DNA of 64,000 nt from Rossellomorea vietnamensis (lineage in GTDB: Bacteria > Bacillota > Bacilli > Bacillales > Bacillaceae_B), in assembly GCF_025398035.1 (NCBI RefSeq), contig NZ_CP104558.1:2956501-3020500 (forward strand), given 5' to 3'. The notes below the pieces were generated by a model, which saw nothing but the letters and a program-made list of their open reading frames with translations, had not been told where the DNA came from and did not search any database. Of this stretch, positions 1-64,000 are shown in pieces; the stretch's first letter is position 1, and every line of letters begins with the position of its first letter. The translations under genes were made by a program, and so were the position numbers.

Positions 1-38
1 TACTGGTTAAAAAGAGTGAATAAGGGGAGCTGGTAGGG

Positions 39-1130
39 ATGAAAATCAAAATGGGTTGGCTCGTGTTGGTCATAAGTCAGGGTATACTACTAGGTGCGTG
101 TTCGTTCGGACAGCCAGATGTGCAGCAGGAAGAAAGTGAATCCGTCACGAGACCGAGTGTCGAGAGTAAGGTGGTGGCGCAGGATCTTTCCATTCCCTGG
201 TCCATCCAGAAGCAGGACGATGTATTCTATATCACACAGCGGACAGGTGGAATCGTTGAGATGAAGGATGGGAAGAAATCCGTGGTCAAGACCAGGCTTT
301 CAAAGCCACTATCGGATCGACCTGAAGCGGGACTGTTAGGCTTTGTGCTTCACCCGGATTTCGAAACGAATAAGCAGGCCTTTGTCTATTATACGTATGG
401 GGATTCAGATGCCAACTACAATCGGGTCGTAACCCTGAAGCGGACTGCAAACGAATGGACCGAGGAAAAAGTCCTGTTGGACCGGATTCCAAGCGGTCAG
501 TATCATCAAGGTGGCAGGCTTGAAATCGGTCCCGATCACAAACTCTACATTACCACCGGGGATGCCACCAGGCAGGATCATGCTCAAGATCTATCCTTCC
601 TTGGAGGGAAAATTCTTCGCATGGACTTGGATGGAGGAATCCCGTCCGATAACCCATTTAAAGATTCACCTGTTTACAGCTACGGCCACCGGAATCCCCA
701 AGGTCTCGCATGGAATGGGGATGGTGAACTTTATGAAACGGAACATGGCCCGAATGGATATGATGAAGTCAACTTGATCAAAGCCGGAAACAATTACGGC
801 TGGCCGAAGATCACAGGAGATGAAAAGGAAGAGTCCATGATTTCCCCGCTGGCACACTCCGGCGAACCTTCATGGGCCCCTTCAGGAACAGACTTCTGGA
901 ATGGAGATGTTGTGTTTGCAGCTCTCGCTGGTCAAAGCGTAAAGAGATTTGATACGGAAACGGGGGAAGTCACCGATCTTCTCACTGGATTTGGGCGTGT
1001 CAGGGACGTGCTGGTGGAAGGGGACACCCTTTATTTTGTCTCCAACAACACAGATGGACGGGGAATCCCCCGTGAGAACGACGATAAGCTGTATGAGGTG
1101 GATTTGAAGTCAGTGATGAAAGAAGAATAG
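39..1130 (+). CDS. PQQ-type sugar dehydrogenase lipoprotein
   Basis: Secreted, lipid-anchored beta-propeller of the glucose/sorbosone dehydrogenase family (363 aa). The first 21 residues are a lipoprotein signal with lipobox LLGAC. The family core follows: QGGRLEIGPDHKLYITTGDA, GHRNPQGLAW and EHGPNGYDEVNLIKAGNNYG, the last two being the usual PQQ/calcium-pocket strands. Family members oxidise aldose sugars using PQQ, but many Bacillus homologues have no proven substrate and B. subtilis-type bacteria do not make PQQ, so activity is uncertain. An AGGGGAG ribosome site precedes the ATG. The gene is monocistronic and ends at a strong terminator. Fold is sure; substrate is unknown. Confidence 0.88.
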   Translation: MKIKMGWLVLVISQGILLGACSFGQPDVQQEESESVTRPSVESKVVAQDLSIPWSIQKQDDVFYITQRTGGIVEMKDGKKSVVKTRLSKPLSDRPEAGLLGFVLHPDFETNKQAFVYYTYGDSDANYNRVVTLKRTANEWTEEKVLLDRIPSGQYHQGGRLEIGPDHKLYITTGDATRQDHAQDLSFLGGKILRMDLDGGIPSDNPFKDSPVYSYGHRNPQGLAWNGDGELYETEHGPNGYDEVNLIKAGNNYGWPKITGDEKEESMISPLAHSGEPSWAPSGTDFWNGDVVFAALAGQSVKRFDTETGEVTDLLTGFGRVRDVLVEGDTLYFVSNNTDGRGIPRENDDKLYEVDLKSVMKEE

Positions 1131-1138
1131 AGTGACGG

Positions 1139-1169
1139 AAACCTCCCTTTGTATTGGGGAGGTTTTTTT
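1139..1169 (+). terminator. Terminator of the dehydrogenase gene
   Basis: AAACCTCCC pairs with GGGGAGGTTT, followed by a run of seven T. Confidence 0.85.
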
Positions 1170-1171
1170 GC

Positions 1172-1198
1172 AAAAAAAAAACACGCTCTAAAGCGTGC
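1172..1198 (-). terminator. Terminator of the holin-like toxin gene
   Basis: Read on the minus strand, CACGCT and AGCGTG form a short stem followed by about ten T. It begins directly after the toxin stop codon. Confidence 0.75.
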
Positions 1199-1291
1199 TC
1201 AAGAATGTTTATTTTCATCATTGGCTTTCAGAATCGCAATTACGAACATCCCAAAACTAAGCATCAGAGATAATACTTCGAATGTATTCAT
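1199..1291 (-). CDS. Putative holin-like toxin (30 aa)
   Basis: Very short membrane peptide beginning MNTFEVLSLMLSFGMFVIAI and ending with a charged tail (KANDENKHS). The pattern of a short N-terminal lead, one hydrophobic helix and a polar tail matches the small holin-like toxin family (Hol_Tox type) of Bacillus, known in some cases as type I toxins. The start used is ATG at 1291, 11 bases after an AAGGAGG site; an in-frame ATG at 1300 lies too close to that site. A terminator follows immediately. No antisense RNA gene could be identified by eye, so the toxin role is by resemblance only. Confidence 0.7.
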   Translation of the reverse strand: MNTFEVLSLMLSFGMFVIAILKANDENKHS

Positions 1292-1366
1292 TGTATACAT
1301 CGCCTCCTTATTCTAAGGCTTCCCGGATTCAAGATTGTCCTATACGCTTGAAATAAATGGAATGTT

Positions 1367-1588
1367 TTACTGCTTCTTTTCGTCAAATAAACCAGGTACA
1401 TTGTCCAATGAATAGTCCCTGACATACCTGATCAATTTGATTTTTAATTCCTGCTCGAGGTCGTCCCTGTTTTCGAGTCGGGTCAGGTACAGTGATTTCC
1501 TGATTTTCGGTTCGAACCTGCGGATGATCTTCGTTTCATATTCCGTGTTGCCCTTCGCTTCTTTGACTAGATCGTATAAAATTCCCAT
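1367..1588 (-). CDS. rsoA: Sigma-O accessory subunit RsoA (region 2-like)
   Basis: A 73-residue protein with the sequence FEPKIRKSLYLT-x5-RDDLEQELKIKLIRYV, resembling sigma-factor region 2 and the B. subtilis RsoA (YvrHa) protein. In B. subtilis RsoA works with SigO as the second half of a two-subunit sigma factor: SigO supplies the region 4 (-35) part and RsoA the region 2 (-10 and core-binding) part. Here it sits 3 bases downstream of the sigO-like gene on the same strand, the same order as in B. subtilis. The oxalate decarboxylase genes controlled by this pair in B. subtilis are not next to it here. Confidence 0.8.
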   Translation of the reverse strand: MGILYDLVKEAKGNTEYETKIIRRFEPKIRKSLYLTRLENRDDLEQELKIKLIRYVRDYSLDNVPGLFDEKKQ

Positions 1589-1591
1589 AAT

Positions 1592-2167
1592 TTATGATTC
1601 TCCTTTTTCTAAAATGGATTTTAATTTGTGTAACGCTTTTCGATGGGTTTTCGAGATTGTCTGTTGGGATACGCCCTGCATTCTTGCAATCTCTGTATCA
1701 GATCGTTCCTGTACATAGGCTAAATCAAGGACATGCTTCTGTTTGTCGGTCAACGTTTTATAGGCCTTCAGGAGTTCCTCGCTCTCCAGGCATTCCATTA
1801 ATGTCGAATAATTGGTGAAAGGTGCAATTTCCGAGGCCGGATCCGGAACAAGTTCGACATATGATCCGCCATCTTCACCCACACGGTCATCCAGGGTAAG
1901 AGGATGCCGTTCGCTATATTTTCTTATCTTTTTATCAAAGTTCACACTGTGAAAATAAAGGGATGAACTGACGTAAGAGGTAAATCGGATATCAAAATAA
2001 TAGGCCTTAAACGCTTCGTTTAAACGTTCTTCCTTACTTGCACTGGGGTGACGTAAAAAATCTTCGACTAGCTTCCGGTTCTCCGTTTGACTGATAAAGG
2101 ACTCAACGGCTTTATTGTATTGAAGATGAGGATAATGACGATAAAATTCACTCACTAATGGATCCAT
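1592..2167 (-). CDS. sigO: Sigma factor SigO-like (YvrI family)
   Basis: A 191-residue sigma-like protein. Residues 50-90 (FTSYVSSSLYFHSVNFDKKI, then RHPLTLDD) match the characteristic SigO middle block. Residues about 130-185 are sigma region 4 with a helix-turn-helix (LTDKQKHVLDLAYVQ, TEIARMQGVSQQTISKTH). It lacks an ordinary region 2, as expected if RsoA, encoded 3 bases downstream, supplies it. ATG at 2167 is chosen because it aligns with the usual N-terminus; TTG/GTG codons at 2182-2176 are also in frame. The leader holds a SOS-like palindrome and a terminator-like hairpin, reported separately. Confidence 0.85.
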   Translation of the reverse strand: MDPLVSEFYRHYPHLQYNKAVESFISQTENRKLVEDFLRHPSASKEERLNEAFKAYYFDIRFTSYVSSSLYFHSVNFDKKIRKYSERHPLTLDDRVGEDGGSYVELVPDPASEIAPFTNYSTLMECLESEELLKAYKTLTDKQKHVLDLAYVQERSDTEIARMQGVSQQTISKTHRKALHKLKSILEKGES

Positions 2168-2183
2168 TTTTTTCACCACCAAT

Positions 2184-2197
2184 AGAACATATGTTCG
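2184..2197 (-). promoter_or_regulatory. LexA/DinR-like palindrome upstream of sigO
   Basis: AGAACATATGTTCG contains the perfect 12-bp palindrome GAACATATGTTC. It matches 12 of 14 positions of the Bacillus SOS box CGAACRNRYGTTYC; only the two end bases differ. It lies 17 bases before the chosen sigO start. Regulation by LexA is an inference. Confidence 0.4.
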
Positions 2198-2206
2198 ATT
2201 TTGAAG

Positions 2207-2234
2207 TAAAAAAAAGAGGAGAAAAATTCTCTCT
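2207..2234 (-). terminator. Terminator-like hairpin in the sigO leader
   Basis: On the minus strand AGAGAGAA pairs with TTCTCCTCT (one bulge), followed by eight T, about 40 bases before the sigO start. It could be an attenuator, or end a transcript from upstream. Confidence 0.4.
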
Positions 2235-2405
2235 GCTTTTACTCTATAAAGAAGCGGAAGGGACCCATTTCCACAACCTTCTTCTCTTTAATCGATCCAT
2301 AGTACTATCTATTAAACCATATATTACAGAATCAAGTAAGTGATGAATGCACTAATTTTCCCTTATTATCCACATATTAGAACGATTTATGATTTTATAA
2401 AGGGG

Positions 2406-2433
2406 TTGAAGGGTAGTTTATATAATATAGTAT
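2406..2433 (+). promoter_or_regulatory. Likely SigA promoter of the small lipoprotein gene
   Basis: TTGAAG, 16-base spacer, TAGTAT, in a very AT-rich stretch 35 bases before the start codon. The sigO-lipoprotein gap (2168-2468) otherwise holds the two sigO leader elements and one isolated DnaA box (TTATCCACA, 2366-2374). Confidence 0.45.
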
Positions 2434-2468
2434 ACAAGGTTCATTCTCTATGAAAGGGAAGTGATGGG

Positions 2469-2813
2469 ATGAGTGGTAAATGGATGTTCGTCTTTCTTTT
2501 GGCAGGTTTGTTGCTGGGTGGATGTGCTGCGGATGATGGGAAGAAAGATCAGGATTCTACTGAAGTCAATTCGGATGTACCTGCTGCCGAAACGGATCAG
2601 CCTGCGAGCAAGATGGACGTTCTGGCCAACGATGAAAAGATCATAGAGATGTTAAAGAAGACCGGAGTCATAGCGGAAGACGCGTCACATGAAGAGATTG
2701 AAAAGGCTCTTCAGAAATACCTCCAGGATAAAAACAGTGACCAGCTCACCAATGAAAAAGAAAAGAAAAAATATATTGATGAAATCAAGAAGAAAATTCA
2801 AGAGGGCAGCTAA
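2469..2813 (+). CDS. Small lipoprotein of unknown function
   Basis: A 114-residue lipoprotein: hydrophobic signal with lipobox LLGGC near residue 19, a Ser/Asp/Gln-rich linker (about 20-48), then a charged helical domain (DEKIIEMLKKTGVIAEDASH, EEIEKALQKYLQDK) ending in Lys/Glu-rich helix. No known family is recognised. It is transcribed divergently from sigO-rsoA and could belong to that regulon, but no sequence evidence shows this. The start has a GGGAAGTGATGGG ribosome site. Confidence 0.75.
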   Translation: MSGKWMFVFLLAGLLLGGCAADDGKKDQDSTEVNSDVPAAETDQPASKMDVLANDEKIIEMLKKTGVIAEDASHEEIEKALQKYLQDKNSDQLTNEKEKKKYIDEIKKKIQEGS

Positions 2814-2819
2814 AAAGTG

Positions 2820-2853
2820 GGAACGGGCAAGGGTGAACAACCCCTGCCCGTTT
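2820..2853 (+). terminator. Terminator after the small lipoprotein gene
   Basis: GAACGGGCA with GGG pairs with CCC and TGCCCGTTTC; the T run is weak (TTTCTTC). Confidence 0.6.
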
Positions 2854-2863
2854 CTTCATGAGA

Positions 2864-3658
2864 TCAGCGCATGACGCTGCCTCCTGAAATTTTGACGGAT
2901 TCCCCGACAATGTTTTCTGCAGCATCACTTAATAGATAAACGATGGTGTTTGCGACCTCAACAGGTGAGGTTAATCTTCCTGAAGGAATGCTGTCCTTCG
3001 CGATTTCCAGTTGTTTCTCGTAGCTTCTCCCTTCCCGTTCCCCTTTTGACTGAATGGCGTTTCGGCCCATCTCTGTATCGACATATCCGGGGCAAATGGC
3101 GTTCACTCTGATATGGTGCTCGATCGCTTCATGGGCAAAGGCCTGTGTGAACCCTGTCACTGCAAACTTCGATGCACTGTACGCACTGTTTCCGTGGGTG
3201 CCCCTCAGTCCGGAAAGGGAAGAGATGTTGACGATCGCTCCTTTTTCTACGCCCTTCATTTGGTTATAGACGACCTGGGAAAGCTGGACAAGCGAGAAAT
3301 AGTTCAGCTCCATGATTTTTCGCAAGTCGTCTTCGGATAATTTCTCCACCATGTCACCGCCGCCTATCCCGGCTGAATTCACGAGACCAGTGATGGGCCC
3401 ATGCTGATCTCTTGCCGCAGACAGAAGCTGTTCGCGGTCTTCAGTACTCGTCAGATCCGCTTTATAGAGGAAGACCCTGTCCGGATCCTGGCAGTCTGCT
3501 TTCAGCTCATTCAGCTTTTCTTCATTCCTCCCAGTAATCGTCACCCTGGCACCCGCTTGAACGGCTGCCTTCGCCGTTTCATATCCAATGCCGCCAGTCG
3601 CACCGGTGATGAGGACATGCTGATCTTTCAACGTGCTTTCATGGAAAAGGAAACTCAT
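2864..3658 (-). CDS. SDR family NAD(P)-dependent oxidoreductase
   Basis: Classical short-chain dehydrogenase (264 aa). The cofactor motif TGATGGIGYE is at about residues 18-27, NSAG-type strand NSAGIGG at about 88-95, catalytic Ser in NISSLSGLRG and YSASK around residues 155-160. NGR in TGRNEEKL suggests NADP(H) preference. The C-terminus (GESVKISGGSVMR) is that of FabG-like 3-oxoacyl reductases, but specificity cannot be read. It is not in an operon; three TTGAAAATAAA repeats lie upstream of its start. No fatty-acid synthesis neighbours support a FabG role. Confidence 0.85.
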   Translation of the reverse strand: MSFLFHESTLKDQHVLITGATGGIGYETAKAAVQAGARVTITGRNEEKLNELKADCQDPDRVFLYKADLTSTEDREQLLSAARDQHGPITGLVNSAGIGGGDMVEKLSEDDLRKIMELNYFSLVQLSQVVYNQMKGVEKGAIVNISSLSGLRGTHGNSAYSASKFAVTGFTQAFAHEAIEHHIRVNAICPGYVDTEMGRNAIQSKGEREGRSYEKQLEIAKDSIPSGRLTSPVEVANTIVYLLSDAAENIVGESVKISGGSVMR

Positions 3659-3730
3659 TCTATTACCTCCTTGTGATGTATAGTACGTTTTTACCCGATG
3701 GGGGGAGGCGGGAAACGGAAGGGGGCCGTT

Positions 3731-3782
3731 TTGAAAATAAAATCCCGTTTTTGAAAATAAAAGTAGTGGAATTGAAAATAAA
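3731..3782. repeat. Three direct repeats TTGAAAATAAA
   Basis: TTGAAAATAAA at 3731-3741, 3751-3761 and 3772-3782, spaced 20 and 21 bp, between the SDR start and the tetR terminator. The near-two-turn spacing would place the copies on one face of the helix. Confidence 0.8.
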
Positions 3783-3803
3783 CGCTTCAGGATTCCACCT
3801 GCA

Positions 3804-3836
3804 ACAAAAAAAGGACCCCGCTTTGGAGTCCTTTCA
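3804..3836 (-). terminator. Terminator of the ABC/TetR operon
   Basis: On the minus strand AAAGGACTCC and GGGGTCCTTT form the stem, followed by seven T. Confidence 0.8.
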
Positions 3837-3842
3837 CATGTT

Positions 3843-4490
3843 TTAACCCTTCCCGATCCCGTTTACAATCATTTGCACGGTCATTTCGATCTCTTTTTCA
3901 TCATTCCAATCTGCTTCAGGAAGGAAGAGGTACCGAACGATAAGCAGGCCGAAGATGCTGGTAGCTGAAAATCGCACGACAGCAGGTGATGGCAGGTCGA
4001 TAATCTGCCCCTTCTCTTTATAATGATCAACGAGGCGGACGAATTTCTCGAATACCTTTTCAGCGATATGCTCTCTGAACTGTTCTTTCAATTCGGGATG
4101 AAAAGGGATTTCCTGTATCAATATTTTAAAAGCGGTCATATTCTCTTTCAGGAACTCCTGGCGATTCAAGATCATCGCTTTCAGGAAATCTTCGTACCGG
4201 TCATATTTGGCATCAAGCACTTTATTGAGATCCCGGATCACAAAGGGAGCGATCAGTTTGGCCATCGTAGGGGAGACAATCGAAAGAAGCAGATCCTTCT
4301 TTGTTTTGTAATGCCGGAAGATGGTTCCTTCTGCGACGCCTGCCTTTTTGGCGATTTGACTAGTGGAAGTGGAGGCGTAGCCTTTTTCGGCGAACATTTC
4401 GATGGCGGCCTCCACGATTTTCTGTTGTTTTTCTGTCAGTGATTCTTCTTCATCGAATAACTGTTTGAATATATTTTTTTCTTCAGACAT
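3843..4490 (-). CDS. TetR family repressor of the adjacent ABC exporter
   Basis: A 215-residue TetR/AcrR regulator. The N-terminal helix-turn-helix is at about residues 20-65 (QKIVEAAIEMFAEKGYASTS, QIAKKAGVAEGTIFRHYKTK); the rest is a helical ligand domain. It is the third gene of the operon ATPase-permease-tetR, so it very likely controls its own operon through the paired AGTGAGTNATNACTCACT operators at 6284-6350. Such arrangements usually respond to the exporter's substrate. The ligand is unknown. Confidence 0.88.
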   Translation of the reverse strand: MSEEKNIFKQLFDEEESLTEKQQKIVEAAIEMFAEKGYASTSTSQIAKKAGVAEGTIFRHYKTKKDLLLSIVSPTMAKLIAPFVIRDLNKVLDAKYDRYEDFLKAMILNRQEFLKENMTAFKILIQEIPFHPELKEQFREHIAEKVFEKFVRLVDHYKEKGQIIDLPSPAVVRFSATSIFGLLIVRYLFLPEADWNDEKEIEMTVQMIVNGIGKG

Positions 4491-4523
4491 TTTTAAACCC
4501 CTAACTTGTCGTTCATTCCTACC

Positions 4524-5540
4524 CTATATTTTACGGTATTTTCGGAGGGCTGCAACATTCAGGACGATAAAGAGTAAAGAAAAACCGATCAGTACGGAGA
4601 GATTAAAGAGTAAATCCCCGAATGCATAGCCGCGTATCATGACGTCCCTTAAGGCATCGGCAGCATAATAAAGCGGGGTGAACGGTCCAATCCAGCTCAG
4701 CCACTCGGAGATGGTATCTAAATTGAATAATCCCGAGAAGAAGATTTGGGGAACCACGACGATTGGAATGAACTGCATCATCTGTAATTCATTTTTAGCA
4801 AAAGCAGACAGCAATATTCCGAGAGTAAGAGCGGTGAACGATAAGGAGACGATGATGATCAATACGTTGAAAAAACTGCCTTTCATCATCATGTCCAGGA
4901 TATAAATCGAATACCACGAAATCAAGGATGCCTGAAGGAGCGTCACGATCCCGAAGCCGATGACGTAACTGACGACCATTTCCCAAATTTTAATGGGAGA
5001 AGCAAGCAGCCGCTCAAGAGTCCCCGTCGTTCTCTCTCTTAAAAAGGAGACTCCACTGATTAAAAAGACGAAGAAGAAGACGAAAAATCCAAGGAGGACG
5101 GGTCCAAAGGAGTCAAACATCCCCATATCCTTACTCCCGTGCACATACTTCACTTCATCGGTCATGTTTTGTGAAGGAGATGGGAAGAGGGTCTGGATTT
5201 TTTTCATGACGGCCCCATTGACTGTGGGATCGCTGCCTTCGATGACAATGGATGGTGAAGTGGGGGCCTCAAATGAAATATAGCCATCCAATTCGCCGCT
5301 TTTAATGTCCTTCAATGCTTCATCGGGATTTGAATAGACTTGAAAATCCTCTGTATCAACTTTCGCTTCCAGTTGTTGCGGCAGATCCACAATGGCGACC
5401 TTTGCGTCATAATCCTCCGTGTCAAAAACAAGGGACAGCATGCTGAGGATTAGGAGCGGGGCCAGGAACATCAAGGCCAATGTGCGTTTATCCCTGAGTA
5501 GCTGCTGAAGGATACGGATGACAAATCCTCTAATTCTCAA
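4524..5540 (-). CDS. ABC-2 type exporter permease
   Basis: Membrane subunit of an ABC-2 exporter (338 aa). There is one N-terminal membrane helix (LALMFLAPLLILSMLSLVF), an outside domain of about 130 residues, then five helices in the C-terminal half with the family signature GTLERLLASPI and the FNLDTISEWLSWIGPFTPLY loop. TTG at 5540 is preferred as start: GGAGGTG lies 6 bases before it, whereas the ATG at 5555 has no ribosome site. It overlaps the end of the ATPase gene by 11 bases, indicating translational coupling. Substrate (drug, lipid or peptide) is unknown. Confidence 0.87.
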   Translation of the reverse strand: MRIRGFVIRILQQLLRDKRTLALMFLAPLLILSMLSLVFDTEDYDAKVAIVDLPQQLEAKVDTEDFQVYSNPDEALKDIKSGELDGYISFEAPTSPSIVIEGSDPTVNGAVMKKIQTLFPSPSQNMTDEVKYVHGSKDMGMFDSFGPVLLGFFVFFFVFLISGVSFLRERTTGTLERLLASPIKIWEMVVSYVIGFGIVTLLQASLISWYSIYILDMMMKGSFFNVLIIIVSLSFTALTLGILLSAFAKNELQMMQFIPIVVVPQIFFSGLFNLDTISEWLSWIGPFTPLYYAADALRDVMIRGYAFGDLLFNLSVLIGFSLLFIVLNVAALRKYRKI

Positions 5541-6258
5541 CGGAAACACCTCCATTTTTCAAAAAGACATCCTCAATTGAAGTGACTCCGTACGTTTCTT
5601 TAATCCCGGCAGGCGTGTCGCTTGAAATGATTTCTCCATGCTGGAGGAGACCGAGTACATCACACCTTTCTGCTTCATCCATGACATGAGTCGTAATGAT
5701 CAGAGTCCTGCCTTCTTCTTTCAGCCGGTGGAAGCTGTCCCAGATCTCTTTTCGCAGGACGGGATCGATCCCGACGGTCGGTTCATCAAGGAACAGGACT
5801 TCAGGGTCATGAAGAAGGGCGATGGCGAGGGAGAGTCTTCGCTTCATCCCGCCTGAATACTGATGGACCGGCTTGTTCAGGTGTTCAAGTAGATCAACGG
5901 TGTTCATCACTTTTTCGATTTGCGCTTTTCGTTCGTTTTTCTTTAATCCATACAGGGAGGCCATGAAGGATAGGTTTTCTTTAGCCGTCAGTTCATCGTA
6001 CAGGGCATCGGATTGAGCCATATATCCGATGGTCGGGTAAAGGTCGCCTGCCTTTAGCTTGTTTCCTTTGAAGGTCACCGTTCCGGATGAGGGCGTTTCA
6101 AGTCCGATCATGAGCTTGATGATCGTCGTTTTCCCTGAACCTGACGGGCCCAATAATCCATAGATTTGGCCTTTAGGAATGTTGAGATTGATTGTTTGTA
6201 ATACGTTCTGTGAGCCAAATGATTTTGACAAGTCACGTAATTGGATAATGGAGTCCAT
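5530..6258 (-). CDS. ABC exporter ATP-binding protein
   Basis: Nucleotide-binding subunit (242 aa) for the permease encoded downstream. Walker A is GPSGSGKTT (about 38-46), Q-loop YMAQSD, signature YSGGMKRRLSLA, Walker B VLFLDEPTVG and the switch His in TTHVMDEAERC. The ABC-2 CcmA/DrrA-like type fits efflux. ATG at 6258 has the ribosome site GAAAGGTG; the reading frame extends further up but into the operator region. First gene of the exporter-tetR operon. Confidence 0.92.
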   Translation of the reverse strand: MDSIIQLRDLSKSFGSQNVLQTINLNIPKGQIYGLLGPSGSGKTTIIKLMIGLETPSSGTVTFKGNKLKAGDLYPTIGYMAQSDALYDELTAKENLSFMASLYGLKKNERKAQIEKVMNTVDLLEHLNKPVHQYSGGMKRRLSLAIALLHDPEVLFLDEPTVGIDPVLRKEIWDSFHRLKEEGRTLIITTHVMDEAERCDVLGLLQHGEIISSDTPAGIKETYGVTSIEDVFLKNGGVSVEN

Positions 6259-6283
6259 GTGAATCACACCTTTCAAAGAAAAT

Positions 6284-6301
6284 AGTGAGTGATTACTCAC
6301 T
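6284..6301. promoter_or_regulatory. TetR operator copy 1
   Basis: AGTGAGTGATTACTCACT: two 7-bp arms (AGTGAGT/ACTCACT) around GATT, downstream of the -10 element and before the ATPase start. It is the exact reverse complement of copy 2. Confidence 0.85.
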
Positions 6302-6332
6302 TATAATATAAAGGTTGTGAGAAGATTTGTAA
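6302..6332 (-). promoter_or_regulatory. Promoter of the ABC/TetR operon between the two operators
   Basis: On the minus strand TTACAA, 18-base spacer, TATTAT. The promoter fills the gap between the operators, so a repressor bound at both would enclose it. Confidence 0.7.
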
Positions 6333-6350
6333 AGTGAGTAATCACTCACT
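6333..6350. promoter_or_regulatory. TetR operator copy 2
   Basis: AGTGAGTAATCACTCACT, the exact reverse complement of copy 1, just upstream of the -35 element. Confidence 0.85.
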
Positions 6351-6390
6351 ATTATATTCTTACTCTTTAGAAGTAGAAGAATTCCGCATG

Positions 6391-6421
6391 AAAAAAAGAG
6401 CCTGAGCAACGGCCCAGACTC
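6391..6421 (-). terminator. Terminator of yojF-bshB2
   Basis: Minus strand GAGTCTGGGC pairs with GCTCAGGCTC (two G-T pairs), followed by seven T. Confidence 0.85.
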
Positions 6422-6432
6422 TTCTTACCTCA

Positions 6433-7116
6433 TTATTTTACGTTGTCATTTTCCCATTGATAGCTCCAGAATCGTTCAACGGTGACCCATTTCAATGATT
6501 CAGGGTCATTTTGCTGGATCCCTTTTTCAAGATCTTTCAGCATCCAGGCCGTTTGGGAGATATGGGCCTTCATAGCACCGATTTTTTGGTCTTTCACAGG
6601 TGTGATATCAACAAAGATATCGGGTTTGCCTAATTCTTCTTCGCAATTCTTAGAGAATGCCAGGCAGTGAAGCTTCGGTCTTGATTCTTTCGGAAGGCGT
6701 CTGACGGCACGCACGACGGCTCTTGCGGTTGCTTCATGATCGGGGTGGACGGAGTAGTCCGGGTAGAACGTGATAATGAGGGACGGATTTAATTCCTCAA
6801 TCAGCTCCGTCACCATGTTTGAAAGCTTTTCATCATTTTCAAACTCAAGGGTCTTATCACGGTAACCCATCATGCGAAGATCCTGTATCCCCATCACATC
6901 AGCCGCTTTTTGCAGCTCTTTTTTCCGGATTAAAGGAAGGGATTCCCGTGTCGCGAATGGCGGGTTCCCTAAGTTCCTTCCCATTTCCCCTAATGTGAGG
7001 CATGCATAGGTGACGGGAGTTCCGTTGTTCACGTGGGTGGAAATGGTCCCTGATACACCAAATGCTTCATCATCCGGGTGAGGGAAGATGACCAGTACCT
7101 GTCTTTCTTTTTCCAT
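6433..7116 (-). CDS. bshB2: Bacillithiol biosynthesis deacetylase BshB2
   Basis: Zinc-dependent LmbE/PIG-L family deacetylase (227 aa), removing acetyl from GlcNAc-malate in bacillithiol synthesis. The zinc site is PHPDDEAFGVSG near residue 12 and HPDHEATARAV near residue 110. It is linked with yojF exactly as yojF-yojG in B. subtilis, which supports BshB2 over a general LmbE enzyme. ATG at 7116 follows AAAGGAGAGG; the frame extends 10 codons upstream without a good ribosome site. Second gene of a two-gene operon. Confidence 0.9.
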   Translation of the reverse strand: MEKERQVLVIFPHPDDEAFGVSGTISTHVNNGTPVTYACLTLGEMGRNLGNPPFATRESLPLIRKKELQKAADVMGIQDLRMMGYRDKTLEFENDEKLSNMVTELIEELNPSLIITFYPDYSVHPDHEATARAVVRAVRRLPKESRPKLHCLAFSKNCEEELGKPDIFVDITPVKDQKIGAMKAHISQTAWMLKDLEKGIQQNDPESLKWVTVERFWSYQWENDNVK

Positions 7117-7151
7117 TTTGACCTCTCCTTTATATATAAAGTTCAAGTAGT

Positions 7152-7499
7152 TTAATTGAAAGGTGTCGGACTGATTTCAAGGGCAACGGCGAGTTTCCCG
7201 TCCCCGCCATGTCCAGCAAGCAGGAGGCGCCCCTGTTCATCGAATTCATAATGAGTCAGGCCCTCGGCATAGATCCAGCCGAGTTCGATTTTCAGGCCGA
7301 CACGGTAAGGTCCGTCCCCGATGATTTTTCCGTGCTCATAGTTCACTTTTGCGTTGCGTATATAGGCTCCCGCGGAGAAGAAGCCTTCATTGAAGTGTGA
7401 AGCATAGGCTCCATTGGTGGTTTCTAAATGTATATAAACGTCCTGACGGGCAAGCTGGGTGATGATTCCCTGCACATCGGCAATCTTGATCGGTTCCAT
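7152..7499 (-). CDS. yojF: YojF family protein (DUF1806)
   Basis: A 115-residue cytosolic protein of the YojF family, conserved upstream of bshB2 in many Bacilli. Visible features are an N-terminal helix (IKIADVQGIITQLARQDVYI) and a beta-rich remainder with IRNAKVNYEHGKIIGDGPYR. Biochemical role is unknown; constant pairing with bshB2 suggests a link to bacillithiol or to the same deacetylase. An AGGAGGAAAAAG ribosome site precedes the start. Confidence 0.88.
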   Translation of the reverse strand: MEPIKIADVQGIITQLARQDVYIHLETTNGAYASHFNEGFFSAGAYIRNAKVNYEHGKIIGDGPYRVGLKIELGWIYAEGLTHYEFDEQGRLLLAGHGGDGKLAVALEISPTPFN

Positions 7500-7614
7500 T
7501 CTTTTTCCTCCTTAAATACAGAAAAGACTCATAACCATTATGTACTATCTTACTAAAATTCATGAGTGATTGCGAAAAGTATGATTGAGGAGCAGGGGGG
7601 ATTCGTGACAATAG

Positions 7615-7627
7615 AGGTCCGTCCCTC
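7615..7627 (+). repeat. Dispersed repeat AGGTCCGTCCCTC, copy 1
   Basis: Exact 13-bp copy next to the pdxK terminator. Other copies are at 23562, 24748, 24793, 24812, 25873 (12 bp), 28055, 59633 and 63880. Confidence 0.9.
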
Positions 7628-7670
7628 AAAAAAAGTGCCAGGCACGAAAGGGTTGATTCGTGCCTGGCAC
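7628..7670 (-). terminator. Terminator of pdxK built from a GTGCCAGGCAC repeat
   Basis: A perfect 14-bp stem (GTGCCAGGCACGAA, 8-base loop, TTCGTGCCTGGCAC) followed on the minus strand by seven T. A copy of AGGTCCGTCCCTC abuts it at 7615-7627. Confidence 0.88.
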
Positions 7671-7685
7671 CTGGCCGGGAAAGAA

Positions 7686-8489
7686 TTATTTATTGAAGCG
7701 GTTGTAGGCTCCGTGCATGACGGGTCCAACGTATTCGTTCAGTTTGAAGCCGTGTTTGATGGCGGCTGTGACGAATGTTTTGGCGTTTGTGACGGCTTCC
7801 TTCACGTCTTGTCCATTGGCAAGGTTTGCGGTGATGGCTGCTGCGAACGTGCATCCAGCCCCGTGGTTATACGTCGTTTCCACTTTTTCTTCTTCAAGCA
7901 GGGTGAATTCATTCCCGTCAAAGAATAGATCCAGTGCTTTATCGTGCTTTAATTGCTTTCCGCCTTTGATGACAACGTTTTTCGCTCCCAGGTCGTGAAT
8001 CTTCTTGGCTGCTTCTTTCATTTCATCAATTGTTTTGATCGGACCCGTCTGAGCAAGCTGACCAGCTTCAAACAGGTTAGGCGTTACAACGGTCGCACGC
8101 TGCAAGAGATGTTCCCTCATGGCGTCAGTGGTTTCAGGGTGGAGGACTTCATCCTCGCCTTTACATACCATGACGGGGTCAATGACCACTTTATTTAATC
8201 CGAATGCATCGATTTTTTTCGCTGCCAGTTCGATGATCTCAACGGTACCGAGCATACCTGTCTTCATGGCATCCACTCCGACAGACAGGACCGTTTCCAA
8301 TTGTGCTTCCAGTGTATCGATGGACAATGGATGGACGTTGTGGTGCCAGTGATTGTTCGGGTCCATGGTCACAACGGTCGTGAGAGCTGTCATACCATAT
8401 ACGCCGTGCTCCTGGAACGTTTTAAGGTCGGCTTGGATCCCGGCGCCTCCGCTTGTGTCGGATCCGGCAATTGTAAGTGTTTTTTTCAT
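7686..8489 (-). CDS. pdxK: Pyridoxine/pyridoxal (hydroxymethylpyrimidine-type) kinase
   Basis: Ribokinase-fold vitamin kinase (267 aa). N-terminal TIAGSDTSGGAGIQADLKTF and C-terminal YNHGAGCTFAAAITANLA (with catalytic GAGCTF) are the ThiD/PdxK signatures. The GMTALTTVVTMDPNNHW block matches B. subtilis PdxK, which phosphorylates pyridoxine, pyridoxal and pyridoxamine; HMP kinase activity is the alternative. ATG at 8489 has AGGAGG nine bases upstream. Single gene with its own hairpin terminator. Confidence 0.87.
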   Translation of the reverse strand: MKKTLTIAGSDTSGGAGIQADLKTFQEHGVYGMTALTTVVTMDPNNHWHHNVHPLSIDTLEAQLETVLSVGVDAMKTGMLGTVEIIELAAKKIDAFGLNKVVIDPVMVCKGEDEVLHPETTDAMREHLLQRATVVTPNLFEAGQLAQTGPIKTIDEMKEAAKKIHDLGAKNVVIKGGKQLKHDKALDLFFDGNEFTLLEEEKVETTYNHGAGCTFAAAITANLANGQDVKEAVTNAKTFVTAAIKHGFKLNEYVGPVMHGAYNRFNK

Positions 8490-8587
8490 GGCTGCATTCC
8501 TCCTGTGATTTCGTTTCATTGTAAAAGTCTGACTAAAGAATATAATATCGGACGGTTAAATACAAATCCTTTTGACTATGGATGACG

Positions 8588-8634
8588 ACAAAAAAGACGC
8601 CGGATGAAAATCCATCGACGTCTTTACGGTAGCT
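8588..8634 (-). terminator. Terminator of the general stress gene
   Basis: Minus strand AAAGACGTCGATGG pairs with CCGGCGTCTTTTTT, ending in six T. Confidence 0.75.
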
Positions 8635-8645
8635 GTCAGGCCAAC

Positions 8646-8996
8646 TTAGAAAGGTTTCGCATTATTATTCGTTGCTTCCTTGGAAGCCACGATGACAAGC
8701 TTGCCTTTATCAAGTTCTTCCTCATAAGCATCGGCTTCTGCCTGATTCATCCCTACGGACTTCATTTTCGAACGCAGTTCATCTCCGCGGCTGTTGAACA
8801 TATTCCCCATGGATTCCAGGATTCCCTGCTCCTTGATACCGGTTGATTCCGTATTTGTTGCCTCGGTGATGTGTTTAGAGCGATGCTTGTCATGAGCGAA
8901 TACGTAAATATCATCTTTCGTATAGCCTTCACTGGTGAACATGTCAATTTCCTTTTTAGCTTCTACTGCATTTTCAACTGTTTGAACCTTGTACAT
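8646..8996 (-). CDS. General stress protein 17M/YflT family
   Basis: A 116-residue cytosolic stress protein. The N-terminal GSP17M domain is MYKVQTVENAVEAKKEIDMF with the following TKDDIYVFAHD, the ferredoxin-like fold shared by YflT-type proteins. The C-terminal part carries the LVIVAS strand. Family members belong to the SigB general stress regulon; the SigB-like promoter directly upstream supports this. Start ATG at 8996 follows GGAGG by eight bases. Biochemical function unknown. Confidence 0.88.
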   Translation of the reverse strand: MYKVQTVENAVEAKKEIDMFTSEGYTKDDIYVFAHDKHRSKHITEATNTESTGIKEQGILESMGNMFNSRGDELRSKMKSVGMNQAEADAYEEELDKGKLVIVASKEATNNNAKPF

Positions 8997-9033
8997 GATC
9001 ATTACCTCCGTGTTTTTATGTCTTGTCCCTTCT

Positions 9034-9058
9034 TTTCCCGGTAGGATTAACTTCAAAC
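9034..9058 (-). promoter_or_regulatory. SigB-type promoter of the general stress gene
   Basis: Minus strand GTTTGA, 13-base spacer, GGGAAA, matching GTTTAA-N13/15-GGGTAT, 38 bases before the start codon. Confidence 0.7.
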
Positions 9059-9138
9059 TTTCCAAAATATAGAAGTAGAATAATTGTTTCCAAGATTCTA
9101 CATTATTTCCTATAATAGAAGAGAGGAAGGTGAAGGAT

Positions 9139-9888
9139 TTGACAAGTCAATATAAGAAAATACAAGAAATGGAAGAGATTTTGGCGGATTTGAAGGCGAC
9201 TGAAAGACAAACAGGTGCCTCTTTGGCCATTGAAAATAGAAGCAGCAGGCGTCGGGGATTGACCAACACACTCCTGACTTTTTGGAAAAGGAGAGTTGTA
9301 CTCTTTCTATTGGTGTTCTTGCTGGTGGTGGGAGGAGCAGCGATAGGGATCTATTCCTTATTATCGGGCTCTACTTTTACAGAAGAAAAGGGTTCATTTG
9401 TAGAACGGATTCAAGAGATGAGTTCACTGGCTACGGCTCAAGGATTTGTGAAAGCTGTGATCGAGCAGGAAGATAATCAATTATTCGGGAAAGAAATCAA
9501 TGCGGACCTCCCGGGTACGAAACGGAAGCTTCTGATGGTGGTGCCCGGGACTGTTCTTGCAGGGGTCGATTTACAAGGAATTGATGAGAAGGATATAGTA
9601 GTAGATGAAGAGAAGAAAGAAATTCAATTAACACTTCCCCGCGCTGAAATCCTTCAGGAACCGTCGATCGATACGGACAATATTAAAACTTTCTCCGTAG
9701 AAGGGATCTTCCGGAATGATGTGGATTGGAATGAAGGGTTTGCCCTTGCGGAAGTGGCGAAGGATCAAATCAGTCAGGAAGCGATCGATCAGGGGATCCT
9801 TTCAGCGGCTGAAAAAAATGCTGAAAAGTCATTGAAGGGATTCTTTGAGCAATTAGGGTACGATGTGACGATTGAATTTCAAAACTAG
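9139..9888 (+). CDS. DUF4230 membrane protein
   Basis: A 249-residue membrane-anchored protein. A cytosolic N-terminal coil (to about 50), one membrane helix (VVLFLLVFLLVVGGAAIGIY, about 57-77), then an outside DUF4230 domain with KRKLLMVVPGTVLAGVDL and IQLTLPRAEILQ. The function of DUF4230 is unknown. TTG at 9139 is preferred because AAGGTGA lies five bases before it; GTG at 9130 is in frame but too near AGAGG. It precedes ung with 15 bases between. Confidence 0.82.
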   Translation: MTSQYKKIQEMEEILADLKATERQTGASLAIENRSSRRRGLTNTLLTFWKRRVVLFLLVFLLVVGGAAIGIYSLLSGSTFTEEKGSFVERIQEMSSLATAQGFVKAVIEQEDNQLFGKEINADLPGTKRKLLMVVPGTVLAGVDLQGIDEKDIVVDEEKKEIQLTLPRAEILQEPSIDTDNIKTFSVEGIFRNDVDWNEGFALAEVAKDQISQEAIDQGILSAAEKNAEKSLKGFFEQLGYDVTIEFQN

Positions 9889-9903
9889 AAAGGGTGTCTT
9901 GGA

Positions 9904-10575
9904 GTGTCGGCGATTTTTCAAAATGATTGGGCACACGTTCTGGAAGATGAACTTCAGAAGGAGTACTACCGGGATTTACGGGAATGGCTGAAAGGCGAGT
10001 ATCAAACGAACGTCACTCATCCACCCATGCACGATATTTTTAATGCTTTTCACTATACAGCCTATAAGGACGTAAAAGTTGTCTTATTGGGGCAGGATCC
10101 TTATCATGGAGCAAATCAGGCAGAGGGGTTGAGCTTTTCAGTGAAAAAAGGGGTGAAAATCCCTCCCTCCCTGCGAAATATGTACAAAGAGCTTCACGAT
10201 GACGTGGGATGTCCGATTCCCGAACATGGCTCATTGGTGAAATGGGCTGAACAGGGTGTCCTCCTTTTAAATACCGTGCTTACCGTCGGGGACGGCCAAG
10301 CCCATTCCCATCGAGGGAAGGGGTGGGAACGATTCACCGATCGAGTCATTTCCTTATTGAATGAACGGGAGAAGCCGGTGGTGTTTTTGCTGTGGGGGAA
10401 GCCTGCCCAGGCAAAGCAGTCGTTAATTGATTCTTCCAGGCACTACATCGTCACGGCTCCCCATCCAAGCCCGTTATCGGCCCACCGCGGTTTCTTTGGA
10501 AGCAGACCGTATTCAAAGACGAACGGGTATCTTCGTGAACAGGGAATGGAAGCGATCGACTGGTGTATAGAGTAG
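9904..10575 (+). CDS. ung: Uracil-DNA glycosylase
   Basis: Family 1 uracil-DNA glycosylase (223 aa), removing uracil from DNA at the start of base excision repair. Catalytic GQDPYHG is at about residues 61-67 (Asp as general base), the uracil-binding pocket LLLNTVLTV at about 118-126 and [11 protein letters not shown] at about 187-197 is the DNA-intercalation loop. Length is typical. GTG start. Directly followed by a perfect parS site and a small Cys-containing protein gene. Confidence 0.97.
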
Positions 10576-10578
10576 CAA

Positions 10579-10594
10579 TGTTTCACGTGAAACA
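10579..10594. promoter_or_regulatory. parS site (ParB/Spo0J binding)
   Basis: TGTTTCACGTGAAACA is a perfect 16-bp palindrome and an exact match to TGTTNCACGTGAAACA, four bases after the ung stop codon. ParB-Spo0J loads here and recruits SMC for origin-region segregation. Confidence 0.93.
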
Positions 10595-10611
10595 GTGAAG
10601 GAGGAAGCTTT

Positions 10612-10788
10612 GTGAAAAAGGAAGAAAGGATTAACTGTTTTCAATGTCAGTATTTTTATACCACATGGGAGCAGGCTCATCCGCGGGGATGTAAGGGCTA
10701 CGGATTTAAGACAAAGGCGATGCCTTCCCTTGTGGTTTTTCAATCCTCCGGGAGTCCATGCATGAAATTCAAGGCAAAACAAAGATGA
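10612..10788 (+). CDS. Small Cys-containing protein (58 aa)
   Basis: A short gene after ung and parS with GTG start at 10612 and ribosome site AAGGAGGAAGC. It holds CFQC (residues 9-12) plus Cys27 and Cys50, which could make a small metal-binding fold, and KGYGFKTKAMPS. Bacillus genomes often carry such a gene beside ung; I cannot name a function. The good ribosome site and operon position argue that it is real. Confidence 0.75.
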   Translation: MKKEERINCFQCQYFYTTWEQAHPRGCKGYGFKTKAMPSLVVFQSSGSPCMKFKAKQR

Positions 10789-10862
10789 TATTTGCGAAAT
10801 CCTTCAATAAGAATTAGGATAAAGACGTACATACTGGAGACCTTGTGGAAGGAGTAATCAAT

Positions 10863-11156
10863 GTGAATATCCCACATCAATCATTAATCAAGAAAATCGA
10901 ACATGAACTCGGTAAAGCGAAGTCTGCTGAAAAGTCCCAGCAGATCCGTGAGCATGTTTATTCAATAAAAGCACTATGTGAAGTATTGCTGGAGGAGAAC
11001 AACGGGGCATCCGCTCAAAGCACGTTTTCCCAACCTCAGCAAACCATGCCGTATTTCCAGGAATCACAGCCGGTTCAGAAGCCCGTTTCCATTCAGAAGG
11101 AAGAGCCTCTCGAAACGGATGACGGAGCCAATGGCAATTCGTTATTTGACTTTTAA
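10863..11156 (+). CDS. ywdI: YwdI family protein
   Basis: A 97-residue protein of the B. subtilis YwdI type, in the same place after ung. The N-terminal half is helical (LIKKIEHELGKAKSAEKSQQ, IREHVYSIKALCEVLLEE), the C-terminal half is a Gln/Pro-rich flexible tail ending in SLFDF. GTG at 10863 is chosen because GGAAGGAG lies eight bases upstream. Function unknown. It precedes ywdK by 15 bases, probably one transcript. Confidence 0.82.
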   Translation: MNIPHQSLIKKIEHELGKAKSAEKSQQIREHVYSIKALCEVLLEENNGASAQSTFSQPQQTMPYFQESQPVQKPVSIQKEEPLETDDGANGNSLFDF

Positions 11157-11171
11157 CCTAGGAGGATAAAC

Positions 11172-11543
11172 ATGAAAACATTTATCATTATCGGTGCCAT
11201 CAACGCCTTTTTATCCGTGGCACTTGGAGCTTTCGGTGCCCACGCATTGGAAGGGAAGATTTCACAGAAGTACATTGATACGTGGAATACAGGGGTCCTT
11301 TATCAAATGTTCCATGCGATCGGGATCATCATCGTCGGAGTGCTGATGGGGAATGTCACGCCGACATCGCTGCTTTCCTGGTCAGGCTGGCTGATGCTGA
11401 TTGGAACGATTCTTTTCTCTGGAAGCCTTTATGTACTGAGCATCTCAGGAGTGAAGATCCTTGGGGCGATCACCCCGCTTGGAGGAGTCAGCTTCCTCGT
11501 CGCCTGGGTACTCTTGATCGTATTCGCAGCGAAAACGTTATAA
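11172..11543 (+). CDS. ywdK: DUF423 membrane protein YwdK
   Basis: A 123-residue protein with four membrane helices. The DUF423 signature is present: N-terminal GAFGAHALEGK and YQMFHAIG, C-terminal ITPLGGVSFLVAWVLL. Function is unknown. It is the last gene of the ung-ywdI-ywdK string, with ribosome site TAGGAGGATAA, and shares a terminator with the convergent gerQ. Confidence 0.92.
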   Translation: MKTFIIIGAINAFLSVALGAFGAHALEGKISQKYIDTWNTGVLYQMFHAIGIIIVGVLMGNVTPTSLLSWSGWLMLIGTILFSGSLYVLSISGVKILGAITPLGGVSFLVAWVLLIVFAAKTL

Positions 11544-11545
11544 AC

Positions 11546-11595
11546 AAAAAAGATACCCTGTCAGGAAGAGGATTTCCTGACAGGGTATTTTTTTA
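11546..11595. terminator. Shared terminator between ywdK and gerQ
   Basis: Perfect 15-bp stem ATACCCTGTCAGGAA/TTCCTGACAGGGTAT with T runs on both strands. Confidence 0.92.
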
Positions 11596-12066
11596 GCGTT
11601 GGGAATAGCTTTGCATGGAGCCTCCCGCACCGTATGGATATTCATACTCGATTTCTTCATCAAATGTGATGTAATCAAGATAAATCATCGGAATGAGGTA
11701 CCGTGTACCGGTTTGCGGGTCGCTCAGGATAAGGTGATCCCGGCCGGCGGCTTCAATGATCCCCTTGAACACCTTCGCATTCCATTCCTTATTGTTTTCA
11801 AACGTCGTATAAACCGTTGCGACTTTTCCTTTATTCAACCTGAGAATATTCTCGATATACGACTCTTCAATCGGAAGCATTCCCGGAACATTTTGAGAAG
11901 GCGCCGGGGCATTCGTAGGGGAAGGAATCTGATACCCTCCACCACCTTGACCTTGCTGCTGGGGATAGTATTGTCCCTGACCTTGCCCACCACCGTAATA
12001 CTGACCATAAGGATTATAAGCAGATTGATTATACCCCTGATACGGGTTTGATTGTTGGTTCGCCAA
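11593..12066 (-). CDS. gerQ: Spore coat protein GerQ
   Basis: Spore coat/germination protein (157 aa). The N-terminal 75 residues are Gln/Gly/Tyr/Pro-rich low complexity; the conserved domain follows (LPIEESYIENILRLNKGKVA, then LILSDPQTGTRYLIPMIYLDYITF). In B. subtilis GerQ is required to place CwlJ in the coat and is cross-linked by transglutaminase Tgl. Here it is directly downstream of cwlJ, so both partners come from one operon. Expected late mother-cell expression. Confidence 0.94.
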   Translation of the reverse strand: MANQQSNPYQGYNQSAYNPYGQYYGGGQGQGQYYPQQQGQGGGGYQIPSPTNAPAPSQNVPGMLPIEESYIENILRLNKGKVATVYTTFENNKEWNAKVFKGIIEAAGRDHLILSDPQTGTRYLIPMIYLDYITFDEEIEYEYPYGAGGSMQSYSQR

Positions 12067-12090
12067 ACCGAATACCTCCTTTAAGTAAGA

Positions 12091-12513
12091 TTAATATACT
12101 TTCGGACAATCACCTTGAGTGGGTTGATAGAAACAGTGGGATTTGAATCGCCCCGCATTGGACTGGTTATACCACTCGGCAGGGCAATTCCCGGCGGGCT
12201 TAAAGAACCAAAGGGAGTAAGATGCAGGGTGATATCTGCCGCCTTTAATGGTCTTCCGCGCCAAATCGATCTCTTTCTGCCGTGCCCGCTGATAAAAGTA
12301 GCTCTTCTGGGTGGCCTCGAATCCACCAGGGCTTTGAAACACCATGTCCTGAAGATTCGCCAGTTTCTTGAAGTCAAGGCAATCGGATCGAACCCGGTTC
12401 ACCCCGACGTTCCCTACCATCAGCATTCCCTGCTGTCCTTCACCCTCGGCCTCAGCCCTCATCAATCGAGCCAGGAGCTTCACTTCCTTCTCGTTATAAG
12501 GAATAACAGCCAT
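12091..12513 (-). CDS. cwlJ: Spore cortex-lytic hydrolase CwlJ
   Basis: Cell wall hydrolase of the Hydrolase_2/SleB family (140 aa, usual CwlJ length, no signal peptide). The core RLMRAEAEGEGQQGMLMVGN with NRVRSD holds the catalytic Glu; the C-terminal part is YSLWFFKPAGNCPAEW. CwlJ degrades spore cortex during germination, triggered by Ca-dipicolinate, and depends on GerQ, the next gene. A possible SigE-like element (ATA, 16 bases, CATAGACA) lies upstream but is weak. Confidence 0.94.
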   Translation of the reverse strand: MAVIPYNEKEVKLLARLMRAEAEGEGQQGMLMVGNVGVNRVRSDCLDFKKLANLQDMVFQSPGGFEATQKSYFYQRARQKEIDLARKTIKGGRYHPASYSLWFFKPAGNCPAEWYNQSNAGRFKSHCFYQPTQGDCPKVY

Positions 12514-12607
12514 CTTCCCACCTCACTTTAGGAGATGCTATGTCTCACTATTTCATGTCTATGTGGGGGGAGAAATATTTATTCATTTGTTTTATTGAGT
12601 GACCTCA

Positions 12608-12640
12608 TAAAAAAACGACAAGCCACAGGGACTTGTCGTT
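12608..12640 (-). terminator. Terminator of coproheme decarboxylase gene
   Basis: Minus strand ACGACAAG, nine-base loop, CTTGTCGT, then six or more T. Confidence 0.85.
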
Positions 12641-12650
12641 TGTCGATTAT

Positions 12651-13397
12651 TTAGTTCACGTGAAGGAATTTTGAGATAGCTTCTTCTTTTAATAGGTTTC
12701 CTACGTAGAAGGCACCGAATTCACCGAAGCGGGCGCTTACTTCGTCAAAACGCATTTCGTATACAAGCTTTTTGAACTGAAGCACGTCATCGGCGAATAG
12801 GGTGACACCCCATTCGTAATCATCGAAACCAACAGAACCCGTAATGATCTGTTTCACTTTGCCTGCGTATTGGCGGCCGATCATACCATGACTTCTCATC
12901 ATGTCACGACGCTCTTCCATCGGCAGCATGTACCAGTTATCATTCCCCTGACGACGCTTGTCCATCGGGTAGAAGCAGACATGATTCGCTTTCGGAAGAA
13001 TCGGGTAGATACGTTCCTGTACGTAAGGATTCTCGTAAGGGTCGCCTTCTGAAGGCATATAGTTACCAAGTTCCACTACAGAAACATATGAGAATGTCGG
13101 GATGGTGAACTCAGCGATTTTCAGCTTGTTGAATTCATTTTCCAACTCATTTAATTCTTCCATTGTCGGACGAAGGATCATCAGCATGAAGTCCGCTTTC
13201 TGCCCAACAATCGTGTAAAGGGCGTGACTTCCTTCTTTTGCATCCTGAGTGCTGTTCAATCGATCTAGGAAACGGTGGAATTCTGAAATCGCCGAGGCTC
13301 TTTCTTCACTCGGAAGCATCTTCCATGAAGTCCAGTCCATTGCGCGAAAATCATGCAGGGAATACCAACCATCTAATGTTTGTGCCGGTTCTGCCAA
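12651..13397 (-). CDS. hemQ: Coproheme decarboxylase (HemQ/ChdC)
   Basis: Chlorite-dismutase-fold enzyme (248 aa) that converts coproheme III to heme b using peroxide, the last step of the coproporphyrin-dependent pathway of Gram-positive bacteria. Marker block [20 protein letters not shown] carries the catalytic Tyr (first residue); proximal His is in [16 protein letters not shown] at 13397 is chosen because AAGGAG lies eight bases before it; GTG at 13406 would be too near. Monocistronic. Confidence 0.95.
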
Positions 13398-13603
13398 CGT
13401 AATCACTCCTTAAAGTACTTTTTCCAACTTTACTATATCATAGTTTCACCCCAGAGTAAGAATACAAAACCCAATGTCGCTAAAATGGCACAAATGGTGG
13501 ATAGCAGGGGGATTTATGGAACACACTATCCTCGTAGATTGTCATACAGGCTTAGGATACTCACGGATTGGGTAAAAATTATTAGAAAACAAAGACTTTT
13601 AAG

Positions 13604-13619
13604 TTGAAACCGGTATCAT
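13604..13619. promoter_or_regulatory. CcpA cre site upstream of pta
   Basis: TTGAAACCGGTATCAT matches WTGNAANCGNWNNCAW at every defined position. Its centre is about 54 bases before the predicted start of transcription, a position typical of CcpA activation of pta and ackA. Confidence 0.8.
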
Positions 13620-13631
13620 TTCTCCTTTTCC

Positions 13632-13659
13632 TTGAATTCCTCTATGAGAAGAGTATTCT
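13632..13659 (+). promoter_or_regulatory. SigA-type promoter of pta
   Basis: TTGAAT, 16-base spacer, TATTCT, 13 bases downstream of the cre site. Confidence 0.65.
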
Positions 13660-13695
13660 AAGATTGGATATGTATAAATCAAGGAGGTTCCTCTA

Positions 13696-14667
13696 TTGAG
13701 CAACTTATTTACAACATTAACGGATAAAGTAAAAGGTAAAGAGTTAAAGATCGTTTTCCCTGAGGGGACAGACGAACGCATTCTGACAGCAGCATCCCGA
13801 TTGTCTGCTGACGGCATCCTGACACCGATCGTAGTCGGAAACGTGGATGAAGTGAACGCCAAAGCGGATGAGCTGGGTGTGAAGCTTGACGGTTGTGACG
13901 TTGTCGACCCTGCGTCATTTGCTGGCATGGACGAGCTTGTGAAAGCATTTGTGGAACGCCGCAAAGGAAAAGCGACTGAAGAAGATGCGAAGAAGATCCT
14001 CTTGGACGGCAACTACTTCGGTACGATGCTCGTTTACACCGGCCAGGCTCACGGACTTGTAAGCGGCGCAGCACACTCAACGGCTGATACGGTTCGCCCT
14101 GCCCTGCAGATCATCAAAACAAAAGAAGGCGTCCGTAAGACATCCGGTGTCTTCATTATGGTACGTGAAGACGAGAAGTATGTATTCGCTGACTGTGCGA
14201 TCAATATCACACCTGACAGCCAGGATCTAGCTGAAATCGCCATCGAAAGTGCGAAGACAGCTGATATGTTCGACATCGATCCACGCGTTGCGATGCTGAG
14301 CTTCTCGACAAAAGGATCGGCTAAATCCCCTGAAACGGAAAAAGTGGTAGAGGCCGTTTCTCTTGCGAAAGAAAAAGCACCGGAACTGACTGTCGACGGT
14401 GAATTCCAATTCGACGCTGCCTTCGTTCCATCCGTAGCCGAAAAGAAAGCACCAGGTGCCGACATCCAAGGGAATGCCAACGTATTCGTATTCCCAAGCC
14501 TTGAAGCAGGAAACATCGGGTACAAAATCGCTCAACGTTTAGGTAACTTCGAAGCAGTTGGCCCGATCCTTCAAGGACTGAACGCCCCTGTGAACGATCT
14601 TTCCCGTGGCTGTAACGAGGAAGATGTGTATAAGCTTGCATTGATTACGGCTGCTCAGGCGCTGTAA
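13696..14667 (+). CDS. pta: Phosphate acetyltransferase
   Basis: Converts acetyl-CoA and phosphate to acetyl phosphate and CoA in overflow metabolism (323 aa, usual short Bacillus form without the N-terminal DRTGG domain). Family blocks include FPEGTDERIL, GMVYTGQAHGLVSG-like GTMLVYTGQAHGLVSGAAHS, VFVFPSLEAGNIGYKIAQRL and PVNDLSRG. TTG start with AAGGAGG. It has its own promoter, cre site and terminator. No acetate kinase gene is in the window. Confidence 0.96.
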   Translation: MSNLFTTLTDKVKGKELKIVFPEGTDERILTAASRLSADGILTPIVVGNVDEVNAKADELGVKLDGCDVVDPASFAGMDELVKAFVERRKGKATEEDAKKILLDGNYFGTMLVYTGQAHGLVSGAAHSTADTVRPALQIIKTKEGVRKTSGVFIMVREDEKYVFADCAINITPDSQDLAEIAIESAKTADMFDIDPRVAMLSFSTKGSAKSPETEKVVEAVSLAKEKAPELTVDGEFQFDAAFVPSVAEKKAPGADIQGNANVFVFPSLEAGNIGYKIAQRLGNFEAVGPILQGLNAPVNDLSRGCNEEDVYKLALITAAQAL

Positions 14668-14685
14668 GGAGATAGATGTATCGGG

Positions 14686-14717
14686 AAACCGGATCCTTTA
14701 GGGGGTTCGGTTTTTTT
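14686..14717 (+). terminator. Terminator of pta
   Basis: AAACCGGATCC pairs with GGGGTTCGGTTT, then seven T. Confidence 0.85.
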
Positions 14718-14805
14718 GTGCCATAAGATTGTCCAACCCCTTTTCAGAAATCCTACCATTATGTGATATAATGAGCTCGCATGTTGTAAGTGAAGGAGAA
14801 GCGTT

Positions 14806-15648
14806 ATGGATAAGGAAAAAGCATATGCACTGCTCCGTCAAGATCGATGGAGAGTGATCGATCAATCAAGTTTGGGACCGATGTTCGGAGCCCTGCAGTC
14901 ATTTGCCATGGACGATACATTGTGCACGGTGATCGGAGCAGGTCAGTCTGATCCGACAGCACGCTCATGGGTCCATCACCAAACGGTTGTATTAGGTATT
15001 CAAGATACAAAGCTGCCGTTTCTTTCGGATGCCTTGGAGGTGCTGGAAGAAGAAGGCTATCGATATATTGTACGAAACTCCGGGGGCCTTGCGGTCGTAT
15101 TGGATGAGGGTGTACTGAATCTCTCATTGGTTTTCCCTGATTCTGAAAAAGGCATCGACATTAACCGTGGCTACGACGCTATGTGGCTGCTGGTAAAGGA
15201 TATGTTCAAGGAGTTTGAAGTGGAAATTGAAGCGAAGGAGATCACACAATCGTATTGTCCCGGCAGTTATGATCTCAGCATCAATGATCAGAAGTTTGCA
15301 GGAATCTCTCAGCGGAGGATCCGCAACGGGGTAGCTGTTCAGGTGTATCTTTGCGTCAGTGGGAGCGGTTCTGAGCGGGCGAAGCTGATCCAGCGTTTTT
15401 ATGAGACCGGACTGAAGGATGGAACGTCGAAGTTTACGTTCCCGACGATTGACCCTGAGGTGATGGCTTCTTTATCGGAGCTCTTGGGCGTCGAATTATC
15501 GATTCAAGATGTGATGCTCCGCTTCCTGCAGTCGTTGAAAGGATTCAGCGGCGAATTTTACAGCAGTGCCCTCCAGGGGGAAGAGTATGGGATGTACGAG
15601 ATGTATTATCAGAGGGTCTTGGATCGGAATGAGAAGGTGTTGGGGTAA
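14806..15648 (+). CDS. lipL: Octanoyl-[GcvH]:protein N-octanoyltransferase LipL
   Basis: Lipoate-protein ligase fold amidotransferase (280 aa) that moves octanoyl from GcvH to E2 subunits in Bacillus lipoate assembly. [20 protein letters not shown] is the substrate-binding loop; the catalytic Cys is in [12 protein letters not shown] (about residue 150), and [10 protein letters not shown] follows. Position between pta and rsfA is as for B. subtilis ywfL. A GGAGAAG ribosome site precedes the ATG. Confidence 0.92.
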
Positions 15649-15655
15649 TGGGGAG

Positions 15656-15694
15656 AGCTGGACTTCTATGGAAATGGGAGGCCGGCTTTTTTTA
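15656..15694 (+). terminator. Terminator of lipL
   Basis: AGCTGG pairs with CCGGCT, followed by seven T. Confidence 0.65.
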
Positions 15695-15715
15695 TCCCGA
15701 CATCCCACCCCACGC

Positions 15716-15748
15716 AAAAAACCAGCACGCCCACAGGCGCACTGGTTG
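15716..15748 (-). terminator. Terminator of rsfA
   Basis: Minus strand AACCAGTGCGCC and GGCGTGCTGGTT, two mismatches, followed by six T. Confidence 0.75.
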
Positions 15749-15757
15749 GGAATACCA

Positions 15758-16579
15758 TTATTCAGCTACTTTTTCGAGATTTCCGTTTCGATCCATCTTG
15801 AACCTCGGTGCTTTTGATTCGTCTTCATCGAATACGACAAGCTTTCTGGCCCGGTTCATGATTTGCATGAGTGTTTCGTAGTCTTCCTGCATCGTGACGG
15901 AGTTGTTTTCAAGGGCTTTGACTTTCTTTTCGAGCTCGGCATTTTCTTTTCGGAGGTCGGAAATCTCCTGCTTCAATCTCTGATTCTCAATTTTCATGTA
16001 GTCGGAGTTCATGTTGGTTTGGGCCAGGTTCTGAAGGTACGCGATCACCTTTTCAAGTGTGACTTCCCCTTTTAGTCCCGCTGGCTTTACCACGTGGTTG
16101 GCAGCAGGTGCCTGTTGCGCCGCATAAGCCTGTTCCTCACTTGCTTCGACTTTAAAGTCCTGCGCTGTTTCTTCGGTTTCTTTCCCCAGTTGCTCTGTTT
16201 CCGGTACGTAGTTCTCGTACTCGGCAAATTCCATTTCTTCTTCCGCCTCAGTCATTGATAGAGACATAGCGTCTAAATCTTCGAAGGAAGGTGTCGGTGG
16301 CTGGTATAATAGCTTTTTCTTGCCGCCCTGGTCTTTTCCGAGGATGCGGTGGCGCTGTTTGCGTTGTTTTTTTGCTAGTGAAAGAGCTTTCTCGTACTGA
16401 TGGCGCACGACGGCGTTCCAGCGGAATCCACATGCGGCGGATGTGCGGTTCAGTTTATCCCCGACTTCCTCGAAGGCATTCAGTTGTGTACTGCCTTCAC
16501 GCACATGACGTAAGACCGTTTCGGCCAATAATAGATCATTTTCTTCCGTCCAGGCATCCTGTCTTGTTTTCATCATCAT
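15758..16579 (-). CDS. rsfA: Prespore-specific regulator RsfA family
   Basis: A 273-residue regulator. The N-terminal Myb-like DNA-binding domain is [20 protein letters not shown] ending [16 protein letters not shown] (about 8-58). The acidic middle is disordered; residues about 190-245 form a coiled coil ([20 protein letters not shown]). In B. subtilis RsfA fine-tunes SigF-dependent genes in the forespore. Several adjacent ATG codons (16579, 16576, 16573) are possible starts. Confidence 0.92.
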
Positions 16580-16819
16580 TTCATCTCAACTCCCAAAGTT
16601 TTCTTAAAGTATTCGTTGATAAAAGGATGGACCATTTCTCAGGTTTTTATACGAATATGTTAAAATTATTTTCTGTCTGCTAGTTTCGTTGTATCAGTGA
16701 GGAACCATGCGGGATGGAAACGATGTTCACTTGCAAAACATGACTGAAAACTGTATTCTATAAATCGATGTTTACGACGTATAAAATGCATTTCAATAGA
16801 TAGAAAGGGTTGTTGACAG

Positions 16820-17044
16820 ATGGCAAACGAATTCCGTGTTTGCGATGATTGTCAGGCCGTTAACCTAAAGACCTTGATTCCAAAATTAAAGGAGATCGAT
16901 CCGGACGCACCGATTGACATTGCGTGCCAATCCTATTGTGGTCCAGGACGCAAAAAGACATTCGCTTTTGTGAATAATCGTCCTGTAGCGGCGTTGACTG
17001 AAGAAGAATTGATGGAAAAAGTGATCAAGAAAATAAAGAAATAA
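16820..17044 (+). CDS. DUF1450 family protein
   Basis: A 74-residue protein with four Cys: [11 protein letters not shown] (residues 8-11) and [20 protein letters not shown], the DUF1450 (YuzB/YwzC-like) signature resembling a thin thioredoxin-like ferredoxin fold. Function unknown. Own ribosome site (GAAAGGGTTG) and terminator. Confidence 0.88.
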
Positions 17045-17047
17045 AGG

Positions 17048-17076
17048 GAAACTTCCTCCTGAGGGAGTTTTTTCTT
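17048..17076 (+). terminator. Terminator of the DUF1450 gene
   Basis: AACTTCCTCC, TGAG loop, GGAGTT, then six T. Confidence 0.7.
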
Positions 17077-17168
17077 TTCTACTGATAAAAATAAATAAAG
17101 GTTTGCGCCTCTTTGGAAAAGGAAACTACATAAGGGGTAGAGAAATAATAGGAGAGATTTTTTTGTCA

Positions 17169-17202
17169 AGCGTCCAAATTTTTTTGAAGGATTTGGAACG
17201 CT
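17169..17202. repeat. Imperfect inverted repeat upstream of ywfO
   Basis: AGCGTCCAAAT and ATTTGGAACGCT with one unpaired base, 100 bases before the TATAAT element (17280) preceding ywfO. It may be an operator. Confidence 0.5.
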
Positions 17203-17315
17203 TGCGGTGGAACAATCAAAGGACAAATACCTATTTTTTTCGACAAAATTCGAGATGAATGCGATGGAGCAAGTCGCTATAATAGAAATATGCTAGTTTA
17301 GGAAGAGGGTAGAAG

Positions 17316-18614
17316 ATGGAGTATGCCAAGCAGAAATTACATGAAGAAAAAGTATTTAAAGACCCTGTTCATCGCTATGTTCATGTAAAGGATCGCGTGA
17401 TTTGGGATTTGATCGGGACAAAAGAGTTCCAGCGACTCCGCAGAATCAGACAGCTCGGAACCACCTACTTGACCTTTCACGGAGCGGAACACAGCCGGTT
17501 CAATCATTCTCTTGGCGTGTATGAAATCATCCGCCGCATCGTCGATGATGTCTTCGTCGGAAGACCGGAGTGGAACCAGGATGAGCGCTTATTGTCATTG
17601 TGTGCTGCGTTATTGCATGATCTGGGACACGGTCCGTTTTCCCATTCCTTTGAAAAGGTGTTTCACCTCGATCACGAGCATTTTACCCAAGCCATCATCT
17701 TAGGGGATACAGAGGTGAACGCGGTTCTCGTTAAAGTGGCACCGGAATTTCCGAAGCATGTGGCAGAAGTGATCGCGAAGACGTACAGTAACAAGCTGGT
17801 CGTCAGCCTCATTTCAAGCCAGATCGATGCCGATCGCATGGATTATCTGCAGCGTGACGCCTATTTTACAGGGGTTAGCTACGGACATTTCGACATGGAG
17901 CGTATCCTCCGTGTGATGAGGCCCCGTGAAGACCAGGTTGTCATCAAGCAGAGCGGGATGCATGCCGTGGAGGACTACATCATGAGCCGCTATCAGATGT
18001 ACTGGCAGGTGTATTTCCATCCGGTGACGAGAAGTGCAGAAGTGATCCTGACGAAGATTCTACATAGGGCGAAGGAGCTTCATGAAGAGTTCTATTCCTT
18101 TAAGCAAAGTCCAATCCATTTTTATTCCCTGTTTGAGGGGGAAGTGGCCCTTGAGGATTATTTAAAGCTCGATGAAGCGGTCATCATGTACTATTTTCAG
18201 ATTTGGCAGGAAGAAGAGGATCCGATTTTACGGGACTTATGCGAGCGGTTCATGAACCGGAATCTCTTCAAGTATGTGGAATTCGATCCGGCGAAGGAAT
18301 ACAAGAAGCACAGTGAGCTTGAAGCCCTCTTTAAAAAGGCGGGAATCGATCCCGATTATTACCTGGTGGTAGATTCATCTTCAGACCTTCCATACGATTT
18401 CTACAGGCCGGGTGAGGAAGAGGAACGGCTCCCGATACATCTGTTGATGAAGAATGAGGAGCTGCGCGAATTATCCAGGCAGTCGGATATCGTGGATTCC
18501 ATCTCTGGAAAGCGCCGGACCGATCATAAATTATACTATCCAGTGGATTTACTATATGACGAATCAACAAAGAAAAACATTAAGCGCCAGATCCGAAAGA
18601 TTCTGGAGCTGTAG
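17316..18614 (+). CDS. ywfO: HD-domain phosphohydrolase YwfO
   Basis: dGTPase-like HD protein (432 aa). The metal site is HSRFNHSLGVYEIIRRI (His near 62 and 67) and LLHDLGHGPFSHSFE (HD at about 107-108), with DADRMDYLQRDAYFTGV giving the distal Asp. B. subtilis YwfO and its enterococcal relatives hydrolyse nucleoside triphosphates, some dNTPs. The C-terminal 150 residues are helical and charged. It is followed by ywgA as in B. subtilis. Confidence 0.92.
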   Translation: MEYAKQKLHEEKVFKDPVHRYVHVKDRVIWDLIGTKEFQRLRRIRQLGTTYLTFHGAEHSRFNHSLGVYEIIRRIVDDVFVGRPEWNQDERLLSLCAALLHDLGHGPFSHSFEKVFHLDHEHFTQAIILGDTEVNAVLVKVAPEFPKHVAEVIAKTYSNKLVVSLISSQIDADRMDYLQRDAYFTGVSYGHFDMERILRVMRPREDQVVIKQSGMHAVEDYIMSRYQMYWQVYFHPVTRSAEVILTKILHRAKELHEEFYSFKQSPIHFYSLFEGEVALEDYLKLDEAVIMYYFQIWQEEEDPILRDLCERFMNRNLFKYVEFDPAKEYKKHSELEALFKKAGIDPDYYLVVDSSSDLPYDFYRPGEEEERLPIHLLMKNEELRELSRQSDIVDSISGKRRTDHKLYYPVDLLYDESTKKNIKRQIRKILEL

Positions 18615-18660
18615 ACGAGGACCTGACTTATGCAATACTAGGAGTAGGAGATGACGTACA

Positions 18661-19170
18661 TTGTTAAAAGAGCATGCAAAATTGATGAGTGCCTTCTTTG
18701 CCTCGGGTGAAGTGGTGGGAAGAAAGAAGCTTCAGAAAATGATCTATATCGCGAAGAAGCTTGAATTCCCGTTTCAGGAAAAATTTCAATTTCATTTTTA
18801 TGGTCCGTATTCGGAAGAACTGACGCTTCGGGTGGAGGAGCTATGTAATATGGGGTTCATCTCCGAGGTGAAGGAAAAAAAGGGCGGCTACTATCAATAC
18901 CGCTATACGGTCACGAAAGAAGGGGAGGACTTCCTGGAAATCTACGAAAAGGATATGCCCTGCCTGAAGGATTGCCTTACGGATATGAACGTTCAATCAG
19001 CACGCTTCCTTGAACTTGTTTCGACCGTCTTATATTTTGACAACCTTCCAAAAGAAGAAGTCGTGGAAAAAGTGTTCACACTCAAGAGCAAGCAGAAATA
19101 TACAGAAGAAGAAATCGACGAAGCCTTCGCTTATATTGACGGACTAAAATCGAAAAAAATCGTTCAGTAG
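18661..19170 (+). CDS. ywgA: YwgA family protein
   Basis: A 169-residue protein with N-terminal KLMSAFFASGEVVGRKKLQK, then YSEELTLRVEELCNMGFISE, arranged like a winged-helix domain, and a helical C-terminal part with KYTEEEIDEAFAYIDGLK. It is conserved beside ywfO in Bacilli; function unknown. TTG start with AGGAGATG upstream. Confidence 0.88.
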   Translation: MLKEHAKLMSAFFASGEVVGRKKLQKMIYIAKKLEFPFQEKFQFHFYGPYSEELTLRVEELCNMGFISEVKEKKGGYYQYRYTVTKEGEDFLEIYEKDMPCLKDCLTDMNVQSARFLELVSTVLYFDNLPKEEVVEKVFTLKSKQKYTEEEIDEAFAYIDGLKSKKIVQ

Positions 19171-19190
19171 AGAACGTTCTTATATGATAT

Positions 19191-19229
19191 AAAGGGGGGA
19201 TCACTCGCCAAGAGTGATCCCCCCTTTTA
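19191..19229. terminator. Shared terminator between ywgA and the DUF4083 gene
   Basis: AAGGGGGGATCACTC, GCCAA loop, GAGTGATCCCCCCTT: a perfect 15-bp stem, T-rich on the + side. Confidence 0.88.
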
Positions 19230-19238
19230 TATAAAATT

Positions 19239-19430
19239 CTACGGTTTAGGTGATTGATCCATTTTTTCGATGATTTCATCAAGCTTTTTTTCCACCTGTT
19301 TGTCTTGCTTCCGCTGCTGGATCCTTCTGTTTCGAAGCCCTTTCGCCACCATAAAAGCGACAACGACAATGGCTAGTAGAAAAGCCATCATGAACAATTG
19401 TAAGAACACATCGCCAATCGTCAGGTCCAT
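19239..19430 (-). CDS. Small membrane protein, DUF4083-like
   Basis: A 63-residue protein with one N-terminal membrane helix (FLQLFMMAFLLAIVVVAFMV) and a basic, Gln/Lys-rich cytosolic tail (RRIQQRKQDKQVEKKLDEII). The pattern resembles DUF4083 small membrane proteins. ATG at 19430 is chosen because AAAGGATG lies just upstream. Function unknown. Confidence 0.7.
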   Translation of the reverse strand: MDLTIGDVFLQLFMMAFLLAIVVVAFMVAKGLRNRRIQQRKQDKQVEKKLDEIIEKMDQSPKP

Positions 19431-19520
19431 TGTTTTCATCCTTTCCATCGGGTGTATGATATATCGTATTCCTAAGATGCAAATGTTGCCCGTTGGGAAT
19501 TCCGGATCTAAAAAAAGCGG

Positions 19521-19578
19521 AAGCATAAGACAAGCCCGCTGAAAAGGAATGCCTTTTCAGCGGGCTTGTCTTATGCTT
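19521..19578. repeat. Perfect 27-bp hairpin, terminator of ywhB
   Basis: Two 27-bp arms (beginning AAGCATAAGACAAGCC) around the loop AATG, directly after the ywhB stop codon. On the minus strand it may end ywhB transcription although the T run beyond is short (TTTTTTAG). It shares AAGCGGAAG and AGCATAAGAC with the element at 21330-21462. Confidence 0.88.
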
Positions 19579-19582
19579 TCTT

Positions 19583-19768
19583 CTATTGATCGCTGAGTCT
19601 CTTGCCGCCGACGGCATAATGACCTTTCGTCATTTCTTCAATGAAGACGACGATTTTATCTTCAGGGGCACCAGTGGTTTCGCTGACGGCTTCGGTCACT
19701 TTTTCGACGAGGGCACGCTTTTGCTCTTCTGAACGGCCTTCGAGCATTTTTACGGTGATATAAGGCAT
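19583..19768 (-). CDS. 2-hydroxymuconate (4-oxalocrotonate) tautomerase family
   Basis: A 61-residue tautomerase of the B. subtilis YwhB type. The catalytic Pro is residue 2 (MPYITVKMLEG), exposed after removal of Met; basic residues RSEEQKRALV follow and the C-terminus has AVGGKRLSD. The enzyme isomerises enol acids in vitro; natural substrate unknown. Position matches ywhB in B. subtilis. Confidence 0.93.
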   Translation of the reverse strand: MPYITVKMLEGRSEEQKRALVEKVTEAVSETTGAPEDKIVVFIEEMTKGHYAVGGKRLSDQ

Positions 19769-19941
19769 AATGATTCGCTCCTTGCTTTCGGATTTGGTAC
19801 AATCTGTGGTAGGCTCTTACTCTATAAATGTAATGGTTAGGGGAAGAGAGAGCAAGTTTGATATGATATGTCATGAATGCAGGAATTTATCTGTATACTA
19901 TGGAATAAGAAAGTAAAACATTTTTTAAAGGAGTACATACT

Positions 19942-20628
19942 TTGGATACGATTAGCTCACTTTTTGAGTCGATTTCCGTCTTTCGGTTGGAGGAGCTTCC
20001 GTTTGTCGTGATCGCCCTCGTCATGGCCTTTACGGTTCATGAGTTCGCACACGCCTATGTGGCATACAAGTTCGGGGATACGACGGCGAAGGATCAGGGA
20101 AGACTCACATTGAATCCGATTCAACATCTGGACCCGTTTGGGACCCTTTTAATACTATTTGTGGGATTTGGCTGGGCGCGGCCTGTGCCTGTCATGAGAT
20201 CCCGTTTCAAGAATCCGCGTTTGGCAGGTGTACTGGTATCCGTTGCCGGCCCATTGAGTAACTTCCTGCTTGCCTTTATTGCATTCGGGATCTTTTACTT
20301 CTTTGTAGGGGTGACGGGTGGCGTCGGGGTTCCACCGTTCATCATTGACCTTCTGCAGATGATCGTTTATTTGAACGTATTGCTGTTTGTCTTCAACTTA
20401 CTGCCGTTCCCTCCGCTGGATGGGTACCGGATCATCGAGGACTTGTCACCGAATCATGTCAGGGCGAAACTGACCCAGTATGAGCAATATGGCGTTCTAT
20501 TATTTTTGATCATTGTCATCACGCCTCTTGACGAATATACGATCTGGCCGTTATTACAGGGTGGCATGACGGCGACCAATCAGGCATTCAGTGCGATATT
20601 CACGACGATTTTTTCAATCTTTAGCTAG
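19942..20628 (+). CDS. ywhC: Site-2 protease family membrane peptidase YwhC
   Basis: M50-type intramembrane zinc metalloprotease (228 aa). Zinc ligands are HEFAH (about residues 33-37) and an Asp in LPFPPLDGYRI (about 160). About five membrane helices. It belongs to the small SpoIVFB-like/YwhC group without PDZ or CBS domains. TTG start with AAAGGAG. Substrate unknown. Cotranscribed with ywhD 13 bases on. Confidence 0.92.
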   Translation: MDTISSLFESISVFRLEELPFVVIALVMAFTVHEFAHAYVAYKFGDTTAKDQGRLTLNPIQHLDPFGTLLILFVGFGWARPVPVMRSRFKNPRLAGVLVSVAGPLSNFLLAFIAFGIFYFFVGVTGGVGVPPFIIDLLQMIVYLNVLLFVFNLLPFPPLDGYRIIEDLSPNHVRAKLTQYEQYGVLLFLIIVITPLDEYTIWPLLQGGMTATNQAFSAIFTTIFSIFS

Positions 20629-20641
20629 GGAGTGACGTTTC

Positions 20642-21148
20642 ATGGAAAAGAAAAAAAACATTGGATTCAATATCATCAAAAGTGACCCCACTGACGGTCA
20701 TGGCGGTTACGGGGTGGGATCATTGAGCCTTGATAATGTTTCGCCTGTCATGATTGATGTCGAAGAAGGGGAAGCGACGATTGAAATCGGAGCCATGCAC
20801 GCAAGGAGCCCGATTGAAAAAGGGATCAAATTTACGAATAACCGTGAGGACTCGGCAGGCGGAAAGCCGTACTGGCTGATCTGGGTGACCATCGACCGGA
20901 TGGAAGACGGCCCGTACTATGCAGGCGTGACGGCTTGTGAGCTCGTTGTGAACCGCGAGAAGCGCAGAGGCTACAAGTCCATGCCGGAACATGTGAACAA
21001 TATGGATAAATCCATCAAGCGGAAGATCGTCCTTGACCAACTGGACGACAAATCCAAAGGCATTCTGACGGACTTTTTAAAGAATCATGATGAAGGTATG
21101 TGGGAACGCTCAAAGGATGAATTGAAGGAAGCGCTGAAAATAAAATAG
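20642..21148 (+). CDS. ywhD: YwhD family protein
   Basis: A 168-residue cytosolic protein of the YwhD family, found next to ywhC in Bacilli. Recognisable blocks are FNIIKSDPTDGHGGYGVGSL and GKPYWLIWVTIDRMEDGPYY. No catalytic motif is evident; function unknown. Ribosome site GGGAGTG. Confidence 0.9.
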   Translation: MEKKKNIGFNIIKSDPTDGHGGYGVGSLSLDNVSPVMIDVEEGEATIEIGAMHARSPIEKGIKFTNNREDSAGGKPYWLIWVTIDRMEDGPYYAGVTACELVVNREKRRGYKSMPEHVNNMDKSIKRKIVLDQLDDKSKGILTDFLKNHDEGMWERSKDELKEALKIK

Positions 21149-21259
21149 ATTGTTTTGTGAACAAAATGTGACATTTCTTTGAATATGTCGTTCACATCTT
21201 GCTCTATGGGTGGAAAAAAAGTACACTTAAATCACAGTTTGCACATAAACTAGGACATG

Positions 21260-21296
21260 AAAAACCCCGGGTTCGCACAAGCCCGGGGTTTTTTGT
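21260..21296 (+). terminator. Terminator of ywhC-ywhD
   Basis: AAAACCCCGGG pairs with CCCGGGGTTTT, followed by more T. Confidence 0.9.
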
Positions 21297-21329
21297 GTTG
21301 TTTTTATTGTTATATAGATGGAAATGGAG

Positions 21330-21462
21330 TTTTCGAGATGTCCAGCTCCAAGGGCTCGGGGCTCGAGGTCATAAGCCAGGTCACCCAAAAAGGCAAAGAA
21401 CGCCTTTCCGGGTGACTCGTCTTATGCTTGTCGCCCCAGTGCGAGCCCCTTCCGCTTTTCTG
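21330..21462. repeat. Imperfect hairpin repeat element at the pbpG 3' end
   Basis: About 130 bp that folds on itself: GTCCAGCTCCAAGGGCTCGG near one end and CGAGCCCCTTCCGC at the other, inner arms GGTCACCC/GGGTGAC, AAAGGCG/CGCCTTT, and GTCATAAGCC against CTTATGC. It ends at the pbpG stop codon. It fills the 314-base ywhD-pbpG gap together with the ywhD terminator. Confidence 0.75.
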
Positions 21463-23514
21463 CTAAAATATCCAATCCCTAACTTTCTCATACCAAGGCT
21501 TCTTCCCTTTTTCTGGTGCCTTTTCTTTCGGTGCTTCTTTTTCACCCAAGTGTTCATGGCAGTATTCGGTCGGTTCGGTGCCTTTTACAAAGTAGGTGAA
21601 GCGCTGGACGGGACAGTCTTCTGTTGCGAGCAGTCCGTTATGGGGGTTCACGGCCACGCCGACGACTCCCTTGGTCGGTTTGAAGTTCTTGACGGGTTCA
21701 TCCTTAAGGGCTTCTTCCATGAAGTGGACCCAGATTTTCTTGGCGTAGTATTTATCATCGACCAGGGAGACCTCTTTTCCTTTATCGTATCCGGTCCACA
21801 CTCCTACGGTTAATTGGGGGGAGTAGCCGATCATCCAGTTGTCTGTATTGGTCGTCCCGGATTTCCCTGCATATGGACGGGTCGCGTCTTTTCGGATCTG
21901 GATCCCCGTTACCGTCGAGTAATCATTGAGCTTAGGGTCGAATATCCCGGTGAGCATATGGGTCATGACGTATGTGAGATCCGGGTCGAGCACCTGCTCT
22001 TTTTTCGATTCGCTTTCATAGATGACCTTCCCAGACCAGTCTTCCACTTTTGTAATGAAAACGGGCTTCACTTTATAGCCGCCGTTGGCAAAGATGCTGT
22101 AGGCGTTGACCATATCGATGACCCGTGCCCCTGATGTACCGAGTGCCGAGGAAGGGTATTTTTTCACCTTTGTCGTCAATCCGAACTTGTCTTTTGCCGT
22201 TTTCGTCAAGGTGTCCTGACCGATGAAGAGATGGGTCTTCACGGCGTACACGTTATCAGATAGAGCGATGGCCTGGGCCAGGGTGATATCTCCATCGGCA
22301 TATTTGTTGTTGTAATTATGAGGGGTGTACTTTTTTCCATCATCGAATGTAAAGGACGTCATTTCGCTCTTCATCGTCGTGGCTGGCGTAAACCCTTGCT
22401 TTAAAGCAGAGTAGTAGAGTAGCGGTTTGATCGTTGATCCCGGCTGGCGGATTGCCTGCACGGCACGGTTAAACGGACTCTCTTCATAATCCCTTCCCCC
22501 TACTAAAGCTGTTACATATCCATTTTTCGGGTTCATGGACACAAATCCCAATTGGATATCCGATTCATCGGGGATCTGTTCCTTCACGACTTTCTCGGCC
22601 ACCTGTTGATGATCGGGGTTGAGTGTCGTATAGACTTTCAAGCCGCCCATCTCGATGGTACGTTCCTCAATCCCCAAGTCCGAGCGGAGGATGCTTTTCA
22701 CGACATCTTGAAAATAGGGGGCGGTTTCCGCCTTTTGATGGGCGTGCTCCCCTGTGATGCGGATTGGTGCCGCTTTGGAAACGGCCTCTTGCTCTTTGGT
22801 TATAAAGCCGTCCCCGGTCATGGACTGAAGGATGAGCTCCTGGCGCTTCTTGGCATTTTCAGGGTGAGTAACTGGCGAATAGTAGGAGGGTGCTTTCGGA
22901 ATCCCCGCGAGCATGGCGGCTTCTGAGACGGTCAATTGATTGGCATCTTTGCCAAAATAATATTGACTCGCTGCCTGGACACCGTATGCGCCGTGTCCGT
23001 AATAGATGGTATTTAAATAGCCTTCTAGAATGTCCTTCTTGGAGTAGTTCATTTCGATCCTGATCGTGTAGAGGGCTTCTGAGATCTTTCTCTTCCATGT
23101 TTTATCATGAGAAAGAAATAGATTGCGAGCGTACTGCTGTGAAATGGTGCTGGCCCCCTGCACCTTTGACATCGCTTTGACGTCGGCAAGGGCTGCCCCT
23201 GCCATCCGCTTCAGGTCAAACCCGTAATGCTGGTAGAAGCTTTTGTCTTCAATGGAGATCGTCGCTTCAATGAGGGCCGGGGAAATTTCCTTCAGACCCA
23301 CCCAGTAGCGCTTCTCGCCTGTATTCGTTTCCCCTATGACCGAACCATCCTCACCATAGATCAAAGTAGATTGAGGAACGGCAAGGGGAGGCGGCCCCTG
23401 GACCTTGGCATAAATCAAAACCCCCATGATCCCCACCAAAAAGAGGACCAAGCCCGCGAGAGTCCCGACCACTGCAAATCTCGCATATTTCTTTGTCTTC
23501 TCCATTCGAGCCAT
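21463..23514 (-). CDS. pbpG: Class A penicillin-binding protein (PbpG/PBP1A type)
   Basis: Bifunctional peptidoglycan synthase (683 aa). After a membrane helix (FAVVGTLAGLVLFLVGIMGV), the GT51 transglycosylase domain carries SIEDKSFYQHYGFDLKRMAG (catalytic Glu), STISQQYARNLFLS and KKDILEGYLNTIYYG. The transpeptidase domain carries RQPGSTIKPLL (SxxK), LSDNVYAVK (SxN) and YAGKSGTTNTDNW (KTG). Position beside speE corresponds to B. subtilis ywhE/pbpG, expressed in the forespore. Start is uncertain: ATG at 23514 (used), 23523 or 23556. Confidence 0.93.
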   Translation of the reverse strand: MARMEKTKKYARFAVVGTLAGLVLFLVGIMGVLIYAKVQGPPPLAVPQSTLIYGEDGSVIGETNTGEKRYWVGLKEISPALIEATISIEDKSFYQHYGFDLKRMAGAALADVKAMSKVQGASTISQQYARNLFLSHDKTWKRKISEALYTIRIEMNYSKKDILEGYLNTIYYGHGAYGVQAASQYYFGKDANQLTVSEAAMLAGIPKAPSYYSPVTHPENAKKRQELILQSMTGDGFITKEQEAVSKAAPIRITGEHAHQKAETAPYFQDVVKSILRSDLGIEERTIEMGGLKVYTTLNPDHQQVAEKVVKEQIPDESDIQLGFVSMNPKNGYVTALVGGRDYEESPFNRAVQAIRQPGSTIKPLLYYSALKQGFTPATTMKSEMTSFTFDDGKKYTPHNYNNKYADGDITLAQAIALSDNVYAVKTHLFIGQDTLTKTAKDKFGLTTKVKKYPSSALGTSGARVIDMVNAYSIFANGGYKVKPVFITKVEDWSGKVIYESESKKEQVLDPDLTYVMTHMLTGIFDPKLNDYSTVTGIQIRKDATRPYAGKSGTTNTDNWMIGYSPQLTVGVWTGYDKGKEVSLVDDKYYAKKIWVHFMEEALKDEPVKNFKPTKGVVGVAVNPHNGLLATEDCPVQRFTYFVKGTEPTEYCHEHLGEKEAPKEKAPEKGKKPWYEKVRDWIF

Positions 23515-23561
23515 CACTTCCATACCTCTCCCTACTTTCCCTGCAAAGGCCCGCATCTCTT

Positions 23562-23574
23562 GAGGGACGGACCT
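23562..23574 (-). repeat. Dispersed repeat AGGTCCGTCCCTC, copy 2
   Basis: GAGGGACGGACCT on the + strand, just upstream of the pbpG reading frame. Confidence 0.9.
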
Positions 23575-23604
23575 CGGATTTTTTTATATAAGTGCATTGG
23601 TTTA

Positions 23605-23632
23605 TACTGATTACTGTGTAGTAACAGTATGA
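23605..23632. repeat. Inverted repeat in the pbpG-speE gap
   Basis: ATACTGATTACT and AGTAACAGTAT, one unpaired base, in the 398-base intergenic region. Possible operator for pbpG or speE. The rest of this gap holds repeat copy 2 and the speE promoter; nothing else was seen. Confidence 0.45.
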
Positions 23633-23679
23633 AAAGATTTACGAGATTTTAAACGTCAAAGGTTTAGAAAAAATTTCAC

Positions 23680-23707
23680 TTGAAATTTTGCTAGATTCCA
23701 CTATACT
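23680..23707 (+). promoter_or_regulatory. Possible SigA promoter upstream of speE
   Basis: TTGAAA, 16-base spacer, TATACT. It lies 200 bases before the gene, implying a long leader. Confidence 0.45.
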
Positions 23708-23912
23708 TTTTCTCATGTTTGTATTTATCATGATAGGGAAGGATAAAAATGACGTCCGATGCGGATGTTTTTATAAATAGGAGTAAAGCCTGTTATGTCA
23801 GGGTTTCGCTTCACTTTGTCCTAAAGATGAACGTGTGAAGGATCAAACTAGTGGTATATGATTTTTACAGAAACGGCAATAAACCATTAAAACAAGAAGG
23901 GAAGTTGAAACA

Positions 23913-24743
23913 ATGAGTGGACTTTGGTACACAGAGAAACAAACAGAAAACTTCGGGATCACGATGAAAATCAAGAATACTTTACATACAGAGCAAACGG
24001 ATTTTCAATATCTTGAAATGGCTGAAACAGAAGAATGGGGCAATATGCTGTTCCTTGACGGCATGGTCATGACGAGCCAGAAGGATGAGTTCGTCTATCA
24101 TGAAATGGTCGCACATGTTCCATTATTCACGCATCCGAACCCAGAAACTGTTTTGGTTGTCGGCGGAGGAGACGGAGGCGTCATCCGTGAAGTGTTGAAA
24201 CACCCAAGCGTGAAAAAGGCCGTTCTTGTTGAAATCGACGGAAAAGTAATCGAGTATTCTAAGAAATATCTTCCTGAGATTGCGGGAGAGTTAGAGAACG
24301 AGCGCGTGGACGTACAAGTCGACGATGGCTTCATGCACATCGCGAAGAGTGAGAACGAATATGACGTGATTATGGTCGATTCCACTGAGCCTGTAGGACC
24401 AGCTGTTAACCTATTCACAAAAGGATTCTACGCAGGGATCTCCAAAGCATTGAAAGAAGACGGAATCTTCGTTGCTCAATGTGATAACCCATGGTTCAAA
24501 GCAGACCTTATCCGCCAGGTACAGAGCGACGTGAAGGAAATCTTCCCGATTACCCGCCTGTACACAGCGAACATCCCAACGTACCCAAGCGGCCTGTGGG
24601 CATTCACCATCGGTTCCAAAAAGCACGACCCAATCGAAGTACCGGAAGAGCGTTTCCACGACATCGAAACGAAATACTACACACCGGAACTGCACAAAGC
24701 AGCATTCGCCCTTCCAAAATTCGTTAAAGACCTGACAAAATAA
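23913..24743 (+). CDS. speE: Spermidine synthase
   Basis: Aminopropyltransferase (276 aa) that adds aminopropyl from decarboxylated SAM to putrescine. Family signature [20 protein letters not shown] (about 77-96) binds the nucleoside; [10 protein letters not shown] and [15 protein letters not shown] (about 145-160) hold catalytic Asp. [20 protein letters not shown] completes the active site. Followed by speB as in B. subtilis; the two together give agmatine to putrescine to spermidine. Ribosome site GAAGGGAAG. Confidence 0.96.
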
Positions 24744-24747
24744 ATGT

Positions 24748-24760
24748 GAGGGACGGACCT
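24748..24760 (-). repeat. Dispersed repeat AGGTCCGTCCCTC, copy 3
   Basis: GAGGGACGGACCT two bases after the speE stop codon region. Confidence 0.9.
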
Positions 24761-24792
24761 CAAATTTCAAGGTGAAATCCTATAATATCAAG

Positions 24793-24824
24793 GAGGGACG
24801 GACCTAAAGCTAGGTCCGTCCCTC
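24793..24824. terminator. Inverted pair of dispersed repeats between speE and speB
   Basis: GAGGGACGGACCTA and TAGGTCCGTCCCTC form a perfect 14-bp stem with loop AAGC. No T run follows, so it may attenuate or stabilise speE mRNA rather than end it. Confidence 0.8.
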
Positions 24825-24846
24825 TCTAAAAGAGAGGTTGAAGAAT

Positions 24847-25719
24847 ATGCGTTTTGATGAGGCTTATTCAGGTAATGTGTTTATTAAGAGCCATCCTTCT
24901 TATGAGGACAGCCAGGTGGTCCTTTATGGGATGCCGATGGATTGGACGGTGAGTTATCGTCCTGGTTCCCGTTTCGGTCCTGCCCGTATCCGCGAGGTGT
25001 CGATCGGTCTGGAAGAGTATAGTGCGTATCTTGACCGGGAACTTGAAGAAGTGAAATACTATGATGCCGGTGATATCCCGCTACCATTCGGTAACCCGCA
25101 GCGAAGCATCGATATGATTGAAGACTATATCGACGGGCTCCTTGGTGACGGGAAGATCCCATTCGGAATGGGTGGAGAGCATCTGGTCTCATGGCCGGTG
25201 ATGAAAGCCATCGCGAAGAAATACCCGGATCTTGCCATCATCCATATGGACGCTCACACTGATCTGCGTGAAGAGTATGAAGGGGAGCCGCTATCCCACT
25301 CGACTCCGATCCGCAAGATCGCCGAGCATATCGGACCGAAGAACGTCTATTCATTCGGGATCCGTTCCGGTATGAAGGAAGAATTCCAATGGGCGAAGGA
25401 AAATGGCATGCACATTTCCAAATTCGAAGTGCTCGAGCCATTGAAGGAAATCCTTCCACAGCTTGCAGGACGCCCTGTGTATGTGACGATCGATATTGAC
25501 GTCTTAGACCCTGCCCACGCTCCTGGAACTGGAACCGTGGACTGCGGCGGCATCACATCCAAGGAATTACTCGCATCCATCCATGCCATCGCTCACTCTG
25601 ACGTGAACGTCGTGGGAGCGGATCTTGTGGAAGTGGCGCCCATCTATGATCCATCCGAGCAGACAGCGAATACGGCAAGCAAGCTGATCCGTGAAATGCT
25701 CCTTGGCTGGGTAAAATAA
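24847..25719 (+). CDS. speB: Agmatinase
   Basis: Binuclear manganese ureohydrolase (290 aa, the same as B. subtilis SpeB), converting agmatine to putrescine and urea. Metal ligands: His in GMGGEHLVSW (about 112), HMDAHTDL (about 135-141) and DIDVLDPAHAPGTG (about 214-227). ATG at 24847 matches known N-termini (MRFDEAYSG); AGAGAGG lies nine bases upstream. Works with speE upstream. Confidence 0.96.
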   Translation: MRFDEAYSGNVFIKSHPSYEDSQVVLYGMPMDWTVSYRPGSRFGPARIREVSIGLEEYSAYLDRELEEVKYYDAGDIPLPFGNPQRSIDMIEDYIDGLLGDGKIPFGMGGEHLVSWPVMKAIAKKYPDLAIIHMDAHTDLREEYEGEPLSHSTPIRKIAEHIGPKNVYSFGIRSGMKEEFQWAKENGMHISKFEVLEPLKEILPQLAGRPVYVTIDIDVLDPAHAPGTGTVDCGGITSKELLASIHAIAHSDVNVVGADLVEVAPIYDPSEQTANTASKLIREMLLGWVK

Positions 25720-25725
25720 ACCATC

Positions 25726-25758
25726 AAAGCCTCTTCTCATCGGCAGAAGAGGCTTTTC
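25726..25758 (+). terminator. Terminator of speB
   Basis: AAAGCCTCTTCT, seven-base loop, AGAAGAGGCTTTT; perfect 12-bp stem. Confidence 0.9.
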
Positions 25759-25872
25759 TTCTGCCGATAATCCGCTTACATTCCTCCAATAAATGAAAAC
25801 TCACCGTGTTCCATTGCAATTTCCCACAATACTTCTTATACTTAATTAGTTAGAAGGAAGGGACGTCTATTT

Positions 25873-25884
25873 GAGGGACGGACC
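25873..25884 (-). repeat. Dispersed repeat, copy 5 (12 of 13 bp)
   Basis: GAGGGACGGACC, then C instead of T, upstream of ywiB. Confidence 0.85.
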
Positions 25885-25926
25885 CATCACTTGATCGGAC
25901 CCTAAAAAGAAAAGGATGTGAGTGGT

Positions 25927-26364
25927 TTGACGGCAAAAGCGGATTCTACCCCTGTCAAAGTTCACTTGAAAACCAAAATCACAATAGGAGAGGAAAGTGA
26001 CTCTTTTGAATTGGTATCATTTGGTCGATACTATGAAAAAGGAGATGCCGTTTTTCTAAAGTACGATGAAGTACAAGAGGAAGGGACCACTCATACGATC
26101 GTTAAAGTCACGGATCGACAGGCCCTCATCCTCAGAAGCGGGGCAGTCAAAATGAGAATGGCCTTCAACGAACTCGAGGAACAGAACGGTTCTTACGAGA
26201 GCCAACTCGGTACCCTTTTACTTACAACCAAAACGAAAACACTTTCACATACACAGAGTGACTCGGAGCTTGAAGGGAACTTCAACCTTTCTTACGAGTT
26301 AAAGATGCAGGACAGTCCAGTGGGGGATTATGTCATGTCCATTCACTATAAGGAGGAAGCATAG
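25927..26364 (+). CDS. ywiB: YwiB family protein (DUF1934)
   Basis: A 145-residue beta-barrel (calycin-like) protein of DUF1934, located before argS as in B. subtilis. Blocks seen: [35 protein letters not shown] and [12 protein letters not shown]. Function unknown. TTG at 25927 has AAAGGA ten bases upstream; GTG at 25918 is too close to it. argS begins four bases after its stop. Confidence 0.86.
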
Positions 26365-26368
26365 CGAT

Positions 26369-28039
26369 ATGAATATCGTCGAAAAAGTACAAGAAAACCT
26401 GAAAGCCGAAATTAAAGCAGCGGTCCTGAAAGCGGGACTTGCAACTGAGGATCAGATCCCGGATGTCATCCTTGAGATCCCGAAAGAAAAGTCCCACGGG
26501 GATTATTCAACGAATATGGCGATGCAGCTTGCAAGAGTCGCCAAAAAAGCGCCGCGCATGATCGCTGACGACATCGTCGCTAACTTCGACCAGTCCAAAG
26601 CGTCCATTGAAAAAATGGAGATTGCTGGACCAGGATTCATCAATTTCTACATGAACAACGAATACTTAACAGATTTGATCCCGTTGATTCTTGATCAAGA
26701 TCAGGAATATGGTCAATCAGACGCCGGAAATGGCGAGAGAGTGAACGTCGAGTTCGTATCCGCCAACCCTACAGGCGACCTTCATCTTGGTCATGCACGT
26801 GGAGCGGCCGTCGGTGATTCCTTATGTAACGTCCTTGAAAAAGCGGGCTATAACGTAACCCGTGAGTACTACATCAATGACGCCGGGAACCAGATCCACA
26901 ACCTGGCGGTCTCCGTTGAAGCACGTTACTTCCAGGCCCTTGGACAAGATAAGGCGATGCCTGAAGACGGGTATCACGGCCAGGACATCATCGGAATCGG
27001 AAAGAAACTGGCTGAAGAATTCGGTTCGAAATACGCAGAAGTAAGCGATGAAGAACGCTACAAGTTTTTCCGTGAATATGGCCTGAAGATCGAAATGGCC
27101 AAGCTTCAAAAGGATCTCGAAATGTTCCGCGTTCCGTTCAACGTGTGGTACTCTGAAACATCCCTTTATGAAAATGGGAAAATCGATGCGGCATTGAAGA
27201 CGCTGAGAGATAACGGTCACGTATACGAAGAGGACGGCGCGACCTGGTTCCGTTCTACTGAACTTGGCGATGACAAGAACCGTGTCCTGATCAAGAACGA
27301 CGGTACGTACACATACCTGACTCCGGATATTTCGTATCACCAGGATAAATTCGAGCGCGGGCATGATGTACTCATCAACATCTGGGGAGCCGACCATCAC
27401 GGATACATCCCGCGTATGAAAGCGGCCATCGAAGCACTTGGTTTTGACCGGGACAAACTTGAAGTGGAAGTCATCCAACTCGTTCACCTTTATAAAAATG
27501 GTGAAAAGATGAAGATGAGTAAGCGTACAGGAAAAGCGGTTACGTTACGTGAGCTTGTGGAAGAGGTGGGCCTCGACGCTGTCCGCTATTTCTTCGCCAT
27601 GAGAAGTGCCGACACGCATATGGACTTTGACCTGGACTTAGCGGTTTCCCAGTCCAACGAAAACCCTGTGTACTATGCTCAATATGCCCACGCGCGTATT
27701 TGCAGCATCCTTCGCCAGGCAGAAGAACAGGGACTTGCTTCAGAAGACAAGATCGACCTAAAGCTGATCGGTACGGAAAAAGAAGTCGACCTACTGAAAA
27801 AGCTGGGTGAATTCCCGCAAATGATCGCCGACGCTGCGGAGAAACGCACGCCTCACCGTGTGGCAAACTACATCAACGACCTGGCATCTGCTTTCCACAG
27901 CTTCTACAACGCCAACAAGGTACTTGATGAAGAAAACCGTGAACTGACGACAGCACGTCTTGCTTTAGTGAAAGTCGTACGTGTCACGTTACAAAACGCT
28001 CTTGCCTTGATCGGTGTAGCAGCTCCGGAAAAAATGTAA
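26369..28039 (+). CDS. argS: Arginyl-tRNA synthetase
   Basis: Class I synthetase (556 aa), charging tRNA-Arg. N-terminal tRNA-D-loop domain (to about 115), catalytic core with HIGH-type [15 protein letters not shown] (about 130-145), KMSKS-type [16 protein letters not shown] (about 375), and C-terminal DALR anticodon domain ending [21 protein letters not shown] at 26369 follows AAGGAGG. Coupled with ywiB. No T-box was found upstream. Confidence 0.97.
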
Positions 28040-28052
28040 ATAGGCGCATACC

Positions 28053-28086
28053 AAAGGTCCGTCCCTCATCAGGATGGACCTTTTTC
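28053..28086 (+). terminator. Terminator of argS using a dispersed repeat copy
   Basis: AAAGGTCCGTCC pairs with GGATGGACCTTT, followed by T. Its left arm is repeat copy 28055-28067. Confidence 0.85.
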
Positions 28087-28144
28087 TTATATTTCGGCTG
28101 CTTTAACGTATAATAATGGAAGATGGATGAAGGAGGAGAATGGT

Positions 28145-28324
28145 ATGAAAACGGTCGTATTGGCTATCGTAACCGGGTTTTTAGTCGGGTTTATCTTTGC
28201 TTTATTTAAGTTACCGATACCTGCCCCGCCAGCACTGGCAGGCATTGCAGGAATCGTGGGTATTTATCTTGGGTTCAAAGCCTTCATGGCGATCCAGCCC
28301 TGGATTGAGTCTGTATTTAAATAA
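28145..28324 (+). CDS. XapX domain small membrane protein
   Basis: A 59-residue protein of two hydrophobic helices: VVLAIVTGFLVGFIFALF, then PAPPALAGIAGIVGIYLGFK. The Pro-rich turn PIPAPPALAG between the helices is the XapX signature. Function unknown. ATG at 28145 follows GGAGGAGAATGG. Confidence 0.85.
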   Translation: MKTVVLAIVTGFLVGFIFALFKLPIPAPPALAGIAGIVGIYLGFKAFMAIQPWIESVFK

Positions 28325-28335
28325 TATGTACATAA

Positions 28336-28367
28336 AAAAGATGAACACCCAAGTGTCCATCTTTTCT
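28336..28367. terminator. Shared terminator between xapX gene and uvsE
   Basis: AAAAGATGAACAC, CCAA, GTGTCCATCTTTT with T-rich flanks both ways. Confidence 0.8.
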
Positions 28368-28370
28368 TCT

Positions 28371-29324
28371 TTACCACTCAAGGGTCCCGCCATCGATCCT
28401 TTTCACTCCGCGAATAGAGGACAGATCCTCAATCAGCTTCAGCATGGCAAGATCTTTATGTTTGGCTTCGATCATAAAATCCACATCCTGATCCAACGTT
28501 TTCAGGGTTTTGAAGAAACCTTCCACAAATCCCGGATCGACCAGGTCGGCATGGGAGCGGAAGGCACTAGCGGATTTAGGGGAGGAAATATGTATTTTCG
28601 GCACTAAATCTCTCCTGTCCCAAGTGGAGAAAATATCCTCAAGGTACCCCTCTAGAGGTTTCTCACCCGGATTTGCCTCATGGTGATGAATGTCCAGGAC
28701 CATGGGGATATTCTCTTTTCGACAAGCGGTGAGCGTTTCCTCGACGGTATAGGTCTTGTCGTCATTCTCAAGGGTCATGATGTCTTTTACATCCGGAGGG
28801 AGGTCCTTCAGGTTTTCATGAAAACGGACCAGGGTTTCTTCCTTATCCCCGTAGCTCCCGCCGATATGGATATTGATGACGGAATCCTTCTCGATCCCCA
28901 TATATTCAAGCATCCGGTAGTGATACACCATATCCTTCACGGCATTGTCCGTCACATGCTGCTTGGGACTCGTGAATAAGGTGAACTGGTTCGGGTGAAA
29001 GCTCGCCCTGATCCCGAACTTTTTGATCAGATCGCCAAGTTCTTTCCATTCGTGCAGAAAAGGGGAATGGAAATCCCATTCCACCTCAGGATGGGTGGCA
29101 AGGGGAACGAGGGAGCTGGATAATCGGTACACCTTGATTTCGTGAGCCGCACATAGATACAGGATGCGTTTCGTATGCTCCAGGTTTAATCTCGTCACTT
29201 CCTTCAGGCGGTCCATCCGCTCGGCTTTAGGTAACTCTGTGTATCGCTTGTATGTCATGGTTTTGGCCGGGCTTGCATCCCATAAAGAGAGGGAGTTCGC
29301 CACGAATCCAAGTCGGACTTTCAT
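28371..29324 (-). CDS. uvsE: UV DNA damage endonuclease UvsE
   Basis: TIM-barrel UVDE-type nuclease (317 aa) that nicks 5' of UV photoproducts. N-terminal LGFVANSLSLWDASPAKTMT, FHPNQFTLF, INIHIGGSYGDKE, MTLENDDKTYTVEE and MVLDIHHHEANPG supply the metal-binding His/Glu/Asp. In B. subtilis (ywjD) expression is in sporulation, giving UV repair in spores. It lies 11 bases after clsB in the same direction, as in B. subtilis. Confidence 0.95.
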   Translation of the reverse strand: MKVRLGFVANSLSLWDASPAKTMTYKRYTELPKAERMDRLKEVTRLNLEHTKRILYLCAAHEIKVYRLSSSLVPLATHPEVEWDFHSPFLHEWKELGDLIKKFGIRASFHPNQFTLFTSPKQHVTDNAVKDMVYHYRMLEYMGIEKDSVINIHIGGSYGDKEETLVRFHENLKDLPPDVKDIMTLENDDKTYTVEETLTACRKENIPMVLDIHHHEANPGEKPLEGYLEDIFSTWDRRDLVPKIHISSPKSASAFRSHADLVDPGFVEGFFKTLKTLDQDVDFMIEAKHKDLAMLKLIEDLSSIRGVKRIDGGTLEW

Positions 29325-29335
29325 GTGTCATCCCC

Positions 29336-30541
29336 CTAAAGTAAGATTGAAATGGCTGAAGCGACGCGTTCCTTTAACCGGGTGAGCATGGAAACCGAAG
29401 AGAGGTCGCTTTCGCTTAACATGTCGGATGCCGACATGTCTTTTTCCATTTCCTTTTTCAACGTCTGGATAAATCCTTTATCGTAGATCAGATTATTGAT
29501 TTCAAAATTGATAAAGAAGCTCCGCTTATCAAAATTGGCCGTGCCGATATCACAGAAATGGTCATCCACGACCATCACCTTTGCATGATAAAAGCCGTCC
29601 ATGAATTGATACACTTTCGCACCCCTGGCAAGCAGAGGCCTGAAATAAGGGAAGGCCGCTTCCTTCACCAGCATATGATCGGCATTATTCGGGATGATGA
29701 TCTTGACGGTAACCCCTCTGTCCAGAGCACCCAAAAGCGCGTCCATCAAGATGGGAGTTGCAATGAAGTAGGGTGTCCCGATAATGATTTCGCTTTGTGC
29801 TTCATCGATGAATTTCCCAAAGAAGTCCTCGATATTAACCCCCTCGGTCGGGAAAATTTGATGCTGGATGCTTCCTTTTTCAGCGGGAGGGAAGTACTTT
29901 GCTTCGTTCTTCAAATCCTTCTGTGTGGCACGGAACCAGTCAATGCAGAATTCAGTCTGAAGATCGTGTACGCCTTCCCCTTCCAACCGGAGATGATAAT
30001 CCCTCCAGGGAGAAAGCTCAGGCTTATCATTTTCATCGATATATTCCTTCCCGATATTGTAGCCACCTAAATAACCGATCGTACCATCAATGACGGTAAT
30101 CTTTCGGTGATTACGCTGCTGGGAAGAGAAAAACAGGTAGGGAAGCTTGACCCTCCGGCAGAAATCGACTTCCACACCCGCGTCCCGAAGCTCCTTCACC
30201 TTCGACTTCGGGACGTTATGACTGCCTAGCTGATCCATCAGAAGACGGACTTCAATCCCTTCCTGTGCCTTTCCTTTCAGTAATTCCAGGAACCTCAGTG
30301 CAAAATGGTCATCCTGGACGATATAAAATAATACATGAATGGAGGCCCTTGCTTCTCTCATCTCTTTAAACATTTGATCGAAAAGCTCAGGTCCCCTTGA
30401 AAACAGTTGGATATCACTCATTCTTGTCTCATAATCTCTTCTTGTCCGCGTCCGGATGAAATGACTTCTTCCCAATTTGAAATCGAGCATCAGCCATCCG
30501 ATGATTGCGACAAGGATCACCAATAGAATTAACCACCACAT
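29336..30541 (-). CDS. clsB: Cardiolipin synthase (ClsB/YwjE type)
   Basis: Phospholipase D family enzyme (401 aa) joining phosphatidylglycerols to cardiolipin. One N-terminal membrane helix (LILLVILVAIIGWLMLDFKL) rather than two, and the shorter length, match YwjE rather than the 480-500 aa forms. Two HKD motifs: HRKITVIDGTIGYLGG (about 145) and HAKVMVVDDHFCDIGTANFD (about 320). Forms a unit with uvsE. Confidence 0.92.
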   Translation of the reverse strand: MWWLILLVILVAIIGWLMLDFKLGRSHFIRTRTRRDYETRMSDIQLFSRGPELFDQMFKEMREARASIHVLFYIVQDDHFALRFLELLKGKAQEGIEVRLLMDQLGSHNVPKSKVKELRDAGVEVDFCRRVKLPYLFFSSQQRNHRKITVIDGTIGYLGGYNIGKEYIDENDKPELSPWRDYHLRLEGEGVHDLQTEFCIDWFRATQKDLKNEAKYFPPAEKGSIQHQIFPTEGVNIEDFFGKFIDEAQSEIIIGTPYFIATPILMDALLGALDRGVTVKIIIPNNADHMLVKEAAFPYFRPLLARGAKVYQFMDGFYHAKVMVVDDHFCDIGTANFDKRSFFINFEINNLIYDKGFIQTLKKEMEKDMSASDMLSESDLSSVSMLTRLKERVASAISILL

Positions 30542-30721
30542 AAAATCACTCTCTCATTTGCATTGTCTTTAGTATGTCCTCTTTCTTTCGTACATTGCAT
30601 CCTTTCTTCTTTTTCCCTTTCATTAGTCCTTTTGAAACCTGTGGGGGTACGGAAAGTCCTGTTTTTTTACGAGAGGAAGGATCTTCCTTGAAAAGGTTTT
30701 CATTTTTATTCGGAAAAACCA

Positions 30722-30749
30722 TTGACTGAATGCTCATTCATAATATAAT
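30722..30749 (+). promoter_or_regulatory. Promoter of fadF with an operator in its spacer
   Basis: TTGACT, 16-base spacer, TATAAT. The spacer contains TGAATGCTCATTCA (30727-30740), inverted arms TGAATG/CATTCA, similar to acyl-CoA-responsive TetR sites though shorter than the 18-bp B. subtilis FadR box. The rest of the clsB-fadF gap shows nothing else. Confidence 0.7.
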
Positions 30750-30841
30750 GGAGATATGAACTATTCAGAATATTAATTTGGTTTGTAAAAGTTTGAACAA
30801 AGGGGAAGTTCATCGGACCAAAGAAGGGGGAGTGTTTGTCT

Positions 30842-32959
30842 ATGAATGGGTTACTCATTCTCAATTGGGTCGCATTTATCCTTGTGACCGTTTATGCACT
30901 GAGTCTGTTTGTGTATGTAGTAAAGACGAGAATTGAATATATTAAGCTCGGGAAAAAAGTGGAATTCGACAAACGATTCAAAGAACGATTCCAGAAAATC
31001 CTGGTCAATGTCTTCGGACAGAAGAAGCTCCTGAAGGATAAGAAAAGTGGAGCGATCCACGTCATGTTCTTCTACGGATTCATCCTCGTCCAGTTCGGGG
31101 CCATCGATTTCATATGGAAGGGACTGGCACCGGGAAGTCACTTACCACTTGGACCATTATATCCTGGATTCACATTCTTCCAGGAAATCGTCACACTCAT
31201 GATCCTTGTGGCAGTTGTGTGGGCATTCCATCGCCGCTATGTGGAAAAACTGGTCCGTTTAAAAAGAGGATTCAAATCTGGGCTGGTCTTATTATTCATC
31301 GGTGGATTAATGCTGTCTGTCCTTGTCGGAAATGGAATGGGCATCATCTGGCATGGGGAAGACCTTGCCTGGACGGAGCCTGTTGCATCGCTGATCGCAG
31401 GAGCCCTTGGAGCTATCGGGGAAACGGCTTCCATCGCCATTTTCTATGTAGCCTGGTGGATTCACTTACTATTCTTACTGGCATTCCTTGTGTATGTGCC
31501 GCAATCCAAGCACGCTCACTTGATCGCAGGACCTGCCAATGTGTATTTCAATCGTTTAGACAACCCTGGGAAACTTAAGCCCATCGACTTTGAAGATGAG
31601 TCAGCTGAAAGCTTCGGGGTCGGGAAAATTGAAGAATTCACCCAGCACCAAATGATCGATTTCTACGCATGTGTAGAATGTGGTCGTTGTACAAATATGT
31701 GTCCGGCAACCGGGACAGGGAAAATGCTTTCCCCGATGGATCTCATCGTCAAGCTTCGAGATAACCTGACAAATCACGGTGCTGTCGTGACACAGAAGAA
31801 GCCTTGGGTGCCGACATTCGCATTCAACGGTACAAAAGGGAACCAATTAGCAATGGCAAGTGCGACTCAGGCTGCAGAAGAAGCAGCTGCAGGAGCTACT
31901 TACAGCCCAAGCCTGATCGGGGACGTCATCACGGAAGAAGAAATCTGGGCATGTACAACGTGCCGTAACTGTGAAGACCAATGTCCGGTCATGAACGAAC
32001 ACGTTGATAAAATCATCGACCTTCGCCGTTACCTCGTTCTGACGGAAGGGAAGATGGATGCAGACGCACAGCGCGCCATGCAAAACATCGAGCGCCAGGG
32101 GAATCCTTGGGGTCTGAACCGTAAAGAGCGTGAAAACTGGCGTGAAGCAAGAGAAGACGTCACGATCCCTACGGTAAAAGAAATGAAAAAGGCCGGAGAA
32201 GACTTCGAATTCCTATTCTGGGTCGGATCCATGGGTTCATTTGATAACCGTAGCCAAAAGATTGCCTTATCCTTCGCCAAGCTGATGAATGAAGCGGGAG
32301 TGAAGTTCGCGATCCTTGGGAATAAAGAAAAGAACTCCGGTGACACACCGCGCCGCCTTGGAAATGAATTCTTATTCCAGGAGCTTGCCGGACAAAACAT
32401 CGCCGAATTCGAAAAGCATGAAATCAAGAAAATTGTCACGATCGATCCGCATGCGTACAACATTTTTAAAAATGAGTATCCGGACTTCGGTCTGGAAGCG
32501 GAAGTATATCACCATACAGAACTTCTGCATCAGCTCGTACAAGAAGGACGCTTGAAGCCGCAATACGAAGTGAACGAAACGATCACTTTCCACGACTCCT
32601 GTTACCTTGGCCGATACAACGAAGTGTACGATCCACCGCGTGAGATCTTGAAATCCATTTCCGGCGTGAAGTTGGTCGAGATTGAACGTAACCGTGAAAA
32701 AGGCATGTGCTGTGGAGCGGGTGGAGGACTCATGTGGATGGAAGAAGACGCTGGACACCGCGTCAACGTCTCCCGTACCGAGCAGGCACTGGCTGTCAGT
32801 CCGTCGGTCATCAGCTCTGGCTGTCCATACTGCCTGACGATGCTGTCGGATGGTACGAAAGCGAAGGAAGTGGAAGAAACGGTTTCTACTCTCGACGTAG
32901 CAGAAATCCTTGAAAAAGCCGTTTGTGGCGATCTGAAGGACGAACCGGCTGCATCTTAA
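30842..32959 (+). CDS. fadF: FadF: iron-sulfur electron-transfer protein of beta-oxidation
   Basis: A 705-residue membrane iron-sulfur protein, the B. subtilis YwjF length. About five helices in the first 225 residues; two 4Fe-4S clusters CVECGRCTNMCPATGTG (about 278) and CTTCRNCEDQCPV (about 380); two heterodisulfide-reductase CCG-type blocks (FHDSCYLGRYNEVYD, MCCGAGGGLMW). It most likely passes electrons from acyl-CoA dehydrogenases to the membrane quinone pool. ATG at 30842 follows GGGGGAG; in-frame TTG at 30836 is less likely. Confidence 0.9.
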   Translation: MNGLLILNWVAFILVTVYALSLFVYVVKTRIEYIKLGKKVEFDKRFKERFQKILVNVFGQKKLLKDKKSGAIHVMFFYGFILVQFGAIDFIWKGLAPGSHLPLGPLYPGFTFFQEIVTLMILVAVVWAFHRRYVEKLVRLKRGFKSGLVLLFIGGLMLSVLVGNGMGIIWHGEDLAWTEPVASLIAGALGAIGETASIAIFYVAWWIHLLFLLAFLVYVPQSKHAHLIAGPANVYFNRLDNPGKLKPIDFEDESAESFGVGKIEEFTQHQMIDFYACVECGRCTNMCPATGTGKMLSPMDLIVKLRDNLTNHGAVVTQKKPWVPTFAFNGTKGNQLAMASATQAAEEAAAGATYSPSLIGDVITEEEIWACTTCRNCEDQCPVMNEHVDKIIDLRRYLVLTEGKMDADAQRAMQNIERQGNPWGLNRKERENWREAREDVTIPTVKEMKKAGEDFEFLFWVGSMGSFDNRSQKIALSFAKLMNEAGVKFAILGNKEKNSGDTPRRLGNEFLFQELAGQNIAEFEKHEIKKIVTIDPHAYNIFKNEYPDFGLEAEVYHHTELLHQLVQEGRLKPQYEVNETITFHDSCYLGRYNEVYDPPREILKSISGVKLVEIERNREKGMCCGAGGGLMWMEEDAGHRVNVSRTEQALAVSPSVISSGCPYCLTMLSDGTKAKEVEETVSTLDVAEILEKAVCGDLKDEPAAS

Positions 32960-33008
32960 AAAGAATATTATCCTTTAGATAATGAATGGAACACCAGTTC
33001 ATGAAAAC

Positions 33009-33060
33009 AAACAGGAGTGAAACAAAATAGTCTCTATTGCGTTTCGCTCCTATTGTTTTT
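33009..33060 (+). terminator. Terminator of fadF
   Basis: ACAGGAGTGAAAC pairs with GTTTCGCTCCTATTGT, followed by TTTTT. Confidence 0.65.
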
Positions 33061-33148
33061 CTACAATAATAAATTTGATGGAAGAATAAAAACATTCTAA
33101 AAATTGGGTGCGTTCGCACTCGAAATGAAGTACAATAAAGGTATATGG

Positions 33149-33165
33149 GGGACAAAATTTGTCCC
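33149..33165. promoter_or_regulatory. Palindrome GGGACAAAATTTGTCCC
   Basis: Arms GGGACAAA/TTTGTCCC around one A, in the fadF-thiolase gap. Nearby is GTGCGTTCGCAC (33108-33119). Candidate operator; regulator unknown. Confidence 0.5.
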
Positions 33166-33184
33166 TTCTCTTATGAGGATTAGT

Positions 33185-33198
33185 TGAGCGAGCGTTCA
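33185..33198. promoter_or_regulatory. Second TGARYG-NN-CRTTCA operator-like site
   Basis: TGAGCGAGCGTTCA: same 6-2-6 plan as the site in the fadF promoter. Confidence 0.55.
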
Positions 33199-33230
33199 GT
33201 CGAAAGTCGATCAAATTTTTTTAAGGTAAA

Positions 33231-33246
33231 TTGAAAGCGGATACAA
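33231..33246. promoter_or_regulatory. CcpA cre site upstream of the thiolase gene
   Basis: TTGAAAGCGGATACAA matches WTGNAANCGNWNNCAW fully, 31 bases before the start codon; position suits repression. Confidence 0.75.
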
Positions 33247-33277
33247 ATTGACGGATAAAACCATATAAAGGAGAGCG

Positions 33278-34471
33278 ATGGAGATGGGGAAAACGGTTAT
33301 TCTAGACGGAGCAAGAACGCCTTTTGGTAAATTCGGGGGAAGCCTCAGCAGTTTTACAGCTTCAGAGCTTGGCGGTTTCGCTGTGAAGGAAGCCTTGAAA
33401 CGGGCCGGCGTAAACGGGGAAGAAGTCGAAGAAGTCATCCTCGGATCTGTTTTACAAGGGGGACAGGGGCAAATCCCTTCCCGTCAGGCATCGCGCCACG
33501 CGGGCTTACCTTGGAATGTCAAAACGGAAACGATCAATAAAGTCTGTGCATCCGGAATGCGCAGCGTCACACTGGGAGACCAGATCATCCGTGCAGGCGA
33601 CGGCGAAGTGATCGTGGCTGGTGGAATGGAATCCATGTCGAACGCCCCTTACATCCTGCCGAAAGCACGCTGGGGATTCAAGATGGGAGATTCACAGGTA
33701 AAAGACCTGATGGTTCACGACGGCTTGACGTGCAGCTTCAACAACGTCCACATGGGAACGTACGGTAATGAAACAGCGAAGGAATTTGAACTATCAAGAG
33801 AAGATCAGGACGAATGGGCACTCAGAAGCCATCAAAGAGCCGTAAAAGCGACTGAAGAGGGAGTACTCGGTGAAGAAATCGTCGCCGTTGAGGTTCCGCA
33901 GCGCAAAGGAGATCCGGTTGTCGTCGCTAAAGATGAAGCACCAAGGAAAGAAACATCCATCGAAGCACTGGCTAAATTAGGACCGGTCTTCGGATCAGAA
34001 GGAACGATCACAGCCGGGAACGCTCCAGGGGTCAACGACGGAGCGGCTGCCATGGTCCTCATGAGCGAAGAAAGAGCGGTGAAAGAAGGGAAGCAACCAT
34101 TAGCGACGATCCTTGGGCATACGGCCATCGCCGTTGAGGCAAAGGACTTCCCGCAAACACCAGGGCTTGTGATCAACGAGCTTCTCAAGAAAACAGGCAA
34201 ATCCCTTGAAGAAATCGATCTTTTTGAAATAAATGAAGCGTTCGCAGCGGTTGCATTGACAAGCGGAAAAATCGCCGGATTGAATTCTGAAAAAGTCAAT
34301 GTGAACGGTGGAGCGGTCGCCCTTGGTCATCCGATCGGAGCAAGCGGGGCACGCATCATTCTGACACTCGCATACGAACTGAAACGCCGCGGAGGAGGAA
34401 TCGGGATTGCCTCGATCTGCAGTGGAGGCGGTCAAGGGGATGCGATCATGATTGAGGTGGCGAAGCAGTAG
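33278..34471 (+). CDS. Acetyl-CoA C-acyltransferase (thiolase)
   Basis: Thiolase (397 aa), close to MmgA/AtoB type: N-terminal [20 protein letters not shown], acyl-accepting Cys in [11 protein letters not shown] (about 88), [21 protein letters not shown] and the second catalytic Cys in [13 protein letters not shown]. It can cleave or form acetoacetyl-CoA; neighbours indicate degradation. ATG at 33278 or 33284 follows AAAGGAG by 4 or 10 bases. First gene of the acyl-CoA block, under a cre site. Confidence 0.93.
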
Positions 34472-34502
34472 GGTGAGTTGTTGTACCAGTATACACCTGA
34501 GT

Positions 34503-34538
34503 TCAGCTGCTGAATTTTCGAAGAAAATCAGCAGCTGA
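34503..34538 (+). terminator. Hairpin between thiolase and hbd genes
   Basis: TCAGCTGCTGA, TTTTC, then GAAAATCAGCAGCTGA: a stem of about 15 bp. No T run follows, so it may be an mRNA-stability element. Confidence 0.6.
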
Positions 34539-34592
34539 CCCACAAAAAAACCAACTAGATTACTAGTCTCATATAACAAAGGGGAGAACAAA

Positions 34593-35444
34593 ATGAACAT
34601 CAAAAATGTAATGGTCATCGGCGCCGGACAAATGGGCTCGGGGATCGCCCAGGTATGTGCACAGGCAGGATTCAACGTATACCTGAACGATTTGAAAGAA
34701 GAGTTTGTCCAAAAGGGAATGGGAGTCATCGCGAAGAATCTGACGCGTTCCGTTGAAAAAGGAAGAATGTCTGAAGAAGATAAAACAGCGACAGTGAATC
34801 GTTTGACGGCTTCAACGGATATCGAGGACGCCAAGAAGGTGGATCTTGTCATTGAAGCGGCAGTGGAAAATATGGAAATCAAAACGAAGATTTTTGCTCA
34901 GCTGGATGAGATCACGCCGGAGCATACCATCCTGGCTTCTAACACGTCTTCACTTCCGATCACGGAAATTGCGGCAGCGACGAAGCGGCCAAAACAAGTG
35001 ATCGGTATGCACTTCATGAATCCGGTACCGGTGATGAAATTGGTTGAGATCATACGTGGGCTTGCGACAACAGATGAAGTGTATCAAGTGATTGAAGATA
35101 TGACAAAGTCACTTAACAAAGTGCCGGTAGAGGTAGAGGATTTCCCGGGATTCGTTTCAAACCGCATCCTGATGCCGATGATCAATGAAGCGATCTACAC
35201 CCTTTATGAAGGGGTGGCGAGCAAAGAGGCCATCGATGAAGTGATGAAGCTCGGGATGAATCACCCGATGGGACCTCTGACCCTGGCTGACTTCATCGGA
35301 CTCGATACATGCCTCTATATAATGGAAACCCTGCACGAAGGCTTCGGTGACGATAAATACCGTCCATGTCCTCTATTGAGGAAATATGTGAAAGCAGGCT
35401 GGCTGGGTAAGAAAACGGGCCGCGGCTTCTATTCGTACGAGTGA
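34593..35444 (+). CDS. 3-hydroxybutyryl-CoA dehydrogenase
   Basis: NAD-dependent enzyme (283 aa), MmgB/Hbd type, interconverting 3-hydroxybutyryl-CoA and acetoacetyl-CoA. Rossmann motif VIGAGQMGSGIAQVCAQAGF at residues 7-26; SNTSSLPITEIA and the catalytic HFMNPVPVMKLVEII (His about 139); C-terminal domain with NHPMGPLTLADFIGLD. Ribosome site AAAGGGGAG. It acts before the upstream thiolase in beta-oxidation. Confidence 0.95.
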   Translation: MNIKNVMVIGAGQMGSGIAQVCAQAGFNVYLNDLKEEFVQKGMGVIAKNLTRSVEKGRMSEEDKTATVNRLTASTDIEDAKKVDLVIEAAVENMEIKTKIFAQLDEITPEHTILASNTSSLPITEIAAATKRPKQVIGMHFMNPVPVMKLVEIIRGLATTDEVYQVIEDMTKSLNKVPVEVEDFPGFVSNRILMPMINEAIYTLYEGVASKEAIDEVMKLGMNHPMGPLTLADFIGLDTCLYIMETLHEGFGDDKYRPCPLLRKYVKAGWLGKKTGRGFYSYE

Positions 35445-35473
35445 TTACGACGAACATCAGGGAGGAAACAGTC

Positions 35474-36610
35474 ATGGAGTTACGATTCACGGAAGAGCAG
35501 CAGATGATGAGAAAGATGGTCCGGGATTTTGCCGAAACAGAAATCCAGCCGTTCATCGAGAAGATGGAAGCGGGAGAGTTTCCGAGAGATATTTTAAAAA
35601 AGATGGCTGAGCTTGGTTTGATGGGGATTACGATCCCTGAGAAGTACGGCGGATCTGAGATGGATTTCACTTCTTATATCATTGCGATTCACGAGCTGTC
35701 TAAAGTAAGCGCCACCATCGGGGTCATTTTGTCGGTTCATACGTCGGTAGGCACGAACCCGATCCTTTACTTTGGAAACGAAGAACAAAAACAAAAATAT
35801 CTTCCAAAGCTTGCAACGGGTGAGTATTTAGGTGCCTTCTGCCTGACGGAGCCGAGTGCAGGATCCGATGCGAAGAGTCTCAAATCCCGGGCCGAAAAGC
35901 GTGGTGACCACTATGTGGTGAACGGATCGAAAGTCTTCATCACCAATGGTGGGGAAGCCGATACGTATATTGTATTTGCGACGACGGATTCGACGAAGGG
36001 GAGCCGCGGGGTATCGGCCTTCATCGTCGAGAAGGATACACCTGGTCTTGTGATCGGGAAAGATGAACATAAAATGGGGCTGCACGGTTCCCGGACCGTC
36101 CAGCTGACGTTTGAAGATATGAAAGTCCCTGCTGAAAACCTTCTCGGTGAAGAAGGGGAAGGCTTCAAGATCGCCATGGCGAACCTGGACGTCGGCCGGA
36201 TCGGAATTGCCGCGCAGGCGCTGGGAATCGCAGAAGCGGCTTTCGATTACTCAACGGCTTATGCAAAAGAACGGGTGCAATTCGGCAAGCCGATCGCCGC
36301 CCAGCAGGGAATCGGCTTTAAGCTTGCCGATATGGCGACGGCGGTTGAGGGCTCGAAGCTTCTTGTGTACCGGGCGGCTAATCTTCGCTCCAGCAACATC
36401 TCCTGTGGGAAAGAAGCGAGTATGGCTAAGCTGTTTGCTTCGAAAACAGCCGTCGAAGTGTCGACGGAAGCGATTCAGGTTTATGGCGGATATGGGTATA
36501 CGAAGGAGTATCCGGTGGAGAGGTTGTTCCGTGATGCGAAGGTGACGGAAATTTATGAGGGTACTAGTGAGATTCAGCGGATGGTGATTGGGAAGCATTT
36601 GTTGGTGTAG
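35474..36610 (+). CDS. Acyl-CoA dehydrogenase (first of two)
   Basis: FAD flavoenzyme (378 aa), short/branched-chain type. FAD/substrate motifs GAFCLTEPSAGSDAKSLKSR (about 118-137) and [17 protein letters not shown]-terminal IQVYGGYGYTKEYPVERLFRD and KVTEIYEGTSEIQRMV, with the catalytic Glu probably in YEGT (about 362). It is about half identical by eye to the next gene, so the pair looks like an old duplication. ATG at 35474 follows GGGAGGAAAC. Confidence 0.94.
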   Translation: MELRFTEEQQMMRKMVRDFAETEIQPFIEKMEAGEFPRDILKKMAELGLMGITIPEKYGGSEMDFTSYIIAIHELSKVSATIGVILSVHTSVGTNPILYFGNEEQKQKYLPKLATGEYLGAFCLTEPSAGSDAKSLKSRAEKRGDHYVVNGSKVFITNGGEADTYIVFATTDSTKGSRGVSAFIVEKDTPGLVIGKDEHKMGLHGSRTVQLTFEDMKVPAENLLGEEGEGFKIAMANLDVGRIGIAAQALGIAEAAFDYSTAYAKERVQFGKPIAAQQGIGFKLADMATAVEGSKLLVYRAANLRSSNISCGKEASMAKLFASKTAVEVSTEAIQVYGGYGYTKEYPVERLFRDAKVTEIYEGTSEIQRMVIGKHLLV

Positions 36611-36778
36611 TGGGCTGAGTAATTAGAGCTGTTTGAAGGGTGTTTCGGGCATATATTCTTAGCGTGTCAGGCACCTGATATATAATTTGATGTTTCGTGG
36701 AGTAAAGGGGTTTGTGGCATAGCTTGTCTCTTGAGGGTGCCAGACCCGGTATGTAGTAGATATGAGGAGGAGTTTGAG

Positions 36779-37918
36779 ATGAATTTTAAATTGTCGGAAG
36801 AGCATGAAATGATACGTAAGATGGTGCGTGATTTTGCGCGGAATGAGGTGGCTCCTACTGCTGCTGAGCGTGATGAGGAAGAGCGTTTTGATATGGATTT
36901 ATTCAAGAAGATGGCGGAGCTTGGCTTGACGGGGATTCCTTGGCCGGAAGAGTACGGCGGGATCGGCAGCGACTATCTGGCGTATTGTATCGCTGTTGAA
37001 GAACTATCAAGAGTGTGTGCGTCTACAGGTGTTACCCTGTCTGCCCATACTTCGTTAGCGGGTTGGCCTGTTTATAAATTTGGTACGGAAGAGCAGAAAC
37101 AGAAATACCTTCGTCCGATGGCGCAGGGTGAAAAGATCGGGGCTTACGGCTTGACTGAGCCGGGCTCGGGATCTGACGCAGGCGGCATGAAGACGACGGC
37201 CCGCTTAGAAGGAGATCACTACGTACTGAACGGCTCTAAAATTTTCATCACAAACGGTGGAATCGCGGATACGTATATCGTATTTGCCTTGACGGATCCA
37301 TCACAGCGCCAGCGTGGAACGAGTGCCTTCATCGTAGAAGCAGACTTCGAAGGATTCTCCGTTGGGAAAAAAGAGAAGAAGCTTGGAATCCGTTCGTCTC
37401 CAACGACTGAGATTGTATTTGAAGACTGTAAGGTACCGAAAGAAAACATGCTTGGAAACGAAGGCGATGGCTTCAAGATTGCCATGATGACCCTTGATGG
37501 CGGCCGTAACGGGATTGCCGCTCAAGCAGTCGGGATTGCCCAGGGAGCTCTTGATGCCTCCGTTGATTATGCAAAAGAACGTGAGCAGTTCGGTAAACCG
37601 ATCGCGGCAAACCAAGGGATTTCATTCAAGATCGCTGATATGGCAACATCCATCGAAGCTTCCCGTCTATTAACCTATCAAGCTGCGTGGCTTGAGTCTG
37701 AAGGTCTTCCATACGGAAAAGAATCGGCGATGTCGAAGCTGATGGCCGGTGATACAGCGATGAAAGTGACGACGGAAGCGGTTCAGATCTTTGGTGGATA
37801 TGGTTATACGAAGGATTATCCTGTTGAGCGCTATATGCGTGATGCGAAGATCACTCAGATTTATGAGGGGACGCAGGAGATTCAGAGATTGGTTATTTCG
37901 CGGATGGTGACGAAGTAG
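36779..37918 (+). CDS. acdA: Acyl-CoA dehydrogenase AcdA
   Basis: FAD acyl-CoA dehydrogenase (379 aa), near-identical in layout to B. subtilis Acd[73 protein letters not shown]-type and [15 protein letters not shown] with the catalytic Glu. In B. subtilis acdA follows fadF and is in the FadR regulon. The preceding gap (36611-36778) holds two GTGCCAG-type fragments (GTGTCAGGCACCTGA near 36663, GGGTGCCAGACCC near 36736). Ribosome site GAGGAGGAG. Confidence 0.95.
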
Positions 37919-38029
37919 GATAGCTGGGTTAAGAGAGATAGAGGGGTATCTGCTTTGTTGGGGGATGAAGCAGGTGCTGTGGAATTAGGGGTCAATGGGA
38001 GAATCGGAATATAAAGGCGGTCGGTTGTT

Positions 38030-38683
38030 TTGAATAAGAAGAGGGAAGTTCATGCTTCGGTTAAGGATGAGCGTTTGGTGGAAAAACGGCGTGATCAGAT
38101 GATTCGCGGGGCCGTCTCTCTGTTTAAACAAAAGGGGTTTCACCGCACCACGACCAGAGAGATTGCAAAGGCCGCCGGATTCAGTATCGGAACGCTGTAT
38201 GAATATATACGAACAAAGGAAGATGTCCTGTATTTAGTGTGTGACAGTATTTATGAGCAGGTTCGATTGGAGCTTGAGGAGCTGGATGTCGGTAAAGGAA
38301 CGATTGAGAGCTTGAGGCTAGGCATCGCCCATTATTTCAAGGTGATGGACCGGATGCAGGATGAAGTGCTTGTCATGTATCAGGAAGCGAAATCCCTGTC
38401 TAAGGATGCTTTACCCTATGTCCTTCGCAAGGAACTTGAAATGGTCGGGATGGTGGAAGACCTGATCAAAGGTTGCGTGGAAAGCGGAAAGCTTGGGCTT
38501 GATGAAAATCAGTGCCATATGCTGGCTCAAAATGTATTCGTCCAGGGACAGATGTGGGGATTCCGTCGCTGGGCCATGCAGAAACGTTTTACACTCGAGG
38601 AATACATTGATCTTCAAATCGAATTGCTTTTTGCAGGGATCATAGGATTTGAAAAACAAGGGAGAACAGGGGGAGTAATATGA
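38030..38683 (+). CDS. TetR family regulator of the acyl-CoA block
   Basis: A 217-residue TetR/AcrR regulator. The helix-turn-helix is at about residues 20-66 ([40 protein letters not shown]). Its stop overlaps the icmF start (ATGA), so the two are translated together. Neighbours suggest an acyl-CoA ligand and a role in controlling fadF-to-icmF genes; the shared operator-like sites at 30727 and 33185 are candidates. TTG start; ribosome site is weak. Confidence 0.87.
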
Positions 38684-41600
38684 GCACGGTTGAGATTTAT
38701 AAACCAAAGCACCATGTTCGTTTTGTCACGGCATCGAGCCTGTTTGACGGACATGATGCGTCGATCAACATAATGCGTCGGATTATCCAGGCAAGTGGGG
38801 CAGAAGTCATCCACTTGGGCCATAACCGTTCTGTAGAGGAAGTCGTCAATGCCGCTATTCAGGAAGATGTTCAGGGGATTGCGATTTCATCCTATCAGGG
38901 TGGACACGTGGAATACTTTAAATATATGTACGACCTTTTAAAAGAAAGAGGGGCTTCCCATATCCGCATTTATGGCGGAGGCGGCGGAGTGATCATCCCG
39001 CGTGAAATCAAGGAACTTCACGAATACGGGATCGCCCGCATCTTCTCACCTGAAGACGGACGGACTCAGGGTCTTCAAGGCATGATCAATAAGATGATCG
39101 AGGAATGCGATTTTCCTACCATCAAGGGAAGCGTGAATCAGGAAGTCGAGAAGCTTTCAACCGGAGATGTGAATACGGTATCGAAGCTGATCTCACTTGC
39201 GGAATATCAAGTCGGCGCCAATGAAGAAGTGGCAGCGACAGCCCAGACCGTTTTTTCTGAAATCAAGAGTTTGGCGAAAAAAGCGCCTGTCCTTGGAATC
39301 ACGGGAACCGGTGGAGCGGGGAAGAGTTCCTTGACGGATGAACTGATCCGTCGTTTCATCAATGAACTTCCTGAAAAGAAGATTGCGATTCTATCCATCG
39401 ATCCAACGAAACAAAAAACGGGTGGAGCCCTACTTGGGGACCGGATCCGCATGAATGCGATCTTCAATCCGCGTGTTTACATGCGAAGCCTTGCCACACG
39501 TGGTTCGAAGACGGAACTTTCATTGGCCATCAAGGACGCGATCAATGTCGTGAAAGCGGCAGGATATGACCTGATTGTCGTGGAAACGAGCGGAATCGGG
39601 CAGGGGGATGCGGAAATCGCCGAGATCTGTGATATGTCTATGTACGTCATGACGAGTGAGTTCGGTGCACCGTCCCAGCTGGAGAAAATCGATATGATCG
39701 ACTATGCCGATCTTATCGTCATCAATAAGTTCGAGCGCAAAGGCTCTGAGGATGCGAGACGCCAGGTACAGAAGCAGTACCAGCGCAGTCATATGCTGTT
39801 TGATAAAGATCTGGATGACATGCCTGTGTACGGTACGATTGCCAGCCAGTTCAATGATCCGGGCACAAATGCTTTATTTGCAGCCATCATTGAAACGGTG
39901 AACAAGAAGATGGAGCTCGAGTGGAAAACAAGCTTCTCCAAAGACGTCGATGTTGAAAAGCAAAACGTCATCATTCCAAACAATCGCCGTTATTATCTCC
40001 GTGAAATTGCGGAAACGGTCCGCAATTATCATAAAAAAGCAGAAGAGCAGGTAAACCTGGCACGCCGTTTGTTCCAGCTTGAAGGGGCAATCGAAGCGGT
40101 CAATGAAAAAGAAACGAATGACGGGGTCGTAACGTCCCTTCAAACGTTGAAAGAAGAAGTCGAAAACAAACTGACATCAGAATCGAAACAGATTTTACAA
40201 AAATGGGATAACCTCAAAGAAACGTACAGCAAGGATCAATTCATCACAAAGATCCGCGATAATGAGATTGTCACTGAATTAAAGACAAAGAGCTTATCCG
40301 GACTCGATATCCCGAAGGTGTCCCTTCCGAAATACAAAGACTACGGTCAAATCTTGGATTGGGTCTATAAAGAGAATGTTCCGGGATCATTCCCTTATAC
40401 AGCAGGAGTGTTCCCTTTCAAACGAAAAGGGGAAGATCCGAAGCGTCAGTTCGCCGGTGAAGGAACGCCTGAACGGACGAACCGCCGTTTCCACTACCTG
40501 TCGAAAGATGATGATGCGAAACGCCTGAGTACGGCTTTTGATTCTGTGACTTTATATGGGGAAGATCCGGATCACCGTCCTGACATTTACGGAAAAGTCG
40601 GGGAGAGCGGTGTGAGCATCTGTACGCTGGAAGATATGAAGAAGCTGTATGCCGGGTTTGACTTGTGTGCTCCTTCCACATCCGTGTCCATGACGATCAA
40701 TGGTCCTGCACCGATCATCCTTGCCATGTATATGAACACGGCGATCGATCAGCAGATCCGCATGAAGGAAGAAGAACTCGGCCGCGTGTTGACGGTGGAA
40801 GAGTATGTGGAAGTGAAGGAACAGACCCTTCAAGTCGTCCGCGGAACGGTTCAGGCAGATATTTTAAAAGAAGATCAGGGTCAGAATACGTGTATCTTCT
40901 CAACTGAATTCGCCCTGCGCATGATGGGGGATATCCAGCAGTATTTCATCGATCACAAAGTACGGAACTATTACTCTGTATCGATTTCCGGCTATCACAT
41001 CGCGGAAGCGGGAGCGAATCCGATTTCCCAGCTTGCCTTCACGTTGGCGAACGGTTTCACGTACGTGGAATACTATTTAAGCCGTGGGATGGATATCAAT
41101 GCCTTTGCGCCAAACCTATCATTCTTCTTCTCGAACGGCCTCGACCCTGAGTATACGGTGATCGGACGTGTCGCACGACGCATCTGGTCGACGGTGATGA
41201 GGGATAAATACGGGGCGAATGAACGCAGTCAGAAACTGAAATATCACATCCAGACATCAGGTCGTTCCCTGCATGCCCAGGAAATCGACTTCAATGATAT
41301 CCGTACGACGCTCCAGGCGTTGATGGCTCTGCAGGACAACTGTAATTCCCTGCATACGAACGCTTATGATGAAGCGATCACGACACCGACGGAGGAATCC
41401 GTGCGCCGTGCCATGGCGATCCAGATGATCATCACGAAAGAACACGGATTATCGAAAAATGAAAATCCGCTTCAAGGATCGTTCATCGTAGAAGAGCTGA
41501 CGGATCTCGTGGAAGAAATGGTCCTCACGGAATTCGACCGCTTAAATGACCGCGGCGGCGTACTCGGATCGATGGAAACCCAGTATCAACGCGGCAAGAT

Positions 41601-41946
41601 CCAAGAGGAATCCATGTTCTACGAAATGAAGAAGCATTCAGGTGAGCTTCCGATCGTGGGAGTGAACACGTACCTGAATCCGAATCCACCATCTGAAGAA
41701 GACATGGACAGCATGGAACTGGCACGTGCCACAAAAGAAGAAAAAGAAACACAAATCCATAATCTGCGGGACTTCCAATCACAACACAAAGACGAAACCG
41801 AAGAAGCCCTCACCCGCCTGAAACAGGCAGCGGTCGGCGGAGGAAACATCTTCGAACAACTCATGGAAACCGTGAAAGTCGCAAGCCTCGGCCAAATCAC
41901 ACGCGCCCTCTACGAAGTAGGCGGCCAATACCGACGCAACATGTAA
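38680..41946 (+). CDS. icmF: Fused isobutyryl-CoA mutase IcmF
   Basis: A 1088-residue B12 enzyme that interconverts isobutyryl-CoA and butyryl-CoA (some act on pivalyl-CoA). Order: cobalamin-binding domain (about 12-145; [13 protein letters not shown] lower axial His, then YGGGGGVI), G-protein chaperone (about 170-420; [41 protein letters not shown]), linker, and mutase TIM barrel (about 540-1088; PYTAGVFPF, then [11 protein letters not shown]). The fused GTPase protects and repairs the cofactor. ATG overlaps the tetR stop. Confidence 0.96.
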
Positions 41947-41962
41947 CAACGAAAAGGAAAAT

Positions 41963-41997
41963 GAGACTACTGTACAAATGCAGTGGTCTCTTTTTTA
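41963..41997 (+). terminator. Terminator of tetR-icmF
   Basis: GAGACTACTGT pairs with TGCAGTGGTCTC, followed by six T. The remainder of the gap to 42254 shows nothing else clear. Confidence 0.85.
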
Positions 41998-42254
41998 CAA
42001 ATGGCTTATATTTGATGGTCAGTATGCATAGTATGAATGATGGTGGCATTAAGCTTTTTGGGTCGCGTTTCTCTCATAAAAAATTAAAAAGAAACCACAA
42101 CAAGTTTAAAAACCCGCCAAACCGTCTATCCTTTATACGAAATCAACCAACTTTTAACATGAACTTAATACTTATAGGGTAAGATATCCTATATAATAAG
42201 AATTATCAGACAAGTGAACGGGGAAGTACGATACATACGTTTGGATGTGAGACT

Positions 42255-42437
42255 GTGAAGACCATTTTACGCTGCATACTATTCATCATCACCATATACG
42301 CCGCCATCCTTTTATATCAATTTCAACTCGGTGCCATCCCTTTTTTCCTGCTCTCTTTTTATCTATTTTATGAAGCGTTCCGGGTGATCAAAAACGGTCA
42401 GAAAGAAGAGAAGTTAGGAAATGGCAGGCCTTCCTGA
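42255..42437 (+). CDS. Small hydrophobic protein (60 aa), hypothetical
   Basis: Two hydrophobic segments (CILFIITIYAAILLYQF and PFFLLSFYLFYEAF) then a basic tail. GTG start; the ribosome site is poor (GGATGTGAG). No family recognised. The composition is that of a real small membrane protein, but coding is not certain. Confidence 0.5.
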   Translation: MKTILRCILFIITIYAAILLYQFQLGAIPFFLLSFYLFYEAFRVIKNGQKEEKLGNGRPS

Positions 42438-42496
42438 AATCAAATGCGAAAAAAATGCGGGAAATACGAGATATGTCTGGCATAAAGTGATTTATA

Positions 42497-42525
42497 TTGT
42501 TTATAATGTTGAATATGGTTAAAAT
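42497..42525 (+). promoter_or_regulatory. Likely SigA promoter of rpoE
   Basis: TTGTTT, 17-base spacer, TAAAAT, 73 bases before the gene. A palindrome ACTCTACTTAGTAGAGT (42554-42570) lies between promoter and start. Confidence 0.5.
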
Positions 42526-42597
42526 TGATAATGGAGAATTTTTGCCCTTTTTTACTCTACTTAGTAGAGTGTGAAATAGAGAAAGGAAGTGCGTAAA

Positions 42598-43161
42598 GTG
42601 AGTCTTAAGCAATTATCCAAAGAAGAATTGCGTCAAACATCATTCATTGAATTGGCACATGAAATTTTAGTAGAGAAAAAGCAAGCGATGGCATTTGAAG
42701 AGATCGTTAGCGAAATCAAAGGTTTGCTTGAAATCTCTGATAAAGAGGTTAAGAGCCGTTTACTTCAATTCTACACGGACTTGAATATCGACGGACGTTA
42801 CATCGCCATGGGGGATAACCGTTGGGGATTAAGAGAATGGTACCCGGTTGATCAAATCGAGGAAGAGACCGTTCCAACGATGAAATCCAGCAAAAAGAAA
42901 AAGGCGAAGAAGAAAGACGAAGATCTGGATCTGGATGATTTCGATGATCTGGATGATGAAGATCTGGATTATGATGATCTTGATGATGCGGACGATGATG
43001 ATGATCTTACGGATGACGACGACGATGTCGATGTGGATGATGCAGACGAGGATCTGGATCTTGATGACGACGAGGAAGAGCTCGAGATCGATGAATTCGA
43101 CGATGTCGACGATGAAGATGAAGACGAAGAAGATGAATTGGAAGAAGAGGAAGAGAAATAA
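42598..43161 (+). CDS. rpoE: RNA polymerase delta subunit
   Basis: Delta subunit (187 aa) of the Gram-positive RNA polymerase. The folded HARE-HTH domain is residues 1-90 (FIELAHEILVEKKQAMAFEE, FYTDLNIDGRYIAMGDNRWG, WYPVDQ); a KKKKAKKK-type basic patch follows, then about 80 residues almost all Asp/Glu. Delta speeds enzyme recycling and raises sensitivity to initiating-NTP level, which matters for pyrG next door. GTG at 42598 follows GAAAGGAAG; the GTG at 42589 is too close to it. Confidence 0.96.
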   Translation: MSLKQLSKEELRQTSFIELAHEILVEKKQAMAFEEIVSEIKGLLEISDKEVKSRLLQFYTDLNIDGRYIAMGDNRWGLREWYPVDQIEEETVPTMKSSKKKKAKKKDEDLDLDDFDDLDDEDLDYDDLDDADDDDDLTDDDDDVDVDDADEDLDLDDDEEELEIDEFDDVDDEDEDEEDELEEEEEK

Positions 43162-43180
43162 TCTCTCCCGAATCAGTATG

Positions 43181-43221
43181 GCTCCCGCCAGGCTTTTGGG
43201 CCTTTTGGGGGCCTTTTGATT
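43181..43221 (+). terminator. Possible terminator of rpoE
   Basis: GGCTCCC pairs with GGGGGCC across a 20-base loop, then TTTT. Confidence 0.5.
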
Positions 43222-43260
43222 TGCGTGAAATGAGTGAAAATTCTATCCCTTATTCTATGC

Positions 43261-43299
43261 TTGACTTCTACCTCTTAGGAAGGTAGTATTTTATTTGGG
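43261..43299 (+). promoter_or_regulatory. pyrG promoter with GGGCTC start site
   Basis: TTGACT, 17-base spacer, TAGTAT, then seven bases to GGGCTCCC (first G at 43297). Initial GGGCT is the sequence needed for CTP-sensitive reiterative G addition in B. subtilis pyrG. Confidence 0.82.
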
Positions 43300-43333
43300 C
43301 TCCCTAAAAAGGGACAGATCACGTATATCACGC

Positions 43334-43369
43334 TCCCCTTACAAGATTGTAAGCGGGGCGTTTTTTGTT
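43334..43369 (+). terminator. pyrG leader attenuator
   Basis: CGCTCCCCTTACAA pairs with TTGTAAGCGGGGCG (two mismatches) then six T, about 40 bases after the start of transcription. The CTCCCC strand can pair with an added poly-G 5' end, blocking termination at low CTP. Confidence 0.82.
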
Positions 43370-43473
43370 TTTATAAGAAGAATGCATTGACATGAACGGG
43401 TTGTTGCCAACCTTTCATAAGTGGAGGATCGATTCTTTCAAGACCCCTTCCATTTTTATGTATCTTGATCATA

Positions 43474-43581
43474 AGAGGCTGTCTTAAAGCTTGAGTATGC
43501 AGGTGAATTTATTTTAAGAGAATGGACTTGTCCTTCTTTGAACAAGATAAATTCATGACATACCTACAATAGACACCCTCT
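43474..43581. repeat. Imperfect inverted-repeat element (MITE-like) in the pyrG leader
   Basis: Ends AGAGGCTGTCT and AGACACCCTCT; inner arms GTATG..GTGAATTTAT and ATAAATTCAT..CATAC. The 108-bp unit has no coding capacity. Lies between attenuator and pyrG. Confidence 0.6.
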
Positions 43582-43592
43582 ACTTTTTTTGA

Positions 43593-45227
<1,635 letters not shown>

Positions 45228-45240
45228 GATTTGAATGATA

Positions 45241-45270
45241 GAGCCCTCCCGGTTTGGGAGGGCTTTTTTA
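45241..45270 (+). terminator. Terminator of pyrG
   Basis: AGCCCTCCC, GGTT, TGGGAGGGCT, then six T. Confidence 0.92.
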
Positions 45271-45326
45271 TATTGTTGGGTGATCATTTCCGGAGACCCG
45301 CCACAGAATTTTTTTAAAAAAGAATA

Positions 45327-45355
45327 TTGACAATATTTCCACATATCGTTAATAT
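45327..45355 (+). promoter_or_regulatory. Promoter of the SAM-riboswitch operon
   Basis: TTGACA, 17-base spacer, TAATAT: near-perfect SigA promoter, 40 bases before the aptamer. Confidence 0.85.
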
Positions 45356-45394
45356 AGCGATTATAGCAAAAGCGAACACAACCAATTTCATATT

Positions 45395-45503
45395 CTCTTA
45401 TAAAGAGTTGGCAGAGGGACTGGCCCGATGACGCCCGGCAACCTACCGTTTTACGACGGAAAGGTGCTAAGACCTGCAGGAAGCATTTCCTGAGTGATAA
45501 GAG
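45395..45503 (+). ncRNA. SAM-I (S-box) riboswitch
   Basis: P1 arms CTCTTAT (45395-45401) and ATAAGAG (45497-45503). Between them are the S-box core strings GAGGGACTGGCCCGATGA, CGGCAACC, GGTGCTAA and ACCTGCAG in the usual order and spacing. A terminator follows at 45521. SAM binding should stop transcription of the transporter genes downstream, so they are on when SAM (methionine) is scarce. Confidence 0.93.
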
Positions 45504-45520
45504 CACGTTTATTTATACAT

Positions 45521-45556
45521 AAACCTCTTTTCTCTTGGGAAAAGAGGTTTTTTTAT
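45521..45556 (+). terminator. Riboswitch-controlled terminator
   Basis: AACCTCTTTTC, TCTTGG, GAAAAGAGGTT, then seven T. Confidence 0.9.
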
Positions 45557-45599
45557 TGAAAAAAATAGAGGGGAACACCCTCGGGAGGAGAAAAGAAAG

Positions 45600-46676
45600 A
45601 TGAAAAAAACGGCATCATTACTCGTATTAATCGCACTACTTTTCAGTTTGGCGGCTTGTCAGCCAAAGGTATCACAGGAGGCGGAAGCAGACGGTGGGGA
45701 AGCGACTTCCGATCATCCGTTAGCCAATAAAAAAATCGCCCTTATTATGCAAATCAATCTCGGGACATTTTCCGCTCAATACATAGAAGGGGTCAAGGAA
45801 CAGGTGGAAAAGTTCGGGGGGAAGGTTCAAGTGTTCACTTCGGAAGGGGACCTGGCCAAAATGTCCTCTAACCTGGACGCGGCGATCAACCAGAAATTTG
45901 ATGGCATTCTGATCGACCATGGAACGAAAGAAGCACTGCAATCAGGGGTGGAAAAGGCGAAAGAACAAAATATTCCGGTTGTTGTATTCGATGCGGATGT
46001 GGCATCAAAAGGAGTGACGGTCCTCGAGCAGGGGGACAAACAAATGGCTGAACAAACCTTGACGAAGCTTTCAGCTGAGCTTGGCGGCAAGGGTGAAATC
46101 GTAAAGATTTGGGTCGCAGGCTTTGCGCCCATGGAAAGACGTCAGGCGGCATACGAAGAATTTTTAAAGGAAAATCCAGATATCAAAGAGGTCGCGGCAT
46201 TTGGAGCGGCGAGTCAGAATACAGCGCTGGATACACAGGCTCAGATGGAGGCCATCTTGAAACAATATCCAAACAAAGGGGACATCGATGCTGTCTGGGC
46301 AGCGTGGGATGAATTTGCGAAAGGTGCCGTCCGGGCAATCGAAGCGGCGGGGAGAGATGAAATCAAAGTATACGGAATCGACATGAGTGACGAGGATCTT
46401 CAGATCATTCAAAAAGACGGCAGCCCATGGGTGGCATCGGCAGCTGTAGATCCGAAAGATATCGGCAGGGTCCAGGTCCGCTTCCTTTATCAAAAGCTGA
46501 ACGGAAAAAAAACGCCTGAAAAGGTGAAATTGGATCCCGTGTTCATTGAAAAAACTGCTTTACCGAAAGAATCGATTACAACGGATCAATTGAACGAGCA
46601 TATTGAAGGATGGGGAGCGAGTGAGCAGGGGTATACAGATGAGCTGAAAGAGCTCGAATCTTCGTTCACAAACTAG
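45600..46676 (+). CDS. Ribose-type ABC transporter substrate-binding lipoprotein
   Basis: Periplasmic-binding-protein-like lipoprotein (358 aa; lipobox SLAAC near residue 20) of the ribose/AI-2 type (peripla_BP_4). Sugar-type motifs: KIALIMQINLGTFSAQYIEG, FDGILIDHGTKEALQSGVEK, NIPVVVFDADVASKG and DAVWAAWDEFAKGAVRAIEA. It should bind a pentose-like ligand. The SAM riboswitch suggests the ligand is a sulfur or SAM by-product such as methylthioribose, not free ribose. Ribosome site GGGAGGAG. Confidence 0.9.
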   Translation: MKKTASLLVLIALLFSLAACQPKVSQEAEADGGEATSDHPLANKKIALIMQINLGTFSAQYIEGVKEQVEKFGGKVQVFTSEGDLAKMSSNLDAAINQKFDGILIDHGTKEALQSGVEKAKEQNIPVVVFDADVASKGVTVLEQGDKQMAEQTLTKLSAELGGKGEIVKIWVAGFAPMERRQAAYEEFLKENPDIKEVAAFGAASQNTALDTQAQMEAILKQYPNKGDIDAVWAAWDEFAKGAVRAIEAAGRDEIKVYGIDMSDEDLQIIQKDGSPWVASAAVDPKDIGRVQVRFLYQKLNGKKTPEKVKLDPVFIEKTALPKESITTDQLNEHIEGWGASEQGYTDELKELESSFTN

Positions 46677-46692
46677 AAAGGAGTTGGGAGCG

Positions 46693-48228
46693 ATGGCGTC
46701 TCCACTATTGACTATGTCGGGTATCAACAAGAGCTTTTCGGGAGTGAAAGCCTTGAAAAATGCTAGATTCGATGTGCGGGAGGGAGAAGTTCATGCCCTG
46801 CTGGGAGCGAACGGGGCAGGGAAAAGCACCCTGATGAAAATTTTATCAGGAGCCTATGTCGGGGACAGCGGAGACATCATTCTTCTCTCTGAAAAAAGAG
46901 TCTATGAATCTCCGAAGGAAGCCAAGGAACACGGTATTCACTGTGTCTACCAGGAAGTGGATACCGCCATCGTTCCCGAACTCTCGGTGGCGGAAAATAT
47001 TTGCCTGGATCAATTCTCTCAAAAAGGTTCCCTCTTCATCACTCAAAAAAAGCTGAAAAAAGAAGCAGAGGCGGCAATGAGTAAAATCGGGGCTGAATCG
47101 ATCCCCCTGCATCAGCCCGCCGCTTCGTTAAGTCTGGCTGAAAAGCAGTTGGTCCTCATTGCCCGTAGCCTTCTCCACAAAGCAAAAGTCCTGATCCTGG
47201 ATGAACCGACGGCACCACTTAGTTCTTCAGAAACAGAAAGGTTATTCCAGGTGATAGACGATTTAAAAGAAGAGGGAGTGGGGATCATCTTCATCTCCCA
47301 CCGGCTGCCTGAAGTGTTTCAGATTTCCGACCGCATCACAGTGATGAGAGACGGTGAGACAGTCGGAACGTATGAAACACATCAAACGAGCTCACATGAA
47401 ATCATAGAGGCCATGCTGGGTGGGGCATTCCAGACAGATTTCCAGAAGGGCTCCCTTGTGGCAGGTGAAACACTGTATGAGGTAAAGGGGCTGGACGACG
47501 GTAGAAAAGTGAAAGATATTCACTTATCGGTCAAGGAAGGAGAAATAGTCGGGGTAGTGGGTCTTGTCGGCGCTGGAAAAACGGAGCTAGCCAAAGCTTT
47601 ATTCGGAACCTCACACCTTGAAGGAGGAGAGTTCTTCCTCAAAGGGAGAAAGCTCAAGATTCACTCTCCCAAGGAAGCGGTTCAAAATGGATTGGCACTC
47701 GTTCCCGAAGAGAGGCGGAAAGAGGGGCTGTTCATTCATGAATCGGTTCAGCACAATCTCAGCTTTCCTTCCTTGAAGAAAGTATCCAACGGGTTATGGA
47801 TCAATAAGAAGAAGGAACGAAAGCTTGCTCAGGAAAAAATCCGCTCCCTTGGAATCAAGACTGCCCACGAGGACGTTCAGGCGAACTTTTTAAGTGGGGG
47901 GAATCAGCAGAAGGTGTCCATCGGGAAGTGGCTGACGGATGAGGCTTCGGTCTTCTTATTTGATGAACCGACCAAAGGGGTGGATGTGGGAACGAAAAAG
48001 GAAATCTTCTCCCTCATTCAATCCCTCGCAGAAAAAAGGAGGGGGATTCTCTACTTTTCCTGTGAGTTACAAGAAATCCTGACGATCTCGGACCGGATTC
48101 TCGTCATGTATGATGGCCGGATCGTCAAAGAACTAACAAAAGAAGAAGCGACGCAGGAAACCATATTGTTTTATGCTTCAGGAGGGACGGATGTGCATGA
48201 AAGGCAAGATACTCGACTTACTATTTAA
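46693..48228 (+). CDS. Ribose-type ABC transporter ATP-binding protein
   Basis: Tandem-domain sugar importer ATPase (511 aa, RbsA/XylG type). First domain: LLGANGAGKSTLMKILSG, SLAEKQLVLIARSLL (degenerate signature), VLILDEPTAPLSS. Second domain: VGLVGAGKTELAKALFG (atypical Walker A), FLSGGNQQKVSIGKWL, VFLFDEPTKGVDVGTK. ATG at 46693 follows AAAGGAG by nine bases. It overlaps the permease gene at its end. Confidence 0.93.
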   Translation: MASPLLTMSGINKSFSGVKALKNARFDVREGEVHALLGANGAGKSTLMKILSGAYVGDSGDIILLSEKRVYESPKEAKEHGIHCVYQEVDTAIVPELSVAENICLDQFSQKGSLFITQKKLKKEAEAAMSKIGAESIPLHQPAASLSLAEKQLVLIARSLLHKAKVLILDEPTAPLSSSETERLFQVIDDLKEEGVGIIFISHRLPEVFQISDRITVMRDGETVGTYETHQTSSHEIIEAMLGGAFQTDFQKGSLVAGETLYEVKGLDDGRKVKDIHLSVKEGEIVGVVGLVGAGKTELAKALFGTSHLEGGEFFLKGRKLKIHSPKEAVQNGLALVPEERRKEGLFIHESVQHNLSFPSLKKVSNGLWINKKKERKLAQEKIRSLGIKTAHEDVQANFLSGGNQQKVSIGKWLTDEASVFLFDEPTKGVDVGTKKEIFSLIQSLAEKRRGILYFSCELQEILTISDRILVMYDGRIVKELTKEEATQETILFYASGGTDVHERQDTRLTI

Positions 48229-49183
48229 ATACGGTGCCATCGTGCTGATGGCGGTGATCCTTCTCTTTTTCAGTTTCTACAATCCCTTCTTCTGTACATA
48301 TGGAAATCTGTCAGATATCCTGCGGTCGATTTCCATCGTCACGCTGGTAGCCGTCGGGGTGACATTCACCCTCATTGTCGACGGCTTCGATTTGTCTGTC
48401 GGATCGACGGTTTCCTTATCCACGGTCGTGACGGCATCGTTGATGGTCTGGTATGAAGCCCCGCTGTGGATCGTCCTTCTCGCTCCATTACTGGTAGGGG
48501 CCGGGGTGGGGTTGTTCAACTCCTTACTGATCGTGAAATTCGGTATTCCCGACCTCCTCGCAACATTGGGGGCCATGTACATCATTTCAGGTGTTCACCG
48601 TACATATACAGAAGGTTATTCGATTTACAATCACATGCCCATGACCACAGGAGGCACGGCGCCAGGGGAATTCTCCGACACGTTCCTGTGGATCGGTCAG
48701 GGAAAATGGCTTGGCCTGCCGGTACCGGTATGGATCATGCTCGTACTGGTCGCGATTGTGTATGTGATCATGCACTTCACCACGTGGGGCCGCATCCTGT
48801 ATATGACGGGAGGAAATGAAGAAGCCTCACGCTTATCCGGGGTCCGCGTGAAGCGGGTGAAGCTGATTGCCTATGTTTTGTCAGGCATATTCGCATCGAT
48901 CGGCGGAATCCTGTTCACGGCCCGGGTCGGATCCGGCCAGATGGACGCCGGTGCCCCGCTGCTGATGGAAGCCGTCGCAGCCGTATTTGTCGGCTTTTCC
49001 GTCCTCGGTGCCGGAAAGCCCAACATACTCGGAACCTTCTTCGGGGCAGCCCTGATCGGGGTCCTGCTGAATGGATTGACCATGATGAACCTTCCATACT
49101 ATGCATTTGAAATCATCAAAGGGAGTGTACTGGTATTAGCGTTGGCCGTGACGTATATTCATGCGAAGAAGCGCAAGGCTTGA
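48191..49183 (+). CDS. Ribose-type ABC transporter permease
   Basis: RbsC-type membrane subunit (330 aa) with about eight to ten helices. Family blocks: VTFTLIVDGFDLSVGSTVSL, GIPDLLATLGAMYIISGV, YMTGGNEEASRLSGVRVKRV (ATPase-coupling EAA-like loop) and EAVAAVFVGFSVLGAGKPNI. ATG at 48191 follows AGGAGG; ATG at 48197 is possible. Starts 38 bases inside the ATPase gene, so expression is coupled. Confidence 0.92.
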   Translation: MCMKGKILDLLFKYGAIVLMAVILLFFSFYNPFFCTYGNLSDILRSISIVTLVAVGVTFTLIVDGFDLSVGSTVSLSTVVTASLMVWYEAPLWIVLLAPLLVGAGVGLFNSLLIVKFGIPDLLATLGAMYIISGVHRTYTEGYSIYNHMPMTTGGTAPGEFSDTFLWIGQGKWLGLPVPVWIMLVLVAIVYVIMHFTTWGRILYMTGGNEEASRLSGVRVKRVKLIAYVLSGIFASIGGILFTARVGSGQMDAGAPLLMEAVAAVFVGFSVLGAGKPNILGTFFGAALIGVLLNGLTMMNLPYYAFEIIKGSVLVLALAVTYIHAKKRKA

Positions 49184-49184
49184 A

Positions 49185-49216
49185 AAAAGAGAGGCATCCC
49201 GGTCGGATGCCTCTCG
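49185..49216 (-). terminator. Terminator between permease gene and ywjG
   Basis: GAGAGGCATCC, five-base loop, GGATGCCTCTC. The T run (six) is on the minus strand, so it mainly ends ywjG. Confidence 0.8.
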
Positions 49217-49230
49217 ATTACTTTCAGGAA

Positions 49231-49755
49231 TTAGTCCTCATACTCCTCCAACATCTCACGGATCACAAACCCCAATGCGAAATAGAGATAAAGGGCAGCC
49301 ATGCTTGACGGGAAGCTCACGCGCTCACCGATTTCATCGCCGGGGAGCATCCCTTTGATCACTTTTGTATCCAGGTGAATGTCGGCAAGGTCCATAAGAC
49401 TTTCTTCCCCTTCCACCATGCCGGACACCGCTACAAATGGCACACCGTCAGCAGAAAGTTTCTTTGCGAAGGCAACGGCCTCTTCATCAGTCGAATAGCG
49501 GGTGACGATCAGCACACGATCCGCTTCCGTCAGTTCAATGGAAGAATCATATCGTTTGGCAGAAGGAAGCGGCTCGGCACCGAACAGAGCTTCTGCTGTG
49601 ACGGCTTCCATTTCACGGTATGCCTTTATGTAGATGCTTCCTTGTCCGATGGCGGCCTGGGCAAGGAGGCGTGCGCCGTCCTCGATTTCGAATTCTTGTT
49701 TATCATAAATCCGTTTGAACAGTCCCGTTAACTGTGTGGTGAACATTTTGATCAT
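49231..49755 (-). CDS. ywjG: YwjG family protein (DUF2529)
   Basis: A 174-residue SIS-fold-like protein, found between pyrG and spo0F in Bacilli. Motifs: MFTTQLTGLFKRIYD, DRVLIVTRYSTDEEAVAFAK, GVPFVAVSGM and FPSSMAALYLYFALGFVI. No enzyme activity known. ATG at 49755 has AAGGAG ten bases upstream. It is convergent with the inserted transporter and divergent from spo0F. Confidence 0.9.
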   Translation of the reverse strand: MIKMFTTQLTGLFKRIYDKQEFEIEDGARLLAQAAIGQGSIYIKAYREMEAVTAEALFGAEPLPSAKRYDSSIELTEADRVLIVTRYSTDEEAVAFAKKLSADGVPFVAVSGMVEGEESLMDLADIHLDTKVIKGMLPGDEIGERVSFPSSMAALYLYFALGFVIREMLEEYED

Positions 49756-49850
49756 TAAATTCAATCTCCTTCCATATTCATCTTCGACATTTTTCATCAT
49801 AACCCTTATTATAAAGGGGAAAAAGGTCTCTAGCAAAATCTTGAGAACAA

Positions 49851-49878
49851 GCAGGATTTTTTTACAGAAAAAGAGAAT
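49851..49878 (+). promoter_or_regulatory. SigH promoter of spo0F
   Basis: GCAGGATTT, 12-base spacer, AGAGAAT: full match to RNAGGAWWW-N11/12-RNNGAAT. Confidence 0.75.
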
Positions 49879-49948
49879 AAGTAATAAATATACAATTATT
49901 TACCGTCGGAATACATAATTCACTAAAATGTAAAGGGGATTGGGGTAT

Positions 49949-50311
49949 ATGAATGAGAAGATTCTGATTGTGGACGATCAATTTGGTATTAGGATTCTAT
50001 TAAATGAAGTGTTGCAAAAGGAAGGCTACCAAACATTTCAAGCTGCGAACGGCATCCAGGCTCTTGAAATAGTAGATAAGCATTCCCCTGATCTGGTTTT
50101 GCTCGATATGAAAATTCCTGGAATGGATGGAATTGAAATCCTGAAGCGGATGAAGCAGAAAGATGCGGATATCCGCGTCATTATCATGACTGCATACGGA
50201 GAACTCGACATGATTCAGGAGGCAAAGGACTTGGGAGCGCTTACCCATTTTGCGAAGCCGTTTGATATTGATGATATCAGACAGGCCGTCAGACAGTATA
50301 TTCCAGTATAA
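49949..50311 (+). CDS. spo0F: Sporulation phosphorelay response regulator Spo0F
   Basis: Single receiver domain (120 aa) that passes phosphate from sensor kinases to Spo0B. Acidic pocket DDQ (residues 10-12), phosphorylated Asp54 in [13 protein letters not shown], Thr82 in IIMTAYGE and Lys104 in [12 protein letters not shown]. Sequence differs only mildly from B. subtilis. ATG at 49949; AAAGGGG is the ribosome site. Confidence 0.97.
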
Positions 50312-50365
50312 GGAAGTTATTTGAATAGTGAAAATAGTAGTATTTTTAACATTTCGCCTCTGCAG

Positions 50366-50395
50366 TTGGTAAAATTAATTCTGTTTTGGTATGAT
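50366..50395 (+). promoter_or_regulatory. Likely SigA promoter of fbaA
   Basis: TTGGTA, 18-base spacer, TATGAT. Confidence 0.5.
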
Positions 50396-50491
50396 ACAAG
50401 TGAATTTGTTAACTATGTCACAAGGTGTTATACATAACACCGCCATTTATACCAAAATGGTCGACTGACTGAATACAAGGAGGAAATAACT

Positions 50492-51349
50492 ATGCCTTTA
50501 GTTTCAATGAAAGACATGCTTATCCAAGCAAAAGAAAAAAGCTACGCAGTAGGTCAATTCAACCTGAATAACCTTGAGTTCACTCAAGCGATCCTGCAAG
50601 CGGCTGAAGAAGAAAAATCACCTGTCATCCTTGGTGTATCTGAAGGTGCTGCCCGTTACATGAGCGGCTTCAAAACAGTTGTGAAAATGGTTGAAGGTCT
50701 TATGGAAGACCTGAACATCACCGTTCCTGTTGCGATTCACTTAGATCACGGTTCAAGCTTTGAAAAATGTAAAGAAGCGATCGATGCAGGATTCACTTCT
50801 GTTATGATCGATGCTTCTCACGGTCCTTTCGAGGAGAACATTGAAACGACTTCTAAAGTGGTTGAATATGCTCACTCTAAAGGTGTTTCTGTTGAAGCCG
50901 AGCTTGGAACTGTCGGTGGACAGGAAGATGACGTAGTAGCAGACGGCGTTATTTATGCAGATCCTAAAGAGTGCCAAGAGATGGTTGAACGTACGGGTAT
51001 CGATACTCTTGCACCTGCTCTTGGTTCTGTTCACGGTCCTTACAAAGGTGAACCAAACCTAGGATTCAAAGAAATGGAAGAAATCGGTGCAGCGACTGGA
51101 GTACCTCTAGTCCTTCACGGTGGTACTGGAATCCCTACAAAAGATATCCAAAAAGCGATTTCTTTCGGAACAGCTAAAATCAACGTAAACACTGAAAACC
51201 AAATTGCTTCTGCCAAAGCGGTACGTGAAGTACTTGCAGCAGATACAGAAGTATATGATCCACGTAAATACATGGGACCTGCACGCGAAGCGATCAAAGC
51301 AACAGTCGCTGGCAAAATGCGCGAATTCGGTTCTTCTAACCAGGCGTAA
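50492..51349 (+). CDS. fbaA: Fructose-1,6-bisphosphate aldolase, class II
   Basis: Zinc aldolase (285 aa) of glycolysis and gluconeogenesis. N-terminal [20 protein letters not shown], zinc/catalytic block [20 protein letters not shown] (about 77-97), [27 protein letters not shown] and [14 protein letters not shown]. Ribosome site AAGGAGG. Codon use is highly biased (fewest rare codons in the window), as for an abundant enzyme. Confidence 0.97.
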
Positions 51350-51368
51350 TAGTAGACAGGTAATGTTT

Positions 51369-51402
51369 GGAAAGTCCTTGCGTGTAGGTTAGGGGCTTTC
51401 CT
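51369..51402 (+). terminator. Terminator of fbaA
   Basis: GGAAAGTCC pairs with GGGGCTTTCC, with a weak T run. Next to it, GGGACTG...CAGTCCC (51434-51480) is another hairpin containing GGCACC. Confidence 0.55.
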
Positions 51403-51529
51403 TATGTGGTAGAAAAAGAATGAAGCTGTAGGATGGGACTGGCACCGGGAGAGGTTTATACCTTTTGGGTCAGTCCCTTCCGTTCATTAAAAGATGATTG
51501 AAAATTTTGTCGAAAATGGGGTAGAGGAA

Positions 51530-52171
51530 ATGAAATTTTTCATAGACACAGCAAACATGAGTGAAATCAAGGAAGCATTTAACTGGGGTATCATTTCAGG
51601 AGTGACGACGAATCCGTCCCTTGTAGCAAAAGAAAAGGGCGTAACATTCGAGGACCGATTAAAAGAAATCACGGATCTTGTCCCTGGTTCTGTAAGCGCT
51701 GAAGTCATCGCGTTGGATGCTGAAGGCATGATCAAAGAGGGCCGGGAGCTTGCGAAGATCGCTCCGAATATTACGGTGAAGCTTCCAATGACGCCGGACG
51801 GTCTGACGGCTGCATCCACTTTTGCTAAAGAAGGGATCAAGACAAATGTCACGCTGATTTTCAGTGCGAATCAGGCGCTTTTAGCGGCTCGTGCTGGAGC
51901 GACGTATGTTTCGCCTTTTTTAGGAAGATTGGATGATATCGGTCATGACGGCCTGGAACTGGTTTCCCAGATTGCCGAGATCTTTGCGATTCACGGCCTG
52001 GAAACGGAAATCATCGCGGCTTCCACCCGTCATCCGCAGCATATTACGGAAGCGGCGCTCCGAGGGGCACATATCGCAACCGTTCCTCTTAAAGTGTTGA
52101 AGCAACTATTCCAGCATCCCCTGACGGATAAAGGAATCGATGCCTTCTTGAAAGACTGGAACAATCGCTGA
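51530..52171 (+). CDS. tal: Transaldolase (short, TalC/FSA type)
   Basis: A 213-residue TIM-barrel transaldolase of the small subfamily, B. subtilis YwjH type. [32 protein letters not shown], Schiff-base Lys in [12 protein letters not shown] (about 83) and [12 protein letters not shown]. Transfers dihydroxyacetone units in the pentose phosphate pathway; related enzymes act as fructose-6-phosphate aldolase. ATG at 51530; ribosome site GTAGAGG is close. Confidence 0.93.
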
Positions 52172-52349
52172 TTTTAGGTCAATCGGTCCAAAGGAAAAAA
52201 ATCCGATTATCCTATACATGTTTTGACGAATTATGTATACACTAGTAGACAATACTTCTTAGAACGTCTTCTATTGGAAAAATAATCCTTTTTGTTTTAG
52301 GTATAGGGAAGCATGCCCTAAATCGATGAACAGTGGAAGGGAGTTTAAT

Positions 52350-53633
52350 ATGGAAAAGCTAAAAATTGCAGGAGGTTATCCCCTTGAAGGTACCATTAAA
52401 GTCAGTGGGGCCAAAAATAGTGCGGTAGCCTTGATCCCGGCAACCATTCTTGCTGATTCTCCGGTCACAATCGAAGGGTTACCAGATATCTCTGATGTAA
52501 GAACGCTGAAAGATCTCTTAGAAGAAATCGGCGGTACCGTCTCATTGGAAGATGGGGATATGAGAGTAGATCCAAGTCAAATGGTGTCCATGCCTTTACC
52601 AAGCGGAAAGGTGAAAAAGCTTCGTGCTTCCTATTATCTAATGGGTGCGATGCTCGGACGCTTCAAAAAAGCGGTCATCGGATTACCGGGTGGATGCCAC
52701 CTCGGGCCGCGTCCGATCGATCAACATATTAAAGGGTTCGAAGCACTTGGAGCGGAAGTCACCAACGAACAGGGTGCGATCTATCTCCGTGCCGATGAAC
52801 TAAAGGGTGCCCGCATCTACCTGGATGTCGTGAGCGTCGGTGCAACGATCAACATCATGCTTGCAGCCGTTCGCGCGAAAGGCAGAACGATCATTGAAAA
52901 TGCGGCAAAAGAACCTGAAATCATTGACGTTGCGACATTGCTGAGCAATATGGGTGCGAAGATCAAAGGAGCAGGAACAGACGTGATCCGCATCGATGGA
53001 GTGGACGAGCTTCACGGCTGCCGTCACACCATCATCCCTGACCGTATCGAAGCGGGGACATTCATGATCCTTGCCGCTGCAGTCGGTAAAGGGGTACTCG
53101 TCGACAATGTCATCCCGTTACATATGGAATCGGTCATCGCCAAGCTCCGTGAAATGGGAGTGCCCGTCGAAACGAATGACGATCAGATCTTCATCGGAAG
53201 AGCAGACAAGCTCAAATCCGTCGATGTGAAAACATTGGTTTACCCAGGATTCCCAACGGATCTTCAGCAGCCATTCACCACGCTGCTGAATCGTGCAGAA
53301 GGCTCTGCCGTCGTAACGGATACGATCTACTCAGCCCGCTTCAAGCATATCGATGAGCTGAGAAGAATGAATGCCACAATCAAAGTGGAAGGTCGTTCCG
53401 CCATCGTCAACGGTCCCGTCCAACTGCAGGGAGCCAAAGTGAAGGCAAGCGACCTCCGGGCAGGAGCCGCCCTCGTCATCGCAGGCTTAATGGCAGAAGG
53501 CATCACCGAAGTCACCGGCCTCGAACACATCGACCGCGGCTACAGCGACCTCGTCGCCAAACTCGAAGGCCTCGGTGCCACCATCTGGCGTGAGAAGATG
53601 TCCGTTGAGGAAATGGAGCAGATGAAGTCGTAG
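52350..53633 (+). CDS. murA2: UDP-GlcNAc 1-carboxyvinyltransferase (second copy)
   Basis: Enolpyruvyl transferase (427 aa) of the first committed step of peptidoglycan synthesis. [19 protein letters not shown] at the N-terminus; PEP-binding catalytic Cys in [20 protein letters not shown] (about 115-118). Located between tal and glpX as for B. subtilis murAB (murZ), the accessory copy, rather than murAA. ATG at 52350. Confidence 0.95.
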
Positions 53634-53787
53634 TTTCCGTAAAAGTTTTGCCTGTTCGGCCCATTATGTCCTACTTTTTTCGAAAAATAGTCTCTCAAAC
53701 AGGTTTAATGTGTTACAATAAATCTGTCAATATGTTATACAATTTAAGAATATTGTAAAACAAAAGGGATTACGGGAGGCTATATAC

Positions 53788-54750
53788 ATGGAAAGAAGTT
53801 TATCAATGGAGCTAGTTCGAGTAACAGAGGGGGCTGCCCTTGCATCGGCACGCTGGATGGGTCGCGGAAAGAAGGATGAAGCGGACGACGCTGCAACTTC
53901 TGCCATGCGCGATGTATTCGATACCGTACCGATGAAAGGAACGGTCGTCATCGGTGAAGGGGAAATGGATGAAGCTCCAATGCTTTATATTGGTGAAAAA
54001 TTAGGGACAGGCTACGGTCCGCGCGTCGATGTAGCCGTCGATCCGCTGGAAGGAACGAATATCGTTGCTTCCGGAGGCTGGAATGCACTGGCGGTACTCG
54101 CGGTGGCAGACCATGGAAACCTACTGAATGCACCAGATATGTATATGGATAAAATCGCAGTCGGACCGGAAGCGGTCGGGGAAATCGACATCAACGCTTC
54201 TGTCATCGATAACCTGAAAGCCGTTGCGAAAGCAAAGAATAAGGATATAGAAGACGTGGTGGCGACAGTCTTGAATCGCCCGCGTCATGAACATATCATC
54301 CAGCAGTTGAGAGAAGCGGGAGCCCGCATCAAGCTGATCAATGATGGAGACGTGGCAGGCGCCATGAACACGGCATTCGATCATACGGGTGTCGATATCC
54401 TGTTCGGATCCGGCGGTGCTCCAGAGGGAGTTCTTGCGGCCGTTGCGTTGAAATGCCTTGGAGGAGAAATCCAAGGAAAGCTTCTTCCACAAAACGATGC
54501 GGAACTTCAGCGCTGTATCAGCATGGGGCTGGATGTGGACAAGATCCTTCGAATGGAAGACCTCGTATGCGGTGACGATGCCATCTTTGCAGCAACAGGT
54601 GTAACAGACGGGGAACTGCTAAGAGGTGTTCAGCTCAAAGGCACATACGGCCTGACTCATTCAGTCGTCATGCGTGCAAAGTCCGGTACCGTCCGATTCA
54701 TCGACGGACGCCACAGTCTTCAGAAAAAGCCGAACCTGGTCATGAGATAA
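53788..54750 (+). CDS. glpX: Fructose-1,6-bisphosphatase, class II (GlpX)
   Basis: Gluconeogenic phosphatase (320 aa). Metal-binding [15 protein letters not shown] (about 53-67) and [20 protein letters not shown] (about 78-97); substrate block [20 protein letters not shown]. Ribosome site GGGAGG. Together with fbaA, tal it makes a gluconeogenesis/pentose string. Confidence 0.96.
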
Positions 54751-54791
54751 TAGAAACAAGCCATACAGAGAGAGAAACCAACTCCTCTTAA

Positions 54792-54837
54792 ATAAGAGTA
54801 ACGGATGGGCAGAACACATGCCCATCCACACTCTTAT
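54792..54837 (+). terminator. Long hairpin between glpX and rho
   Basis: ATAAGAGT ... ACTCTTAT outer arms with GATGGGCA/TGCCCATC inner arms; T-rich tract (CTTTTTTTCTTC) 8 bases later. Likely glpX terminator. Confidence 0.7.
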
Positions 54838-54912
54838 CACTCACTTTTTTTCTTCTTAGCTGAAAAAATGCTGCCTATCTGCCAAATCTACCTTCCTTTT
54901 TTTACCCAGTCA

Positions 54913-54942
54913 TTGATTCTTAATGAAAAGTATGGTTACAAT
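54913..54942 (+). promoter_or_regulatory. Likely rho promoter with U/C-rich leader
   Basis: TTGATT, 18-base spacer, TACAAT. The following leader (about 54950-55067) is U/C-rich and poor in G, a plausible rut site for autoregulation. Confidence 0.5.
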
Positions 54943-55067
54943 AGATAAGGTTTTTATCTTCAGCGTTTTTTCTTTATATATGCTTCAACTATTTCTTCAT
55001 TTTTAAGAAAATCTATCCTTCTTTTTTTATTTTTAGGTAGGACAAATTAATAAAGCGTGGTGTCATA

Positions 55068-56330
55068 ATGGAAGAGTTAACAATTTCTAGCTTAGAAAAT
55101 ATGAAGCTGAAAGAGCTTTATGAGCTAGCCAAACAATACAAAGTTTCTTATTATAGTAAATTAACAAAAAAAGAATTGATTTTTGCCATCCTTAAGGTTC
55201 GTGCAGAACAAGAAGGCTTCTTTTTCATGGAAGGTGTCCTGGAGATCATCCAATCAGAAGGCTTCGGTTTCCTGCGTCCGATCAACTATTCTCCGAGTTC
55301 TGAGGATATTTATATTTCTGCATCGCAAATCCGTCGTTTCGATCTTCGAAACGGGGATAAAGTATCGGGAAAAGTACGTCCTCCGAAAGAAAACGAGCGT
55401 TATTTCGGACTGCTTCATGTTGAAATGGTGAACGGGGAAGAACCTGATTCTGCGAAAGAGCGCGTGCATTTCCCAGGATTGACGCCTTTATACCCTGACC
55501 GTCAAATGAAGCTTGAAACAGAACCGAATAAAATTTCCACACGTGTGATGGATTTGATCGCACCGGTCGGATTTGGACAGCGTGGTCTCGTCGTAGCACC
55601 GCCTAAGGCTGGTAAGACGATGCTGATCAAAGAAATCGCGAACTCAATCACGACGAATCATCCGGAAGCAGAATTGATCATTCTTCTGATCGATGAGCGT
55701 CCAGAGGAAGTAACGGACATCGAACGTTCTGTTGAAGCAGAAGTGGTCAGCTCGACATTCGATGAAGTCCCGGAAAACCATATCAAGGTCGCGGAACTTG
55801 TTCTTGAGCGCGCCATGCGTTTAGTGGAACACAAGCGTGACGTCATCATCCTGATGGATAGTATCACACGTCTCGCACGTGCGTATAATCTCGTCATCCC
55901 GCCAAGTGGACGAACTCTTTCCGGTGGTATCGACCCTGCTGCGTTCCACCGTCCGAAACGATTCTTTGGGGCAGCCCGTAACATTGAAGAGGGTGGAAGC
56001 TTGACGGTTCTTGCAACGGCCCTTGTTGACACAGGTTCACGTATGGACGACGTCATTTATGAAGAATTCAAAGGGACAGGTAACCTTGAACTTCATCTGG
56101 ACCGTTCCCTTGCAGAGAGACGCATCTTCCCGGCCATCGACATCCGTCGTTCCGGAACGCGTCGTGAGGAACTTCTTATCAAACCGGATCATCTAGAAAA
56201 ACTGTGGGCAATCAGAAAAGCCATGTCCGATCAGCCTGATTTCGCCGAGAAGCTTATGCGCAAGCTGAAGCAATCGAAGACGAATGAAGAATTTTTCAAT
56301 GTGTTGACAGAAGAGTCCAAGAAGCGTTAA
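55068..56330 (+). CDS. rho: Transcription termination factor Rho
   Basis: Hexameric RNA-dependent ATPase (420 aa). N-terminal helical domain (MKLKELYELAKQYKVSYYSK), CSD-like RNA-binding domain (EGVLEIIQSEGFGFLRPINY, SSEDIYISASQIRRF), Walker A VAPPKAGKTMLIKEI (about 176-190), Walker B RDVIILMDSITRLAR and the Q-loop SGRTLSGGIDPAAFHRPKRF. Standard length. Confidence 0.97.
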   Translation: MEELTISSLENMKLKELYELAKQYKVSYYSKLTKKELIFAILKVRAEQEGFFFMEGVLEIIQSEGFGFLRPINYSPSSEDIYISASQIRRFDLRNGDKVSGKVRPPKENERYFGLLHVEMVNGEEPDSAKERVHFPGLTPLYPDRQMKLETEPNKISTRVMDLIAPVGFGQRGLVVAPPKAGKTMLIKEIANSITTNHPEAELIILLIDERPEEVTDIERSVEAEVVSSTFDEVPENHIKVAELVLERAMRLVEHKRDVIILMDSITRLARAYNLVIPPSGRTLSGGIDPAAFHRPKRFFGAARNIEEGGSLTVLATALVDTGSRMDDVIYEEFKGTGNLELHLDRSLAERRIFPAIDIRRSGTRREELLIKPDHLEKLWAIRKAMSDQPDFAEKLMRKLKQSKTNEEFFNVLTEESKKR

Positions 56331-56364
56331 TCTAGTAATCGAATGATTTTTCAAGGAAAAGGGT

Positions 56365-56385
56365 GACTGGAATTTCCAGTTTTGC
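56365..56385 (+). terminator. Possible terminator of rho
   Basis: GACTGGAATTTCCAGT then TTTT; short 7-bp stem. Confidence 0.5.
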
Positions 56386-56388
56386 AGG

Positions 56389-56417
56389 TTGCAAAAATAC
56401 CTTGTCCTTGTTATAAT
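56389..56417 (+). promoter_or_regulatory. SigA promoter of rpmE
   Basis: TTGCAA, 17-base spacer, TATAAT, about 135 bases before the gene. Confidence 0.65.
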
Positions 56418-56551
56418 GATATCAATGTGTTTTTAAAAACTGGATGTGGTAAGGGGCTGGCTATTACTCTCATGCTTATGCTCATATCACATATATCTTC
56501 GTAATAAATTACTCTGTCTCAGATGATTCAGGGCGGAAGGAGATGAAAGAA

Positions 56552-56764
56552 ATGAAATCAGGAATTCATCCTAAGTACAACACGATCAAAGTTAGCTGTG
56601 CTTGCGGTAACGAATTTGAAACTGGTTCTGTAGCGGAAGAAATGCGCGTTGAGGTATGTTCTGAATGCCATCCATTCTACACAGGACGTCAGAAATTCGC
56701 TGACGCTGGTGGACGTGTTGACCGTTTCAACAAAAAATACGGTCTTAAAAATCAACAACAATAA
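56552..56764 (+). CDS. rpmE: Ribosomal protein L31 (zinc form)
   Basis: L31 of the C+ type (70 aa), binding zinc through SCACGNEF (two Cys) and [16 protein letters not shown] (Cys pair). B. subtilis switches to the Cys-free form under zinc shortage; that form is not in the window. ATG at 56552 follows GGAAGGAG by nine bases. Confidence 0.97.
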
Positions 56765-56828
56765 TGAAGAGACAGAAGGCCGCATCGAACGCCTTTGTGC
56801 GTAGGTGCTCACCCTTCTCTTCTATTAG

Positions 56829-56866
56829 AAAAACAGGCAAGGATCTTCATGCTTGCCTGTTTTTTA
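56829..56866 (+). terminator. Terminator of rpmE
   Basis: AACAGGCAAG, ten-base loop, CTTGCCTGTT, then T run. Confidence 0.9.
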
Positions 56867-56895
56867 TTACGTTTAAAGCAAATGGTTGAAGAAAT

Positions 56896-56931
56896 AGAGG
56901 CAGTTCCAATTGAGCTGTGCCTCTTTTTTTC
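56896..56931 (+). terminator. Second terminator-like hairpin before tdk
   Basis: AGAGGCAG ... CTGTGCCTCT followed by seven T, 30 bases after the rpmE terminator. Confidence 0.65.
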
Positions 56932-57061
56932 TGCCAAATTACTGAATTCTAAGCATGATTCCCGTACATAAAGGAATGCTTTATACTAATAAGTAGTCCG
57001 TTTTCACTAACAGCCAGGCTGTTTTTTATAGATCAATGTGTAAGGAAGGAGAGGCGCTTTC

Positions 57062-57673
57062 GTGTATGTCATGAAACAAACGGGTTGGGTAGAAGTCATT
57101 TGCGGCAGCATGTTCTCAGGGAAATCCGAGGAACTGATCCGCCGGGTCCGACGCACTCAATTTGCCAAACAAGAAATTGCTGTGTATAAGCCAAAACTAG
57201 ATAATCGCTACAGCGATGAATCGGTTGTATCTCATAATGGTACCTCTGTCATTGCCAAAGCAGTCGAGGAGTCAAGCTTGATCCTTGATGACCTGAATCC
57301 AGAGGTGGATGTCGTTGCCATCGATGAGGTTCAATTTTTTGACGAAGGCATCGTCGACGTCGTCCAAAAATTAGCGAACAGCGGATACCGTGTCATTCTC
57401 GCTGGTCTTGATCAGGATTTCCGGGGAGAGCCATTCGGCCCGATGCCGGATTTGATGTCCATTGCAGAACAAGTGACGAAGCTTCAAGCCGTTTGTGCCG
57501 TCTGTGGTTCTCCGGCAAGCCGTACTCAGCGTCTGATCAATGGTGAACCGGCTTGTTACGATGATCCCGTCATCCTTGTCGGCGCATCTGAAGCGTACGA
57601 GCCAAGATGCCGCCATCATCATGAAGTACCGACCGGGATGAGCGTCACTCCGGATATGGTGAAGGAAGTATAA
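57062..57673 (+). CDS. tdk: Thymidine kinase
   Basis: Type II thymidine kinase (203 aa) of pyrimidine salvage. P-loop [15 protein letters not shown] (residues 14-28), DEVQFFDEG (about 88), [13 protein letters not shown], and the lasso zinc site [13 protein letters not shown] plus RCRHHHE. GTG at 57062 follows AGGAGAGG by seven bases and matches the MYVMKQ-type N-terminus. Confidence 0.96.
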
Positions 57674-57681
57674 AATTTTTG

Positions 57682-57713
57682 AACAAAGTCTTGGGTTTGG
57701 GGCTTTGTTTTTT
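57682..57713 (+). terminator. Terminator of tdk
   Basis: AACAAAGTC, ten-base loop, GGCTTTGTT, then T run. Confidence 0.8.
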
Positions 57714-57838
57714 TATGTTTTTCTATGTGTAATTGCGTATTTTTACATATATTCCCTCTACGCACATCTACAGCCCGATTCAAACCCATGCATAACCACC
57801 CTCCTCCAGGAAAACCTAAAAGCAGGAGGTGTGAAAGC

Positions 57839-58291
57839 ATGAAAAAGATCGCATTAGCTTTATCATTTACCGTTTTCTTTCTTTTGATTACAGCATGCGG
57901 GGTGAATCAGGAGTCGGAATACGGCGTGCATAATGACAGCGGCGGTACCCGTTTTATTGATAATCGAAAAGCGGAGATGGATAAGCGCCAGGATAAAAAT
58001 GTGCGGGAAATCACCGATCAAAATCCCAATTTCCCGAACCTGACCAATTCTCAAGGTACGACTTCCACGACGACCGGTGTGTATGAAGACAAAGCCCGTG
58101 AAGTGGTAAGGGATTATTCGAAATTCCAGCCGGATGAGGTCTGGATCAATGGGAATCAAATGTGGGTGACGGCTCATACGAAGAAAGAGATGAACATGGC
58201 CGAGACCGATAAAGAGGAAGCTATGCTCAAAGACAAACTGCAAAGAGCGATTCCCCGATACGATATCAATGTGAAAATCACCGAAAGATAA
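57839..58291 (+). CDS. YhcN/YlaJ family sporulation lipoprotein
   Basis: A 150-residue lipoprotein (signal with lipobox LITAC, Cys at residue 20). After a Asn/Gly-rich linker comes the YhcN/YlaJ domain: YEDKAREVVRDYSKFQPDEV, then VTAHTKKEMNMA and RAIPRYDINVKIT. Family members are found in the inner membrane and coat of spores and influence outgrowth. ATG at 57839 follows AGGAGG. Confidence 0.85.
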   Translation: MKKIALALSFTVFFLLITACGVNQESEYGVHNDSGGTRFIDNRKAEMDKRQDKNVREITDQNPNFPNLTNSQGTTSTTTGVYEDKAREVVRDYSKFQPDEVWINGNQMWVTAHTKKEMNMAETDKEEAMLKDKLQRAIPRYDINVKITER

Positions 58292-58326
58292 TGAAAAGGG
58301 GGAGCTCAATCGGCTGCCCCTTTTTA
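58292..58326 (+). terminator. Terminator after the sporulation lipoprotein gene
   Basis: AAAGGGGGAGC, TCAATCG, GCTGCCCCTTTTT. Confidence 0.85.
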
Positions 58327-58424
58327 CGTAAAATCCTCCCCTCTCCATTCCCGCTCCTCCTTGTGTTTACATACACCATATAATATAATTGTACTGTTAT
58401 GGATTAAAATTGAGGTGAATAGCT

Positions 58425-59495
58425 GTGTTCGATCGTTTACAAGCAGTGGAAGATCGCTATGATAAGTTAAATGAACTGTTGAGTGATCCAGAAATTGTGA
58501 ATGACCCAAAGAAGCTAAGAGATTATTCAAAAGAACAATCAGACATCCAAGCAACGGTAGAAGCATATCGAGAATATAAAGAATTGACCGGGCAGTATAA
58601 AGACGCGAAGGCGATGCTGGATGATAAGCTTGATGCTGATATGCGTGAAATGGTGAAGGAAGAAGTTTCCGAGCTTGAAGAGCAAATCGAAGCGTTGGAA
58701 GCCCGTCTGAAAATATTATTGATCCCGAAAGACCCGAATGATGACAAAAACGTCATCATGGAGGTCCGCGGTGCAGCAGGTGGAGATGAAGCCGCCCTGT
58801 TTGCCGGTGACTTATATCGCATGTACAGCCGCTTCGCTGAATCCCAAGGTTGGAAGATCGAAGTCATGGAAGCGAACTCCACTGGTGTCGGTGGTTACAA
58901 AGAGATCATCTTCATGATTAACGGGAACGGTGCATTCTCTAAAATGAAGTACGAAAACGGGGCACACCGTGTGCAGCGTGTTCCTGAAACAGAATCCGGC
59001 GGACGTATCCATACGTCGACGGCAACGGTTGCCTGCCTGCCGGAAGCGGAAGAAGTCGAAGTGGATATCCACGATAAAGATATCCGTGTTGATACCTTCG
59101 CATCCAGCGGCCCGGGAGGACAAAGCGTTAACACGACCATGTCTGCCGTGCGTCTGACGCATATCCCGACAGGCGTCGTTGTATCATGTCAGGATGAAAA
59201 GTCCCAAATCAAGAACAAAGAAAAAGCGATGAAAGTACTCCGTGCCCGCGTGTACGATAAATTCCAGCGCGAGGTTCAAGCAGAATACGATGCGAATCGT
59301 AAATCTGCCGTCGGTACCGGTGACCGTTCAGAGCGTATCCGTACGTACAATTTCCCACAAAACCGCGTCACGGATCACCGCATCGGCCTGACGATCCAGA
59401 AGCTTGATCAAATCCTAGAAGGAAAGATGGATGAAGTCATCGATGCATTGATCATCGAAGATCAGTCCAAACTTCTTGAAAGACTGGAAGAATAG
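58425..59495 (+). CDS. prfA: Peptide chain release factor 1
   Basis: RF1 (356 aa), reading UAA/UAG. Stop-codon recognition block [20 protein letters not shown] (PxT motif) and the catalytic GGQ in [20 protein letters not shown] (about 230). The Gln is methylated by PrmC, encoded two bases downstream. GTG start with TGAGGTGA. Confidence 0.97.
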
Positions 59496-59497
59496 TC

Positions 59498-60364
59498 ATG
59501 GTGACGGTATTTGAAGCCCTGAAATGGGCTTCTTCTTTTTTAGTCGAAAATGGCCGCGATGAGAATGTGGGAGAAATCTATCTGCGGCATTTGCTCGGCA
59601 TGTCAAGATCACAGCTGCTGGCAGAACAGCGGAGGTCCGTCCCTCAAGAGAAATGGGAAGAGTTTCAGGCGGGCATCCGCCGACATAGCATTGGTGTGCC
59701 GATTCAGCATATTATTGGAACTGAGGAGTTTTATGGCCGTGAGTTTGTGGTGAATGAGCATGTGCTGATTCCTAGACCGGAGACGGAAGAACTGATCTAT
59801 TATGGGTTGGAGAAGATGAAGGATTTGTTTATTGATGCGGTCGCTCCTTTGCAGGCTGCCGATGTCGGGACGGGAAGCGGTGCGATAGCGGTGACGCTGA
59901 AGCTTGAGTCAAGGCGAGTGCCTCTTGAGATGATGGCCGTCGATATTTCTAGCGAGGCACTGGCGGTTGCCAGGGAGAATAGCATTAAGCTCGAGGCGGA
60001 TGTACGCTTTTTTGAAGGCGATTTGTTACAGCCTTTGATTGAAGAAGGAGTGAAGCTGGATATTCTTTTATCCAACCCACCATACATCCCACTGACGGAC
60101 CGTGAAACGCTATCTGATGTCGTCATCGGACACGAACCTGAACTCGCATTATTTGGCGGAGAAGATGGATATGATCTGTATAGGCGATTTATGGAAGAAC
60201 TTCCTCTTGTCATAAAGGAAAGATTCTTGATCGGCTTTGAAGTCGGAGTCGGCCAGGGAGAGACGGTTGCGAATCTGCTGCGTGCGACCTTCCCGGATGC
60301 AGAAACAGAAGTCGTCCATGATATCAATGGGAAAGATCGTATGGTGTTTTGTGTAAGAAAATAA
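59498..60364 (+). CDS. prmC: Release factor glutamine methyltransferase
   Basis: SAM-dependent N5-glutamine methyltransferase (288 aa) acting on the GGQ of release factors. SAM pocket ADVGTGSGAIAVTLKLES (about 126-143), DISSEALAVARENS, and catalytic NPPY in LLSNPPYIPLTDRE (about 188). Two bases after prfA. Within it, bases 59633-59645 are an exact copy of the dispersed repeat, read as RRSVPQ. Confidence 0.95.
   Translation: MVTVFEALKWASSFLVENGRDENVGEIYLRHLLGMSRSQLLAEQRRSVPQEKWEEFQAGIRRHSIGVPIQHIIGTEEFYGREFVVNEHVLIPRPETEELIYYGLEKMKDLFIDAVAPLQAADVGTGSGAIAVTLKLESRRVPLEMMAVDISSEALAVARENSIKLEADVRFFEGDLLQPLIEEGVKLDILLSNPPYIPLTDRETLSDVVIGHEPELALFGGEDGYDLYRRFMEELPLVIKERFLIGFEVGVGQGETVANLLRATFPDAETEVVHDINGKDRMVFCVRK
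59633..59645 (+). repeat. Dispersed repeat AGGTCCGTCCCTC inside prmC
   Basis: Exact 13-bp copy in the coding region; it is read in frame (…RRSVPQ…) with no disruption. Confidence 0.9.
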
Positions 60365-60367
60365 GTG

Positions 60368-60404
60368 TACGCCCTCGGTTTCAATGATCGGGGGTGTTTT
60401 TTTG
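60368..60404 (+). terminator. Terminator of prfA-prmC
   Basis: ACGCCCTCG, eleven-base loop, CGGGGGTGT, then seven T. Confidence 0.75.
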
Positions 60405-60482
60405 AAGTCCAAACAAAAATGTTATTTTACTAGTTTAAGATTCCCCCATTTTGTCCACACTGTTTACCAAGGGGGAGAGGAC

Positions 60483-61289
60483 ATGAAAACAAAACACACA
60501 GTACTATTGTATATCTTGATTCTATCATTAGGAACGATTCTAAGTTTATATATACCGAAGCAGGAAATGGCGGCTCAGGAGACGATGGTGATTCCGGATG
60601 AGGCGATTCGCCTGCGGATCCTCGCCAATAGCGATCTGGATGGGGATCAGAACGTAAAGAGACTTGTTCGGGATGAAGTCAACAAAGAGATTACAAAGTG
60701 GGTATCGAATCTGACGTCACAGGATGAGGCGAAAGCAGTCATCAAGGAAGGTTTGCCAGAGCTTCAGAAGATTGCGGAGGACGTTGTCGCTGCAGAAGGA
60801 ATGGATCAATCAGTGAAAGTAGAGTTTGGGAAAGTGGACTTTCCTACGAAACTTTATGGTCAGTATCTTTATCCTGCTGGTGAGTACGAAGCGGTGTTGA
60901 TCACACTTGGTAAAGGGGAAGGCGCGAACTGGTGGTGCGTTCTCTACCCGCCACTATGCTTCCTGGATTTCTCTACTGGAAATGCCGTAAGAAGCACAGG
61001 CTTTGAAACGAAAGTGGAGGCTAGCGGGAATGAAGTGACGGAAGTAGATCCCGAAGAGGCAACTCAGGTGAGTGAGGATGACTCGGAAGATAACGTGATT
61101 GCCTATAAGCAAGTCGAAGTGGAAGCGGTAGAAGCCGGTGTGATCGATGAGGCTGTAAAAGAGGAAGTAAAGGCACCTGTTAAAAAAGAGGTAGAAAAAG
61201 AAGAACCGGTCTATGTAGAAGATTCCGAAGAGGAAGAAGTAAAAGTTCGCTTCTTCGTGGTAGATTTATTCAAAGGGTTATTCAATTAA
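60483..61289 (+). CDS. spoIIR: Stage II sporulation protein R with acidic insertion
   Basis: Secreted signal (268 aa) by which forespore SpoIIR triggers SpoIIGA to process pro-SigE. N-terminal membrane/signal segment VLLYILILSLGTILSLYI; core IPDEAIRLRILANSDLDGDQ, RDEVNKEITKWV, LYGQYLYPAGEYEAVLITLG, GANWWCVLYPPLCFLDF. Residues about 180-255 are Glu/Val-rich low complexity (EVDPEEATQVSEDDSED, VKEEVKAPVKKEVEKEE) before the terminal VRFFVVDLF. That insert makes it longer than the ~224 aa B. subtilis protein. ATG at 60483 follows AAGGGGGAGAGG. Confidence 0.94.
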   Translation: MKTKHTVLLYILILSLGTILSLYIPKQEMAAQETMVIPDEAIRLRILANSDLDGDQNVKRLVRDEVNKEITKWVSNLTSQDEAKAVIKEGLPELQKIAEDVVAAEGMDQSVKVEFGKVDFPTKLYGQYLYPAGEYEAVLITLGKGEGANWWCVLYPPLCFLDFSTGNAVRSTGFETKVEASGNEVTEVDPEEATQVSEDDSEDNVIAYKQVEVEAVEAGVIDEAVKEEVKAPVKKEVEKEEPVYVEDSEEEEVKVRFFVVDLFKGLFN

Positions 61290-61324
61290 GAAAGCGGCAT
61301 CCCGTGTGGATGGAGCTTTTTTCT
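61290..61324 (+). terminator. Terminator of spoIIR
   Basis: AAAGCGGCATCC, CGTGT, GGATGGAGCTTT, T run. Confidence 0.75.
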
Positions 61325-61420
61325 TGGCAAAAAATCTATCTTTCTAGCATTCCTTGTTCTAATCTCCTTCCTCCTTCATACATTGATACTAGAGGATGAG
61401 AGAAAAGGGAGGATGAAAGG

Positions 61421-61861
61421 ATGTTGAAAGTGATCCGCCAGGCAACGAATGAGGACATTCATGAAGTCGTGGCCTTCTTGACGAAAGCAGGATTGAGCAC
61501 GGAAGGCATTAAACATAGCATTGATTGTTTTTTAGTAGTGGAAGATGAGGAAAACCGCTTGATCGGGACGCTTGGAATCGAGGTGCAGGGGACGGTCGGC
61601 CTTCTTCGATCCCTCGTCGTCACATCTTCATTTGAAAGTGAAGAGTTATTTGCTCTCTTTCAGGAGATTTTAAAGCTTGCGAAAGAAAAGGATCTGAAGC
61701 GTCTCTATTTGATTTCCAACCGGAAAGCATCCCTCGCGTTCTTTGACCTGCTGGGTTTTCAACAAGAAGCAGATCCTGTTGTGGATGAGCTGGAGAACTT
61801 CATTCATGCAAAAAAGTTATCCACTGTGGATAACTGTATCACCATGAAATTGGATTTATAG
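61421..61861 (+). CDS. ywlB: GNAT family N-acetyltransferase (YwlB)
   Basis: A 146-residue GNAT protein: IRQATNEDIHEVVAFLTKAG, RLIGTLGIEVQGTVGLLRSL (strand before the CoA site), then LARLYLISN-like LKRLYLISNRKASLAFFDLLG. No clear Q/RxxGxG CoA loop is seen, so activity needs proof. Substrate unknown. Its 3' end contains DnaA boxes (61817, 61825). Confidence 0.82.
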   Translation: MLKVIRQATNEDIHEVVAFLTKAGLSTEGIKHSIDCFLVVEDEENRLIGTLGIEVQGTVGLLRSLVVTSSFESEELFALFQEILKLAKEKDLKRLYLISNRKASLAFFDLLGFQQEADPVVDELENFIHAKKLSTVDNCITMKLDL

Positions 61862-62234
61862 ATTTTTCGACAAGGATTTTGTCGGGGAATTCAGGACTGA
61901 ACCATTCTCATAAAAATGGTTCGGTTTTTTTCGTTTGCAATTCGACAAAATACGAGAAAGCGGTAACTATTTCTTTTTTCAGAATTATTCACACCATCCA
62001 CAGGTTTATCCACAATTTTCAACAAGTTATACGCAGTTTGTGGATAATACTTGAGAATTCAAGGTGTTTCTTTTATACTTTCAAAAGTATAGGAACTCGT
62101 AAATTCAGTATTCGTAGTTAAAAAGTAATGAGATTTAGCTTAGTTACATAAAGGTGGATGACATAGATGATGAAACATTGGGTTGTGGAAAGTGATGTGG
62201 ATAAAAACAAAAGTTATCCACAAATTGTGGATGC
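61817..62234. other. DnaA-box cluster (ywlB-ywlC)
   Basis: Perfect TTATNCACA boxes: 61825-61833 (-), 61985-61993 (+), 62006-62014 (+), 62039-62047 (-), 62196-62204 (-), 62214-62222 (+). One-mismatch boxes: 61817 (+), 62028 (+), 62226 (-). The cluster covers the 3' end of ywlB, the 305-base gap and the start of ywlC. B. subtilis has a DnaA-binding cluster at the same place. Confidence 0.92.
61909..61931 (+). terminator. Terminator of ywlB
   Basis: AACCATT, nine-base loop, AATGGTT, then CGGTTTTTTT. Confidence 0.65.
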
Positions 62235-63207
62235 AGCGAAGATTCTTCAACAGGATGAGGTGGTTGCGTTCCCGACAGAGACGGTTTATGGACTGGGGGC
62301 GAATGCCACATCGGATACTGCGGTGGAAAAAATCTTCAAAGCAAAGGGCAGGCCGTCGGATAATCCACTGATTGTCCACATATCAAATAAAGAGCAGTTA
62401 GAGGGTCTTGTCGAAGAGATCCCGTCGGATGCTTCGACACTCATTGACGCGTATTGGCCGGGGCCACTGACAATCATTTTTAAAAATAAGGAAAACGTCT
62501 TTTCCGAAAGGGTGACGGCTGGACTCGATACTGTCGGGATCCGGATGCCGGACCATCCCGTGGCGCTCTCCATTATCGAGGCAGCGGGACTGCCGATTGC
62601 CGCTCCGAGTGCGAATCGTTCGGGTAAACCGAGTCCAACAACGGCTCAGCATGTGATCGATGACCTTGATGGTCGGATCGCCGGAGTGGTGGACGGCGGC
62701 GAAACGGGAGTAGGGGTTGAGTCGACGGTGGTGGATTGTACGGGAGAAATCCCGGTCATTTTGCGTCCAGGCGGTATCACGAAAGAGCAGCTGGAAGAAG
62801 TCGTCGGGAAAGTGGAAGTGGACCCTTCCTTGAAAGAAGGCAAGGGAGCCCCGAAATCACCCGGGATGAAATACACCCACTACGCCCCGGATGCCCCTGT
62901 TTATCTTGTGGACGGAACGAAGGAAGATGTGCAGCGATTGGTGGATGAGAAAAAGGCAGAAGGGCTCAAAGTCGGGGTCCTGACGACGGAGGAGCGAATG
63001 GATTGGTATCAGGCTGATCTCATCCTGTCAGCCGGACGCCGGGATGACCTGAGAACAGTGGCACAGCATCTCTACGACACCCTGCGCGCTTTTAATAGAA
63101 GTAATGTGGATATTATTTTTGCCGAGATGTTCCCGGAAGAAGGAGTCGGGCTTGCGATCATGAACCGTCTTCAAAAAGCTGCGGGTTACCGGGTAATAAA
63201 AGGATGA
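62167..63207 (+). CDS. ywlC: L-threonylcarbamoyladenylate synthase (Sua5/YwlC)
   Basis: First step of t6A tRNA modification: makes threonylcarbamoyl-AMP from Thr, bicarbonate and ATP (346 aa). YrdC domain: VVAFPTETVYGLGANATSD, KAKGRPSDNPLIVHI, GRIAGVVDGGETGVGVESTV; then the Sua5 C-terminal domain starting PKSPGMKYTHYAPDAPVYLV. ATG at 62167 or 62170. The start overlaps DnaA boxes. Confidence 0.96.
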   Translation: MMKHWVVESDVDKNKSYPQIVDAAKILQQDEVVAFPTETVYGLGANATSDTAVEKIFKAKGRPSDNPLIVHISNKEQLEGLVEEIPSDASTLIDAYWPGPLTIIFKNKENVFSERVTAGLDTVGIRMPDHPVALSIIEAAGLPIAAPSANRSGKPSPTTAQHVIDDLDGRIAGVVDGGETGVGVESTVVDCTGEIPVILRPGGITKEQLEEVVGKVEVDPSLKEGKGAPKSPGMKYTHYAPDAPVYLVDGTKEDVQRLVDEKKAEGLKVGVLTTEERMDWYQADLILSAGRRDDLRTVAQHLYDTLRAFNRSNVDIIFAEMFPEEGVGLAIMNRLQKAAGYRVIKG

Positions 63208-63212
63208 TTAGC

Positions 63213-63246
63213 TTCCCCTATGGTCTTTCATAGGGGTTTTTGTTTT
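63213..63246 (+). terminator. Terminator of ywlC
   Basis: CCCCTATG, GTCTTT, CATAGGGG, T run. Confidence 0.85.
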
Positions 63247-63312
63247 GTATTCTAAATCCCTTTGGACGAGCATAAGTTGTTTTGTAGGCATGTCCGGAGG
63301 GGGAAAAACAAA

Positions 63313-63867
63313 ATGACAACAATTATCGGCGAACTGATGACCTTGATGTTAATGGCATTTGCTCTTGGGATGGATGCCTTTTCGATCGGGATAGGGATGG
63401 GTATGTTCCAGCTGAGATTAAAGCAGGTCTTTTATATAGGGTTGGTTGTCGGGGTCTTTCATGTATGGATGCCGCTCTTAGGGATGATGACGGGAAAATT
63501 TTTATCGGAAACGTTCGGGTCCTTTGCGGCTTACGCAGGGGGTGTCCTGCTCATCGTCCTTGGAATCCAGATGTTCATGTCGAGCTTCAAAGAGGAGGAA
63601 ACTACTCTCATCTCACCGGTGGGCTTTGGATTGATCCTTTTTGCGTTGAGTGTAAGCCTGGACAGTTTTTCAGTGGGACTGACCCTCGGGATCTTCGGTG
63701 CAAGGACAGCCGTCGCCCTCTTCTGCTTCGGGATTGCGGCCACCGTGTTGACGTGGGCAGGATTATTGATCGGCCGGAAATTCCAGGGGGTGCTTGGAAC
63801 ATACAGCGAGGCACTTGGGGGAAGTATCCTGTTTGCCTTTGGGGTGAAGCTACTGTTGCCAATCTGA
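63313..63867 (+). CDS. mntP: Manganese efflux pump MntP
   Basis: Six-helix DUF204 exporter (184 aa), two three-helix repeats. Conserved acidic residues [14 protein letters not shown] (about 20) and [17 protein letters not shown] (about 112) bracket the transport path, with LGIQMF between. ATG at 63313 follows GGAGGGGG. No yybP-ykoY riboswitch was seen just upstream. The gene starts 105 bases after ywlC. Confidence 0.93.
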
Positions 63868-63879
63868 ATGAGATGGTGA

Positions 63880-63911
63880 AGGTCCGTCCCTCGGGGTGGG
63901 CTTTTTTTGTT
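63880..63911 (+). terminator. Terminator of mntP with a dispersed repeat arm
   Basis: AGGTCCGTCCCTC (63880-63892) can pair with GGGGTGGGCTT, then seven T. Confidence 0.65.
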
Positions 63912-64000
63912 AGGTTCTGGTGCTGAGCCGCGCCTTTCTTTTTGTATTCTTTGTGAATGGACTATTGGGAGATTGGAAAATATTTTATAATAGGTGGTAA

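Follow-up and report, generated by a model that had tools for sequence, protein, structure and literature searches.

The region around the junction of ywlB and ywlC in Rossellomorea contains a dense cluster of DnaA boxes, and most of the order Bacillales has retained it. In all likelihood DnaA binds here and represses ywlC and, jointly with other clusters, holds back free DnaA, as judged by analogy with B. subtilis. What was known as a site of a single model species turns out to be a trait selected across a bacterial order, and the long-standing doubt on the role of the B. subtilis clusters becomes directly testable. In a literature search of limited scope we found no prior report of conservation beyond B. 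subtilis. New by comparison are the order-wide enrichment of boxes, the geometry of core and promoter, the codon selection inside the ORF and the inventory of clusters in this genome.

The ywlC cluster and the other clusters of the genome

The window is the whole stretch of DNA which was analysed, 64 kb long. It has 10 perfect boxes, against 1.3 on average and at most 6 in its dinucleotide shuffles. Six perfect copies of TTATNCACA are found within 398 bp (61825-62222), on both strands. The region 61817-62234 takes in the 3' end of ywlB, the intergenic sequence and the first 56 bp of ywlC; all features are given in Table 1. The initial annotation had described six perfect boxes in about 420 bp in both orientations, and these are confirmed. 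It had also counted three near matches: two boxes with one mismatch do lie in this region, but the third is either a one-mismatch box at 61780, outside it, or a site with two mismatches.

Table 1 Features of the ywlB-ywlC region (positions in the window) and clusters of at least three perfect boxes in the genome (genome positions)
Feature	Position	Strand	Remarks
ywlB	61421..61861	+	ORF; GNAT-family acetyltransferase; Pfam Acetyltransf_1, E=1.4e-4; 3' end overlaps first boxes
DnaA box TTATCCACT	61817-61825		One mismatch
Palindrome TTATCCACTGTGGATAA	61817-61833		Two DnaA boxes with a common centre base; within the coding end of ywlB
DnaA box	61825-61833	-	Perfect
Predicted intrinsic terminator of ywlB	61893..61928	+	14-pair stem and T-tail; consensus scan only
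DnaA box TTATTCACA	61985-61993	+	Perfect; next box 21 bp on; invariant in 16 Rossellomorea
DnaA box TTATCCACA	62006-62014	+	Perfect; opens the conserved core; invariant in 16 Rossellomorea
Core TTATNCACA-N12-TTATNCACA-N3-TGTGNATAA	62006..62047	+	42 bp; single copy in its own genome
DnaA box TTATACGCA	62027-62035	+	One mismatch; second box of the core; perfect in several other genera
DnaA box TTATCCACA	62039-62047	-	Perfect; faces the 62027-62035 box; 3 bp between its end and the -35 hexamer
Predicted sigma-A promoter of ywlC, TTGAGA-17-TATACT	62051..62079	+	10/12 consensus matches
ywlC	62167..63207	+	Threonylcarbamoyl-AMP synthase, Sua5/TsaC, tRNA t6A synthesis; Pfam Sua5_yciO_yrdC 2e-63, Sua5_C 4.5e-43
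DnaA box	62196-62204	-	Perfect; inside the ywlC ORF; encodes VDK; codon use points to DNA-level selection
DnaA box	62214-62222	+	Perfect; inside the ywlC ORF; encodes YPQ; codon use points to DNA-level selection
dnaA promoter cluster	dnaA at 2,842,060		3 boxes, and two between dnaA and dnaN
jag-mnmE cluster	2845924		3 boxes
Cluster upstream of rlmH	2883398		5 boxes
ydiF-tsaD cluster	2553766		4 boxes; between convergent 3' ends
ywlC cluster	3018325		6 boxes
sda-yqeG cluster			3 boxes
uvrB cluster	C1:3478557-3478930 (L077:6558-6931)		8 perfect boxes in 374 bp; amidase gene-uvrB interval; densest of the genome
PTS EIICB cluster	C1:2220377-2220422 (L076:6378-6423)		3 perfect boxes in 46 bp, upstream of the gene

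The genome has 4,519,151 bp in one contig. It belongs to a Rossellomorea near R. vietnamensis, and its YwlC is 98% identical to that of L003. A genome-wide list of boxes, compiled from pattern searches, provides the count which had been proposed as a check: 211 perfect boxes, one per 21.4 kb; the reversed pattern is found 97 times. When 211 boxes are placed randomly, 2,000 trials give a maximum of 3 per 420-bp window, and the cluster is well above chance. In the same genome the uvrB cluster is denser still. Several consensus boxes are thus present within a few hundred bp, above chance and outside oriC, as in the non-oriC DBC of B. subtilis type. The site had been described as far from oriC, which is not the case: dnaA is found at 2,842,060, and its distance from the cluster, at 3,018,325, is about 175 kb, which makes 3.9% of the chromosome. 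In each replication arm the isolated DnaA boxes favour one strand (59:28 and 26:54), a bias which G/T-rich leading strands would predict.

The ywlC cluster is one of eight with at least three perfect boxes in the whole genome. Six of the eight match strong DnaA regions of B. subtilis (PMC4447404), the exceptions being uvrB and PTS EIICB; a counterpart of the B. subtilis ywcI-vpr cluster was not found among them. Four non-oriC clusters lie beside genes for RNA modification (mnmE, rlmH, tsaD and ywlC), two of them for t6A, an observation made post hoc. This association may partly reflect position, since mnmE is within the conserved neighbourhood of oriC.

Conservation in Bacillales

Our order-wide sample has one genome for each of 80 genera of Bacillales, with 560 bp around the start of ywlC. 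In it we have found 282 perfect boxes, when 2.8 are expected. There is at least one of them in 75 of the 80 genera and at least three in 65. The conserved position suggested by the initial annotation is borne out by these 75 genera, and the ywlB/ywlC pair itself is identified by its ORFs and Pfam domains. Around the ywlC start of the Clostridia and Chloroflexi loci compared there are no boxes.

The specificity of this enrichment was controlled at tsaD, rlmH and uvrB in 30 genomes of Bacillales. Boxes are abundant downstream of tsaD (102 against 0.7 expected) and upstream of rlmH (90 against 1.3), while on the opposite sides of these genes they are at the level of chance: 1 against 0.9 upstream of tsaD and 0 against 1.2 downstream of rlmH. 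Upstream of uvrB there are 13 boxes against 0.9 expected, but 8 of the 13 come from the genome under study; a congener has 2 and the other 28 loci have 0-2. These counts indicate that the ywlC, tsaD and rlmH clusters are order-wide and that the uvrB cluster is lineage-specific. We have rejected uvrB as a conserved DnaA site: only 4 of the 30 loci have any box, and only this genome has at least three. The uvrB gene of E. coli is also reported as regulated by DnaA (PMC6015884).

The core of the cluster is itself widespread. When up to two mismatches are allowed, 192 of the 397 Bacillales genomes searched have it, and 67 of the 132 genera; a reversed pattern is found in none of the 397. In 19 of the 30 loci inspected it lies 69-126 bp upstream of ywlC and in the same direction. 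Of the remaining 11, the nine examined belong to other families and lie beside the gene that precedes rlmH, not at oriC. About half of the Bacillales genomes do not have the exact core: their boxes are kept in other arrangements only. The loci L109 and L110 have a YwlC 90-94% identical to that of B. subtilis. They show the same core geometry, with a TTG-17-TATACT promoter 3 bp past the core. The N12/N3 spacing of the core and the promoter offset are common to Rossellomorea and L107-L110, which are tentatively assigned to the B. subtilis group by their YwlC.

The promoter of ywlC is a consensus prediction, backed by conservation: it is near-invariant in an alignment of 16 Rossellomorea sequences. 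A box abuts it, with its end 3 bp from the -35 hexamer, as in a DnaA-repressed promoter. This geometry is also found elsewhere. Facing box pairs are present in 51 genera, and in 16 of them a promoter of type TTG-(16-18)-TATA begins 2-4 bp past the pair, when shuffles give a mean of 0.27.

In the alignment of the 16 Rossellomorea sequences the spacers diverge, but little or nothing changes in the boxes at 61985 and 62006, in both boxes inside the ORF and in the -35 and -10 stretches. Five of the sequences carry one or two changes in the box at 62039, which the remaining 11 have in exact form. The palindrome TTATCCACTGTGGATAA is present in all 16; only its centre base varies, A or T. Two other near-invariant sites, 61865-61873 and 61941-61949, contain TTCGACA and are similar to Spo0A boxes. 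We do not claim Spo0A boxes in the cluster: across the 80 genera their enrichment at ywlC is weak, 13 against 5.0.

Inside ywlC the choice of codons follows the boxes. In the N-terminal VD[N/K], 48 of 49 genera use GTG for the valine, against 26% outside this site in the gene (P=3e-27), and in YP[Q/H] the proline is CCA in 29 of 30, against 34% (P=6e-13). These P values overstate independence, as the genera are related, but the contrast is large. GTG and CCA are the choices which spell a DnaA box: selection is on the DNA, not on the protein. In several genera without boxes the N-terminal peptide drifts.

Proposed role and alternative explanations

By analogy with B. subtilis, DnaA would bind at this site in Rossellomorea and repress ywlC. 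It would oligomerise on the facing pair which immediately precedes the -35 hexamer and on the boxes in the first 56 bp of the gene; RNA polymerase would then be blocked from both sides of the promoter. The boxes touch the -35 on one side and lie inside the gene on the other, which fits repression from both sides, but such flanking occupancy is less certain as a mode of repression than repression itself. Together with the other clusters of the oriC region, the site may keep a share of the DnaA of the cell off oriC and delay initiation. Titration is also less certain; it is plausible as a shared effect of all clusters. The DnaA of this genome has domains I, III and IV, with the helix-turn-helix of domain IV present. 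Its alignment with B. subtilis DnaA (8btg) is full-length, and a stretch of 41 residues through domain IV is identical.

The cluster might instead be a pure sink for DnaA, at ywlC only incidentally and with no regulation of ywlC transcription. The conserved ydiF-tsaD cluster, placed between convergent 3' ends, has no promoter to repress, and the phenotype of the joint deletion in B. subtilis concerns initiation (PMC5295017). However, the spacing between box pair and promoter is fixed in 16 genera, the ywlC promoter of Rossellomorea hardly varies, and in B. subtilis DnaA appears to repress ywlC (PMC4447404, PMC12112137). The conserved promoter spacing and the selection at synonymous sites of ywlC speak for a specific function of the cluster, beyond that of a sponge. 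We find a pure sink rather unlikely. A more elaborate proposal is that the arrangement box-N12-box-N3-inverted box, found at ywlC and beside rlmH across Bacillales, is a nucleoprotein device which changes the state of DnaA, similar to datA/DARS, placed mostly beside genes for RNA modification (ywlC, tsaD, rlmH and mnmE) and coupling initiation to the translation apparatus. We consider it improbable.

Another reading takes the inverted boxes mainly as hairpins of the ywlB-ywlC RNA, for termination or attenuation, rather than as DnaA sites. The facing pair extends to a longer inverted repeat with a T-tail in 10 of the 51 genera, where part of the conservation could serve termination, and the scan flags two minus-strand hairpins at the cluster. 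But ywlB has a separate predicted terminator (61893-61928), boxes are also found single or direct at 21-bp spacing, and the exact 9-mer is kept in both arms, beyond what mere pairing requires. An Rfam search of the cluster gave no family above threshold, so that a riboswitch or other known RNA is unsupported. For this genome we have rejected a role in termination only, and as a general explanation hairpins are very improbable. Dual use is possible in other genera: in L146, L167, L182 and L202, for example, the facing pair also makes up the stem of a hairpin which has a T-tail and resembles a terminator, which suggests that the pair serves both as terminator of ywlB and as DnaA site.

Boxes clustered in an intergenic region also recall a second or relic replication origin. 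This is extremely improbable, and we have rejected it on the location of dnaA and the trend of GC skew: the site lies 175 kb from dnaA and the clusters there, the cumulative GC skew keeps the same direction through the window with no turn at the cluster, and there is no replication gene at the site. As two of the six boxes are within the coding sequence of ywlC, the cluster might finally be due to chance or be a by-product of a conserved N-terminal peptide. To this we give practically no weight: random placement never gives more than 3 boxes per 420 bp, the codons chosen track the box and not the amino acids, and the peptide drifts in several genera without boxes.

Comparison with known systems

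A candidate of similar working is known from E. coli. The datA and DARS sites are also clusters of DnaA boxes outside oriC which affect the availability of DnaA; they are further marked by IHF or Fis sites and by a change in the nucleotide state of DnaA. B. subtilis has no IHF, according to a review (PMC13220808).

In B. subtilis a strong DnaA-binding region with 9 sites follows ywlB and precedes ywlC; its apparent Kd is 0.25 uM with ATP-DnaA and 0.45 with ADP-DnaA (PMC4447404); the initial annotation was right in placing a DnaA-binding cluster at this gene pair. It had also given this cluster a part in the control of initiation. Deletion of all six non-oriC clusters does cause early initiation (PMC5295017), but at the site itself repression of ywlC is better attested: DnaA appears to repress the gene (PMC4447404), and PywlC-lacZ drops when DnaA is doubled (PMC12112137).

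The rlmH (yydA), tsaD (gcp)-ydiF, mnmE (trmE)-jag and sda-yqeG clusters of B. subtilis all have counterparts in the Rossellomorea genome. They differ from the ywlC cluster in their genes, and the tsaD boxes lie between convergent 3' ends. The cluster studied here is the orthologue of the B. subtilis ywlB-ywlC region, as judged from sequence, and with this orthology the main inference of the initial annotation holds. The two are alike in the gene pair, the many boxes and the presence of boxes both upstream of the promoter and inside the start of the ORF. They differ in the distance from oriC, 175 kb in Rossellomorea and, by the position which PMC4447404 gives, about 0.4 Mb in B. subtilis, and Rossellomorea has in addition an upstream box at 21-bp spacing and the palindromic pair inside ywlB.
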